Shown in pieces: positions 1 to 64,000 of a stretch of DNA of 64,000 nucleotides. Each line of letters starts with the position of its first letter. Position 1 is the first letter of the stretch. A program made the translations under genes and the position numbers. Source of the stretch: Fomitopsis serialis. Its lineage: Eukaryota > Basidiomycota > Agaricomycetes > Polyporales > Fomitopsidaceae. The DNA lies in the NCBI RefSeq assembly GCF_022376445.1, contig NW_025955105.1, positions 42,488 to 106,487 on the forward strand. The letters are read 5' to 3'. The notes beneath the pieces were generated by a model. The model made no database searches, was not told the origin of the DNA, and saw nothing but the letters and a program-made list of their open reading frames with translations.

Positions 1-323
1 TGAATGTGTAAAGCGATATCTCATTCATGAATTTTCAGTCAAAATCCACTATCCTTACATGTGAACAATGTGGCTCGGTGGTTTGACGACTCATCAGAAC
101 AACTGGTGCGTGAGGTGACAGTCGCTTGGTGACCCTCAATGCACTAACTTGATCAAACTCCAATAGTACCTCCCGCCGGTGATTAGCCTTCATGTTTCAC
201 CGTGGACTGAGTGCACAAAGTAGCAATGCTTGGCGCATGTTGAGATGTAGTTCGTCTGTATGCAGGGACATGTAGATACCTTCAGACAACCTTCAGAGGC
301 TGAATAAACCTCGTCACAATCAC

Positions 324-2500
324 TCAGTGCCTCCCATTCAGTGCCTCGGCAGCCCGGTTCTCGTTGATCATATCAGCACACTTCTGCGCCACGGCAACAA
401 CAGGCGCAGCAAGATGGGTGCTGAGGATATGGGGGAAGACGCTGGCATCGGCAACACGCAGACCTTGCACTCCGTGAACGCAGAGACGGTCGTCGACGAC
501 ACCCCCGGGGCGCGGTCCATCATATTCGGGGGCCATCCGGCAGGTCGACGAATAATGATACGTCGTTTCGCAAACCTGTCGGACAAACTCGTCCACCTCT
601 TCGTCGGAGTCACCTGCAGGAATCCTGAAGTCAGTGATGGGATATCCGCGTGCCGCCATCTTCTCCTTCAGCTGCATAGGGAACCGGACGCTTTTGCGCA
701 TAACCTCTCTGTCGTGCTCCGTTGACAGATAGTTGGGATCGACGATTGGGTCTTCCTTGGCGTCGCTCGAGGCGAGGCGCACCGTTCCCAGGGACGTCGG
801 GCGGAGGTTGACCGCCAGAAAGCCCAGTTTCCCGCCGCGCGAGGAGTCCGAGGCATCGCTGGTATAGGACCCATCGCTCTTCCCGCGCCGGCGGTCGATC
901 TGCGCCGGTTGCCTCTTGGAGACAGACGCAGACATGTCGCGCGCCACAATCTATACCAGTCAGCACGTGCCGATTCACATATGTACTCTGAGCACTCACA
1001 GCCATAACTTCGGCGTCTGGAACGTTCTCTGGCAGCGAGGCATCTCTGTCTTCCTCGGAGTTGACCACGGTGTTGTATTTGTCGTCGAATAAGCGTGACT
1101 GCACAAAGATTGACACGTCGAGGACGGTTCCGAGCATCATCCCCACGCCGAAGAAGATGTACATGAGCAGCTCAATGACAGCGATCCACGGCTGTAGTTT
1201 CAGCTTTATGATGGAGTCCCGCAGAGGAACGCGGTATTGAGGTGCGGCACCCAAGTGGTCTTGCTGCAAGCCAGAACGTCAGTCAATACAACAAGTGGAG
1301 AGATAGCGTACATAAACTCACCAGATGCGAGCCTACTCCAGGCAGGTCCTTAAGTACTGGATTGCCGTATTGAGCTAAGTGATCTGCAGGGCCAACACCA
1401 CTGGTTCCAAGATCACCAAGTAAGCTCGTGGCGAGACGCGCAACACTTACCTGAGCAGGAGTATCTGAGGAGAGGAGAGCGCGCCCGCACACAAGATGAC
1501 TTCTCTCCGCGCTCCTATGTACCGTGACGGGGATTTCTCGCCGAGGGACTGGAGAAACACTCCTCCCGCCTTCGACACTCCGGACGACGTTTCGTTGATA
1601 TCGATCTTGAGAACAAGGGTGCGGACACAGATGTGCAGCCGACGTCGGCGTTCTTTGACCAATTGCGCGGGCAGAAATGCGGAGAACGCGGAGCTTCGAC
1701 GACCCCAGCGATCGAGGGAGTAGTGCATCTTGGCACAGCCGAAAGGCGGATGTAGCGGCGAATTGAGATCGTCTACGTAGGGAACGCCCAGGGCCATCGC
1801 CCCTTCGATGATGCTTAAGACAATTCAGTACATATCCGTGTGGCAACTCAACACGCTGCTCACTCAGGTGTGTTCTTCCACTTCCAGAAGTAGGGCTGGA
1901 AAGACCGGTTGTGCCATTCGCCTGGTAATTCGGGTGAGAATTCTACGTCTCTGAATGTCGCAAACACAGTACCTGCAACACCATGAAAGTCCGAAGCCTT
2001 GCTGAGATCCTGATCAAGGTCGGTCTCTGACTTCACGAAATACCACTGCATCTCATCGTAGCTCCATCCCTTCCGGCCCGCTTGGCTCCACGCATTGTAT
2101 CCGCCAGGGAGGCCACGGGTGTATAGCATTGCATTGATCTTCGACGAGCCTCCCAGCGAGAAACCTGCAGCCATCTGAAACACGCGATCGTTAACGTGCG
2201 CCTTAGGTGTAGATTCCCAGAAGCGCGAGCGCGACCCGTCAGACGCAAAGTGAGAAGACAAGAGGGGTACGCGAGAGATAAAGCCGTCTTTGACATCGCC
2301 GCGTTCGATTAGGAGCACCGACACAGACTCGTCCTCGCTGAGACGGTTCGCGAGTACGCATGCAGCGGTCCCCCCTCCTGCAACGTGGATGAATAATACA
2401 CCCAAGGGATGATTCGTGGAGACTCACCAACAATGATATAGTCGTAAGAGCTGATGAGGTCCCGAAGTCGCGTAGTCGGATATGTCGTGAAAAGTCCCAT
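324..2500 (-). CDS. GMC-family FAD oxidoreductase (six exons)
   Basis: Flavin-dependent alcohol oxidase or dehydrogenase of the glucose-methanol-choline superfamily. Spliced exons are about 2500-2428, 2377-1864, 1813-1451, 1400-1322, 1263-1000 and 950-324, giving 639 residues with all phases closing. The N-terminus has the Rossmann ADP-binding motif IIVGGGTAA, followed by GGSSKINAMLYTRG (GMC signature 1) and GALSSPQILLLRSGVGP (signature 2). The C-terminal exon carries the catalytic pair as HYSSTCRM and STHLAAP, so it is a His-His enzyme, unlike the His-Asn alcohol oxidase at 12.9 kb. A hydrophobic stretch, WIAVIELLMYIFFGVGMML, lies in the substrate domain. No signal peptide is evident before the Rossmann fold. 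Substrate cannot be assigned; aryl-alcohol oxidase-like or choline-dehydrogenase-like enzymes are the nearest families. The frame is intact. Confidence 0.88.
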
Positions 2501-3090
2501 GTTGACGTCTACGAGATGTCTCTATGAGATACGTGGGCACAGTATAAAGCGGCAAAAGGGGAAAACAGGTACTTATATTGTGTCGCGGCCAACTCGGGCA
2601 ACATGGCTGTGAAGCGTGTGGAAAGCACAGGCGGGTCAGACAAGAATATCTTGGGCGCGCGGAGGTTAAAAGAATTGTCTGCTCTGCCCAGGGAGACTAG
2701 GGTGGTGGTTGCAAAGTAGGCCTCAGAGGCCGACTAAGGTCAAAGTCCGGATGTCATGCTAATATTGCTATTTTTTGCCTTGGTGATTATCCCCGATGAA
2801 ATAGAACCATACATCGAGGTGTTCCTCCGACCTAGACGTGGTGGAATCCGCAAGCATTGAATCGCCAGTTCTTCATACTTAACTCTTTTTGGTCAGCAAC
2901 GGAGACTAGTTCTTCATCTCATGAGCCCAGACAATGACTAGATTCAGACTAGATTACTACTACTTCGCAAGCGGGATAGAGGTGTCACCTTGTATGTAAG
3001 TCTCCTCGGACGATCTTACGAGGATGGCTCACTACATGACTTATAGCATGCTGGGGACGCACAACATGAAAGCTGTACCAAAAGGCATAC
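2501..3090. other. intergenic, no gene seen
   Basis: AT-richer DNA upstream of the GMC gene. On the minus strand a weak TTTATA-like element lies near 2550, about 45 bases before the GMC start codon. No open frame looks like a protein-coding exon. Confidence 0.5.
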
Positions 3091-3760
3091 CTAAGCACCA
3101 CCCTCGCCCCCAGTGTCCTTCTTCGACAGCACCGCATCATAAATGACCAACTTGTCCGGCATCGGCCCCGCAACCCTCTTGAGCGCGGGCAGCGCGTGAA
3201 AGTACGCCAGCAAGATCACGTCGCAGATGTCCTGCCACTGTGGGACGGGCTCGGGACCGCCGGCCTCGTACACGTCCATGAGGCGGTCGTTCATAGAGAA
3301 GTACATCATCGCCTCCGCGATGTCTTGGTCCGCAGGCGGCGAGTGCGGCGGGAACGCCTCCTGCATCCACCGGTGCGCAGTGCGCGCGGTGAGCATAAGC
3401 GCGGCGCGCCCCCGAGCGATTGGCGACTCAGGCGCAATATCTGTGCCCGAGCGGAACTCCTGCAGTACGCACATATCAGGCATGCATGCGGAAGGTGTCG
3501 AAGGGAGTACGTACGTCTTTGTCGACCGTCGAGAGAAAATGCCCGATGATCATGGTGTTCCTCACGACCGCAGCGCAGTATTGGCTCGGGTCGGAGTACA
3601 GTCCCGGGACGAGATCCTGGGACTGCGTGCGGGCTAGGCCCTCGAACACGTCAAGCGTCTGCTCTGCCGTCGGGTTCTCCACCATCGGCACGTCGTCAAG
3701 CGGCACGGACGAATCTTTCGCTGCGCGAGAGGGGGCGCTGCTACTGAAGGCAGCGCAAGG
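3091..3760 (-). CDS. unrecognised protein, C-terminal two exons
   Basis: A GC-rich coding-looking stretch that I do not recognise. The exon running down from about 3760 (PLDDVPMVENPT ... FLSTVDKD) joins, through a clean GTACGT...CTGCAG intron at about 3463-3514, to an exon starting EFRSGTDIAPESP and ending at the stop at 3091-3093. The joined sequence is mostly helical, soluble and acidic, with MMYFSMNDRLMDVYEAGG and PQWQDICDVILLAYFHALPAL in the second exon. The 5' end is unclear: another open frame starts at 4011 (MFKFQAGAFRALQ) but is in a different phase, so either an intron near 3740 or a truncated gene is possible. No catalytic motif is visible. Confidence 0.5.
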
Positions 3761-4089
3761 ACGACCGAAACATGTTCGGGCAGGGTCTGCTGCATACGGT
3801 CATCCGGATTGCACGGGGTAGACACGAAGAGTCGCGCACGGTGCACGTGTCTTTCGAGGACCTGAGTGCGGCCAAGAGATGCAAATGCACGAGAGATAGC
3901 CCTTGTAGGTCGTGCAAGTGTCGTCCCGGGATGTATCCCAGGTTGCCTGAGCGAGTGTGCACTGGCCTGGACCTGTAAAGCACGAAAAGCGCCTGCCTGG
4001 AACTTGAACATGTTGGTAGAAAGGCACCAAGATATCCGACAACGTTGCGGCGACAGCAGAGCAGAAGTCGGCGAAGTTCAGTCGTCAAT

Positions 4090-5070
4090 GATGAGAGAGG
4101 ACAGTTGTCACAGTCTGCTGTTGGTAGTGCTGCAGCTGCGTTCTTCGTTCAGCCGGAGGGAGGAGGCAAGAAACGTCGCGTGTGTGGCGCACCTCCCCAC
4201 AGTAGCCGGCACCTGCCGGTCCGGTCGCCACAAAGCTACCTACTTGCCGTCACGGTCTGCAACGGGGGCTACTACGCTCAGTACACTGTTACTTATATGG
4301 TTCGAATCTCAAAGCTGCGCCTCAACCGCATCGGATTGCCTATCGGTATCTCTAATATTGTCATCTTGAGCTATGCAGTGTGTCCAATTCAAGATCGCTG
4401 AGGGACGAATATAGTGCCCTATTTCAAGTTGGCACGCAACACCACGGTGGTGACTCGTTTACCCACCGTACTCGAGTCGTCCTCGCCCCTCGTCGGTGGT
4501 GCGTGGCCGGAACCGAGTGTTGCTATTTGGATGAGATGAACACAACGACGCGACGACAGCGGGACAACATGCCATGAGTAGTCACACTACTGGTGTAGGT
4601 CTCCTCTTCTGGACGTCTCGATGCTTCAGTTCGGCCATGGCGAAGTTGTCTGCAAGACTGTACAGCCAAGCATATGTACAAGAAAGGGTGAGTTCTCGTC
4701 CGGATTACTACGGTCGATCGGAGACTGACATGTCTGCCTTACTGTGTGGCTTTGCAATTGCACAATTCAATCATAGCCACAAATTTGGACGCGTAGAGTG
4801 CAAGCCCGAGTCCTAGGTAGCCTAAGAATGAGTAACTGACATCGTCCAACTGGTGGAAAACCGTACATCGGAAAGAAACACATACTATCGCACGGGACTT
4901 CGACAACGCCCTAAGTACGGTGGCCATCGCAGGAAAAGTGAAGCTGTAGCCTTTTGCCAGCTCTAGCTTACTGCATCTCATCGAGGGTTAGGTGCCCGTG
5001 AGATGGAGTGGGGGAGAGGGTTCGCGGCTGGAGGGCGCGGCTCGTGGCAGTACATGGAAAGTTTGGCGAG
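4090..5070. other. intergenic, no gene seen
   Basis: About 1 kb with no convincing exon on either strand. Short open frames lack splice-linked continuation or recognisable motifs. It ends where the first copy of the duplicated segment begins. Confidence 0.4.
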
Positions 5071-7688
5071 CCTGTCTGTCCAGGCGTCCAACCCAGGCAT
5101 GAGTCTGCTGAACCGCATGATTGTTGGCGGCGATTCGCAGGCGGGTATCGAAGCTGAAGCTTCACGACCGTGCCATGCATGACTCGTGCATGATGACCTC
5201 AGAAGCTGGCTCTAAGTAGTATAGCTCGCGAGGCTATTACACAGTCGGTACGGAACAAATAAAAACGAATGAGACGACGTACTGATCTATTAAATCTTAT
5301 TTGCAGGAAGTAGTAAAGTGTTCCGACGGACATACGGCGGGTCATGCCCGGATGGGCGTGACAAGGGCTCAGCGCCATGGTGAGCACGTTTGTTGAAGTC
5401 CTGGCCCGTGAGTCCATCCGAGTCACGTACGCAAAGATGCTATGCCCGCGCGCGAGGGACATCGCATCAGGCCACTTTGTACTATCACTCATTCGGCACC
5501 GACCACAGGATTAGGCTCGAACGACTCGTACTGCCAGCAGAAACTGTAGTACGAGACAGCGCGCTTGCCGTCCTCGAACGGACAAATCAGCACCGCCAAT
5601 TGAAGGGCCAACAAGCGGTTGTATGTGATACCCAAACGGGAGACGGAACAGTACGGCGGAGGCCCCAAAACGTTGTCCAGAAGTTGTCGAAGCAGCGAGG
5701 TGCGATCTCACCGTCCCGTCCGAAATGGAAGGCCGGCCTGGTTTGTCAGGTATCTGTCAGGTATGAAGACAGGACAATCAGGAAGGACTCGACGCGACGG
5801 GGTCTGTCACAGTGTCATCAGGAGTACTGACCGCGAGGTTGCTCCATGCGCGAGTCGGGCAGGCTAGTGCGGGCGTGCCTCGTCTCTGATGTATGAGGCG
5901 GGCCTCGCTGACTCGGACTGGAAAAGAGATGGCAGGTTAACGGGCGGTACCAGGAGGTACCGCAGTGTCTGTCGTGTCTGATGTACTTGCATATGTAATG
6001 TGGTGCATCACAGCTGTCTGTGTACTCAACATGATACATCAGCTTACGACATAGCTCACGTACATATGACATCCTCAAACCCGGCGTATAGTACCACACA
6101 CGTTCATGCATTGTCTGCGGACTGTAAGGACAGAGGCCATGCGCGGTGTAGCCTGCTGACTAGCATCTTAGACCTTGAGGGTTTCTGCGAGGGAAGCACC
6201 AGTGGATGAGAGGTATTGAACATCCTTTGACGGATCACTATAAGGTGTTACTCCTCCACAACCTGTCGCCCGTTCAATAATACTACCTTGACTTTAGGCT
6301 TCCGTTAACTGAAGTAGGTGGACCACAACGAACGAGCGGTAGAAGATCCCCAGCAGGTTATGTTTGTCTCTGGATCAATAGCTGAGGCCTCCGTGTCCAG
6401 ACTCAGTTCGGAGGAGCGGTGATCGGAACGTGTTCTCCATCAACAATTGGCAGCGTCGAGGGGTAAGCCAGACCGTGACCATGGCACGGGGTGGTTGAGG
6501 TCGAACAGCAGATGACCCGGTGTCGCCCACCTGTGTAATGATTCCTCTGGAAGGGACCTATCGGTTTGCAAACAACTGTAAGTAACACTGTACGCCCGCT
6601 TCCCCTTTAGTGCTCGTCTTACTTCAGCAACAACTCTTGTTTTCAGTCTTACCCAGTGTGCGTTCGCTTCAAGTCCTTGCGTCTTGTCACAGTGCGCTGA
6701 TCGGTGCCATACCTCCGTTGATGTATATCCCGTGGCATCTGCGAAATAGATCTGAAGTTCCTTTCTCCGATGGCTGTCGGATACCAGTGAGGATACTGGC
6801 TGACCTTCCTGCCCTGCTTACCAAAAACCGCGGGGTTCGCGCAGCCTCGATCCTTGTCAACACCCTGAGCACGGTGTTCAAGTTCTATACCTCGGTCAAG
6901 GCCGTCGAAGTTACGTCGAGGCGGTAACATCGTGTCAAAAGCCTCGAGGTAAATAGCAGCCTGATGAAGGAAGACGACGGTGACACTGCGCCCGAGAAGA
7001 TGGCCCACTGGACAAGGTGATCATATGTCTGCAAAGTTTGCGGGCGCGCCTTGATGGGGCCGCACCCCAAGCGGCCAGTTGAGGGACACTGGCACAAGGA
7101 GCCTGTAAAGAGAACGGCGCAGCGCGACTGTGTGACCCTGACACGATGGTGTCGAGCCGCGTACGACATCGACGTGATAAACGCAACTCGAATTGACGAT
7201 GTGGCTGTGGTGATACGTATTGAACTCGTGGACTTGATCTTGGACTCGCCGTGCATCGACCGTGACGACTTGCTCCCATATTGAATGGGATATGTTAGTG
7301 TACGAATGGAGTGCATTGCATGCGAAGGGTACATGCGAAGTTGGGTCTGCATGCAGGGACATACTAATGTGTTGCGTATTTCGCGACTGTCCAAGTCTCG
7401 ACTTCCAGTCAGAAAACACGAATTAAACCTGATCACTTGCGCGTTTTTCGATAGCCTGAGAAGTACGAACCTCTCAGTGAATTTGTAAAGCTTGGGCGCC
7501 ACGAGCCGGAGGCTTGGAGAGCGCTGGAGACTGGGACGGACGTCGGATCGCCGGACAGACCAGAGCAGGGCCCAGTGCATCGGCAACTGGCGAATTATTG
7601 TCGTGAATTATTGCCAGTGACCTAGACAAGCTTCCTTGACAAGCGGAACGCGGTCGGTCTAGAAGCGTCGTCGAGAGGTGGTCTACGG

Positions 7689-7696
7689 TATATAAG
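7689..7696 (+). promoter_or_regulatory. TATA box of secreted-protein gene A
   Basis: TATATAAG lies 73 bases upstream of the ATG at 7762. The equivalent element in copy B (10999-11006) is conserved in sequence and spacing. Confidence 0.65.
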
Positions 7697-7761
7697 CTTA
7701 AGAAAATGTAGACGAAAAGCAGATCCTCACCACCGAGAATCAAGTCCCAGAACCCCCCGCG

Positions 7762-8329
7762 ATGCAGTTCAAGCTCTCCTTTGCAGCACTCACCGCCATC
7801 GTCGCGGCCGTCGCTGCAATCCCGTCTGTCAGTACCTAACCCCATCCCACCCCGCCTGTCACAGTAGTGCTGACATCCTACACACAGCCCGAGGTTGCCA
7901 CCGATCTCGTCACCGAGGCAGAGATGATCCAGTGGCTCAAGTCGACCGATGCTGAGCTCACCTTCATCGGCGAGCCGATCCCAGGTGTCAATGCGCCCGA
8001 AGGGCTTGTCTCGCGCTCCGCGCAGAACACGATGGTCACGTACTGCAGCCGCCGCATCGACAACGTCTGCGGCGGCGCGTGCACCGTGTATAACGGCGGG
8101 GCGACGTGCCTCAGCGCGCCGAACACGCAATGCCTCGCCGCTACGAATAACGTCGGTTTCTGCGACCGCGGCGGGTACGTGCGCGGATGGACGACGAAGG
8201 CAAGAATTACTGATAGATGTCTCTAGATGCGGAGGTAGCTGCAACCAGCTCTCGAGCTGCGGGACGCGCCTGGACAACAATTATTGCTACACGCCGGGCA
8301 CTGCGTCGATCCTCGTCGGCAATTATTAA
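7762..8329 (+). CDS. small secreted cysteine-rich protein, copy A
   Basis: Predicted secreted protein of 151 residues from three exons: 7762-7827, 7888-8174 and 8227-8329. Residues 1 to about 20 (MQFKLSFAALTAIVAAVAA) form a signal peptide. The mature part has an acidic N-terminal region (TDLVTEAEMIQWLKSTDAEL) and a C-terminal half with ten cysteines (enough for five disulfides), beginning TYCSRRIDNVCGGACTVYNG and ending TPGTASILVGNY. Intron 1 (GTCAGT...CACACAG, 60 nt) contains an in-frame TAA, so splicing is needed here; in copy B the intron can be read through. I know no named family; small secreted cysteine-rich proteins of this kind are common in Agaricomycetes and are often called effector-like. 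Function is unknown. Confidence 0.82.
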
Positions 8330-8780
8330 GCCCAGTTTAGGAGTGTAGGCAAGGGGATACTGAATGTGCCGAGGACGGCGGTGGGCCATGGCGATGTATA
8401 AGGGTGTCTGATTGTCGATGCATGATAGCCTAGCTTTGTACTGAGAACTTGAAGCAACGCGAAAGGCTTTGAGCTTAACGATGAGTGAGCATAAGTGCAT
8501 ATAATGCCTAGGACTCAGCTCCATCCTAACAACAGCGATTCCGCTCGCGATCTTCTGCTCGTGGCTGTGATTGAGCGGGACCGAGTGGTTTCCCTGCGCA
8601 GGCGGCAGATGAATCTCGTGGTTCACTGTCGAACCCTCTGTATCGGCAGGTGAGAAGTAGTGGATGCGTTCTGCGAGCGTGATGAAGTCCTGGCAGTTGA
8701 TAGCCACGGAAAGTGGGATGATGGTTGGGGCACGGGAGGCACCGCGCATGTTGAGCATCGGCGTGCGTACAGAGCGAGGT

Positions 8781-9014
8781 CGACATGGCGCGAAGCTCCG
8801 GGCTCCATTCTGCTTTCTCTCTGTCCACCGATGCCATGTTCTGCCCGTCTGGTGCGATACAATGTCTACGGTGCTTAGTGGCCATGTGCGGATCTATGTC
8901 CATCACCGTGCCGTAGATTGCACAAGTCAGTGACCCATAGCAGAAACCGAGGATTTACAATCCAGATATGCTTGTCAATGCACCGACCGCGACCCCTACT
9001 AGGAACATCCTTGC
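8781..9014. other. spacer between duplication copies
   Basis: A short non-duplicated spacer separates the two copies, which stand head to tail. No gene is visible. Confidence 0.4.
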
Positions 9015-10998
9015 GACACTCCAGGCGTCCGACCCAGGCAGTTTGCGGAGCCGCGTGATAGTTGGCGGCAATACGCAGGCGGGTATCGAGGCTTCACGAC
9101 CGTGCCATACATGACTCATGCTGCATGTATGATGATCAGAAACTGGTGTAGGCCTCTAGGTATAGCCTGTGGAAAAGTCGATACTAAACAAATAAGACGC
9201 TTGATGAACGAACGAGACGACGTACTGATCAATTGAATCATAGTTTGCAGCAAGTAGTAAAGCTTTCCAACAGACACCACGGCGGGTCATGTCCAGATGG
9301 GCGCAAGGACCCAGCGTCATGGGGAGCACGTTTGAAGTCCTGATCCAAGGGTCCATCACGTACGCAAGGATGCGATCTCCGCGCGTAAGGGACATTGCAT
9401 CAGCCCACTTTGTACTACCACTGGTTTGACACCAGTTACAGAAGTCAGACTTCCAGTATACACAAAAGCTGGGGCACGAGAGAGTGCGCTTGCCGTCCTC
9501 GAGTGGACAGATCAACACTGGCAAGGGCCAGCAGGCGGAGGTGTGTGATGCCCAGACGGGATACGGGTCAAAATGGCGGGGGCGACTGAAACGCAGGCGA
9601 GAGTAGAGCGTTGTCCAGAAGTTGCTGAAGCAGCGAGGCAAGGCCTCCGAGTCGCCGCTCCGTAGCGTTCCGTTCGAAATGGAAGGCCGGCGTGGTCTGT
9701 CACGTATGGGACGAGACAATCCTCAGGGAAAAAAACGCGCCGGTGTCTGCCATGTATGAACCTTCAATGCAAGACGCCCCATGCATAGGCTGAGCGGGCT
9801 AGTGCGGTGGGCCCGAGTCTGTAATGTGTGAGGCTTTGAAGGCGCAGCTCGCTGAAAGAGAAGGCAGACAATTAATTGGAGACAAATGCCAGTGGCTGCC
9901 CGACGCGCACCTCGGGCACCTCGGGCAAAAAAAGGTAAGCCCGAGTTTCGAGCGCTCCACCACATGCTGTCGCAGACTTTCAACGAAATTCAAGTTCCGA
10001 CGTTGAACAAACCGTACGACACCTTCGTATTTGTGCGGTCATCTGCCGTAAATATGAACACTGTTTCATTGATTGTCGGGACTTTCGTGCTGACGCTCGA
10101 ATCGGCGAGTCCAGCGGCCAGGCAATCGTCAGTGGTTTCCGAGGATGAGCAGTGACTAATGGTTAGTATGGGCAGACTGAACTTGCGGAGATGTCTAACT
10201 CGCTGACAGGCAGAGGTTTCTGCCAGGGAAAACGGTGTGAGTCCAAGTTCCCCGAGTCAAAGTTCTGCTGAATACATTTGTCAGTCACTGACACGGCCGC
10301 TTGCACCGCGACTACGACTACCCAAAGTCCGATGAAGGCACCCCTTGATGGGGCTGCACCGCAAGCGGTCAGCGATGAGACCCTGACACAAGGAGGTGCG
10401 GACATTGAGGCCGATGAGGCCGATGAGGAGGGCGGCGCGCGACTGTGGCTCTGACATGAGGGTGAGCCACGTGCAACGTCAACATGATGAACGCACAACT
10501 CGGACTGACATTATGGCTGTGAGGACATGTATTAGATTTGTCCGGTACGGACTTGATCTTGGACTTGCCAGACATCGACCGTGACGACTTGCTCACATTT
10601 CGAATGGGACATGTTCCTGTACGATCGGAGAGCATTGCACTGTGCAACGGGCGCACGCGAATCTCGGTCTGCAAACAGGGCCGTAGTACGTTGTGGACTT
10701 CGCGACTATCCATGTCTCGACTTACATCTCAGTGCCAATTCAATTTGATCACTTGCGCATGTCTTGATCGCCTGGAACCTCTTCATGAATTTGTAAAGCT
10801 TGGGCGCCGCGGGCGGGAGGCTTGAAGAGCGCTGCAGACTCGGAGCGACGTCGAATCGCCGGATAGACCAATGTATCGGCGACTAATGAGTTGGTGCCGT
10901 GAATGATTGCTGGCAGTGACCTAGGCAATTTCCTCCTTGGCAAGCAGCACGCGGTCGGTCTACGAGCGTCGTCGAGAGGCGGTCTACTAGTAGTAGGG

Positions 10999-11006
10999 TA
11001 TATAAG
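10999..11006 (+). promoter_or_regulatory. TATA box of secreted-protein gene B
   Basis: TATATAAG lies 80 bases upstream of the ATG at 11079 and is conserved with copy A. Confidence 0.65.
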
Positions 11007-11078
11007 CTGCAGAAAGCGTAGACGAAAATCAGATCCTCACCACCGAGAATCAAGTCCCAGAGTCCGAACCCTCCTACG

Positions 11079-11640
11079 ATGCAGTTCAAGCTCTCCCTTG
11101 CAACCCTCGCCGCCATCGTCGCGGTCGTCGTTGCGAATCCTTCCGTCAGTACATATCCTCATCCCGTCCCGCCAGTAGTGTTGACACCCCACACACAGCC
11201 CGAGGTCACCACCGATCTCGTCACCGAGGCAGAGATGATCCAGTGGCTCAAGTCGACCGACGCCAACCTCACCTTCATCGGCGAGCCGATCCCAGGTGTC
11301 AATGCGCCCGAAGGTCTTGTCTCGCGCTCCGCGCAGAACACGATGGTCACGTACTGCAGCAGGCGCGTCGACAACGTCTGCGGCGGCTCGTGCACCGTGT
11401 ATAACGGCGGGGCGACGTGCCTCAGCGCGCCGAACACGCAATGTCTCGCCGCTACGAATAACGTCGGTTTCTGCGACCGCGGCGGGTACGTGCGCAGATA
11501 GACGGCGAAGGCAAGATTTACTGATAGATGTCTCTAGATGCGGAGGTAGCTGCCACCAGCTCTCGACTTGCGGGACTGAGCTGGATAACGGCTACTGCTA
11601 CACGCCCGGCACTGCGTCGATCCTCGTTGGGAATTATTGA
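11079..11640 (+). CDS. small secreted cysteine-rich protein, copy B
   Basis: Paralog of the gene at 7762, also 151 residues when spliced as 11079-11144, 11199-11485 and 11538-11640. Exon lengths are identical to copy A (66, 287 and 103 nt). The signal peptide is MQFKLSLATLAAIVAVVVA; the ten cysteines of the C-terminal half are all conserved. Intron 1 is 54 nt, a multiple of three with no stop, so a retained intron would add 18 residues (VSTYPHPVPPVVLTPHTQ) after the signal peptide. Intron 2 (GTACGT...CTCTAG, 52 nt) is nearly the same in both copies and contains stops. Function is unknown. Confidence 0.82.
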
Positions 11641-12065
11641 GCACAGTTTGGGAGGGTGAATGAGGACGTACCTGAGGCTCAGGAGAATGCATAGTTGTCG
11701 ATGCGTGACAGCCTGGCTTTTTAGTGATCGGGAAACAAAGCGGAAGGCAAGTTGGAGTTCAACAACGAGTGAGCATGACCGCAGCGTCCACATAAGGATA
11801 GCATCTGCTGCTCCGTGTCCCGTGCCGACATGAAGCCAGCTATGTCCTGGTAATGGCTCGCGGTCTTCAGTTCATGGCTGTTATTGAGTGGGACCGAGTG
11901 GTTCTGCAGCGCAGGCGGCGGCAGGTGCCAGTGAGAGGTAGCAGAAGTAGACGTGCTCTGCGGGCGTGATGAGGTCCTGGCGGTTGATGGTAGCGGAGAA
12001 CGGGATGATGGTCGGGGCACACCGGGGGGCACAGGGCATGCAGACAATGCGCATGCTATACAGAG

Positions 12066-12917
12066 AGCCTGAGGTTGTCCGAGTCTGTGAAACTGCAAGA
12101 AGACTGTGTAAAGCACCTCATGGCACTGATGACGATTCGTGGCTTCCGAGCAGCCTCGCTGTGACCCTGAGCCTGATACCCTGAGCCTGATACCTACTAG
12201 TAGGTTGTCAGACAGCTGATGCAAGTGCGCAGAAGAGAACCTACCAAGCGGGAGGTAATACTATGTATGAAGGTGAGCAGAAAAGCGGTCTCGACTTTCA
12301 TGGCCACATATCGCCCCAACCACTGGCAAACCCACTCCGTCGCATGAAGAACATTCAATGTCATTTTTCACGAGCACTCAAGTACTCAATTGCAAGTACT
12401 CACCGGCACCTCCAACCCCACCCCGATCTGCGTTGATCTGCTTCCGCCTACTTGGAGACAGACAACGGCAACAACGCCCTGATCGCTTCCACAGCCGTCC
12501 TGCGCAAGTCCTGCCCGCGGCAGACGTGCTCCGAGTTATAGTCTATACTTGTCTTTGTAGCTCATGACAGAAACGTAGCCAGTGAGGAGATCAGATGAAG
12601 TTCGAAAGCCTCCAGTTTTGAACACTGATGAGCGCCCAGCCTCGCTCAGGCTCATCTCGCCCAGGTCGGACGACGTTACTTACAGGCTGTTGCTTGAGGC
12701 TATGATCATCACAACTCGAGAAGAGGACATCATTGCATGGACCGTGATAAGATTGCAGGTAGAAGTACATGAAGGCCGCACTGGCAAGCTTACTCGTACA
12801 ACAATAACTCCGCACTGACAGGGTATTCGTACAATACAACACTTCCGACACCTAACACAAGCGACAGGCACCGGACGCCTTTCCCCAAGGCGCCGTCGCA
12901 GCGGGCCCAAAGACACT
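12066..12917. other. intergenic 3' region, no gene seen
   Basis: Between copy B and the 3' end of the alcohol oxidase gene. Open frames here are short and unlinked. A poly-A signal for the oxidase would be expected in the last 200 bases, but I see no strong one. Confidence 0.4.
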
Positions 12918-15736
12918 TCACCGGACCTGAGTCGACGGCTTGCCAGTCGGGAGAGGAGCATGCGGCACGGGCGCATGCGGGAGGCGGATCTTGAGGCCGA
13001 GTTCCTCAGCGATGAGGTCAGCACCCTTCTCGCCGACGAGGAGCGCGGAGGAGTAGGTGTTCGTCCCCAAGTTATCCTGAATGTGTGTCAGGTTGCCAGG
13101 CCGCCAATCGCGGTAGACCGTGTACTCACCGGGCAGATACTCAAGTCGACGCACTTGAGGTTCTCCGTGCCGTACACGCTGAGGCGCTTGTCGACGACAC
13201 CGCCCTTCTCGCGAGGCTTCATCGCGCAGGTGCCTGCAGCGCAGTCAGCAAGTTGCTCTCCGGATGCAACATGGGCGTGTGAATACTCACCGAGCGAGTG
13301 CCAGGTGGTCTCGACGTGGTCGGCGACCCAGTTGTCGATCGCGTCGTCGTCGTCCTTCGTGTAGGTGAGGTCGTCGTGTACCTTCTTCGCGTCGTACACG
13401 TCGCCCGGCTTGTGCCAGGTGCCCATGTGGATACCAACGGTCAAGCTGTTCGGGAGCAGCTCCTTCGCGGTCCTGATGTCGATGTCCCTGCACGCCGCAG
13501 GCGAGTTGGGATGGAAGTGCGGGTGGTGCGACGTGAGCTCGCCGCGGAAGGCTGACCGACAGTCAGACAGAGCAGTCGAAGACAACAGAAGTGCTTACAG
13601 TCCATGCGGCGCGCGATCTCACGCGTCTTCTTGTAGCTCCACCGGATCGGCGCGAAGTCGGCCTTGTTGTTCATGAAGCCGGAGTCGAAGAACGGCTCGA
13701 CGTATGGGTTCGTCGACTTGACGTGGATCTTGCCACGGCTGGCCGGGTACTCGAGGTACTGGAACATCGTGATGTACTTGCCGGGCGGCAAGAGCGAGTG
13801 GTCAGCGTAGGCGCCGCCGACGATAGAGCCGAACATGACGGGCTTGTCGGGCTTGTCCTTGAAGTAGCGGTCCCAGAGCTCGTTGAACTCCGGGCCCATT
13901 TCCTTCAGCTCCTCCTCGGTCGGGCGGATCTGCGTCGAACATCAGAAGCGCACAGTATGGTGCGAGAGAGGTGCGGTACCTTGAATCCAGCGTCGATAGA
14001 GTTCGAAGACAAGCGAGCCTTCTCGGGGCTCTGCTCCCACTCGGCGAAGATTTCCTGCTGAGCCTCCTTGACACCGCGCAGGAAGTCGTCGGTCGTCTGA
14101 GTGTCGTTCGAGACACGGTAGATGGAGAGGGTAGTGTAGTGGTCCTGGTACTCCTCACTGATGGCAAATGATCAATGCGATGCAACGGCTGTCCCCGAGA
14201 GACTCGCGTACCCGACGCCAGGCAAGTCGCTGACGACCTTGATACCGAGCTCGCGGAGGAGCTCAGCGTTGCCGACACCAGAGCGCTCGAGGATCTGCGG
14301 GGTGCCGAGGGTGCCAGAGCTGAGGACGACCATCTTGCGCGCCTTGACGACCGTTTCGTATACCTTGCCGCCGGACGCACGGTTGCGCGACGGAACATAG
14401 GCGACGCCGACGGCCTTGTTGTTGGCGTCGAAGAGCACGCGCGACACGCGGGCGTTGCAGCGGAGGTACAGATTGTTCTGCTCGTCCATGACGCTGTGGA
14501 CGTAGGCTGTACCAAGGCCAGTCAGCCCAATAGCAATTTGTGAGCAAGCTATAGCGACATACCGGTTGCAGCATCGCTGCGCCGACCGGTCTCGCGGTTG
14601 ATGTACTTGGCCCAGATTTCAGCGGCGTTGGAGGTCTTCAGGTCTGAGCTTTTATTGAGCGCTGATCGGAGCCTGATGCTGAGAACTCAAGACTTACCTT
14701 GAATGTCGTCGCTGTAGGGGATGCCAATGGCGTGCGCGGCCCGGAGGAAGTCATGAGCGACGGGCTGGATTTGCCCGCCGTTGCTGATAGCGATGGGGCC
14801 ATCGTAGCCGTGGGTGTCGTTGTTGGTCGGCTTCTGATACCGCTCAAGACGTTTCATAAGGGGGAAGAGGTCTGCACAACGTTTAGGTAGGAATCAACTG
14901 CGTGCACCGATCATGCTTACCTTCGGCAGTCCAGCCCTCGGTCTTGAAGTCGTCTGAAGGTAGTGTCAATCCCCTGGTCGGGAAACATTACTGTCTGTCT
15001 TACCCCAATCCGACGCGGATGCGCGGGTGTACATCTGTGGAATAGTACATTGGTGAGATGTTCTAGTGGTCAGAAATGCATTGCATACCTGGAAGTTGAT
15101 GCTGCTGCCACCGCCTGAACAGTGGAAGTTTCGTCAGTCGCATGCATCGCCTGTTAGCACAGGCACCGTACCGAGAATGTTGGCGCAGCTGCATAGTGAA
15201 GTCAGATGCTATGTCACGCGGCTGTACAACGGGTAAATCACTCACGGGACGATTGAGCGTCTGCCACGCATAAAGGGCGACTCCGTGGTATCGGTGTAGA
15301 ACGTCGCCTTGTCGTTGCTATACCACAGTGCGTCAGAGATGCGCGCTCGCTAGCACAGTACGCAACCTACACGCCGTCGTTCTGCATGTTGCGAACGTAG
15401 ATACCGGGCCTGTCAATCCGTCATTAATAACCAACGTCGCCAACTTGCTTTACCACCGGATATACTGACCGGTACACCCAGGGGTCGTCGCGGTTGTTGG
15501 CACCGCCTGAACGCCACTCGTCAGCGACTGTAGCGGGTACGGAGAGATACTAGGTGCGTACCCTCAATGAGCATGATCTTGAGGTTGGGGTCGGCATAGG
15601 CAAGACGGCCTGCCACCACACAGCCAGCGGGGCCACCACTGTCGAGCAAAATTATTTCAGTCAATGACGACGACTAACATACATCGACAACTGAGACATA
15701 CCCGCAGACAATGACGTCGACTTCCTCTGGATGCAT
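12918..15736 (-). CDS. AOX: alcohol (methanol) oxidase, FAD-dependent
   Basis: Oxidises short primary alcohols, chiefly methanol, to aldehyde plus H2O2 (EC 1.1.3.13). The spliced model has 17 exons and 16 introns of 47-63 nt and gives 649 residues with all phases closing. It starts MHPEEVDVIVCGGGPAGCV (FAD motif). Other family landmarks are RGRRSIVPCANILGGGSS, SGTLGTPQILERSGVG and the active site as TTWHSLGTCAM plus DNLGTNTYSS (His-Asn pair of methanol oxidases). The protein matches known wood-decay basidiomycete alcohol oxidases along its length. The C-terminus, HAPLPTGKPSTQVR, has no SKL-type peroxisomal signal; the Gloeophyllum trabeum enzyme also lacks one and is reported outside the cell. 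Role in decay fungi, by inference: using methanol released from lignin methoxyls to feed Fenton or peroxidase chemistry. Confidence 0.96.
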
Positions 15737-15830
15737 GGTGATTCAGGAGTTAGGGGGTAGGGCTGAGAAGAGCAGACAGAGAGAGCGGTCGTAAATGGAT
15801 CGCTGCTTCGCCCTCATTGAATTGAACCCA

Positions 15831-15840
15831 ATTTATATAC
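15831..15840 (-). promoter_or_regulatory. TATA box of alcohol oxidase
   Basis: On the minus strand GTATATAAAT lies about 95 bases upstream of the alcohol oxidase start codon at 15736, a normal place for a fungal core promoter. Confidence 0.65.
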
Positions 15841-16003
15841 GTCCTGGAATCTTGGCCCACGAGGTACCGAGTGGCGTTCACAGAAAGGTCATTCGCGAAG
15901 TCATGGGCACGACTTCGTAAGAAGCATTCCCATCATCACCCGTCAGGTGAACTGCGCGACCATCCAAGGTTAGTCTGTGTCTGTGTACCTATGTCCCGAC
16001 TTA

Positions 16004-16029
16004 CCCCGCATTACCCCAGACTACCCCGC
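16004..16029 (-). promoter_or_regulatory. three CreA/Mig1-like sites in helical phase
   Basis: Plus-strand CCCCGC (16004-16009), CCCCAG (16014-16019) and CCCCGC (16024-16029) read on the minus strand as GCGGGG, CTGGGG and GCGGGG. All three fit the SYGGRG consensus of CreA/Mig1 glucose repressors. They start exactly 10 bp apart, about one helical turn, 270-295 bases upstream of the alcohol oxidase ATG. Carbon-catabolite repression of alcohol oxidase is established in methylotrophic yeasts; applying it here is inference. Confidence 0.5.
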
Positions 16030-16099
16030 ATTTCTGAGATCAAACTAGCGGCAGTTTATCAAATTGTCCGTCGTCGATCATTCCACGGACGGGACCTAG

Positions 16100-19000
16100 T
16101 AGCGGCAGATTCCTAGCAAGTCGTCCTGGAGGAGAGGAAGCCTCCTGCTATCGCTGAAGCCTACACCAAGGGGGTTATTGGTCAGTCTTTGACACAATGG
16201 AAGTCATAACCCTCCCACACCTCGAAGGCTGTTATCAATAACAACAACCATTGTACATACCTGACTGTCAGCACTCCAGATTGGAGAGACGCTCAGGGAA
16301 GCCGCATAACTCTCCCGCCGGAAAGTGGTTCCCAGCTGACGTTGTGAAGAATCATGGGGCCATGCAGATGACTGGTGTGAAGAAGTGCGCTTAGTGTCGA
16401 AACGCGGTGAGCGAGAATTGCTGGTGATGTAGATGGGGTGTCATGGTACTTCTGCGCCGCTTTAGGGGTCGAAGGGCTGGACCATACTCCGTCCCTTTGT
16501 TTTCTTCCCTCACGGGGGTCAAAAATCTCAGGCAACAATGCACATGATGCCCAGCGACACATTTGTCAGTCCTGCACAACACCGGTGAGTAGTCAGAGAA
16601 GATGAGTAGAGGTCAAGACAGCCGTACGGCCCTGGACGCCTCATGACGCTAAGTCCGACCTTCGCAGGAAATAGACGGGACACACATACCGGTTCAACAT
16701 TGCAAGTTAGGAGTCTTAGACACCGCTGAGAACAAGACATGCACTTGAGCTTCCAATAGGACTACGCACGCCGTCTGAGGCTGCGAGATCGGCACAATTG
16801 TGTATAGCTCTCAGTGGGAACCCTCTCACACCATGGCTGGGCGTTAACCGTGTTTTCATCTTCTGAGCTTGGAGGCCGGTCAGCTGAGCATTTAGCGATG
16901 TCTGTTTTATTGCAGAATGTCTCTGCAAATCCCAGGGAGACTCGTCGAAGAGGGCTTCACGATTGACACGAAGGAGGAGGAGGACCGTGTAGGCGCTTGT
17001 CGTCCAACTGCAGAGCCACGTGGCCAACATCGTCTGACTCAATATGGCAACCTCGCACAACGTCTACTTCAAGTTACAAGACAGCTCACTGACCACCATA
17101 CCGACCGGTGTAGCTGCCTGCTCAACTTCTGCAAACGCGAGCATGCTTGAGAAAGTCTCATGGTATGAAGTGCTCGCCTCTTGTTTCCGAGCTGACGTCC
17201 TGTCTCATCAGTGACAACATGGTCAACCGAATGCCTCCGGGTCGAAGGCGACCACCCCCGAGTATTTCTCAGTCCAACCAATCATGATCCGAATCATGTA
17301 CGCATTGCGATTCTCTCGGGTGAGCAGTCGGAAGCAAAGTCGGGTTGCATAGGATGACGACCCGTCGATTGGCGAGACCTCTGCGTTTCCTACCGCAAGC
17401 CTCACTTTGCGATGTTCTAGCGCAGTGCGGACTTCACGTGCGGCGGCAGCTGCAGTGCTTTTCAATTGAATGGACCAATTTGGAGAGTCACGCATCAGCC
17501 TCAGTCGTCTCGGCACCTGAGCGCATAGGCGCCATAGTCGGTCAGCTGCTACCTCGGTGGCCGGACGTCAACGACAAGGGTACGGTGCCATGGCTCCAAG
17601 CTGTCAGGTTGCCATCCAACGCGCGGGACCTTTGTTTCGAATTGTTCTTGTGTCGGTTCCTCGATCATTTTCACGTCTTGCCATGCTGCGGCACAGCCGA
17701 ACAGCACCCCGTGGACATGGTAGGAACAAAGCTATGGCGATGTAATGCCTGAGTCCTGCTGTAGCCATGTCCTGGTCGCACATTTATCATACAATTTCTC
17801 TGTAGGACCAATGAACTTCCTACATACCGGACGACCAAGAACCACGGACCACCGAATGACTGCAGAAGTTCCCACTTTATCTCGCCTTTCACGCACTACG
17901 GACTCCGCAAGTGATTCCCCAGTCTGCTCCACCTTGTTGGGATGACAAAATGTCGCACCCGCGAATACGGTCGGCCGCCGTTCAGAGGCCGTGTAGTGCG
18001 GAAAGCGCTAGCATCTCGAATGGGTATGTCAGCCTGGGTCATCTGGCCACGTCTCTTCTCTCAAACAGCAGGCTCATTCAGTATACAGATAAGAGGTAGT
18101 AAGACCAACTACGGTTCTTCATCCACTCTTGCGCGCCATAGCCATTTAGAAGAGTGTTCGGTCATTGGCCGATGAGCGGGGGGAACACAACCTCCGTGTA
18201 ATCTGTGGGCACTTGCGACCCTTGCAGCTGGTAGGGTCCGGTGGAGTGGCCGGTGAGAGACTCTCGCTCGCAGACGGCAATGATTCACGCCCGTTCATTG
18301 ACGTCACTGACGCCATATACGACGCAGGTCAGTGTCTTAGTCCGTTGGGCTTCTACTCCTTTAATGAGCCTGAGGCTTCATGCGAGTGTCACGGTCAGGA
18401 CGCCGATGGTCAACCTGTCATGAAGGTTGAAGGAAGGGTACCGAGTGCTTCCAATTCGCGATGGGTATCAACACAACCCTGTTGCCTGCATACGTTGCTT
18501 TCATTTGCTTGCACAGCACACACAAGGGGGATCGGATAGGTCAGACCAATGCTGTTGCATTTGACGTGGTTGTGACGATCACTCATTGGCGAATTGGCCT
18601 CGCCAGGTTTTCGCGGGTCGTTTCTGGTGTTACCAGCAATAGTCCATGACTCTATTCAACTTATTGATCCAATATATCACAGTGAACAGCATTCTGTTGA
18701 TCAAAATTTACACTGCCCAGATCTGTACCTTGAATATGGACGTTATGAGTATACTCATTCGACGGCCAACGTATCCTGTCGGTGGATTTGAGGTGCAGCT
18801 TCCTCAAAGGGGCCCGTAGGTGACACAGTTTACTACTACAGCCCGTGGAAGCACGTCAATACGCGATATGATCGATGATGTCTTACCAGGCGTAGCACGC
18901 TGCGCGGAGGGGAGCTCAGCTGCGGCACGTCCGAGTCATCGCATCACTTCGCCATGTGCTTTGCGTAGGTACGTTCCCCGTTTGGAGCATCGCCGTTGAC

Positions 19001-19959
19001 TTACACTAATGCCTTCCATCCCTCGCTTGTAGAACCCTGGCATGGCAACGTATCGTATATTACTTGTCGCATCTTGGGTTACAACCTGTTGCAACTTGAA
19101 ACTTGCCAGGTCGGCAATGGTTCGGCGAGGCGCGGGCTCAATTACAGTATAGTGGGTCGCTGATTTTGCGCTGATCCTCGATCTTGTACATGCTCTTCGT
19201 TGCCGTTGCCTTCCCGGCTTTCAAAGCTGCGCCGCGTACACTATGGGAGTGCTTAGCCTTGGCTTAGCCTGATGCCATGCTATTGACGAGAATTGATCTA
19301 GGTTGGCGATCGACTCGCGAATACGTGAAACCTCGGCCTCAGGCTGCCTCACCTACTGCTCCAGCGTAAATTCAGAGACGCCTCAAACGCCATATTCTTC
19401 CGGGTTTCATCGAATGTATGGCCATTGCTTCGCTTTCGAGATCAGCACTCAGCACTATCTCACCGACGACCGTGTTCGTGCGCGGATGCCTCGGACTGCA
19501 TCTACTTAAGGCTGGTAGAAACTCGGGGATAGACGCTCGTGGTGCACCGTCGTAATTGACGTCGACGTCGGCTAGGCCGGTCGATCAGAACGAAGGCCCA
19601 TCTTGAGACGGAACCAGCGAGGAGGAGACTAAGTACACTGTATGATAACTTGGGAGGCATCCGCCTTGAGAAGCATCCCGATTGGTGGTGCTTCTGGGAT
19701 CGCTTCACAGTCGTCGACGTCGGGCATCGTCTGCTTCCACCGGTCAGGGTCGCCACTATCCAGAACGATAGAAGTGCTGACGGCAGGGACAGTATCCCAA
19801 TAGCTCCCCCCGCCGCTCTTTCTCTCGGCACTTGAAGACCGTGCATATCCCCAGCAGAGGTCGTCTTCTGTCTTTGGTACGTCCATACCTTGCCTCCGAC
19901 ATTTTCATGTTTGGCCGAACAACAGCTCACTCTGGCATCCCCTAGATCTTCTGCTCGCG
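16100..19959. other. gene-poor stretch, no confident gene
   Basis: Nearly 4 kb with no recognisable gene. The longest open frames (minus 16716-17060 and 17223-17516, plus 17345-17752 and 18165-18539) lack known motifs and do not link through good splice sites. Base composition is intermediate and no long repeats are evident by eye. It could hold decayed genes or a long regulatory region. Confidence 0.35.
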
Positions 19960-21885
19960 ATGGAGAATTTTCCTGCGGTCGCAGACGTCCCTGAAGGGGC
20001 AAGTCTATACACTGAAGGGGAGATGCTCGCCCAATTTGCGTATGTCCCTAGTGGTGGTCAGTGTGTTCCGTGCTGACGGTTACCAGAGATGGCCCCGCGC
20101 TGATTGGGATTATTGTCAACACGATGCAAGTGATAACCATATATCCTCGATGCTTCCTCTGATCCACATGTAGGCTTTATGGCGCTATGATCACCCAGAC
20201 TTTCTTTTACTTTTCGTCGTACAGAAAGTACGTATGATGTCTGGCATCATCGGTCAAGCGACTCACTCGTTGCTGTGCCAGGGATCCTTCGTGGATGAAG
20301 GCTTATGTACGTCTCATAGCGCCTAGTATCGCCGAGGCGAATTCTCTGTTGACGCAGCTCTTATACGTTCAAGGTTGCGATTCTGCTTCTCAACGACACG
20401 TTGAACACTGTCTTCAACACATGGTGGATCTACGACGTGCTCATCAACAACTTTGGTTGGTGCTCTTGGCGCTGCTTGGATATATATTCTTTGCTAACCA
20501 TCCCCATCAGGTAACGTCGAGGCGTTAGGTAAAGGCAATTGGCGTAAGTTGACATGCTGATGGTATCGAACGAGTCTGTGATTCATATGATAATACTCTT
20601 AGTTTTCGAGACAGGTAAGCTTATCAAAAAAGCGCCTAGACTCTGCGTCTCATTTGCTGTCTCCGAATACGAAAGAGGAAGCTATGGGGGTAAGTCCAGT
20701 CCTGCGCATGATGTATACAAGGAGTTGGGCCAAGCTCATGTTAATGGGCAGGGCATTATTGCCATGCAAGTGCAGTTCTTTTATGCCTGGCGCATTAAGA
20801 TGCTCACGCGGAGCTGGTGGCCCGCCATCCTGGTCCTTGTCCCTTCGGTTGCCGGCGGACGTAAGTTCATTCTTCTCACCTGCGCTCAATACGCTCACTT
20901 CGCCGTTCGTCCAGTCGGTGGCATTGGGACAGCGATTGGTGTGGCTATTATCCCCGATTTCTCTCAGCTGCAAAGATTGAAGGTACTATCATTGTTACAT
21001 GACACACGCTCGCGAATGACACTTTTTTTCAGCCCATCGTCCTACTATGGCTCGTTGGAGCGGCAGTTTCAGACATTATCATCGCAATTCTACTTATCTG
21101 GCAGCTGGTACGGTGAGATCGCTCGCCTCGTATATTGAGCTCATTCAACATCTGGACTAGCGGCGGAAACGGACGGAGTTCCTCCGGACGAACCAGATGC
21201 TTTCGAGACTGGTGCAGCGTACGTGCCTAATCTCTCGGCTCTGTCCATTCTCTCAAATGCGGTGCTTAGTGATCATGTCGAATGGCCTGCTGACTGCTAG
21301 CTTGGCTCTTGCGGATATCATATCGTACCTTGCGACAGTACGTGCCGTCTATCATACAAACACAGTTCCGCATACTGACAACGTTGCTACCGCCAGACCA
21401 AAGGGTATCATATTGGGTTCAATTATGCCCTCGTCAAATTGTGGGTCCTCATATGTTATCGACCGACTTCTCTACATACCTCTTGTGGCCAGGTATGGTA
21501 ATTCCGTCATGTCAAGTCTCAATGCACGCAAGAGCATCGTCGATGGATCGTCCAAATCGTCGCCCTTCAGTGAACACGACTCATCGGGAAGGGTAGCTGT
21601 TCTATATTACGACGCACTCTAGTGTGATTGACTATCCCTCTTTCGTCCTTATAGCAAACCGATATCCAGCTGGTATCAACGGGAACCCGTGGGCGAACAG
21701 CACAGGTAGGCTGCAATTGCTTGTGGATCTGAGTTCGCTAACCGTGTTACACAATGATGTAGGTGGTGGTCAATGTTGAGCGACATGAGATGACTGACGC
21801 TGCTGTACCGACACTCAAGCATGGAGTTGACTGGTCAGACGACATGCACCCTATTAGGGACGACTTCAAAAACGACGTAGTATAA
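19960..21885 (+). CDS. DUF6534-like seven-helix membrane protein
   Basis: An integral membrane protein of a family greatly expanded in Agaricomycetes; molecular function is unknown. No single open frame shows it: the gene is broken into 17 exons (19960-20039, 20087-20125, 20174-20227, 20282-20306, 20374-20455, 20511-20543, 20603-20614, 20676-20689, 20752-20860, 20915-20982, 21033-21107, 21161-21218, 21270-21337, 21397-21440, 21493-21592, 21655-21705, 21763-21885). The product is 344 residues. Seven hydrophobic helices can be read, with typical family motifs ADGPALIGIIVNTMLYG, MITQTFFYF, QVQFFYAWRIK, LLWLVGAAVSDIIIAILLIW and VKLYGNSVMSSLNAR. The C-terminal tail is polar and cytosolic-looking. 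Intron 2 uses a GC donor (GCAAGT). Exons 7 and 8 (12 and 14 nt) are the least certain. The DUF number is from memory. Confidence 0.82.
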
Positions 21886-23100
21886 CCATATCAGATCTGG
21901 AATACGCAGTCTACAACAAGACGTATCCTCCTATAGAATAGATTCGCTCTGCCGGAATGAGACTCGGACCTACAAAGGCGGGGGTGTGGCCCTCAAGCTC
22001 AAACATGGCGCAATCAACACAGCTCCTTCAAGCTGGTATATCTAGGCATCAGTCGCCGCTTCCATGGCGTACTGAGGTGATCTATGTATTGATCATGGGT
22101 TTTTGCAAACTAGCCCGCTTTCAATGAGGCCTGGCTGCTCGGATACAAATCATCGCCCGGGCCTCGTCGCTGCAGTTCGATGTTATTAGCGTTGTAATCC
22201 TGCCATTCAGCGCTACTCAAAATGAGAGCCTACGGCTCCAAGATTTCTCTTCGCAGACACTCCAAGTTACTGTAAGTACGTAACATGTCTTCACCGCTCA
22301 ACGTCACCATATTTGCGCATAGCGTTTCGTAGTACGTCCAAGACCACCAAAGCCTAGTAACCAATATTTCAATATTGACAAGTCCGTCCGACGGTGCGAC
22401 TACTGGTTGGGGTCCTTCAATTGACTCGGAGGTCGTGCATTCCTGATTCGCCGCCGCAGTACTATGATCCCTCCATTGCACTCCCAGCCTCTCGGAGGAA
22501 ATCCTTACGTTCCGTTTGCCAGTGAATGAATTCATCGCGATCTGACGCAGCTTTCACAGAGACGAGCTTCTAGTGGCCCTGCGCCACACTTCGAAGAATG
22601 TCCCATTTGGCTACATCAGCAAAACGGCGCACTGTCTGACGGCGCCTGAGGCTAATGAAGGGCCTGATCCGGAGTCTGAGATCGCTGTCATGGCTGACGT
22701 GATTGGGCGCTTATGCTCCGCGCGACCTCGGGTCGTTCTTGGCTCACTCGCTCAGAGCCCGTCAGTCTCCTCAGTCGCATCAGTCGTGTCAGTCGCGACA
22801 GACCGTAGGTTTGAAGCTACTAGTACTACATACAACTGCTAGTATCACTGTATACTACTGTCACAGGCTCTGACGAAATAGACTGACCGAAGTTTTGACT
22901 ACTAGTAAGTAAGTAGTCTACATTATATCCTAATAAACCTAAGTACATACTACACGAATACTGCATAGTAACACGAGCACTGTGGTTGTGGTATCGACTC
23001 AGGATACTGTGTGTACGGGTGAGCGCTAACTTAGCGCTCGCTCGGTGAGGAACTAAGTACCGCGGGCGCCTGCCCTAAACAGGCGCGCCATGTCACCCAC
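21886..23100. other. intergenic, no gene seen
   Basis: Follows the DUF6534-like gene. A minus-strand open frame (22230-22535, 101 codons) and a plus-strand one (22573-22842) show no known motif. Near 22760-22800 there is a short run of TCAGTCxC repeats. The part from 22840 to 23000 is AT-rich. Confidence 0.35.
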
Positions 23101-24290
23101 TCGTCCATGTCAACGGTTGCGACTCGCGACTTTCCTGCCAACCCCGTTGTTCGGTGCAGCCACCCATCCTCTCTGTCAACTTGAATTGGCTATAGACATA
23201 CGTCGGAGAGCCTGAGTATACTGCAGCAGCCAACGCCTGCCAGGAAGCCCGAGCCGAAGGACCGCCGTCGCCGGAATGGCACGAAGGACAAGGACTCTCA
23301 GAGCTCGAACGGGAACCGCGGCGGGCGAGACACTGGAGAAAGAGCATAAGCGATACGCACCTGCGAAGCGCGTGAAGGAGGAACCAAGTAAGTAGGAGAA
23401 TCGGGGCATGGCGCTGACTACAACGGGCAGCTGAAGGGCAGCCCGTACCCCAGCTCGACAGGCTTGGGGAGCGCGAGTCGTTCGGTGCCGCCATCGTCGA
23501 CGGGCAGCGCGCCGCAACCGCCCGCAAGGCTCTCGACATGGATGACGACGACGGTGTTGGGGAGGCTCCCATGAGTCTACCGTTGGATTCGAGCCGCACT
23601 GTATCGCTGACCAGCTGACCCGCGCAGCTTCGGTCCTCTTCCTGGTGGGCGGATCGGTCTAGGTGGTTCACGTCCTGGGCCAGGTCATTCGCCGATGATG
23701 ATGCGCCGCAATCGCCAGCCGTAATGCCGTCTCGCGCGTCACCTCCAATATCGGGTACGAAACGTCCACTCAGCACCGAACCCGACGATCGCAGCATCGA
23801 CATGAAGTGCAGCTGTGTCGAGAGCATCAGCAGCGCGCTTAGAAATGGAAATATGAGGTGTGTCTTGTCTCAGTCCGGCTCTGGCGGACGCCCCTCTCCA
23901 CCAGTGCTCTCACGACTTGTTGATCCCCTTCCGCCAGCGATTACCGACGCATTCGCCTGCGGCAGCGGCACATCAGACTGAGGTGCAGAGCTACCCGCCG
24001 TCAGACGCACCCGCGCTCCCGACGATGCTCCCGCTGCATCCGCGACTGATTGGCGCAGGGCACACAGGAACGAGTATCAACCACAGCCATGCGAGCCCGA
24101 GCGGGTCAGATTCACTGTCGGGACTGATGGGCGAGGACAAGCCGCACCAACGAGGAGCGCGTGCCCGCATCTCCCTCCCCTATGAGCCTAGTCTCCTTCA
24201 CGACGGCGGTCATACAACCAGGCACACCGACTCGGGACGTGGCAGAGAAATGGGCGGCGGGCGCGTGCGCGAAGGGAGGATTTAGGGGCC
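23100..24290. other. decayed coding-like GC-rich DNA
   Basis: GC-rich DNA with plus-strand fragments that read like protein (QPVPQLDRLGERESFGAAIV and KALDMDDDDGVGEAPMSLPL near 23440-23600; APALPTMLPLHPRLIGAGHT near 24010-24070), interrupted by stops and frame changes. I take it for the remnant of a gene or transposon; the family is not recognisable. Confidence 0.4.
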
Positions 24291-24299
24291 AATGCCCTG

Positions 24300-24745
24300 C
24301 GCGTGGACGCGGCCGACGAACGCTATCACAGACATAGGGACGAGGAGGATGTGCGAGCGGGCGGGCGTGAGGGCGAGCGAGCGGGCGGATGAACGGACGG
24401 GCGGGCGGAAGTGCGAGCGGGTGAGTGCGTGAGGAACCACCGAGCGGGTGAACTGACGAGAAAACGAGCGGGCGAGTGGGCAGGTGAGTGGGTGAGCAGA
24501 CCAGCGGTTGAGCGGCCTGACTGGCTGGCGGGCACACAAGCAGGCGACGACGCACGACGACCACGAGCGTGCAGGGCAAATGCCGAGCACGCAAACGCGA
24601 CGGACAAACCGACGGTACACATGGTGATAGGACGGGCGAGACAAGTGCACGATGGCGGGCGAGTCGACGGGGACAAGTCTGTGGCCGGGGCGCGGACACA
24701 CGCCGACTGCGAACACACAGGACGACACCAGATGCTGGCATACCC
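24300..24745 (-). repeat. C-rich low-complexity arm, left
   Basis: On the minus strand this is a long run of CGCCCGCTCGC-like units. It includes a TGCGTGCTCGGCATTTGCCC block that recurs, slightly changed, on the plus strand at about 26735-26780 and again, more weakly, near 27370 and 27535. The related DNA on the right is in the opposite orientation, so the two C-rich tracts form a diverged inverted repeat around 24.8-26.6 kb. Open frames through it (Arg/Ser/Pro-rich) are composition artefacts. Confidence 0.6.
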
Positions 24746-24746
24746 A

Positions 24747-24834
24747 TGTATGAATCCCTGTAGTTAGCACAAAGGGGTCATACATAGATCCCAGTAGTTA
24801 CAGTGCAGTGATGACTGCACCTTCATACATGAAG
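24747..24834 (-). repeat. hairpin module, left copy
   Basis: Three small inverted repeats in a row. At 24821-24834 is a palindrome CTTCAT-AC-ATGAAG. At 24803-24820 is a perfect 7-bp stem, GTGCAGT with ACTGCAC, around a 4-nt loop. At 24747-24784 is a 38-nt block bounded by TGTATGA and TCATACA. Read on the minus strand, the last block matches 27957-27995 closely (both hold CCTTTGTGCTAAC and ACAGGGAT). The right copy has the same order of elements with different stem sequences. Whether it is an RNA, a transposon end or something else is unknown. Confidence 0.55.
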
Positions 24835-25559
24835 ATGCAGCCGGCGCCTTGCTCACTACCCGAAAGGGCAGCTGCCCTTCAGGGACAGCCGGGTCATCCA
24901 CCGCTGGCGGGAGCTTGCGGCGGCCATACCCTAAATAGGACCTGTCGCGCGCTGGTCCACTTTGGGTGCCGTCACGGGCATCGGGTGATTGCAATCGCGA
25001 TCCGCTCGATCTGGCTATGTACGGCTCCATATATAGTAGCCGCGCCTCGTTTAGCATGGTGCCTGAATTATGATAGTCTGTGTATCGAGAATCTATGTCG
25101 CGCGCCATGACATACACACTCCATATGTCGCACTCCACAATATACACTTGAAAGGATTCACATTTGTTCTTTGCAATGTCAATTGCTACTACTACTCTCT
25201 ACACGACGAGCCAATTCATGAAGCAACATGTCCCAATTTGGTATGTTTAAGGTTCCGACAAATGATCAGGCTTGATACATTCAGTGGTCGTGTAGTTCTT
25301 AAGGCTGCGAAGGGGATTCGAGTACTATAGCGCTCGCAGAGGCATTATGCACGGATCCGAGTCTTTGGTGTCTCTTCCGGCCCGATGTCGGGCTTCCTCA
25401 CTAGTGTCCCCAGCAACGCGCTGTAGAGCACGGTATTGCAGTGGGTAACGATCTGCTTGGACAGATCAGCATGGTAGCAATGCGGATGATGAGTGGCGAG
25501 TGTACTTACACGACCTCTGTGGGTACCAGGAGGATGGCATGGATGTTAGAGAAGCAATG

Positions 25560-25945
25560 GGCATCGAACGGCAAAGACACACTTTGACCGTCCCCATCGA
25601 CATCCACGTCGTGGATCATCTCGTCGACCTCGTTGCCCGACAGTTACTCGCCTGCGCACCACCCGCACGATCAGCACCGCCACCTGTCCACGCAGACGAG
25701 GGCACTCACCGCGGTGAGTCATAATGCGCCCGAGCCCCGCAGCAGAGACGTAGCCACCGCCGTCCTTGTCGAAGACCTTGAGCACCCCCCTGATCTCCTC
25801 CTCGCTGTCCGTGTCACGCATCTTGCGCTCCTTCATTGTGAGGAACTCGGGGTTGATCGTGCCGTTCGGCGTTCGCGCCCACATCGACCTCGTTGATCAT
25901 GTCTTGCAGCTCCGCCTCCTTCGGGTTCTGCCCGAGTGAGCGCAT
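25560..25945 (-). pseudogene. calmodulin pseudogene
   Basis: Minus-strand remnants of a calmodulin gene in the right order: [20 protein letters not shown] (25944 downward), then [48 protein letters not shown] and, after what looks like a former intron, [17 protein letters not shown]. The frame breaks between the second-loop DV and the GTINPEFL block. The third EF-hand loop ends in Gly instead of the calcium-binding Glu ([12 protein letters not shown]). No N-terminal first EF-hand is visible upstream. It lies between the inverted C-rich arms, so it may have been carried there by a mobile element. Confidence 0.75.
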
Positions 25946-26640
25946 CCCTTCGTACCTGCTGACGCACTGTTCCTACTGGTTAACGCGCCATTCGACACGT
26001 TCGTCGCTGCGCCGTCCGACATACTTGTTGACGAGAGGGTCGGTCTAGGATGGATAGTGCATTGGTGCATGCATAAACAATCGGGCCAAATGAGCTTACC
26101 TAGATGCATTCATTCCTGGATGTGTCTCAGAGTCTCCACCGTTGTCTTCCGTGCAGAGACGAACATGAAAGCGAGATAGTAGAGTTACAGTAGCCTTGCG
26201 GGCGCCCGTAAACTCAACGTTTGTGTCTGTTTGTTGTCTCGCCAAGTTTGGCAACCCCGATGTGCTCGGGTTGTTCTCGACCAATCAGCACGCGTTTAAC
26301 GGTCCTACTTAGGCCTGCAACATACCTGTGATTCGTGATTGGGACGTTTCCGCACCGTGTGTGCATGTATTGTATGCTAGAATAGGGATTGATTACATGT
26401 TTAGTGGCATATACCACAGCAGATGAGATGTGGTACAATATTCTCGTGTGCAATAGTGTACTGTACTGGTTCTCAGCCGAGTCTCGAGTCGTAGTGGGTG
26501 TTGCGGCGCGATACATACTGGACTCGATGACTCGGATGAGTACACATTCATTGTACATATATATTATATTCTGCCATTACAGTTCGTTGTACGTTGAACA
26601 TTGCACGCACACGCGATGTTTGCGAATTAAACAAAGCAAA
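25946..26640. other. intergenic, no gene seen
   Basis: AT-richer DNA between the calmodulin pseudogene and the right C-rich arm. No convincing exon on either strand. Confidence 0.35.
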
Positions 26641-26649
26641 TCCCAGACT

Positions 26650-27560
26650 GATCTAGTATATGTGCTGCGTGCGCCCCGGCCCTGCCCACCGTCGCGGTCA
26701 CCCACTTTTCGCTCACGCGCCCACCTTGTGTTCGTTGGCTGTGCTTGCGTGCTGGGAATTCGCCCCTGCACGCTCGCGATCGCCGTGCGTGAGCTGCTGG
26801 TCCGCGCTCTGTACTCGCCTGTCCTCTCGCCCTCGCACTCTCTTACCCACTTGCCCTCTCGCTCGCCAATCCACCCACTCTCCTACTGACCTGCTCGTCC
26901 GCCTGCCGTCCCGCTCACCTGTTTTATCACTCGCCTACTTGCCCGCTCGTCCGCCCGTCCATCCGCTCGCTCGTTCAGTCGCTTGGCACCCGCTTGTCCG
27001 CCGGCCTGCTCGTCCATCCGCCCTCCCGCTCGTGTAGCTGCTCGTATACCTGCCCGCCCGCCTACATGTCCGTTTGCCAGCCTGCGCCCAGCGCACTCGC
27101 AGTGAGTGGCATGCGCTGTCGCCTACCAGCGTGCCCGCCTGTCTGCTCTCCTACCCGTCCGCTTACCTACTCGTCCACCTGCCCGTCCACCCGCCCACCC
27201 GACCACCTGCCTGCCTGCTCATCTACGTCCACGTACCTGCCTGCTCATCTACGTCCACGTACCTGCCTGCCTGCTCTCGCGCCCGTTCTCGCCTGTCTAT
27301 GTCCACCTTCCCGCCTGCCTTCTCACGCGCCCGTTCTAGCCCGTGCCCGTGGTCCGCCCGTTGGCTGCGTTTGCACGCGGGGCATTGGCCCTGCGCAATC
27401 GCGGTCGACGCGCGTTTGCTGCGCGTCGCCGCGTCCTGTGGACACGGTCAGCTCGCTCGCTCGTATGTGATTGCACTCACCTTGATGCTGGCTCTTCGCT
27501 GACACACCAGCTGTCCATTTGTCGGCTGCATCTGCATGCGGGGCGTTGGCCCTGCATGCT
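26650..27560 (+). repeat. C-rich low-complexity arm, right
   Basis: Plus-strand counterpart of 24300-24745 and about twice as long. It is dominated by CCTGCCCGCCTG and GCTCGTCCGCC units. It includes a direct 30-nt tandem duplication near 27220-27270 (CTGCTCATCTACGTCCACGTAC twice) and three spaced copies of the GGGGCATTGGCCCTG-type block (26755, 27380, 27540). The Pro/Arg-rich open frames are composition artefacts. Confidence 0.55.
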
Positions 27561-27893
27561 CGCTATCGTAACTCGTTGTACGCGGTGTAACGATGTCGGT
27601 CACCGGCGTGGGGTGGTGGAGGTCGCAAACAGCAGGCGGAACCGCTCGCCCTGCGCTCGCCGCTCGCTCGGCTCGTTGCGGGCTTCCGGGCTTAGCCGAA
27701 ACTGACGCCAAGCAGCGGGCTGGGCGGCGGCGCAGGGGACTGAGATCGTACCTGATCTCAGATGCGCTGACCCCGATGTACGTCCATATGGGGCAGCCGA
27801 GCATCGCGCGCCAGTGGTACCGCCCCGCCGTGGACGAAGGCACCGGGCTGCCCCGGCGCGACTGCTATAACAGGTAACGACCGACGGCGCCTC

Positions 27894-27995
27894 GCTCATA
27901 CATGAGCGAGCGGCAGCTCATGTATGAGAACAGGCCTTGGTAAGTACAGCTGTTTATGTATGATACCTTTGTGCTAACCACAGGGATTTCATACA
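27894..27995 (+). repeat. hairpin module, right copy
   Basis: Plus-strand counterpart of the left module. It has a perfect 12-bp hairpin (27895-27906 with 27917-27928, 10-nt loop) whose arms are themselves palindromic (GCTCAT-AC-ATGAGC at 27894-27907). A 5-bp AACAG/CTGTT pair follows, then a 39-nt block bounded by TGTATGA and TCATACA (27957-27995). Just upstream (27735-27760) is another inverted repeat, CTGAGATC with GATCTCAG. Confidence 0.55.
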
Positions 27996-28099
27996 AAGAT
28001 ATGCCTATATGGCCTGAGGACGAATGATCTGCGTGCAAATGCAGCATGTACATGTATGTAAGACTACGTGTAGGGACCTACAAATATATTGGGTTCGTG

Positions 28100-28275
28100 A
28101 GGTCCGATGAGTCTGATGGGTGGTCTGAATCGTGTCTGAAAGTGTCTGAAAGGTGAGCTGACATCAGACACTGCGTCTGAAGTCAGAATTGAATCTACCC
28201 TTTTCAGACCTGGCGTCTGAACTGTCTGAGGTGCCTGATTCGACTGATGTCAGACGTCTCAGGCATGTTCAGACG
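28100..28275. repeat. TCTGA/TCAGA cluster
   Basis: About a dozen copies of TCTGA or its complement TCAGA lie within about 175 bases, many as GTCTGAA or TCAGAC. They are irregularly spaced and on both strands. Expected by chance is fewer than one. It lies about 500 bases beyond the 3' end of the inactive RdRP gene. Possible reads are a protein-binding cluster or a transposon subterminal region. Confidence 0.5.
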
Positions 28276-28783
28276 AAGTCGCTGTTTTGCTGATGTAGAG
28301 TAGCAGGAAACGATTCCGGCGCGTTTGTTCGCAATTCAATTCACAACCTCTGTAAGGGAATGGTTCTTTACATCCACCGGGAGGAGGTGCACCGATCACT
28401 GACGTCGGCGTTCCGTGCTTCCGTGTTCGGCTCACGTAGCAATGGTAGCGTTGCAACTGCCAGTGTTGACAGCAGAAGCATGACTCGTCACTCGTACTAT
28501 CGTAAGTCAGCCATAGCGCCCTCGTCAAATCTTTTCTGAGAAATTGCAAGGTCACGTCTACAAGATAGTCGTATTCACAGCTCGCATATATCATAACGAA
28601 GCAGCACGACAAAAGTATCATACAACGGATGGTGGGACAGTGTCATCCTAGTTTCGTAGTACATACATATCAGAACATCAAATGTTTACAGAGCTCTCGT
28701 CGACCAGACTACCAACTCTTCCTCCAGACATTCTACTGGCATAAGCCTTAGCTGCCATGGCTGTTGTCGCCAATCAAAGACCA
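28276..28783. other. 3' intergenic, no gene seen
   Basis: Half a kilobase between the TCTGA cluster and the stop codon of the minus-strand RdRP paralog. A 120-codon minus open frame (28259-28621) has no recognisable motif. Confidence 0.35.
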
Positions 28784-31700
28784 TTATTTGTAGTAAGCAA
28801 CCCACCGGCCATCGTTCTTGTGCTCCTTCACAATGACCAAGCATGCTCTGCATTTGTACCGCCTAGCATACTGATTCCCCCATTCACAATGCCACGAATG
28901 ATGTTCTGCCCAGCACTTCCCAAGGCGTGGGTGCGCGGCGACAGGTGCAGAAGGCTTTTTATTCTCGCACACAAGGTCAGATCCCATCACTTGCCCCGCA
29001 GCGACAGCAGATGTCCTCCTTTCCTCGGTATTTTGAGGCTTTGCTTGTGGAGCCTGCGCAAGCTTCGAAGCACGACTCAGGCGCATACCATAGAAGGACG
29101 TATCTGTGAGGTGTGCGTCTGACGATCCAGGAGCGTGCTCCGTACATTCCCCAGAACTTCGGCCCGAGGCGCAGGATGTTTCCGGCTCAGGTTTGACAGC
29201 AGGAGGGTTGCGAGAGACAGGTGCGCTATTGGCAGAGGCACAGAGTCTTCTCGTCATTGGCATCGATGCAGATTTGACACCGTACTCGGTGCTATCCTTC
29301 GGTAACTGAGAGCAATTGGAGGTCTCGTTCGTTGTCGTCGATGACGAGTTGAGTAGGTCGCTTTTGTTGTCGACATCCTCTCGTTTCATCGCATGAGCTT
29401 CGACCCCACGCCGCACAACTGAGTCTCCTGGATGACCGACGTTCGCATTCTTTACAGGACGCAGCAACTTGGCTATCGGCGTTTTTGGACGTTGAGCTGC
29501 CTGCAAATGTACCACATCCCCTACCCAGTTCGGTCCCTCCTTACGCTCGATGATCCTAATCGTGCAGTTAGTACATTGATAGGATCGTGCAGATCCAGTC
29601 GTAGTGATCCTCCATGTATGTTCGGGGGCATTGGTGCACGATGGTGGATTTGAGGCCACGGGATAGGGCGGCGTGAGGCTGTACTCTACAGAGCGTGATT
29701 GGTCTGAACCGCCCTGTGCACCGTAGGACAAATCCTGAGCGACAGAAGGCGAGGTTACGATCATCGCAATTGCGCTTGAGATGCGACTGCCACTCGAACT
29801 TGAAGTGGCGGATGGCGGTCCTTCGAGAGGTGCGGTCAATCGTGTGGCGAATGTGGCTTTGCTCGCTGTCTGGGACCAGTCTGCCACAGCGTAAGCTAGG
29901 GACAGACGTTATCTGATGCACTCACCGTCGCGAATCCGATTGAGGTATACAAGTCCAATCCAAGCAAATGCGGGGTTCTTCTGCGCATAGCCATAATGAT
30001 ACCTGAAAACACATCCGTTGTTAGTAAGGTCTGACAAGGAGCGGGTGAAATCATAAGTAGCTGACCAGGCGGACGCTCGGACTGATTGTATGTGCTTGAC
30101 AAATGAGGTCTCTCCTGTCTCCAGAGACTTAGACATCGCTTTCTTCACTTCATATCAGTACCCACAAACCTTCGAAGTACCGACTGCGGTAGCTAGTGAA
30201 TACAGCATCAGCATGTTTGGACAACGCGCTGATGCCATGGGTCAGGATATTATCTTCGTATCCGTCTTGGAATGTGATCATCAGAATTCGGACAGCGCCG
30301 AGGAGTCATGGGACACTTACCACTGGTAGCCAACTCATCGCGCTTCACAGCCTCCTCGAGATCTTGGTTGAACTTCCGACAGACATTCGCTGCCTCTCTG
30401 TAAGAGTCATCCCATGCGCGTTCATCATGACCTCTGATGTCTAGCACAGGATCCAATGTATAGCTTGAGATTTTCGGAGGCTCACACGTCGGAATGAGTC
30501 GGCGTAGGGTTTCAAGCGGATCCGTGAGTTGAGGTTCCAGACACCGGCCTGAGCGTCCAGCCTGGATAGCGTGAAATTGGTCCCAGAGCGTTCGTGTCAA
30601 AGCCGGATCGTGGAGACCGTCCTGGACAAAGTCATCGCGGCTTTCTTATGAGACATGATGTCTGAGGGACTTACAAGAGCACACTGAATTAACGGTTGCA
30701 AAGCGACTGCGCGGGGATCGTGGGCAAGCTTCTGAGATCGAAGTGCATAATGATGCCACTGTTTCATCATGTCTTCTGGCAGTCGGCCGTATTTGTGCAG
30801 CATAAATACATCCAATGCTGCGGCCTTCACATCCACAACAGGACCCTCTCTCTTGACTGCGTACTGATGGCTGCTCATGTGCAATCGACTGGTATACGGC
30901 GTAGCCCCCGTTGCACTGACAAGGTTCGCGTTCCAAGTCACGAAGTACTGGTGCTCGTCTGGAGCTCTTCGTTGCAATCAGAGACTATTACACGGACGTA
31001 CAGGCAGGTGCTACTCACCCTGATACGACAGAGCCAAGAATTGCATGCTTTGATCGCTTCGAGAAGACTACGTTCGCATGTGAGACGAGATGTACCAGCA
31101 AGAGTAGCGCGACAGCTCACCGACGCAATTGGTGAGGTGCATCAGGCGTTCGCAACGCACCGCTTTGAACAACCAGATGTCTGGGCAAAGATTATCGTAC
31201 TGTCGGTAATGAAGCCGGCAATCAACTCACCTCCAGTAGAAAGAGAGGATTCTCTGTCGCGCTGTCAGAACACTGACAGTGGACAAGACGCCGATTGAGG
31301 TATAGCATACCTTACGATTAACAGAGGTCGTTCTGACAAAACACGCTCTCCATCGGGAAAATTGATGAAAACCTCGTCTTGTCCAAGAATCCCCTCTTCG
31401 TCGACGACTCCATACAAGCGAGCAGACTTCTGACAGTTTCAACTTCATCAGACAAGTATCAAAGGGTATCTAGCTTTGGAGACTACCTCGACGCGAATGC
31501 TGAGATTTTGCTGTAGGGTCTTGTACCGCTGATGTTGGAACAGCTTCAGCATCCACTCGACGTAGCATTCCTGGAGATCGTGCTTTGCTAACAGTAGGGA
31601 GAGTACTAGCATATGATACCCATGAGCAGAGCGGTCTACGAATTCAGTGAATATGCCCAGCTCACGTTCGCTGTTGAAGACGGAGGGCAATGCTTCCATC

Positions 31701-32891
31701 TCATTTGTCACGTATCGCAAGGCCTGTTCGCGATTGCGAGGGAGACTCGCGATCGCATTGAGATCGTCTGTGAGCAGTTCTTCGAATACCTGTGGACACG
31801 AGATGCATCGAATGCTAGTTTTAGCGCATGTCTCGAGGAGCCTGAGACGTCGTGGAATGATACCTTCGGTAGTGTACCTAGTGTGAGTAGCTTGAGGATC
31901 GTTTCCGCGGTCAATCGTGAGGGCCCCGACCGACGAGAATAGCCAAGAATTTCCAACATAGTCATGCTGCTATCGTGTAGGTACACGGAACGCCGACAAG
32001 CAATCCAGTAATCGTCACCACCGCGATCCTGGCCCCGTCCAGCAGAGCACAACCGGGTGAAGTCTTCGTCTGGGTAGCGGACAAGTGTACCACTCCAGTC
32101 GCCGCGTTGTACATGAAAGACTGAGTAACATCGGGGATTTCAGATCGACCGGTGCGAGAACACCAACCGGCCTTCTTCTGCAATCCACTGGAAACTCACC
32201 TGAAGTGTCCGGGGAAATTTGGACGTCTTCACAGATGCGCTTGGCGATTGACTCTTTGATGATGCCGCAGTCCTTTGTGTACAGAGACCCGCCCGAATCA
32301 TACAGATCATTTAACGTTGGGGCCACTCTGCCATTTGGGACCTGGCCGAGATAAATACTCCGTTTTCCCAGTACATCAAAATGTGGTTAAGGAGCGACTC
32401 ACGTCCAGGGTGCCCGTTGTGAAGGCAAAGGATATGCTAAGACGAGTGGCTAACCTCCCATAACCACTTTGAAGGCAGGCGGTGTCTAAATTGCCGAGTG
32501 CTTGAAGCAATCGAGGGGCAGTCCAGAAGGCGTCTTCACGAAAGAGCACCAATGTGCCTTTGTTGACGTGTTTGGCGGTGAATCCAAGAAAGGTATAGCT
32601 GGACGAGCGATTCATTCTCAACGTATTGAGAGGGATCCTTTCAATCGGAGTGGCTCACCGTTGACCATTCCACAACAGTCCTTTTGTTATCAAGCCAGCC
32701 ACCTTTTGACGGATGAGAGATTCAATGTCATCCGAGTTCGCCCGTGGGACGGACAGAAAAAGAAGGCGTCTGGGGTCGTCAATAATTCGTGTTACCCGCG
32801 AAGACCGGTGATCTCGAAGTTGTGGAGGGTACACTTGACCGTCTGTCGAAAGTCGAGTAGCCCATACGTGCACTGTAGGTGTGTGCGACAT
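28784..32891 (-). CDS. RdRP paralog with lost catalytic aspartates
   Basis: QDE-1/RDR-type cellular RNA-dependent RNA polymerase paralog, 1097 residues in 15 exons: 32891-32659, 32598-32403, 32341-32200, 32120-31864, 31789-31487, 31429-31311, 31253-31231, 31180-31121, 31067-31019, 30966-30675, 30621-30321, 30265-30170, 30114-30066, 30002-29926, 29880-28784. Seven internal exons have exactly the lengths of the right-hand paralog (43.4-47.8 kb). Alignment fixes the start: MSHTPTVHVWATR opposite MVNIPNVVVLAAR. The active-site loop DLDGD reads APDEH (residues 462-466), the FQIRRGGLKG motif reads FHVQRGDWSG, and NP in the loop before DIR is ES. Frames and splice sites are intact, so it looks like a pseudoenzyme rather than a dead gene. 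The last exon encodes an extension with two C-H-C-C clusters (CTNAPEHTW...CTNC; CWAEHHSW...CRAC). It may bind RNA or regulate the active paralog. Confidence 0.85.
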
Positions 32892-33325
32892 TGCAGCGCA
32901 GTAAGGCTCGCTACATAAAGCCTCCACACTGCCTCATAAATGCGGCACCACTAGGAAGGCTGTGGTGAATGCGCGAAATGAAGCGGTTTGCAGCTCGGAG
33001 CCTCGGGAGTCGGCGGCCCTGCAGATCTCAAGTCTGTTTCAGCGTTGCAATGCCAAAACGAGGAAACTTGCAGATGAGCTCACCTCGCCCGAGTCGTTAG
33101 GAGAATGACGGACGAGAACTTTTGGCGAACCTACCGAGGTATATGTAGTGGCACAGCACAACGGAGACCGACTCCGAGTTGGTTGAGAATCTTGAGATGC
33201 ACCTCAAGGCTCAGGCCCGTGCTTGACACGCGGCACCCCAGTGCTGGTAATTCAACAGAGATAGTCACACAGTGCCTCACGCTATTGGTTGTTATCTGCA
33301 CATCCAATAGGTATTAGTAAGGTGT
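32892..33325. other. upstream region of RdRP paralog
   Basis: Promoter space of the minus-strand RdRP paralog up to the candidate left target duplication of the mobile element. No exon is recognisable. Confidence 0.4.
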
Positions 33326-33333
33326 TGCGTTGT
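33326..33333 (+). repeat. candidate target-site duplication, left
   Basis: TGCGTTGT, repeated exactly at 39338-39345 on the other side of the inverted-repeat element. Eight bases is the target length of hAT and KDZ-type DNA transposons. Confidence 0.5.
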
Positions 33334-33377
33334 GTAGACCTCACTACGTACAATGACGAAATGTTCTGCAGTCAACC

Positions 33378-33545
33378 GTAACGTAGTCTCGGAACCAGCC
33401 GTTCGGAGGTGAGCGGAGATCGAAAAACACATACAAGAAACACCTCCAGAACGTCTGGTCGTCCTCGTAGAGACGGGGGGGTCTCACTCGACCCCGTGAC
33501 CAGACGCGTCGCGCGAGAGGCCGCAGAGGCGCATACATGCAGTGC
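33378..33545 (+). repeat. left terminal inverted repeat
   Basis: Left arm of the element. It includes a hairpin formed by 33394-33411 and 33441-33459 (ACCAGCCGTTC with GAACGTCTGGT, and GGAGGTG with CACCTCC) around a 29-nt A-rich loop. It also contains CGTCTGGTC and GACCAGACG as a second, overlapping inverted pair. Confidence 0.75.
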
Positions 33546-33629
33546 GATGCCTACGCGTCGTTTTACTTACCGTGCACAGCGTACACTTCCTGCCCTGTTA
33601 TTCTGCTTAGAATTTATCTCTACTGCTCC

Positions 33630-36309
33630 ATGTCATCATCTCGTGCTCAGAATGAAGATCCTCTACCTTCGCGTTCGTCACCAATCACAGAACGCAGCCG
33701 CCGCATGCTGGCCCAACTGACTGCTTCTGGGCACGCCCTCGATACTGTCCTCGAGATACTCCAATTCATGGACTCCAAAAAGGTCAACCTCGGTGTACTC
33801 GTGTCCATTATATGCTGGCATCCGGAATTTCCAGCTCTCGTCGAAAACGCGAAGGTTCAACATGCACGGACGTCCCTCACTCATATGCCAGATATCAAAA
33901 AATGGATAGAACGCATCTACCGTCCTCCTAGGCGACATAATGCTGGGATCAGTACCGAGGGCGCTCATGCGGCACTGCGGGACTTCGCGATGGATGTCGT
34001 CTCGCAGGAACTCGAGCAAGAGCTCAAAGCTCTCGACCCCATCATGCGATCAAAGCAGGACGAGCTGTCCGAGGAGAGTGTTCTCTCCATTAAGCTCGCA
34101 GATATGGAAAATAAGGTCACCTTGGCTGCTCCGAAAATGTGGAGGCTTCTCCGCGGTGTTTCGTACAGCGCTGTTCAGGAAAAGCGAAACACCATGAAAA
34201 ACCCGAACTCTGTATGTTGCGCATGAGCTGACTGAGCTGCACTCACACATTTCATCTAGACTGTGCTTATGATGATCACAATGATATGCTACTCACGCTC
34301 GCACCACCTCTGCCGATTCCAACAAATGCTCAGCCTCTACTTCCGAGCATGCGGCCTCGCGAGTGTCGCGTTCAACACGCTCAATGCGTTTTCGATCTGT
34401 ATGAATCAAAAATGGGTCTATCCTGCAGTGGATCGACTGGCTACCACGGCACACGAAGCTCTTCGGCGGGACATCGAGAGCTACCTATGGTTTGGCTCCC
34501 ACGACAATATCAACCGCAAAAACAAGAAATTCGAGCAGCGGCTTGACAACCAGTGCTCTTTCGAGAGCGGAACAGCTGGAACAATCTACATCATCAAGAA
34601 TCCCACCGTTGCTCGTTTGGACGCACGCGCTGTTCGCGAACAACTTCATCGGGGAAGCCAGGAACAGCTGTCCTTACGAGATCTCCTCCTCATGGATGCG
34701 AAGGCTGCTCCGCGCATTCTTGAGCGCGCAGTTTACCACGTCCTGTCGGTCCTTACGGAGGCTCCAGACTTCGAGTTCTCAAGCTATCAGTTCGCAGATC
34801 ACTCCGTCTTCCAGCCGCCCGCGCCCACAGTGCAACTGCCGACTGGTCCCGAACATGCTACGGTTGCGTACATGCTAAACACAGTCAAGATAGAAGAGGC
34901 GTCATATGAAGGCAACATACGCGTGATGCAGGAATGGGAACGACAGCTCGGCTTCAATACTCAAGAAAAGAAACAGAAGCTTGCGCGCGATGCGACTCTG
35001 GTCTGGGTTGGCGATCAGCTTACGGTCTCACGTCTACGTGGCATCCAACGGTTTCGCTGCGCTGACATGAATGCCTACGAGCGAATGGATCACGTTGTTC
35101 CTCAGTATGGCTGGTTCCACCTTGTAATCTCGAATCTGGCTTCGCTCCACTCGCAGTACTACGGGACCACTATTGGACGCGGACTGGCCTTTGCTATCGA
35201 GCTGCTTAACCGTAGACGGCTCAGTGCAACATCAGTACAAGGCCTATTCACACACGACATGTCTGAGCTCTTGGACCATCTCGGGACAGCTAGTCTGCGC
35301 GATGCTTGGTGCAAGGTGGCGAACGTCAAATCACTCTCGGATCTGGAGCTACGCAACCGACAACCCGAGGAATTGAGGGCTTTCGCTGAGAAGATCGTTG
35401 CTGAATACGCATCAACGAAGGCACTCGAATTGCACCGCGCAAAACCGAAGGCGCAGCATGACGAGCAGCTCCAGCAGCGCATCCAGTTCAATAGAGACAT
35501 CCTTGATTACTTCGACATCCGTGACTCAATCAAATCTGGCGATGTTGGGGCACTCGAAGAGCAACTTCCACGTCTTTTCATTCGCTTCCTAGGTGGCAAA
35601 AACTCGAACTACCACACTGAGGTCTTGGGTCTCATGCACTCGATGTACCGGGAGTGGACACCCGAGTTGCGGTACGTCTACTACCACCTAGTGCATACAA
35701 GAACCGTGCATTGACTCACCTTCTCATCTGTGTCATTCAGAAACCACGTCATGCAACATTGCTGGCTGGCAAACACTACCGGACGCCCGGATTCATTTCT
35801 CCCATTCGATCAGCTTCAAGAGCATAATATTCGGGATTTGAAGGTATGTCGTCCAGGACTCCGAACCTGTTTCCCATCTCCAGGTACTGACTCGTGCACG
35901 GTGGCAGTACATATTCGAGCTCATGGGGCCATACGCAACGTGGGAGCTACTTGGTCGTATGTCCGCGGCCATCCCGTGTCTACGGAAGCTGAAAGACCAC
36001 ATCGAAAGCGAGTTCAACCACTATCACCGCGGGAAATCGCATACCAGCCCAGATGCCGAGGAGGACATCGCGAAGCTGCACCAGGCGCTACGTGACTCGA
36101 AGGTCCACCAATACATTGCAGGACGAAGGGTTACGAAGAAAAACAAATACCCAGACGTCATGCGTGAAGGTAGCAATCCCGTGAAGATGAAAAAGGCATT
36201 GGATTCGTTTTACGAGAAACGCGAGTGCGATCGGGTAACAACGGAGCGCTATGTCGAACGTGAGAGTACAAGAGGGACTACAAACACGGCTGCTACTACT
36301 GGTCCATAG
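33630..36309 (+). CDS. DUF6589-like protein, candidate transposase
   Basis: 832 residues from four exons: 33630-34211, 34260-35671, 35741-35843 and 35908-36309. I recognise the family as the basidiomycete DUF6589 group from memory: landmarks are VWVGDQLTVSRLRGI (about residue 442), MDHVVPQYGWFHL, YYGTTIGRGLAFAIELLNRR and a TASLRDAWCKVA segment. The Asp in GDQLT and the Asp-His in MDHVVP are candidate metal-binding residues of a DDE-like fold; this is inference. ATG at 33630 is preferred; an in-frame ATG at 33537 would start inside the terminal repeat. The C-terminus is basic, then Thr-rich. Its stop overlaps the stop end of the RecQ gene by 14 bases. The frame is intact, so the element may be young. 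Confidence 0.75.
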
Positions 36310-39046
36310 GCATGTAAGCACGATTTGTGTATGAATAATACATGCCCGGCGGAGGATAGCCGGCATACTGTACCCCATTGGGCGGTGGTGCTGCGGTGAC
36401 ATAAGGATGTGGATGATGGAATGGTGTCCAGGTATAGTACGGTTGCCAGTGAGGTGGATGCGGTGGCATCGGTGGGTGGTACGGCACCGGGTTTGGCTGC
36501 GGCAGTAGGTGAGGTGGTGGCGGGAGGTGAGGTGGTGGTGGGAATTGAGGCGGATCCAGTCGGGGGTACAGCATCGGGTTTGGTGGCGCCAACAGGGGAA
36601 CAGGGGGTGGCACAAACGGAGGTGGGTATAGCGGTAACAGGCCCGGCTCTAGCTTGACAAGTTGCTGATGTCCTGGCGGAGGCGGTAGCAGACGGTCCTG
36701 CAACACGTCGCATCGTACATCTTCTCGCAAGCTAGATGTCGTCGGCTTGGGGACGGCCAGCTTCTCGAGACGCCGCTGTTCCTCACGGATAGCCTTGTTC
36801 TCGGCAGTTTGTACTTTACGCTGGTCGCTTCGTCCTCGCTTCCCGTGCTCGTTTTGCTCGCACCAGTATGAGTCAGCAGACCGCACCACCCCCAGAAGCT
36901 CTTCGCCATGGTCCTCGAAGAAAGCCCAGTCAGACAGGCCAGTACGCAAGTCATCCAGAGTCGTCATCCAGGCAGCGCGCGCAAGCTTAGTCGCAAGTTT
37001 GTCAGGTAGCAGACTTTCTGGACCCCAGATACAGATGGCATAGTCGCGTCGCCAGCACTGATGTCGCCAAGAAAGGACAGCCTCATGAACGTGCTTGTAT
37101 CGATCCCTCTGGCGGTTGCGTCCTTTACCCGGCGCTGCTGGCACAAGCTCAGAGTCTTCGATTTTGATTCCTGGCACTCCTGCGTCAGCCTCCGACTTGC
37201 GTTCCTGGATGGACTTGAGGAAGGAAACCATCCTGCTGTCGTCATCTGACAAGATCACCTCCGTATCCTCTTGCTTTCGTGCAAGGCATACATCGCAACA
37301 AGGGGCCTTGAGTCCTGTGTACGGAAATCAGTTGACAGTCAGATAATACACATATAATGCAAGGAATTACGTCTCTCGCTCGGCGGATTGGCAAAATACT
37401 CGTCAGCTACCTCTCGCCGACAGTTTGACGCCTCGAGCCAGGAGCGTAGACCCTCTTCAACCTTCTTCTGGAAGACCTTATCCTCGCTGTCGTCGTCTTC
37501 ATCTGCAGCAGCTAGATCTATCGCAGAGGTGTCATCATCCCCGCCAGCCACCTCTCTGGGCTCTTCCACAGCCCCATCATCGGACTCGGTGTCGTCGGCA
37601 TCCTCTGCCGTATCCCGCTTGGCCGTCCGCGGCTTGACCTTTTTGAACACGGACTGCTCAGCTAGCAGTATCGCAATGGCTGGCTTGCCATCACGACCCG
37701 CCCGGCCATAGCGCTGGAGCCATTGAGATAGCGAGGTCGGCACCATGAACTGTATCACGCGACGTATGTCGCTGATGTCGAGGCCCTACGAAAGGCGCAT
37801 TAGTTATATTTTGTCGAAGTGCTCGTCGGTACATACCATGCCAGCTGCTTCAGTCGCACACAAAATCGACAGCTCATTATTACGAAATCGCGCCATGACC
37901 TCCCGTTTTGAATCCTCGCCACGAAGAGCATGCAGAAAGTCGATCTTGTCCTTATAGGCATCCGGCAGCAGCTTCCTCAGATGCTGGAGGCCTCTATACG
38001 CCAGGTCTCGTGTGTTGAAGAAGATCAGCGTCTTGACCAAGGGCCCGCCGGCGAGAGCCTCGTTTACCGCGAAGTCCAGTGCCGAGAGGTCACTAGCACC
38101 ACCTTTCATGTGCACGACGAGAGGGGTAATGTTTGGCCGATCATTGCCCAGGTTCACGAAGAACGTCGACCTCGTAGAGAAGCCAAGTTTCGTCTGGATA
38201 TCCGAGAGCACGAGTGGAGGAAGGGTGGCTGAAGTAACTAGGAAAGGGATCCCGACGGGCACGAGAGCGCGAAGCCGGCCCAACTCGCCATACTTCTTCC
38301 GGAAGCTGTCGCCCCACTGGGAGATGCAGTGCGCCTCGTCTATAACGATCGCGGCGATGTCTTTGGCGAACGCGGGCGACCGGAGCAGCTTCGAGAACTT
38401 CTCGTGCTCAAGAGCCATCTCGGGACCCGTGAGTAACATGCGGTACTTGCGATCTTCGATGTCCTGTGCACGATTGTGAGCGAGTTCAGTTCGTTATTTG
38501 TGAATGAACATACCTTGTGCAGCTTTTCCGAGTAATCCTCTTTATTGATCGCGGTAGCTGTCAGGCCCATCTTGCGAAACCGCTCAGCCTATTGTATACG
38601 ATGTGCATTAGCAGCTGGACTCCAAGCAATGTCTTCGTGCTCACCTGATCTCTCTCCAGCTCATTGAGTGGTGATATAACCACCACTATTTTCCGGCCTG
38701 TTTCATCCGCCAAGAGGGGCATCGCAAACGGCATCGTCTTTCCCGCGCCAGTCCCTGCGATAACTATGCAGTCTAACCCGAGTTTCGTCGCTTCTGTGAC
38801 GTCGACCTGCCAGTCATACGGAGTCATCCCATCTGCATTCGCCTCGATGAACTTCTCGCGGATATATTGGCGTGCCGCCTCGGAGTCGTAGCCGCGAGAT
38901 TTGTGGGCGGCGGCGCGAGTGATGGCGAGCACCTCGGTGAAGGCCTGCGTGATTCCTCGAACGTGAAGCCGCGGAGGTGTCGCCGTTGTGGGCTTGGTCG
39001 TTTTAGGAGGCATCGCCGTTGTAGGCTTGGTCGTTTTAGGAGGCAT
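36296..39046 (-). CDS. RecQ-family DNA helicase (element cargo)
   Basis: ATP-dependent 3'-5' DNA helicase of the RecQ family, 845 residues from five exons (39046-38645, 38588-38514, 38463-37837, 37785-37371, 37314-36296). All motifs are present: motif I AGTGAGKT (97-104), ISPLNELERDQ, motif II IDEAHCISQWG (200-210), motif III TSATLPP, IFFNTR, CATEAAGMGLDISD and motif VI QRYGRAGRDG (392-401). An acidic insert follows. A CCDVC fragment remains of the RecQ zinc region; HRDC is not seen. The last 150 residues are rich in Pro, His and Tyr. The N-terminus repeats MPPKTTKPTTA twice. Compared with Bloom/Sgs1 it is short, and it lies wholly between the inverted repeats, so it is probably element cargo. 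Neurospora QDE-3 is also a RecQ helicase. Confidence 0.9.
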
Positions 39047-39094
39047 GGTAGATGAAGGACGGAGGGTACGGATGATGCGACGTATCTGAGCAAG

Positions 39095-39290
39095 CAGCGT
39101 CGCTGCGTGTATGCGCCGTGCGCCTCTCGCGCGGCGCGTTTCGTCACGGGATCGAGTGAGACCCCCCCCTCTCTACGAGAACGACCAGACGTTCTAGAGG
39201 CACTTCTGGTTTTTCTTTTTCGATCTCCGCTGACGTGTGCACGTGCCTCTAGAACGGCTGGTTCCGAGACTACCGTAACGGAACGTTCGT
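39095..39290 (-). repeat. right terminal inverted repeat
   Basis: Right arm of the element, inverted relative to 33378-33545. It contains the matching hairpin: 39184-39203 pairs with 39243-39262 with one mismatch in 20. The outer stem is the same as on the left (ACCAG...CGTTC), but the inner stem is TAGAGGCAC/GTGCCTCTA instead of GGAGGTG/CACCTCC. Confidence 0.75.
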
Positions 39291-39337
39291 CGACTTGTTC
39301 GGTGCAGTGCACGTGTACGTACGTAGTAATGATATTA

Positions 39338-39345
39338 TGCGTTGT
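39338..39345 (+). repeat. candidate target-site duplication, right
   Basis: TGCGTTGT, exact partner of 33326-33333. It lies 165 bases upstream of the RNA14 start codon, so the element may have displaced the promoter shared by RNA14 and the minus-strand RdRP paralog. Confidence 0.5.
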
Positions 39346-39509
39346 CATTCACAACATTATCGGTTTGGTACTAAGTTGCGGTAAAATAAGTTTTAATTTA
39401 CCGCGATAAGACCCCGCGCGTCCAAATTCGCGCTTCGCGCGAACCAGCACCGACGCAACTTGAACTTCGACCATTCGTATCCCGCTACATCGTGCGACGG
39501 TGTGGTGAA

Positions 39510-42500
39510 ATGTCCGAGGCTCAACCAATGGTTGTAGATCCACCAGATTCTGGCGACGCGTCCTTTCAAGTCGGCGAAGAAGACAAGACACAACCAACCG
39601 AGGAGATCTTGAACGCGTTGCGGCAACTCAACCCTAGCTCCTTTGCGCACCCTCAGAACGGCAACACGAACGTGCAGAGCCCTGGTAAGCAGGAACCGAC
39701 ACCTCCACCTCCGTCAGAATGGGAACAACTACGCGCACAATTGCGGGGAAAACCTTATGATGCAGACGGGTGGCTGAGACTGGTCGACCTCGCAGAAGAC
39801 TCTGGTGACATCGACAGAATCAAAGAAACCTACGAGGGACTGTTGGAAGCATACCCAAACACTGTTCGCGACCCTTTTGTGTGCGTTACACGCTGCCAAC
39901 TCACTGCCCATCCAGTCTTCTGCCCAGATAGCCTACCTGAACCATTACACCGACAACCCTGAGACGTTCGGATCTGCCGTGGCCTTGTTCAAGCGTTATC
40001 TCACCAAGTCGTCTTCTGTGGACCTCTGGAAGTTCTACCTCACTTTCGTCAGGTAAGTGGCCCCTCAGTCGAAACCGTTCCAGAAGGCCGCATGTTTGCA
40101 AAACTCGTCTGCTTCAGTGAATGACATAGGACGCCAACGGGAACGTGGAGCGCATACGTGTTATCCTGCGTGATGGCTTCCCCGGCTTGTGTGACGGACT
40201 GCTTCAATCCATATTCAATGCCACCCTGACTTGCATCGTGCGACCTCCAGCCAGGCAATTATCAACTCGTCCGAACATGCTCTCTGATTCCGTGGTTACA
40301 GGAGAGTCAACACTGGTCCGAACTCGCGTGAAGTGATCCGTACGGCCTATGAGTTCGCCCTGAACCATGTCGGCCAGGACAAGGACAGCGGCGACATGTG
40401 GAGTGACTACCTGCAGTTTCTGAAAGCCGGCGAGGTGTGTACCGAACCAGAACCATACACACCGGTTCACTCACACATAGACAGACGACGTCAACATGGG
40501 AGGAGCAACAAAAGATGGACGCAGTGCGCAAGGCGTATCAGCGAGCGGTCCAGATCCCGATAGACAACATCAAGCGGCTGTGGGAGGAGTACCAGGACTT
40601 TGAGAATGGGCTGAACAGGATCACGGTGAGCACCCTTGTTCTCGCATCAATGCGCTACCGACGCTCATGAGAAGGCAGGCGAAGAAGTTCTTGTCCGACC
40701 TGCAGGAGAGTCACATGCAGGCGCGTACCGTCCTGACGACCCTACAGGAGCACCTGACCATCCTCTTTCCCCCTCCTCCGCCGTCGAGGTCGTCGCGGCC
40801 GCCGATATGGCTTCCCCGATCCCCGACATTCAACGCCGGCGACAGGGCGTTGGTTGGGCGGTGGCGTCAGTACCTGAAGTGGGAGGAGAGCAATCCGTTG
40901 AAGCTGGATGATAAGGAGAAGGGCAACCTGCACGCGCGTCTTCAAGGCGTGTACAAGAAGGCCGTGGTCCGTATGCGGTTCTTCTCGGAAATTTGGTATG
41001 TGTCGAGCGTCTCTTGGACAGCCGACTAGCTCACTCGCTTGTCGGGATAGGTACATGGCGTACGTATGGACAAGTAGTATTGGTAAAACGGACGAAGCTC
41101 TTGCTCTTCTGAAAGCTGGAATAGATGCGAATCCGTCTAGGTAAGTTTTGTGCTATTGATATCTTGACGGCGCTGACGTCGCCCATAGCTTTGTTCTCAA
41201 CTATTCCTACGCAGAAGCGCAAGAGACGGCGAAAAACGTCGCGGAAGTTCACTCGACGTTCGAAAAATTTCTTGATGTGCTCAAAACGGACCTCGACGCG
41301 GTCGAGAGCAGGATCAACTCGGCCAACTCGTCGTTCTCGTCGAACATCTCTCCGTCGCAAAAGACGGAACCGGCTGAGAACTCCCAGCCCGACCCCAGCT
41401 CTCAGTCGCAAGGTGGCTCATTCGCTACGGAAAAGTCGGACGAGAAGCCGCTCAAGAACAAGGAGCTCACCGAGCGGCGGACGGAATACGGCATCGCGTG
41501 GGTGTCGTACATGCGATTTGCCAGACGCGCGGAGGGCCTGAAACCGTCGCGAGCTGTGTTTGGTAAGGCGAGGAAGGAGCGTTGGACGCCCTGGGAAGTG
41601 TACGAGGCTGCTGGTGAGCGTAGTCGCCTTAATCTTCGTACGACGACGATTGACTGGCGTGATGAATGCTAGCGCTGATGGAATACCACTGCAACAAGGC
41701 GGCCGATGTCGCGAACCGCATCTTCGAGAAGGGGATGGAGACGTTCAGCGACGAAGCGGACTTTGTCCTGCGGTACCTAGGATACCTCATTTCAGTCAAC
41801 GACGAAAACAGTAGGTCCTCGTTGGTTTCATACGAGCTCTTCGTGACTGACATGCTCGGTGCAGATGCTCGGGCGCTTTTCGAGCGTGTCATTGGCACAT
41901 TCCCGCCTGAGAAAGCGCGGCCGTTATGGGAGCGCTGGTCGAGATACGAGTATCAGTATGGCGACCTCGAGGCTGCGCATAAGCTCGAGAAGCGCATGGC
42001 AGAGGCATATCCGAACGGTGAGCACGCTCCCAGAAACGTCGTCGTCTCTTGGTTCTGACCGATCTATGTAGACCCTCCGATCAAGCGCTTCGCGGAGCGG
42101 TACAAGTATCTGGGTACGGATGCGATCGCCAACCGCGACCTGGGCTTCAGCCTCTCTCGCCAGGGCAGCGGCAGCAGTCGCTCGAACGGCAGTGGCACCC
42201 TTGGCCGTACTGAAACGCAGATGTCTCTTGTCTCCAACCCGGCCTCGCAGTCCCAGGGGGCGCCGAGTTCGTCCAAACGGCCTCCGTCTCCGGAGGCACA
42301 CAGCAGGAGGCGAGACGACAGCCGTGCGCCTGACTATGGCCCACCGTCCAAGCGGCAGCGAGCGGGCTCACGCGAACGGGAGCGGGATGCTAGGTGGGAC
42401 GGCCCGCCTCGGCGACGTTATGGCAGCCCCGGGTGGGACAGGGAACGCGACAGGGATGCGCCCGGACGTCGGAGCATGAAGGAGGAGAGAGAGGAGGAGA

Positions 42501-42862
42501 AGCCGGTGACGCTTCCTCCTGTGTTGTCGTGGTTCGTTGGCATGCTCCCGGCGCCGTCCTCATTCGATGGTGCGTGACCGCGACACGTTCGTCTCGCGAT
42601 CGTTGAGGTCTGATGTGCGCATGATGTTTCAACAGGTCCCGTATTCCGGACCGATGACTTGATGCAGGTGTTCAGGAACGCGGTTATTCCATCGAGCTCG
42701 AGCGCGTCGAGAGGACGATCGCCGCCCCCGCCGCCCCGAGGAGGTCAGTCCGCTAGGTGTTTTTTGCTGTGCCTGAATCTGATCGACCCTACAGGTGGTC
42801 GCCCACCCCCTGACTACGGACCGTATCAAGGTCCGGGAGGAGGACGCCGTGGTCGATACTGA
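39510..42862 (+). CDS. RNA14: mRNA 3'-end processing protein Rna14/CstF77
   Basis: Scaffold subunit of cleavage/polyadenylation factor IA (CstF-77 in animals), nuclear. The model has 12 exons (39510-39863, 39916-40052, 40302-40434, 40485-40625, 40679-40995, 41051-41140, 41189-41613, 41673-41810, 41865-42017, 42072-42569, 42636-42743, 42795-42862) and gives 853 residues in frame. HAT repeats run from about residue 70 (WLRLVDLAEDSGDIDRIKET) through VDLWKFYLTFVRRVN, WSDYLQFL, VWTSSIGKTDEALALLKAGI, WVSYMRFARRAEGLKPSRAVF and NRIFEKGMETF to RALFERVIGTFPPEKARPLW. An Arg/Ser-rich tail follows. A short Pro-rich Rna15/CstF64-binding-like segment (LPPVLSWFVGMLPAPSSFDGP) is near the end. The second intron (249 nt) is unusually long and may hide an extra exon. 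Confidence 0.93.
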
Positions 42863-43380
42863 TCGGCAACATCATTCGTAGTGTACTGCAATCTTCTATG
42901 TTCTTAGGCCCTATTGCCCGAAATTATGCTTACCTTTTTGACGTCTTCGCCTCGCGCGTTGTGGCATCTCAATTGCGTGGTGTCCAGGTCCAGTCCGGAC
43001 TCTGGGCATTGGTTTTTGTCTTTCATTCAGCTACGAATGCGATTCATATGCGAAAGCCTTAGTCGTCATTTGTCCTACGCACTAATAGTACTACCATATG
43101 TTATGCATGTGCAGGCCAAGTTGGTGCAAATCAGGCTAACGCAGTCTCGAGAGGTCTCAGTGGCGCATCTGATTTTGAGTCTGAACAATGTCGTGCGGCA
43201 ACTTCCGCGAGTCCGTGACACAACTTCCATATTCATCTAGACACGACCTCTTTGACAATGTCGGTGATTGTGTGCAGGCTCTAATCTATCCTCAGCTTCT
43301 GACCACCATCATCTCATGTGCATAACCTCTGCCTCGAGAAGTACGACGGGAGGTACTTACGAAACGCGTCGTTTCGCACA
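42863..43380. other. intergenic between RNA14 and RdRP
   Basis: Three-prime region of RNA14 and promoter of the plus-strand RdRP. An open frame at 42914-43240 has no recognisable motif. In-frame codons continue upstream of the chosen RdRP ATG to about 43318, but paralog alignment supports the ATG at 43381. Confidence 0.4.
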
Positions 43381-46300
43381 ATGGTGAACATTCCGAACGT
43401 GGTCGTCCTTGCGGCTCGCGTAAACAAGCGTGGCGGCGTCACCGACGCTGAAGAACAGCCACTCCGGTCTTTTCGAGCTGCACGCCTCGTTGACGATTCT
43501 AAACGATTCCTTTTCCTCTCTACCTCGAGAGAGGGCAACGGATCAGGAACACCACGCAAAACAGACCTCGAGGACTGGATCGCAAATGGTCTTCAACTGC
43601 AGGGTGCTCGGTCAGCAAACCGTTGAAACTTGCCATGAGTGTATGCTGAATGTTACGATTGCTGCAGGTATACTTGGCTAGGGTACAGCGATGGCCACTT
43701 GAAAGCCGGGAAGGTCGTATTTTTCCGCGAAGACACAGAGTGGACTGTGGCCCGCTTGCTTCACAAGATCGGTGATGTCCATGAGGTGTACCGCAATCAC
43801 AGCTACGGCAAGTATGCTGCGCGCCTAGCTCTCTCCTTCTCCTCGACCGTAGATGCCCAAGACGTCAGTCGACGTCTGAAGTCTCATGATCTGTACCATT
43901 TCTAACAACTTGTTTGACAATCGGCAGGTCAGCAGCGAACGCGCAGTGCTCCTAGAAGATCTACGGGCTCCAGATGGGTCATTGCATACCGACGGTTGTG
44001 GTATGATTCGGGACTCCTTTGCTCGAGAATTGTGCAACAGTCTGCACATACCCGAGGACACCTCAGGTACGGGTCTTTCAGTCTTGATGCGCTTGGCCTT
44101 TCATTACAGTCAGTTACATGGTCGTCGCACACGCGCAAACCTGTTTGGTCCTCTTTGGCTGGCCCCGACGCACCACCGGAGGTGGTCAGTCCCATTGTTT
44201 GTGCAGAGCGCAGAGTCTGTCCTTGACAGTTCTTTCTCAACTTCGGCCACGGTACCCATGACACACAGCCTGCATCCATGCTACAAATCATGGACGGTAG
44301 CCAGCGCGATACCAGCTGTTCCGAATATTTGGGACGAGGGGTGCAGCTGCTATGGTCGTTCTGCCAATGTGTGCCGTGGTAGATATGGAGCGGGGAGACA
44401 CAGCCCCCACCCATATGCTGGAAAACGCGAAGTGACAACCATTATGCAAACGACTATAGCTGCGCCTTGTACCCACACTGACTGGTTGGTTATAGTCTTC
44501 CAAATCCGTCGCGGAGGCTTGAAAGGACTACTCGGGCGATACTCAGACGAAGACTTTGAACGTCTCTGCAATACTGAGAACACATTAGTCGACAAGAGTA
44601 GCGTTGGCCCAGAAATCGTCATCGCATTTCGCCAATCAATGTTGAAGTATCGAGGTGGCCCTACGACACTGGAAATCAATGACCATTGCAGCCGCCCAAG
44701 TTCCGCGAGGCTCAATGAATACATTATACTGCTTCTCATAACCGTCGACGTACCTCTGGATGTACATCAACTACCTTGCCTACTCGCGCCGTCAGTGCTG
44801 ATGATAGCCATTTATGGTTCAGGTTTTTCGCAAACTGCTTTTAGACCAACTCGATCTCATCGGGGCCATTGCCAACGATCGAGACAAGGCATTGAAAGCA
44901 GTCAGAGGAGAATTGGATGCTTCCTCTACTGCCTTTTCTCAAGACCGTGCGTACCTCGCGCTCACGCCTCTGATTCATGACTTGCTGATCCGTCTCGTAG
45001 TCTACTCTTTGCTACTTGCCTACCACGACCTAAGTGAACCGTATGTGCAGCACAAAATCAAAGCCTTTCAGCAGCATCAATATAGCGTTCTGCGCGACAA
45101 GCTCCACATTGCTGTTGAGGTATAAATCAATTATTTCGTTCTCTTGCTGTGATTGGACTGAGGACCGGCCAGGACTCCGCTTATTTATTCGGAATCGTCG
45201 ACGAATATGGGCTGCTGGAGGCTGACGAAGTGTTTGTTAACATTCCTGGTCGCACCGGAGTGCTTGCAAAGCCGAGGGTCATGGCTTACAGGCGCGTGCT
45301 CGAGTTATGGATGTTATGTCAAAATTTACACTGGCGAGCCCACAGAAACCCATCGTATTCACCAGCAGGTCAGTGAACAGGTGCATCCATGCTGTATAAC
45401 ACTGAAATGTCATAGATATACGCGTATTCCGAGCTGTGTATCGCGAGGAATTGAAACATCTCACCAATTGCATAGGTAGTGTATCAATGTTACTGCATTG
45501 ACCGCGATTGATGTGAAGATGACATTCGCACAGTGTTTTCGAGGAAATCGCAACACTCTGTTCCGGACACCATGGCATCGGGGTAAGTGAGACTATGCTA
45601 TTGTTCATTGTGAAGCCGCCAAGACGTCTCGCAAAACAGGGACCTAGACGGTGATCAGTACCTGGTAGTGTGGGACTCTGATCTAATACCCAAGGCCCCT
45701 CCTCCTCCTCAACATCGGCCGCTCTCAGCAAGCGCGACAAGTAGCAACAACCAGAGACGGAACGCAGACGCAGCCTTTAGACAGGCCGCTTTGCAAACGT
45801 TCATCGATCACCGATTTAATGGTTTCTTTGGCCAAATGGCTAACCAATGGAAGCAGCTTGCTGTATCTACCCCGCAATTGGCAAACGAGCACCACACGCG
45901 GGAGCTGGGGATCCTCACCGAGTCCTCCCTGGTACGTCCAGCCGGCATGGTTCACACCTTTGAGCACGGCTCAGGTCCATGTGCTGTGGTGATAGGATGC
46001 ACTCAAATCTGGCGCGGACATGCAGAAGTTGAGACGCAGATTCAACGACATTATCAAGGAAGCGCGCAGCGTTGCGAATCGTGACCCTGGCTTCAAGAAC
46101 CCGCTGGACTTGTTGCGCGAGCTCGTCCCCCGGAAGGACGGAGCCAAGATGTCTTTGTTCACCTGTGACAGCGCACTGGTTATTCGAGACCAGGACCCAA
46201 CGGTGTGGGACGACGCACTACAGAATGCGCCTCCCGCCATGGAGGCATTTAACCGAGAACTTCAACAAGCGATAGCCAAGGATAGCGAGTCGAAAGACGG

Positions 46301-47810
46301 TACGTTCCATCATCCGTTCCGTCGCTGGCGAGTGAGGATGACTAAATCTCAGTAGGAGAGACAGAGAAGAGGAGTTTCAAGAAGAATCAACCGAAGTACG
46401 CTGAGATCGTCACAGCGCGCTACCGCGAGCGTTATTTCGGAGGTAAATTCAAGCTATGTCTCTACATAAACTCCACGCTAACGTACTTTTAGGCGGAACT
46501 TTCGCGGAGATGTACGTGGAGAGAATGAGGGCTTCCGCGTGGTAATCTCGCTAGTGTTCCTTCATGAAAGGGATTATTCAATTTGATATGCAGGTACGTC
46601 TACGGCTATCGCCAGGGCAAGCAAGCATTTGCGTGGCTTGGAATGAGGTACCTTAATGAGATCCGCGCTGGTAGGCCGTTGTCATCGCCTCATTATGCCA
46701 CATGCTGACCTTGCTGTAGTGTGGTCCAATGACGGAAGGCCTGTGCTTTACATCGGATCGGCCAATCGGCCAATGAGTTCCGATTACGTGTCAACACCAA
46801 GCAGCAGTCGCCTGTCGCGGGGATCCACCCTTGTAGCCGACGAATTTATTGTAGATGGTGGACATGGCTCCACGACGCGCCCTGCGATTGCGGGCGCCGA
46901 CCCTGCCAGTGCGCCAAGCGACGCCCTGACACACGCTGCGCGCGAGAGCCTGCGATCGGTACTGACGAACCCCACACCTCGCTCCCCTGTGGCGTCCGTT
47001 TTACCACCGTGTACCGGTTCCGGATCGCACACTTGGAAGATAACTGCGAATGGGTACACACGCACGTATCGCTGTACGGCATGTGGAATCAAACCTAAGG
47101 AGACGAAGAAAGGAGATCAGTGGCAAGGCGACGATTCCTGGATAGAGCAACCCGCCGTTATGGTCCGCGAAGCATCTGCCTCATCTGCATCGACGTCGGC
47201 TTCAAGCATTTCCACGGTTCTCGACAATCAAGAATTCAGGGACCGCAATACGGGTTCGGTGCGACAAATGAATGCTGCGTCCGCCCGCACATCGCTCGAA
47301 ACAGCCTCTGGTTTATCGTCTATGATGGACATTGATTCCGATGTTGATCATGGACGCCCCGCAGTAACGCCTGTTCGGTGTGCTCCGTCCACACAGACGT
47401 CTCGATCTGAGAGTTTGTACGAGGAATCGAACGAACGCAACCACCTCCCGCAAGTACTCAGACGAAGTAGAAGAAGTCAACGAGCACGAGGAAACTCCAT
47501 GTCCTCGTCACTTTCAACTTCGACGCTGGTGCAAGATAGCCCGCAGCAATCCATGTCCATGCCGGGAGGGATGCCTCCGCCATCGCAAGGTGACCGCGCG
47601 AGTCGTCAATCGGATCTCGTTTGTGACAATTCCAAGCCCTCGACACCTGTCCTCCCTCATGATCATTGTGATCATCAACCTTGTCCTACGCATGCATGGC
47701 ATGTGGTACGGGCTAATGGTACGCACCGTCGATACGAATGTAGCTGTGGTGTCATCGTGAAGGAACGAATATCAAGGGATCCGGAACGTTGGGTAGACGC
47801 GTGCAGGTGA
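43381..47810 (+). CDS. RNA-dependent RNA polymerase (QDE-1/RDR type)
   Basis: Cellular RdRP that makes double-stranded RNA for RNA silencing. 1088 residues from 15 exons: 43381-43610, 43668-43863, 43928-44066, 44496-44749, 44823-45119, 45173-45291, 45346-45368, 45416-45475, 45534-45582, 45640-45931, 45996-46299, 46356-46442, 46493-46541, 46594-46670, 46720-47810. Family landmarks are FFRED...KYAARLALSFSST, HTDGCGMI, FQIRRGGLKG, YRNPSYSPADIRVFRAV, MASGDLDGDQYLVVWD with the catalytic Asp triad at 457, 459 and 461, and RASAWYVYGY near the end of the core. The last exon adds about 360 residues with two C-H-C-C clusters (CTGSGSHTW...CTAC; CPTHAW...CSC) around a Ser-rich linker, probably zinc-binding and not a usual RdRP domain. 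Intron 6 has a GC donor; intron 3 is 429 nt. It lacks the longer N-terminus of Neurospora QDE-1. Confidence 0.92.
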
Positions 47811-48136
47811 CGCGACAGAAACTTGTTTATTGCTTAACTTTGGCATCATTTTGAAGCATGTTGTATATGTACTGTATCAATCAATCTGGGACACGGACTG
47901 CACTCTGCGAGCAGCACTGTGGTAAAGCAGATCTAAGGACAGGTCTTTGCTTCGTTACAGTTTACACCCATTTGCAATGCCGCCGTATTACCTGGTCCGA
48001 ATTGGATGAACGCTTGAACACTTGAACCTTGATAGTGACTAGTCTACAACCACGACAATTCCTATCTTCAAGCCTGCATACTAGTAATCAGTACTGTTCT
48101 TGCCCCTCTATACAGATCATTGCACACTGAGACGGG

Positions 48137-50728
48137 ATGCCTTTGCGTGGAACCGACCACACCGAGGATGTTCGGAGTGACGCAGCCTACTTCAAGACAC
48201 TTGCGGATCTGGACGACTGGGCCACTAAACCTCATGCTGGTCTAGACGGTGTATTGCCCTACATAGCGCGCCCACTGGTCGGAACGGATGCTTCATCTCA
48301 GAACAGAGGCAAACTTCTGGTGATACGAACCTATCACTGAACAGTGGAACGATAACTGACATTATACCTATTGCAAAGGTGTGCCATGACTACAAGGTAA
48401 TGTTAGGACAGGATTGTACGGACCACAAATTCACGCGATGTTTACACAGGGTGGCTATACTGAAACACCCTCGGGGCTCGCCTATACATTCAACTTTTGG
48501 TCCTACTGCGATACGTTCATTTAGTGAGTAAGGCCGGGCGGCGCTGGCGACTGCTCGCTTAACGAGGAGAGCAGTTTTTCGCACCATCGGGTGACGGTAC
48601 CTCCGGCAGGATGGATTAACGCTGCCCACAGGCAGGGTGTGAAGATGCTCGGGACTCTGTGAGTGTGGGCCCTGCAGAATTGACTGCCACGTTGTCGCTG
48701 AAACATCGCACCAGGATATTTGAACATGACGCTGGGCAGCAGGATTGCTTGCGGGTCCTTGTCGGACACCTGCCGCAGTCGAAGACGGGGCCAGCTGCTC
48801 CATCTGCGGACAGCTCATTTCCCTTGTCGCCACATTACGCGAAGCTCCTCGCTGAGTTGGCACATCAACGAGGATTCGATGGCTACCTCCTCAATGTGGA
48901 AGTTCCTCTGATTGGTCGCATCGAGCAGGCTAGGGCTCTCGCAGCGTGGATCTCCGTACTCGAAAGCGAGCTCAAGCGGAGGATTGGCTCGCACGCTGAG
49001 ACTATCTGGTAAGGCATAAGGCAGCACGACAGGCATCCGATAACTGACCGTCTCTACGAAGGTACGATAGCGTTGTCGTCACGGGCGATCTGCGCTGGCA
49101 AGACAGGCTGAACAACTACAACCTGCCATTCTTCCTTCCGTCGTCTGGTTTCTTCACGAACTATACAGTGAGTGACCGATCAAATCGACGTGTCTACCCT
49201 AGAACTCATATCCGCGCAGTGGCGGCCCAACTATCCGTCCCTCACAGCGCAATACTTCTTCAGCCTAGATCCCGCCTTGATGACCGTCCCCAAAACACTC
49301 CAGGACATTTACGTCGGCATCGACGTTTGGGGCCGCGGCCAACACGGTGGAGGCGGGTTCGGGTCTTACCGATCCCTTGCGCACATCGACCCAGAGTTCC
49401 TAGGACTCAGCGTCGCCTTCTTTGGGCCCGGCTGGTCCTGGGAGACCGAGCAGGACAAGCCTGGCTTTTCCTGGGAGACGTGGTGGGCGTACGAGCGCAA
49501 GCTTTGGATCGGGCCCGAGACGGAAGGCGAGGCCGTAGAAGTCCCTCCACACAATCCCCGTGCGGGCGAGCCGGACTGCCAGCACGGCGAGTTCACCCCC
49601 GTCTCTGCGTTCTTCCCTCGACAGGCCCCGCCCAACCCCAGGGAGCTGCCGTTCTTAACATACTTCTCGCCGGGCATCGGGTACGCTTGGTTTGTGCAGG
49701 GGAAGAAAGCGTACGTAACCACAGCTGGTTGGACAGATCTGGATAAGACAACGGCACTAGGTGACCTTGTATGGCCACGGCCCTCGCCGCAATGGATCGA
49801 TTCCCAAGAAGCGCTGCCAGTGCCTGCGACGTCGACCTCGCTCTGCTTGACGGACGCGTGGCTTGGTGGTAGCTCTCTCAACATCACTCTATCTCTATTG
49901 GGACAGGAAGGCGAAGACAATGCTCGCAGGTCCCTCTGGATCCCTGTCCAGACGCTTGCACTCTCGCCCCATGTATCCTACACCGTCACTCTTGTCTACA
50001 AGGTTACCTCTCATTCCATCCTCGAACTCGACGTCATGCCCTCTGTGAAAGTATTGGGAGACTCGCCCACACCTGCCTTCGACGTCAAACAGAGGTCACC
50101 TCAAAGCTCAGGCTTGCCGCATGGCTGGCAGTCCCTCTCTGCGGACGTCATCCTGCGGAATGACCAGTCGACCAACGTCCTATCAGCAGTCGCCCTCGTC
50201 GTAGGCTTCAAAGCTCCCACAGATTCCATCGACACTAACATCCTCCTGGGCCTCATGAGTGTCCATCCTACCTCACCTTCCCCCGCTCCCGGCGTCAGCC
50301 CCCACCAGCCGAAAATCCTGTGGGCAGACTACGCTCTCCAACCAAAGAATGCATCACGGTTGTCTGGTGTCCTATCCTGGGACATCGCAGCTTCGCTTGG
50401 GCCTGTGACCAGCACTGCATTGGCTAGAGACCCGGAGAGTCCGACACCGCTATGGACGCTTGAGGAGGCTTTCCCTGCATTCGCGTTCTTCAACATCTAT
50501 GCACAGGTGTATCCGTCCGATGGGAACATCGGCGGTCCAGAGACCGCCATTTGGATCGGGACAACAGGTCTCGACGGGAGGCGGAATAGGTTCGGAGTCG
50601 ATCCTGCCTGCCTTTCTGCGGCGATGTCGAACGCGAAGACCTTGAGATTCTATGTACAAGGCGTGACTGACCGCGGGGCCGTCTTGACTTGGGACAACTG
50701 CGTTTTCGTCGATGCTCACTTGAGTTGA
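48137..50728 (+). CDS. endo-beta-N-acetylglucosaminidase, GH85
   Basis: Cytosolic ENGase that cuts the chitobiose core of N-glycans, GH85 family. Seven exons (48137-48319, 48379-48396, 48450-48523, 48575-48658, 48715-49008, 49062-49167, 49220-50728) give 755 residues in frame. The TIM barrel shows PLVGTD, VCHDYKGGY, FNFWSYCDTFIYFSHHRVTV, PAGWINAAHRQGVKMLGTLI, GFDGYLLNVE with catalytic-site Asn180 and Glu182, WYDSVVVTGDLRWQD and FFTNYTW. GIDVWGRGQHGGGGF closes the barrel; a beta-sandwich region and the C-terminus VLTWDNCVFVDAHLS follow. No signal peptide is seen, as expected for a cytosolic ENGase. Exon 2 is only 18 nt. All catalytic features are intact. Confidence 0.95.
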
Positions 50729-50912
50729 TCTGTTGGGATCCGGATGTGGGGGACAGCGATGACGGGCAATAGGAATGACCATATCGTGCGTTGAATAACA
50801 TACAGGTGATGATGTACGAGGAGGTACTATGCTGAGAATACAAATGGAACGTATAAAGACAAATTATGCAGCTATACAGATCTACAGGTGACACATATTC
50901 CCGGATATCTCA

Positions 50913-53900
50913 TCATGGTGACGGAGCGTCCATATCGTCAGTGGAGGCCTCCTCAACGAACACCTTGGCGTTCTCCATGAGCTCACGGACGACCTCGGTG
51001 CGATCCCAGTCGGATCGATGCCGCCATACACAACCAAGGCATATTGCGCGCAGCTGCTCGAGCTGTTCCACGCTGAGAGACGTCGTGTCGTCTCGCAATA
51101 TCCGCTTCAGGTCACATATAAGGTACTCGTCCAGGATGAAGTCAGGCACCGGACTGGGTGTACGATGGATCTCCATGGGCACATCGGGCACATCGGGCAC
51201 ATCGGGTTGGGTCGTCTCAGCCTCCTCACTGGGAGCCGGCTGTTCGGGGACGGCAGGCTCTGCATGCATTGACGGCTCTGGCTGCGGCGGATATATTTCA
51301 ATCTCAGGCGCGGGCGGAGCAAAGGGCGCGATTGACGGCGTATTATGCGAGAGGAAGGGATTGTTCTGGATATCGAGTGTCACTGAAGAGGGACCAGCCT
51401 GAGGCATGCCCGTGGGTGACGGAAGTGGGTTAAGTAGTGAAGGGTCGAAGCCACCGGTGCGACGCGGAAGCTCGGGCTCGAGCTCAAGCTGAGGTTGAGA
51501 TTGAGGTTGAGATTGCAGGTCCTCGGGACCCTGGGCCGGCTCGTTGGGTACGGACACTTGCTCATGGAAACCATTCAACTGTGGCTCTGGCACGGATAGT
51601 GTCTGAACTTGTTCCACGTCGTCTGCGAAGCGTACGCCAGCTGGTTTTTCAGGCGATAGAGTTGCTGCAGCGCTGTCCATCATCCCATCGGCGTCCGTAC
51701 GTGAGCGCTTCGAAGCTCTATCGCCGTTCTCGTCTTCTGAGCCCGTGGCAACCGCAGAGGTGGATCGATGCCTCTTGCCTCGCCGCTCAATGTGCGTGGG
51801 GTCCGTGATGGAGATCTCCAAGGGCTGGCCGTTTTGTCGCGCACTCCGTCGGATACCAGGAGCAGCATTTGACGCGGCCTCAGCCTCCTGTGCTTCCTTC
51901 TCCTTCTCCTTGTTCTTCCTGTACTCCTCTCGACGCCGTCTCTCCCGAGCTGCCATGCGCTGGCATTCTAGCCTGAACGAAGGGTCGAAGTCGTTGATGC
52001 TGACTTCAGCTGCAGTCAACATCGCCTTGGCGCGGAAGAGTCGGTCAGGGTCCTCATGTATCCTAACCTCAGTGTTGTGGACAATCTTGCGGATGTCGTC
52101 AAGGAAGTCATCAGGAGTGAGATACCGATTGCGATAGAGCTCGAGGTGCATCCGCTCGAGATCCATATCGAACAACGGGGGTTGCGGCGGTATTGGAGGT
52201 ACCGGCGGCGCCACCTCATGCACCCCATTGATACCGTTCACCTGCGGCTGGTCAACATGTTCCGTATGCTGCTCTCCAGTCATCTCGACGATCCCGTCAC
52301 CATTCGTCCGGATCTCGACGTTGGTGGTGACCACTTCTACTTCTTGATGGACGACATTGAAGTCGTAGTTGTACTCCTCCTACACAAAACATGAGACATC
52401 AGGTCGACAGAGGAAGGTCAAGACGTACCATCGCTCTCTTGGTAAAGCGCTTGAACTTGCGTTTCAGCTCCTGCAGTATCGGGCCCAGGCGATACCTCAA
52501 CAACGTAATGACGCGCTGATCATTCTCCTCTTGGACGGCAAGCTCTGCAGCCGTAGGTTGTCGTGGCTCTAAAGGTGGAGCGACGGGCAGCTCTTCCAAC
52601 ACTCGCTTCTTCCGCTTAACACCATCGGGGAACTGATTCGGTGGCCGCCGAACATCCTTCAGTAGACCCTCGAAGAACTGTTCTCGCTGTAACGGCGCTG
52701 GATGAGTCAACTCCACGCGGTTGTCTCGCGTTGGACCGAACCACGACCGGATGTCCCGCGGAAGAGACAGGAAGGGGCCATCAACGACAGCCAGTAGTAG
52801 CACAGGGTCCGTGGGCGCCAGCGTGTCGAGCATCGCGCGGACAGTCGTTCTGGTAGTCTCCGACACAGCAGCACACCAGCCTACCAGTGATGGGATGTAG
52901 ATGACCGAAGGCTGATGTCTCTTCGCCTCCACGAAGAGCTGGACAATAGCTGCTTCTGGGGTCTGGGATGCACCATTCAGTCCACGCCGAACTTCAAGAA
53001 AACAACCACATACCCGCGTGGAGTCGCCCATGAGGCTGCCGAGATCCAGGCTCTGGACATGGTATCCTTCCAAGTGGTGTAGCACTGCTGCAGCAACGTA
53101 TGCCTGACCCATCCCCGAGGGACCATGTAGTACGACACGCGGCCTATACACGCGTAGTGTTTCCATAGCTTTAAAGGTGGATGTTAGCGCCACCGCAGAC
53201 TTCTACAAGACTGACGTACACTGAAGCATCAGTTCACGGTCAAGCGCGCCTTCGCTGCTTCCGTCTTCCCACTCCGCCTCCTCAAGCGCTGTCCGTTTCT
53301 TGTTTACTGGCAGGACCTTGGCGATGACTTCCTTCATCTTGTCCAGCGAATACTGCAGCAGGGGCTCAAGCTGTGATGGCAACGGCGAAGCCGCGGATGA
53401 GACTGAACGAGCGGATGAAGGTACCAGCTCTACACAAGAATGAGACATGAGCCTGATCTTGTGGATAGGGTGCTGTCAAACGTACTCTTGATTGCTATCA
53501 TGAAGTCGCGCAACTCCACCTCGATCGTTTCTGGCTTGAGTAGTAACCGATCATTGGACTTGTAGATCTGCGGGTAACGTCTCTGAACAGCATTCAGAGC
53601 GGCTTCCGTGCAGAGAGCCTAAGATGGTGTTTGACCACGTTCCACCCTGATCTTCATGTTTACGTACCCTTATATCAGCACCGCCATAACCCTTGGTGAG
53701 CTTCGCCAGGCCCTTCACATTGGTCTCGCCGATCTCGCCTTCCCAACCAGCCCACTTCTTCGTCATGATATGAAGGATACGCTCTCGTGCCTCCAAGCTA
53801 GGCAACGCGAAGTAGAACTCTCGATCGAACCTGCCTGGTCTCCGCAACGCAGGATCAATAGCATCGGGCCGATTCGTCGCGCCGATTACAATGACCTGGC

Positions 53901-55771
53901 CTCGGCCGTCCATACCATCCATCAGCGCCAGTAGTGTCGATACGATCGACGCATGGATCTGGTCCTGTTTCGAGGATCGCACAGGCGCGAGGCCGTCAAT
54001 CTCGTCGAAGAAGATGATACTGGGCTGCTGGTTTCTTGCTTCCTCAAAGAGTAGGCGGAGCTGGCGTTCAGCCTCGCCGACCCATTTCGATAGACAGTCG
54101 GCGCCCTTCCGCATGAAGAAGGCTGGGCAGAGGATGAGCCAGAGGCAATATATTCAAACGCATGTACATACAGATCTTCTTGCCATCGGAACGGCAGCTC
54201 GCCGCGAGTGCGCGAGCTAGGAGAGTCTTACCGGTTCCCGGGGGACCATGGAAGAGTACACCACGCGGGGGAGTGAGACCGAAGCGTTGGAACACCTCAG
54301 GGTATAGCAAGGGCAACAATGTCATCTCCTTCAACGAGTTGATATCTAGTGAGGATATGAGCAGCTAGACGGGGCCGAAAAGCTGACCGCGCTCACGATC
54401 GTCCAGTCCACCGACTTCGTCGAAGGTCACATTCTGGTTTACCGCAAGAGGATCAGCATCAGCAAGAGCTGATGTACAAAGGCGGTCAGTCCAAATCGGA
54501 GTGCAATAGAACTAGTCAACTTACTTGCATCCCCAACCTTGCCCAGGTTCGATGGCGTCCCGGCGGCTGCCATGTCGCCAAAGAGGCCCCCAGCGCCACC
54601 GGCGAATACGCCACTACCCATGGCCCCAGTTCCGAAGGGCTGTTTCCGTGGTGTCCGTGAAGGAAAGTCGGAGTCCTGCCCACTCACAATAAGTCTGAGG
54701 GCCTTGGTCAGACATGTAACTACGCACCGAATCATCCCCGGCCGGACCACCCATCCATCTGCTCAGTTCAGCACCTGTCGCACTCCAGCCGGGCACCTTG
54801 GCCTTGCCATGGCGGCCTTTCGCTTGATTCCCATTCGAGCGTGGCTTGGGTTGAGGCGGTCGCATTTCTTCCAGCGCTGGCGGGATGGCGTAGTTGATCT
54901 TTGTGCGCTGCCGCAGCAAGTACGGACGGTCACCCTGCTCTGGCTCTTGTCCCGCCTCACCATCTACATCCACTTCTCCTTCGGCATCCGCGTCACCATC
55001 CAGTTCGGGATCAGGGGAAGTGTGCGGGGCGTCGTCGAACGAGCCATCAGCGTCAGCGGACCCAGATGACGCTACATCCTCGTAGCCCTCATCGTCGCGT
55101 TGACCCCGCGCACTTTGTCGCGTCGCACGCTTGCCGGTGCGTTTGCGAGTCTGTCGCGACGTCGATGCCTGAGTGCGAGACCCTGATCGACGCGTGATGC
55201 GTGCACCGCGCGCGTCCTGACCCGACGCGCCGTTCCGAGTCTTGCTTCGTAGCCCATAGCCCGAGGTCCCGTCCTCCTCCTCGTCACTCTCCACAAAACC
55301 CTTCAGGTTGCCGGGTTTTCTGCGCGGTTTCCGAAAGGCATAGGGCGTCGGCCCGTCTTCGTCCGTCTCGTCCTTTGCGGCGACCTCCTGCTTGCTTGGT
55401 GAAGGAGCGCGATCGTGGCCCAACAGCAGAGGGTCGTCCTCGCTTCCCGACTCTTTGTACGACATTGACAGGACCTTTCTGCCTCTAGCGGTCGTCTTGT
55501 ACTCGACTGGCGGTTGTTCAGGCTCATCATCCTCGGCTGGTACTTGTTCTTCATCTACGTCCATGGATGCGTTGCTCTCGTGATACTCCGATCCCGACGC
55601 ATTGGATTCCGAGCGTACGCGAGCCGACGCGCGAGTACTAGGAGCCATGAGGGGAATCTTGATCCTCAGAGACTGGTTGGGTTCGTGAGTGGTGTTCTGA
55701 GTGGCGACGTCGGTAGGTACAGTAGGATCCTTGGGCCAGTCTCCCAGATTTTCGACGGATGGCATGAACAA
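50913..55771 (-). CDS. YTA7: ATAD2/Yta7-type AAA ATPase with bromodomain-like region
   Basis: Nuclear chromatin AAA ATPase (Yta7 in yeast, ATAD2 in animals, Abo1 in fission yeast). Ten exons (55771-54728, 54675-54525, 54468-54397, 54345-54172, 54122-53668, 53618-53486, 53429-53220, 53168-53014, 52962-52429, 52379-50913) give about 1464 residues. The N-terminus is acidic and disordered. AAA1 has Walker A GPPGTGKT (about 456-463), Walker [10 protein letters not shown] (about 516-524), [20 protein letters not shown] and [19 protein letters not shown]2 is degenerate (GPSGMGQAY in place of Walker A), as usual for the family. A divergent bromodomain-like region lies around residues 1045-1130 ([20 protein letters not shown]...[11 protein letters not shown]). 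The start is unsure: ATG at 55771 or 55648 ([12 protein letters not shown]). Confidence 0.92.
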
Positions 55772-56465
55772 TAGCAGACGAGTGAAGATGAGCTGCTACG
55801 GCCACCTTACCGTGGAGCGGTTCAGTCGTCGCCAGAGCAGGATAGATGACGAGCTGGCTGCTGTCGGCGAGGACGAGGGAAACGACGAGCGCGAGGATGG
55901 CACAGACAATCCGAGTTGCTGAGGCGTAATAGACGGAAAGAGGGGGCGTTGTTGTTTGGCGCTATTTGCACGGTGTGGCAGTGTGTTACCTTGTTTGGCT
56001 TATCAAGCCTCGCCGCCCGTCTTCTCCTGCCTGTCTACGCATCCTCCGCCAGAAAACGAGCTCGAATGCGAGTGTAGGATGGAAGACATGAGATGCTAGG
56101 TGTCCGAAGATACGCGTCGAAGGGGTATGCATGTACTGAAGTTGTCTGGAGAAGAATTGAATGATTTGAGCGGCCAGGAGAGCGTGGACAACATCCTCAA
56201 CTACCTTCCTCGACTCGGTCTCATGGCAGTCGCGGTGAGAGATGGAGAAAACGATGCTCCCGACGTCGAGATGCTGGTGGGTTGAGAGCGTCTACCAGGC
56301 TCCTACGCAGTTTCCTGACGTAGCGCCCAGTCGCGCGACTCCCAAATATGGCACGCTTATATGACTAATCAAGGCAGCTGCCTGACTGGGCCACGTCGCG
56401 TGAATCACCGCATTTTCTCTTGCCACTCGACCACCATCATCATCGTCCCAGCCCCCCTCACCATC
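55772..56465. other. divergent promoter region
   Basis: Shared upstream space of the ATAD2-type gene (-) and the Hrp1-type gene (+). A 61-codon plus-strand frame (56100-56285) ends in a stop and shows no known motif; it could be an upstream ORF or noise. Confidence 0.4.
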
Positions 56466-58468
56466 ATGTCCGACCTCGACGCAGACCTGTACGGCGGTGA
56501 GCATTGTATATACGGCTGGAAACAATGTCGGGCTTAAAGAGGGCTGTAGATCTCTACGGCAATGACGAGCAAGAATATGCAGTTCCGACCCAGCACGCCG
56601 AGGAACCTGCCCCAACAGAAGCTCAGGACACGCAGGCACCGCAAAACACTCAGCCAGCCAAGGCTCACCTGGAGAAGCCACCCGAAGGTATCAACTCACC
56701 TGTATCGAACCCAGCTGTCGTTGCAAGTACCGCACCATCAAGTGTTTCCAATGGCTCCGCAATCCCATCCTACACGTCCGACTCGGCGCAGCCCATACAG
56801 ACGTACCAGGAGCGCCAGGCAGATGACTATAGGGAGGTGCAACAGCCTCATCAAGACTTCCAGGCCGGAGGGCCTGCCGACCGACCTGTGCGACCCTCAG
56901 AAATGAAGGAGGAAGGGTGAGTTTTCCTAATTTCATGTCACTGACCTCTTCCAGGGCGCTCGCTGTGCTGTCCACTTGACTGGGATGGGTCTTCAAACGG
57001 GCCTTAGTTATGGACAAGGTTGCTTGTGTAGCAATGCGCGCGGCGCCGCGGTAGTCACCGATATCGCCTACGACTAGCTCTAGCACATCTGGGATACCTA
57101 GTCTAGGCTAGGCTAGCATCGCTTCGCTACACAGTCACGCACAGTAGAGTCGTCCGTTTCTCTACCCTGGTCGTGCTCCTCTGTTCTAGGCTACCGATGC
57201 TAATATCAGTTCTTGCTCTCCCATATCCTGTATCGTCCGACCTCCTGCCCATGCAATATGCGTCAACGTCAAACCTCGTGATCATCAGGAAAATGTTCAT
57301 TGGCGGCCTCAATTGGGATACTACAGATGGTACATACTTATTCATAGTCCGCCTTGTGTCTCAATTCGTAGTGCTAAATAGCATATCATGGCAGAGGGTC
57401 TCCGCAAGTATTTCTCGCAGTTCGGAAAGGTCGAAGCATGCACAATCATGCGCGACGCGGCAGGTCGCTCGCGGTGTTTCGCGTTCCTCACGTTCGAGGA
57501 CCCCGCGTCCGTGAACGCCGTCATGGTTCGGGAACATTTCTTGGACGGGAAGATTGTACGTAACGTACTGTCGTTCTGTAGCGCTCGTCGTCTGAATGTA
57601 GACCGTAGATCGATCCAAAACGTGCGATTCCGAGGCAAGAGCATCAACGAGCGACGAAGCTCTTCATCGGTGGCTTGGCTGGAAGTGTCACATCCGAATC
57701 GATGCGGGAGTATTTCTCTCAGTATGGCAAGGTCGTCGATGCAACAGTTATGTTGGACCGCGAGACAGGCCGGAGCAAAGGCTTTGGCTTCGTTTCCTTC
57801 GAAAACGCGGATGTACAACCGCTTCTCGGCTTCGGTAACCTCGAGATCGATGGAAAGCTGGTGGGTTTCGCTCGTGCAGGTTTTCGCGTAGTCCTCCTGC
57901 TCATCAGCCTCACGTATAGATCGACGTCAAACTCGCTCAGCCACGCTCACAACGCGAGAATTTCTCAGAGGGCGGGCAGGCAGGGCAGAGCGGTGGGCAA
58001 GGTGGTCAAAGCGGCTACGGGCGCGGCGGAAACTACGGCGCACAGGGCGGCGGCTTCGCCGGCGCCCCGGCCGCGGCGAGTGCAGGTGGCAACGCACCCT
58101 TCGACCCCACACAGCTTGCCCAGCTATACACGCGTATGATGCAGCAGATGGGCATGAACCCCATGATGGCGGGAGGCATGAACATGATGGGCGGCATGGG
58201 CGGAGGGTTCGGCGGAGGGATGAGCGGTGGCCGCATGATGCCTGGCATGGGCATGGGCATGGGTGGCGGTATGAGTCCTGGCATGGGTATGGGCCGCGGC
58301 GGCGCAGGTATGGGCGGACCCGGTGCGATGAGCCCTGGAGGAAGCATGGGCCCGAACGTCCCTCGTGGCCCACGCAACGGTCCCGGAGGCCCCGGAGGAC
58401 CTGCGGGTGTAGGCCCGCAACGCGCCGGCCAGCGCGGTCAGCACAACTACCATCCTTACGCCCGGTGA
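56466..58468 (+). CDS. HRP1: two-RRM RNA-binding protein, Hrp1/Nab4 type
   Basis: hnRNP-like protein of cleavage factor IB that binds UA-rich polyadenylation enhancers and shuttles from the nucleus. Six exons (56466-56496, 56550-56916, 57289-57329, 57395-57555, 57609-57860, 57920-58468) give 466 residues in frame. RRM1 begins KMFIGGLNWDTTDEGLRKYF (about 134) with RNP1 RCFAFLTFED. The linker is DPKRAIPRQEHQRATK. RRM2 has KLFIGGLAGSVTSESMREYF and RNP1 KGFGFVSFEN, ending in KLIDVKLAQPR. The tail is Gly-rich, then a Met-Gly repeat (MGGGMSPGMGMGRGG), typical of low-complexity hnRNP domains. Intron 2 is 372 nt, long for this locus, and could contain an alternative exon. It is in the same window as RNA14, its partner in 3'-end formation. 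Confidence 0.93.
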
Positions 58469-58906
58469 TTGGACGTCCTTCAAGGACTTTGCGATGTTGC
58501 TACGATATTCCGTTGTTGTGTAGTGACTGGCAATAGTTGCGCCCAGTATGACCACCACTTATGTTATGTCCTAAGCTTAGATATTCAGTCCTTAAGGGAT
58601 AATGTAACTTTGTGGTCGTCGCGTCCTGGCAAGATCGCGTAGAGCAATCATGTTCACCTATCACGCAGTGGAAGCTCTGGAGCACCTCCACTACCTTGCT
58701 ACTCTCAGCGTGGCCTCGCGCGAAAGCGATGTAGCAATCGCACTGTTAATACTATGAAGGAACATGACACGTAGGTCGCCCTAGCTTCTCATTCAAGTAG
58801 ACATCTTCATTACATTGCATGAGTTCCGTTATAAATCGTGAATACACGTACATACTACCAACAACATCATATACGTTTACGAAGAGAATTGACCCTGGCA
58901 TTGCCA
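58469..58906. other. convergent 3' ends, no gene
   Basis: Between the stop codons of the Hrp1-type gene (+) and the oxalate decarboxylase (-). No coding signal. Confidence 0.4.
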
Positions 58907-61137
58907 TCACACCTCGGTGGCTCCAACGACGTACGGCTTGATCTTGCTGAGATGCGCGATCGTCTCATCGGATATCTGGAGATGCTCCTTGACGAGCGCA
59001 GGCGGCGTGAGCGCAAGCCACTGCGGAAAGGTCAGTCTACAATCGGTGATGGTGTAAATAACGGGCCTGACCTGGTTCAAGCTCACGTCCACCACGAGAT
59101 CTGTGCCGTCTGCGTTAGATCTGAAGTTACGTTAGATGACAGATGACATACTGTTGTTGAAGATCTCTAGGTAATGGAGGGTGTCATTGCCGATGTTCTC
59201 CACGTAATGACCTATGAGACACGTCAATGGTCAAACGACGAGTGCTGAAGTGGCCGTAGAGAGGACTGACCATAGGACGCGGGAACAAATCCGATATCAC
59301 CGGCCTGTCACATCCACCTAAGAAATATGGCCCACTTGGAGAATAGTAGACTTACCACGTAGTTGAAAGTCTGAGCGGTCGAACTCGAGGCGAACTCCGT
59401 CACACGAGCAGACCCCGATCTGATCATAAGTTAGCTCAAGCAATGTAATGTTTAATGAAGACCACAAACATGTAATAGGTCCACTCGTCTTCCGTTGGAT
59501 GCCACTATGGGTGCCTCAGGAGTCAATACTTAGTCTACTTTGAGTTGTGCGCAAACTCACGTGCAACTCCCTAATACGAAGACGCGGGGTCAGATTATCA
59601 AGAACAGGAAAGGAGTGTGTTTCACGGACCTCATTCCTCCGGGCTCGACCCAAACTTCGGCAAGGGCAATTGTAGTAGACACAGTAAAGTTCCGCGAGTC
59701 GGCGATCTTGAGAGCGCCTCCAGCGAGCTGTGTTGCATTGGTTTGGGACAGCTTGTAGATGTACGGGTTTGGCACTTGTCCTTGAGGGTCCTCAGGTGCC
59801 GTTGCATCCGGCGACGGAGATTCTGATTACCAACGTGAGTGATGACGTTTTGGCACAAGCGCATCAACTCACCACCGGGGAAGATGTATAGTTGCTCGCC
59901 GGGAATATCGTTCCAAGCCGCCAAACTCGTTCCGAAGTTTTTGGCTATGACCTCCTTCGGCGTGTGCGCCAGCCAGTCTGTCAGCTGTAGGAGGCTGTTA
60001 GGCGCGATGCAAAAGATCAGCACTAAACAACGACTCACAAGGAATGTAGAGCCGTCACTGAAGTCACCATTGTCGAAGATCTGCTACGGAGTGAACCCCA
60101 GTCGATAACGCACTTGAAGGAGAGCGGACATACGAGGAGAAACTCGGATCCGCCTTCCGTCTGATTCGTCGCCTGAAGGCTGTGAGGAATACCCGGCGGG
60201 AAGTACCATAAGTCGCCAGGTCCCTGAACCGAGGTCAGGGAAGCAAGACCGCTGAACGCAATGCTCGTACCACGGTGCCCACGAAGTTGCGTCCATCTTG
60301 GTCTACCGCTGAGACTTGTGTGTAGCCCTAAACAGAAAGCGCGTCAGTATATCTGACTCCAAAGTATTGCGGTAGCCAGCTAACACTCAGTACATACGCC
60401 CACTGCAATATGGGTTAGTCACACATCGTCTTGGATTGTAAGTAGTGACTCGCCTCGGACGTCTTATGCCAATGCAGCTCGCTGTGATGGTGCAGCTAAG
60501 CTTATGTAATTCAGCAAACACGCATTCTTGCCGCTTACCGAATAGCTCCGGGTTCCAAGCGCATGTCGACACCAGCCATAGCTGTGAATGTCTCAGCAAA
60601 CATCTGGTGTATAACGAATTACCAACGCACATGTGGCTACGGGCATTTGATTGACTATTGGAGACCACGACCTTAGCAGTGGAAAACAATACGACCGTGA
60701 CCGTGCTGAGATACGTACTGTTCTGTTGACGAGCAAAACCGCCAGTGTTCAGACGCGTTGGACTCAGACTGAATGGCCATTTCACGTTGGGACTAGGGGG
60801 CTGTTAGTAGGCGAAGGCTCTATGTAAGTGTAACATACATCGTGTTCTGGTCCGTAGTAGGCGGCGCGAGGAGATCTGGGTTCTGCTGCTGAAGCGGGAC
60901 ATTCTGCTGGGCCAAGATGGTCCCACCGAGCTGTCCGCGTATGGGCTGAGGGTTGGTGTCCGTCGTAGTGTTCCACAGGATACCGTTGGGGTTGTCACTA
61001 GCAAGAGCGACGGTCTCGCTAGGCTCCGCGGCAGACGCTACGCTTGACCCAGACGCTGATATGGCGGCCGGGGCAGCAGCCGTCAGGCAAGAGGCGAACA
61101 CGGCAGTGAGCACGAATGATAGGAGTCTAGACATCAT
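58907..61137 (-). CDS. secreted bicupin oxalate decarboxylase
   Basis: Mn-dependent bicupin that converts oxalate to formate and CO2 (EC 4.1.1.2). The 18-exon model starts at 61137 with a signal peptide (MMSRLLSFVLTAVFASCLTA) and gives about 442 residues. The first cupin has MRLEPGAIRELHWHKTSEWAY and GPGDLWYFPPGIPHSLQ; the second has VEPGGMRELHWHPTEDEWTY and AGDIGFVPASYGHYVENIGN, so both sets of metal ligands (His, His, Glu, His) are present. The C-terminus is LNQWLALTPPALVKEHLQIS. Two micro-exons are inferred (9 nt at 60402-60394, 10 nt at 59570-59561), and intron 5 has a GC donor (GAG|GCGAGT). The intron near 59110-59151 is the least certain. In wood-decay fungi these enzymes control extracellular oxalate and pH. 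Confidence 0.93.
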
Positions 61138-61182
61138 GGGACAGGATGTACGAGGCCTAGCAAGACACAATGTAGGGGTCAG

Positions 61183-61190
61183 CTTATATA
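61183..61190 (-). promoter_or_regulatory. TATA box of oxalate decarboxylase
   Basis: Minus-strand TATATAAG about 50 bases upstream of the start codon at 61137; the same octamer precedes the two secreted-protein genes. Confidence 0.6.
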
Positions 61191-61199
61191 CCGGCAAGG

Positions 61200-63844
61200 T
61201 GCAAGATAAGCGCACACAGAACACCACTGCTCACCTTCCTGCAGTTTGAAACACCGTGACAAATTCAGCACGACATTGTGTCGTTGCGCAGCTTGCGCTA
61301 ACGCTTCATGCGAGGGACGGAACTCATGTATCCGTCACAACGGTGTATGGGGGGGCTGAATTGAGGTGCCGAGCAGCAAACATGACCACGAGCTGCTGCG
61401 TGCAAGGGTAATCATTTCAACTAGCCTCGGTAGCCAACTTCTCGTCCTAAAGACGGCCTTTCAGCGCTTTTTGAATACGTTGGCGAATAACAGCAAGCAA
61501 CCTTTACGCGCTCTGACACACTAGTAGCTTCGTGGCCTCTGCTTCATAGACATATCTTGCTTCGGCATGATCCTGTCAAATCCAATCGGATGGCACGGGG
61601 AAACAGTAGCGGTAAACGTCCGATGGGGTAACCACAGACACGGCGGCGAGCCATAGGTCGGCAAATGGTACCGATGCCGCGGGAAGTTGACCCCAGAATG
61701 AAATCTTCCTAATTTGAACTCCTGCGGGTTTATTTTGAGAATGAAGTCGAACAACGTCGCACAAGAACTCATGTTAATCCCTGATTCCAATTCCTCTCTG
61801 CCCAACATCTTGGACTCCACATGAAGGGCTCCGAGTGAGGAACTAAGTGGCGCGCGTCAGCTAGTCGCCATGCGATACGAAAAGCTATGCACCAACGTTA
61901 CACCCCACTCAGCAACCAGAAGCGATTACGTATGATATATGAACTCTGCACGGTATGCGGGCGCTCAATTCAATGCGGTTACAACCAATAGCAAGTTCTG
62001 TTGTTCGTTCCGTTGCGGTCGGAAGTCGTTGTCAAATGTACGAGGCGGTCAAGGCGGTCACTGTATCAACAGCCACGCTGTTACCTGTAGGTTGTCGCCG
62101 TCTCGCCACCGTGTCCCTGTCGCATTGGTGGATCTGAATCTGTGTTGTGGAGTTGTGAACACGTTCAGCCTAGAGTCTACGGCATTCTACCACGCGACGG
62201 CCCTACTGCGTATAATTAGCAGCAACGTGCCATTGATGTAAGGACTCGGACCTGAAAGTCATGGTCGCAGATATCTTGATTCGCCTTCTGCTGTGCAATG
62301 CGGTACACTGTGAACTACTAGATGGTGCCCGCTCAGAACGCCATCTCCGGCCCGTTACATCGTGCAAGTATGGAGTGATGGCGACACCTCAAATGGCAGT
62401 GCACGAGGTTTTCATTTGTTCATAAGCGCAGAGCATAGACCATACCACTCTCATATCAATGGGTAGAGATGCCAGCGTGCTAGAGCAGATGATCAGACTC
62501 GGATGATCGAGGAAAGGCACGTCCGTAAGAGCACTTGTGGGAGTTGTGACACGGAACATCGGTCGTCTCGGAACTTTCAGGAACCTTCTACAAGAAAGAG
62601 CAGGATACAAATTCCAATTACAAGCGAAAGCGGTGCCCGGACTCAGATAAGTTGACTCGAATGCGAAATCGATGCTTGAGCCTGTTGAAACTTGACTTAG
62701 ATGCAATACGTCGAGAAATGGTGGAGTAGCATCGGACATACCTGCTATGCCACTCTTCATTTTTCAAATCGGAGACAATGATTTCAGGAGGTCCTGAGGA
62801 GGACTGCGCATCGAAGGTCCGAAGGCCAGAAGCATAGACGTGAGAGAGGTCTGCTTATCAGGGTCAGCACCTACCATGTGCTCGCGGGTACGTACCGCCC
62901 AGGAATCGTGAATGTACACAGCTACCGCCTCAGCGCGCTCGCGCGACGCGCAACGTCCAGATGTCAGGACCTTCGAAGCATGCCGATGGGTCTCAGGCTC
63001 TCAGTGCGCAACCTGAGCTCTGAGTCACCGATCTGCTTTCATTGCGTTAGCACTGTCAGTGAAGCTTGAGCTCGAGCCACGACGGGGATAGTAGAGATGT
63101 AGGCCAGTATGTCTGTTTGGTAAATAGCCAGGTCTGACAGAAGTCACACGCACTGAGGAATCTGTATGCATTTGAAATTGATTTTGAGCGTTGGGTATTG
63201 ACCCGATCAGATCTGGACGGTCACGGGAACATGTACTACGACGCGGCCACAGAACGGCAACCATTTTGGCTCAGCGGTGTTAGTATCGCGACTGTAGTTC
63301 ACCGCAAGTCTACGGCTATACAGCAATGTAGCATCTTCGATCGCAGGATACCGTCTTCCAAGCCCCGGTGTTAACGAACAGCTCGCTAATTTCAATCATG
63401 ATAACGTCGCATACTTAGCTTGCGCCTCTCCTTAGTAAGCGACTTGCCATGGGCCCGAGAGGGGCGGCGACTTAGCGTGTCATTGACAGTGTCGGAACAG
63501 ACATGCCAGAAGTCGTTTGTACGCTAACAGCGGCGGAGCGTCCCGATAGCGACCTAACGACCTATTTTGACCCGTGAAGCTTGCGTCCGAGCGTCGCAGT
63601 AATCAGATGGGCTCCGAGTCTTAGCGAGTCATCGGCGAAAGCGTTCACCTCGAGTATGAAATTTCTGTCGCTGAGAGCACACTTCTATTCCGGGCCAGCA
63701 ACACTGCGTATGTCAACGGGCATTGCAAGTCGGAGTCGCCCATTTCTTCTATATCTGTGGGGCGCGCGCTCAGGTATATTCTCGTATCATCTAAGTACAA
63801 CATCATTGGATCACACTTCTTCCTTCTCTGCTGTGGATAAGCTA

Positions 63845-63900
<56 letters not shown>

Positions 63901-64000
63901 AGCTGGCATTAACGTTCGGCTCGGATATAAAACTTGACCGTCAACTGGCTGGCATCACAAGCCTAAGAAAGTACTCACCGGTCCCTGATAATGTCAGTGT
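61200..64000. other. no recognisable gene
   Basis: About 2.8 kb at the end of the window. Minus-strand open frames at 61521-61820 (99 codons) and 62389-62760 (123 codons) have no known motif and no good splice partners. A gene starting beyond the right edge could have exons here that I cannot see. Confidence 0.35.
63845..63899 (+). repeat. TAC microsatellite
   Basis: About 18 uninterrupted TAC units. A plus-strand open frame reads it as polytyrosine, which is very unlikely to be a real protein. Confidence 0.95.

Follow-up and report, generated by a model that had tools for sequence, protein, structure and literature searches.

Structure of the locus

Fomitopsis serialis is a polypore and a brown-rot fungus. 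In the 64,000-nt stretch of its genome considered here (the window; on contig C52 of the 66.2-Mb assembly that was searched, its end at base 106,487), a 5,889-bp cut-and-paste mobile element occupies positions 33384–39272, as defined by the limits of its inverted repeats, the 8-bp duplication abutting them, and the ends of other copies. It carries two genes, arranged tail to tail, with a 14-bp overlap between their coding ends (36296–36309). The features of the locus are as follows:

33326–33333, partner 39338–39345, no strand: TGCGTTGT, a chance repeat in the host flank, outside the element
33376–33383, no strand: left target-site duplication copy CCGTAACG, exact, directly outside the left tip
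33384–33404, forward: left perfect 21-bp terminal inverted repeat TAGTCTCGGAACCAGCCGTTC; the copies on contigs C94, C46 and C95 start at the same base
33384–33550, forward: left extended inverted repeat, 167 bp, holding an interrupted subterminal palindrome (ACCAGcCGTTCGGAGGT...ACCTCCaGAACGtCTGGT)
33630–36309, forward: DUF6589 protein, 832 aa, putative DDE transposase (from splicing, Pfam and predicted fold); exons 33630–34211, 34260–35671, 35741–35843, 35908–36309
36296–39046, reverse: RecQ-family DNA helicase, 845 aa, with a proline-rich tail (from splicing, TIGR00614 and PDB matches); exons 39046–38645, 38588–38514, 38463–37837, 37785–37371, 37314–36296
39094–39272, reverse: right extended inverted repeat, 179 bp, which contains a palindrome of 20 nt (39184–39203 with 39243–39262)
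39252–39272, reverse: right perfect 21-bp terminal inverted repeat, identical to the left 21 bases TAGTCTCGGAACCAGCCGTTC
39273–39280, no strand: right target-site duplication copy CCGTAACG, exact, abutting the right tip

A first-pass annotation of this DNA, made from the letters alone, had proposed two intact genes facing each other between long inverted repeats, and both points hold: the frames are intact, with GT..AG introns throughout, and the inverted repeats, first scored as two arms (122 nt at 84% and 22 nt at 100%), join as a single alignment of 167 by 179 bp, from 33384 and to 39272. A 33-bp tandem duplication (38973–39038), close to where the RecQ gene starts, repeats the first 11 residues (MPPKTTKPTTA).

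Limits and target-site duplication

The same annotation had placed the limits at 33326 and 39345, 50–65 bp too wide, with TGCGTTGT as the flanking duplication. This exact 8-bp repeat does stand at 33326 and 39338, its only two occurrences on either strand of the window, but it was rejected as the element's target-site duplication: it lies off the tips (50 bp outside the left one, 65 bp outside the right), the ends of other copies disagree with it, much of the outer sequence is present on the element-free contig C135 (below), and some common 8-mer is found in 3.8% of draws of paired random 60-nt stretches from the window. (The chance that two single random 8-mers from the window are equal is 1.25e-5.) The repeat at the tips, CCGTAACG, has two occurrences only, at 33376 and 39273, on either strand of the whole window.

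Other copies and an element-free haplotype

Matches elsewhere in the genome that touch an end of the element halt at 33384 or 39272, or at most 3 bases away. One of these, C94:43904–44876, is a 973-bp copy with an internal deletion: it has the same end bases as the window element, its pieces are 95–99% identical to it, and it has its own exact 8-bp duplication, GCTGGACG. The own-genome search, in which the numbers of matches are minimum values, gave no second full-length copy. Isolated ends or fragments are located on C223, C341, C46, C95, and C5; the flank bases of the C95 mini-element match at only six of eight positions, and no duplication was seen at a short element on C54. With up to one mismatch, the 13-base tip has 119 matches vs. 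114 for a reversed control, a count that is uninformative beyond its nine exact matches. Two of the nine (C135:386618 and C211:5955) have near-identical surroundings and lack the look of element ends. Because the deletion copy is so similar and both copies have exact duplications, recent activity is suggested, as had been supposed.

The assembly holds two divergent versions of the window region, C52 and C135:129766–192680, 91–97% identical in most sampled stretches, with kilobase-scale length differences besides the element. The two run parallel on either side of the locus, apart from the 403 bp on the left side of the insertion site, where identity is 75%; their spacing differs by ~31 kb between window positions 41300 and 50000, and farther right of the site they diverge through other insertions. 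The element is absent from C135. At the site C135 reads AGTCAACGGCACGTTTGTCGACTTG, while AGTCAACCGTAACGGAACGTTCGTCGACTTG is the sequence of the window flanks brought together with a single copy of the duplication. C135 also has the left outer stretch that had been counted as element and, of the right one, the first 23 or so bases. The 6-bp difference within the duplication site may be a plain indel, since there are several indels nearby, or the footprint of a past excision.

The DUF6589 protein

The forward gene is deposited in the protein database as B0H18DRAFT_886378, and its deposited gene model (P0001) matches Pfam PF20231 (DUF6589) with an E value of 3.9e-114; no other Pfam family, hAT and other transposases included, matches at E up to 0.01. 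The predicted structure has an RNase H-type fold, with Hermes and the P element as the nearest solved folds (that other families are missing from the list of structural matches carries no weight), and three conserved residues, D276, D446, and E692 (D251, D421, and E667 in P0001), make up a candidate acidic triad. Foldseek gave no E value below 0.001, its top row being an unrelated protein at probability 0.10, and a DUF6589 alignment profile had no match among PDB sequences at E up to 1. On the basis of the predicted structure and the three conserved acidic residues, the protein is most likely the DDE transposase of the element. This was the first-pass proposal, and the check suggested for it, structure prediction for an RNase H-like DDE core, points the same way, with the Foldseek result by itself not significant.

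The RecQ helicase and its pairing with DUF6589

The reverse gene matches TIGR00614 (recQ_fam) with an E value of 1.3e-56 and a score of 192 bits, the NCBI curated cut-off being higher at 219.8. Solved RecQ, WRN, and BLM structures also match the helicase, the best being PDB RecQ 4tmu (E 4.4e-37). Cysteines behind the core suggest by eye a RecQ-type zinc-binding stretch, where the match is not significant.

Across the genome, 93 exon matches to Pfam DUF6589 merge into 46 loci, and 60 matches to the window RecQ into 45. At 33 of the 46 DUF6589 loci there is a RecQ match at most 9 kb away, compared to a chance expectation of about 0.014 per locus, and in all 33 the two genes are on opposite strands: 23 are tail to tail and 10 head to head (on C1, C34, C48, C64, C77, C124, C156, C162, and C632). 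Six of the 13 unpaired loci are no more than 8 kb from the start of a contig. Some loci represent one and the same insertion, seen on contigs that overlap or are haplotypes of each other (C235, C390, and C523 are a single site), and the number of independent loci is therefore smaller. Apart from the window's own, helicases at the paired loci are about 28–46% identical to the window RecQ. Among the matches listed for other species, the same pair was noted by eye at consecutive locus tags in Hermanssonia (3675/3676) and Phlebia (g3332/g3333), and from contigs of equal length in Panus and one further source. In the F. serialis genome, RecQ is a standing part of DUF6589 elements.

On C113, two DUF6589-RecQ elements (269662–274168 and 276964–281478) are in inverted orientation, with ~3 kb between them, and their match scores are equal, as if in a palindrome or at an assembly join.

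Sister families

In the window family, the duplication is 8 bp in both exact cases (CCGTAACG and GCTGGACG). At four insertions of sister families, which carry the same two genes, it is 9 bp each; the sister duplications are ACGTGTACG (C556), GGATCCATC or its complement (C235/C390/C523), GTTCTTTGC (C805), and TCTTTACGT (C446). Sister tips read TAGTCTCG, TAGGTTCG, and TAGGCTCG, with CAGGCTCC at C805. An automatic end search gave nothing usable at loci L029, L030, and L031, of which L030 was solved from its tip; at six further loci it gave clear ends for C805 and C446, tentative ends for C34 and C255, and none for C4 and C77. The tentative ends likewise have 9-bp duplications; they score 28 (C34) and 27 (C255), against a maximum of 29 among 60 shuffled sequences. 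At C34 the top-scoring alternative (score 33) is a 7-bp repeat with a 19/20 inverted repeat, ~100 bp further in; the outer pair was chosen over it for its tip sequence and 9-bp repeat.

Subterminal hairpins

Just inside the tips of several families there is a palindrome, with an arm starting 9–20 bases from the end. Palindromes are found in the window element (33384–33460 and 39184–39272) and at the ends of L050, L052, and L030; their sequences are not the same from one family to the next, nor at the left and right ends of the window element, but the pairing is kept. At five of 11 ends, two of them the tentative C34 ends, the palindrome beats all 60 mononucleotide shuffles. The interrupted stem at the left end of the window element fails to beat its shuffles, and no hairpin was seen at the C805 ends. 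Folding z is below -1.3 at 11 of 16 ends, several of which are copies of one another; 40 interior controls have a mean of -0.01 (sd 1.10, minimum -2.93). The hairpins may be a paired transposase binding site, or a structure for the helicase.

Relation to known transposons

The element, a cut-and-paste DNA transposon, quite probably falls within the Academ/AcademH type of fungi or is close kin to it, with DUF6589 as DDE transposase and RecQ as a putative co-worker. AcademH was reportedly first described by Kojima in 2020 (Mobile DNA 11:15). In the accessible parts of the literature, it is an Academ lineage encoding a helicase, with duplications of 9 or 10 bp (3–4 bp for AcademX; PMC10045372); it is low-copy and found in Basidiomycota, Ascomycota, and Mucoromycota (PMC10799480); and 1,568 of 1,938 fungal Academ copies have recognizable domains, for example DEAD/DEAH helicase and recQ_fam (PMC6416283). 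The likeness is that of a fungal DNA transposon, Basidiomycota included, with a helicase. Both the helicase and recQ_fam are present here (by the PDB RecQ match and by TIGR00614, the latter below its curated cut-off), as are inverted terminal repeats (21 bp perfect within ~170–180 bp) and, by predicted fold and conserved acidic residues, a DDD/E transposase with an RNase H-type core.

Going by the same partial sources, fungal DNA transposons that carry a RecQ helicase are already described as a kind, and the pairing itself is not new; the first-pass label of an undescribed element mostly falls away, given recQ_fam in fungal Academ (PMC6416283) and the helicase in AcademH (PMC10045372). What differs from AcademH as described is the duplication length (9 or 10 bp there and 8 bp in the window family; its sisters have 9 bp), the DUF6589 link, and the hairpins inside several ends. 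The element most likely belongs to, or sits beside, AcademH, but because the duplication length differs and homology of the transposases is putative, it is filed as an AcademH variant and not as a proven member.

Judging from sequence and fold, the DUF6589 transposase would bind the ~170–180-bp ends, cut at TAGTC..GACTA, and insert the element through an 8-bp staggered cut. The RecQ helicase would most likely act on the same DNA, either by opening up the hairpin-prone ends or by processing DNA at the broken donor or the gapped target.

It is improbable that DUF6589 transposases make up a separate, unnamed superfamily with no kinship to Academ, the carriage of a RecQ gene being all that the two share. 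In favor of this reading, duplications are 8 bp here and 9 bp in the sisters, against 9–10 bp in the available account of AcademH; the nearest solved folds, Hermes and the P element, are both from elements with 8-bp duplications (for hAT, according to partial sources); and in the partial collection of literature searched, no treatment of DUF6589 or PF20231 as a transposase was found, with no mention of DUF6589 at all and PF20231 occurring only as a string in an unrelated nanophotonics text. The presence of recQ_fam in fungal Academ, as far as that source is accessible, would then be a striking coincidence however, and the 9-bp duplications of same-pair sisters are as expected of AcademH. There is a similarly slim chance that DUF6589/RecQ elements are a large mushroom superfamily of their own, whose hairpin ends need a dedicated, opposite-strand RecQ for melting or processing.

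Other known groups share some traits. The 8-bp duplication of the window family is also that of hAT (Hermes), but a helicase is present here, unlike in hAT or the P element, and Pfam gives only DUF6589 at E up to 0.01. Zisupton and Dileera duplications are likewise 8 bp, in the portions of the sources at hand. The element resembles Zisupton/KDZ in this and in being fungal; it differs in that Pfam finds only DUF6589 and no KDZ family, and in having RecQ as the partner gene, where some KDZ elements have TET/JBP. Helitrons combine an HUH nuclease with a helicase, and have neither inverted repeats nor duplication. This assignment was rejected: inverted repeats and an 8-bp duplication are present, and an HUH nuclease domain is absent from the domain scans. 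A RecQ helicase is also encoded by KolobokH, a lineage reported exclusively from fungi, to go by the accessible text (PMC9587614), so a fungal DNA transposon with RecQ might be assigned there; this is very unlikely, as Kolobok duplications are TTAA in the same source and CCGTAACG and GCTGGACG are not, and the helicase here is on the strand opposite to DUF6589.

Cut-and-paste elements are able to catch genes, and the RecQ gene might be a host passenger caught by chance in a DUF6589 transposon. This too has very little probability: it is contradicted by pairing at 33 of 46 loci in two arrangements, on opposite strands throughout, by the 28–46% identity of the other paired helicases to the window RecQ, and by the pair's presence in other basidiomycetes. 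That there is no transposon at all, just two neighboring host genes amid chance repeats, fits the intact frames but is scarcely credible given the exact tips and duplication, the deletion copy elsewhere, and the C135 haplotype without the insert.

Implications and neighboring observations

DUF6589, a large protein family of unknown function (with the 93 exon matches here), probably gains a role as DDE transposase. If so, transposon genes may account for many of the RecQ-like and DUF6589 genes of mushrooms that are annotated as belonging to the host; a similar remark has been made for Academ, in the accessible part of its source (PMC6416283). The conserved pairing makes the retention of a RecQ gene by a cut-and-paste transposon a testable question, with the natural deletion copy as a substrate. 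The lasting points are the likely DDE identity of DUF6589, the opposite-strand RecQ pairing, the 8-bp variant, and the hairpin ends.

Outside the element, an open reading frame past the RNA14-like gene (43886–44980) matches RNA-dependent RNA polymerase (PF05183, E 1.5e-13). A piece resembling an RNA-dependent RNA polymerase frame by eye, with no match there in the Pfam scan, is located at ~32015–32326 on the reverse strand.
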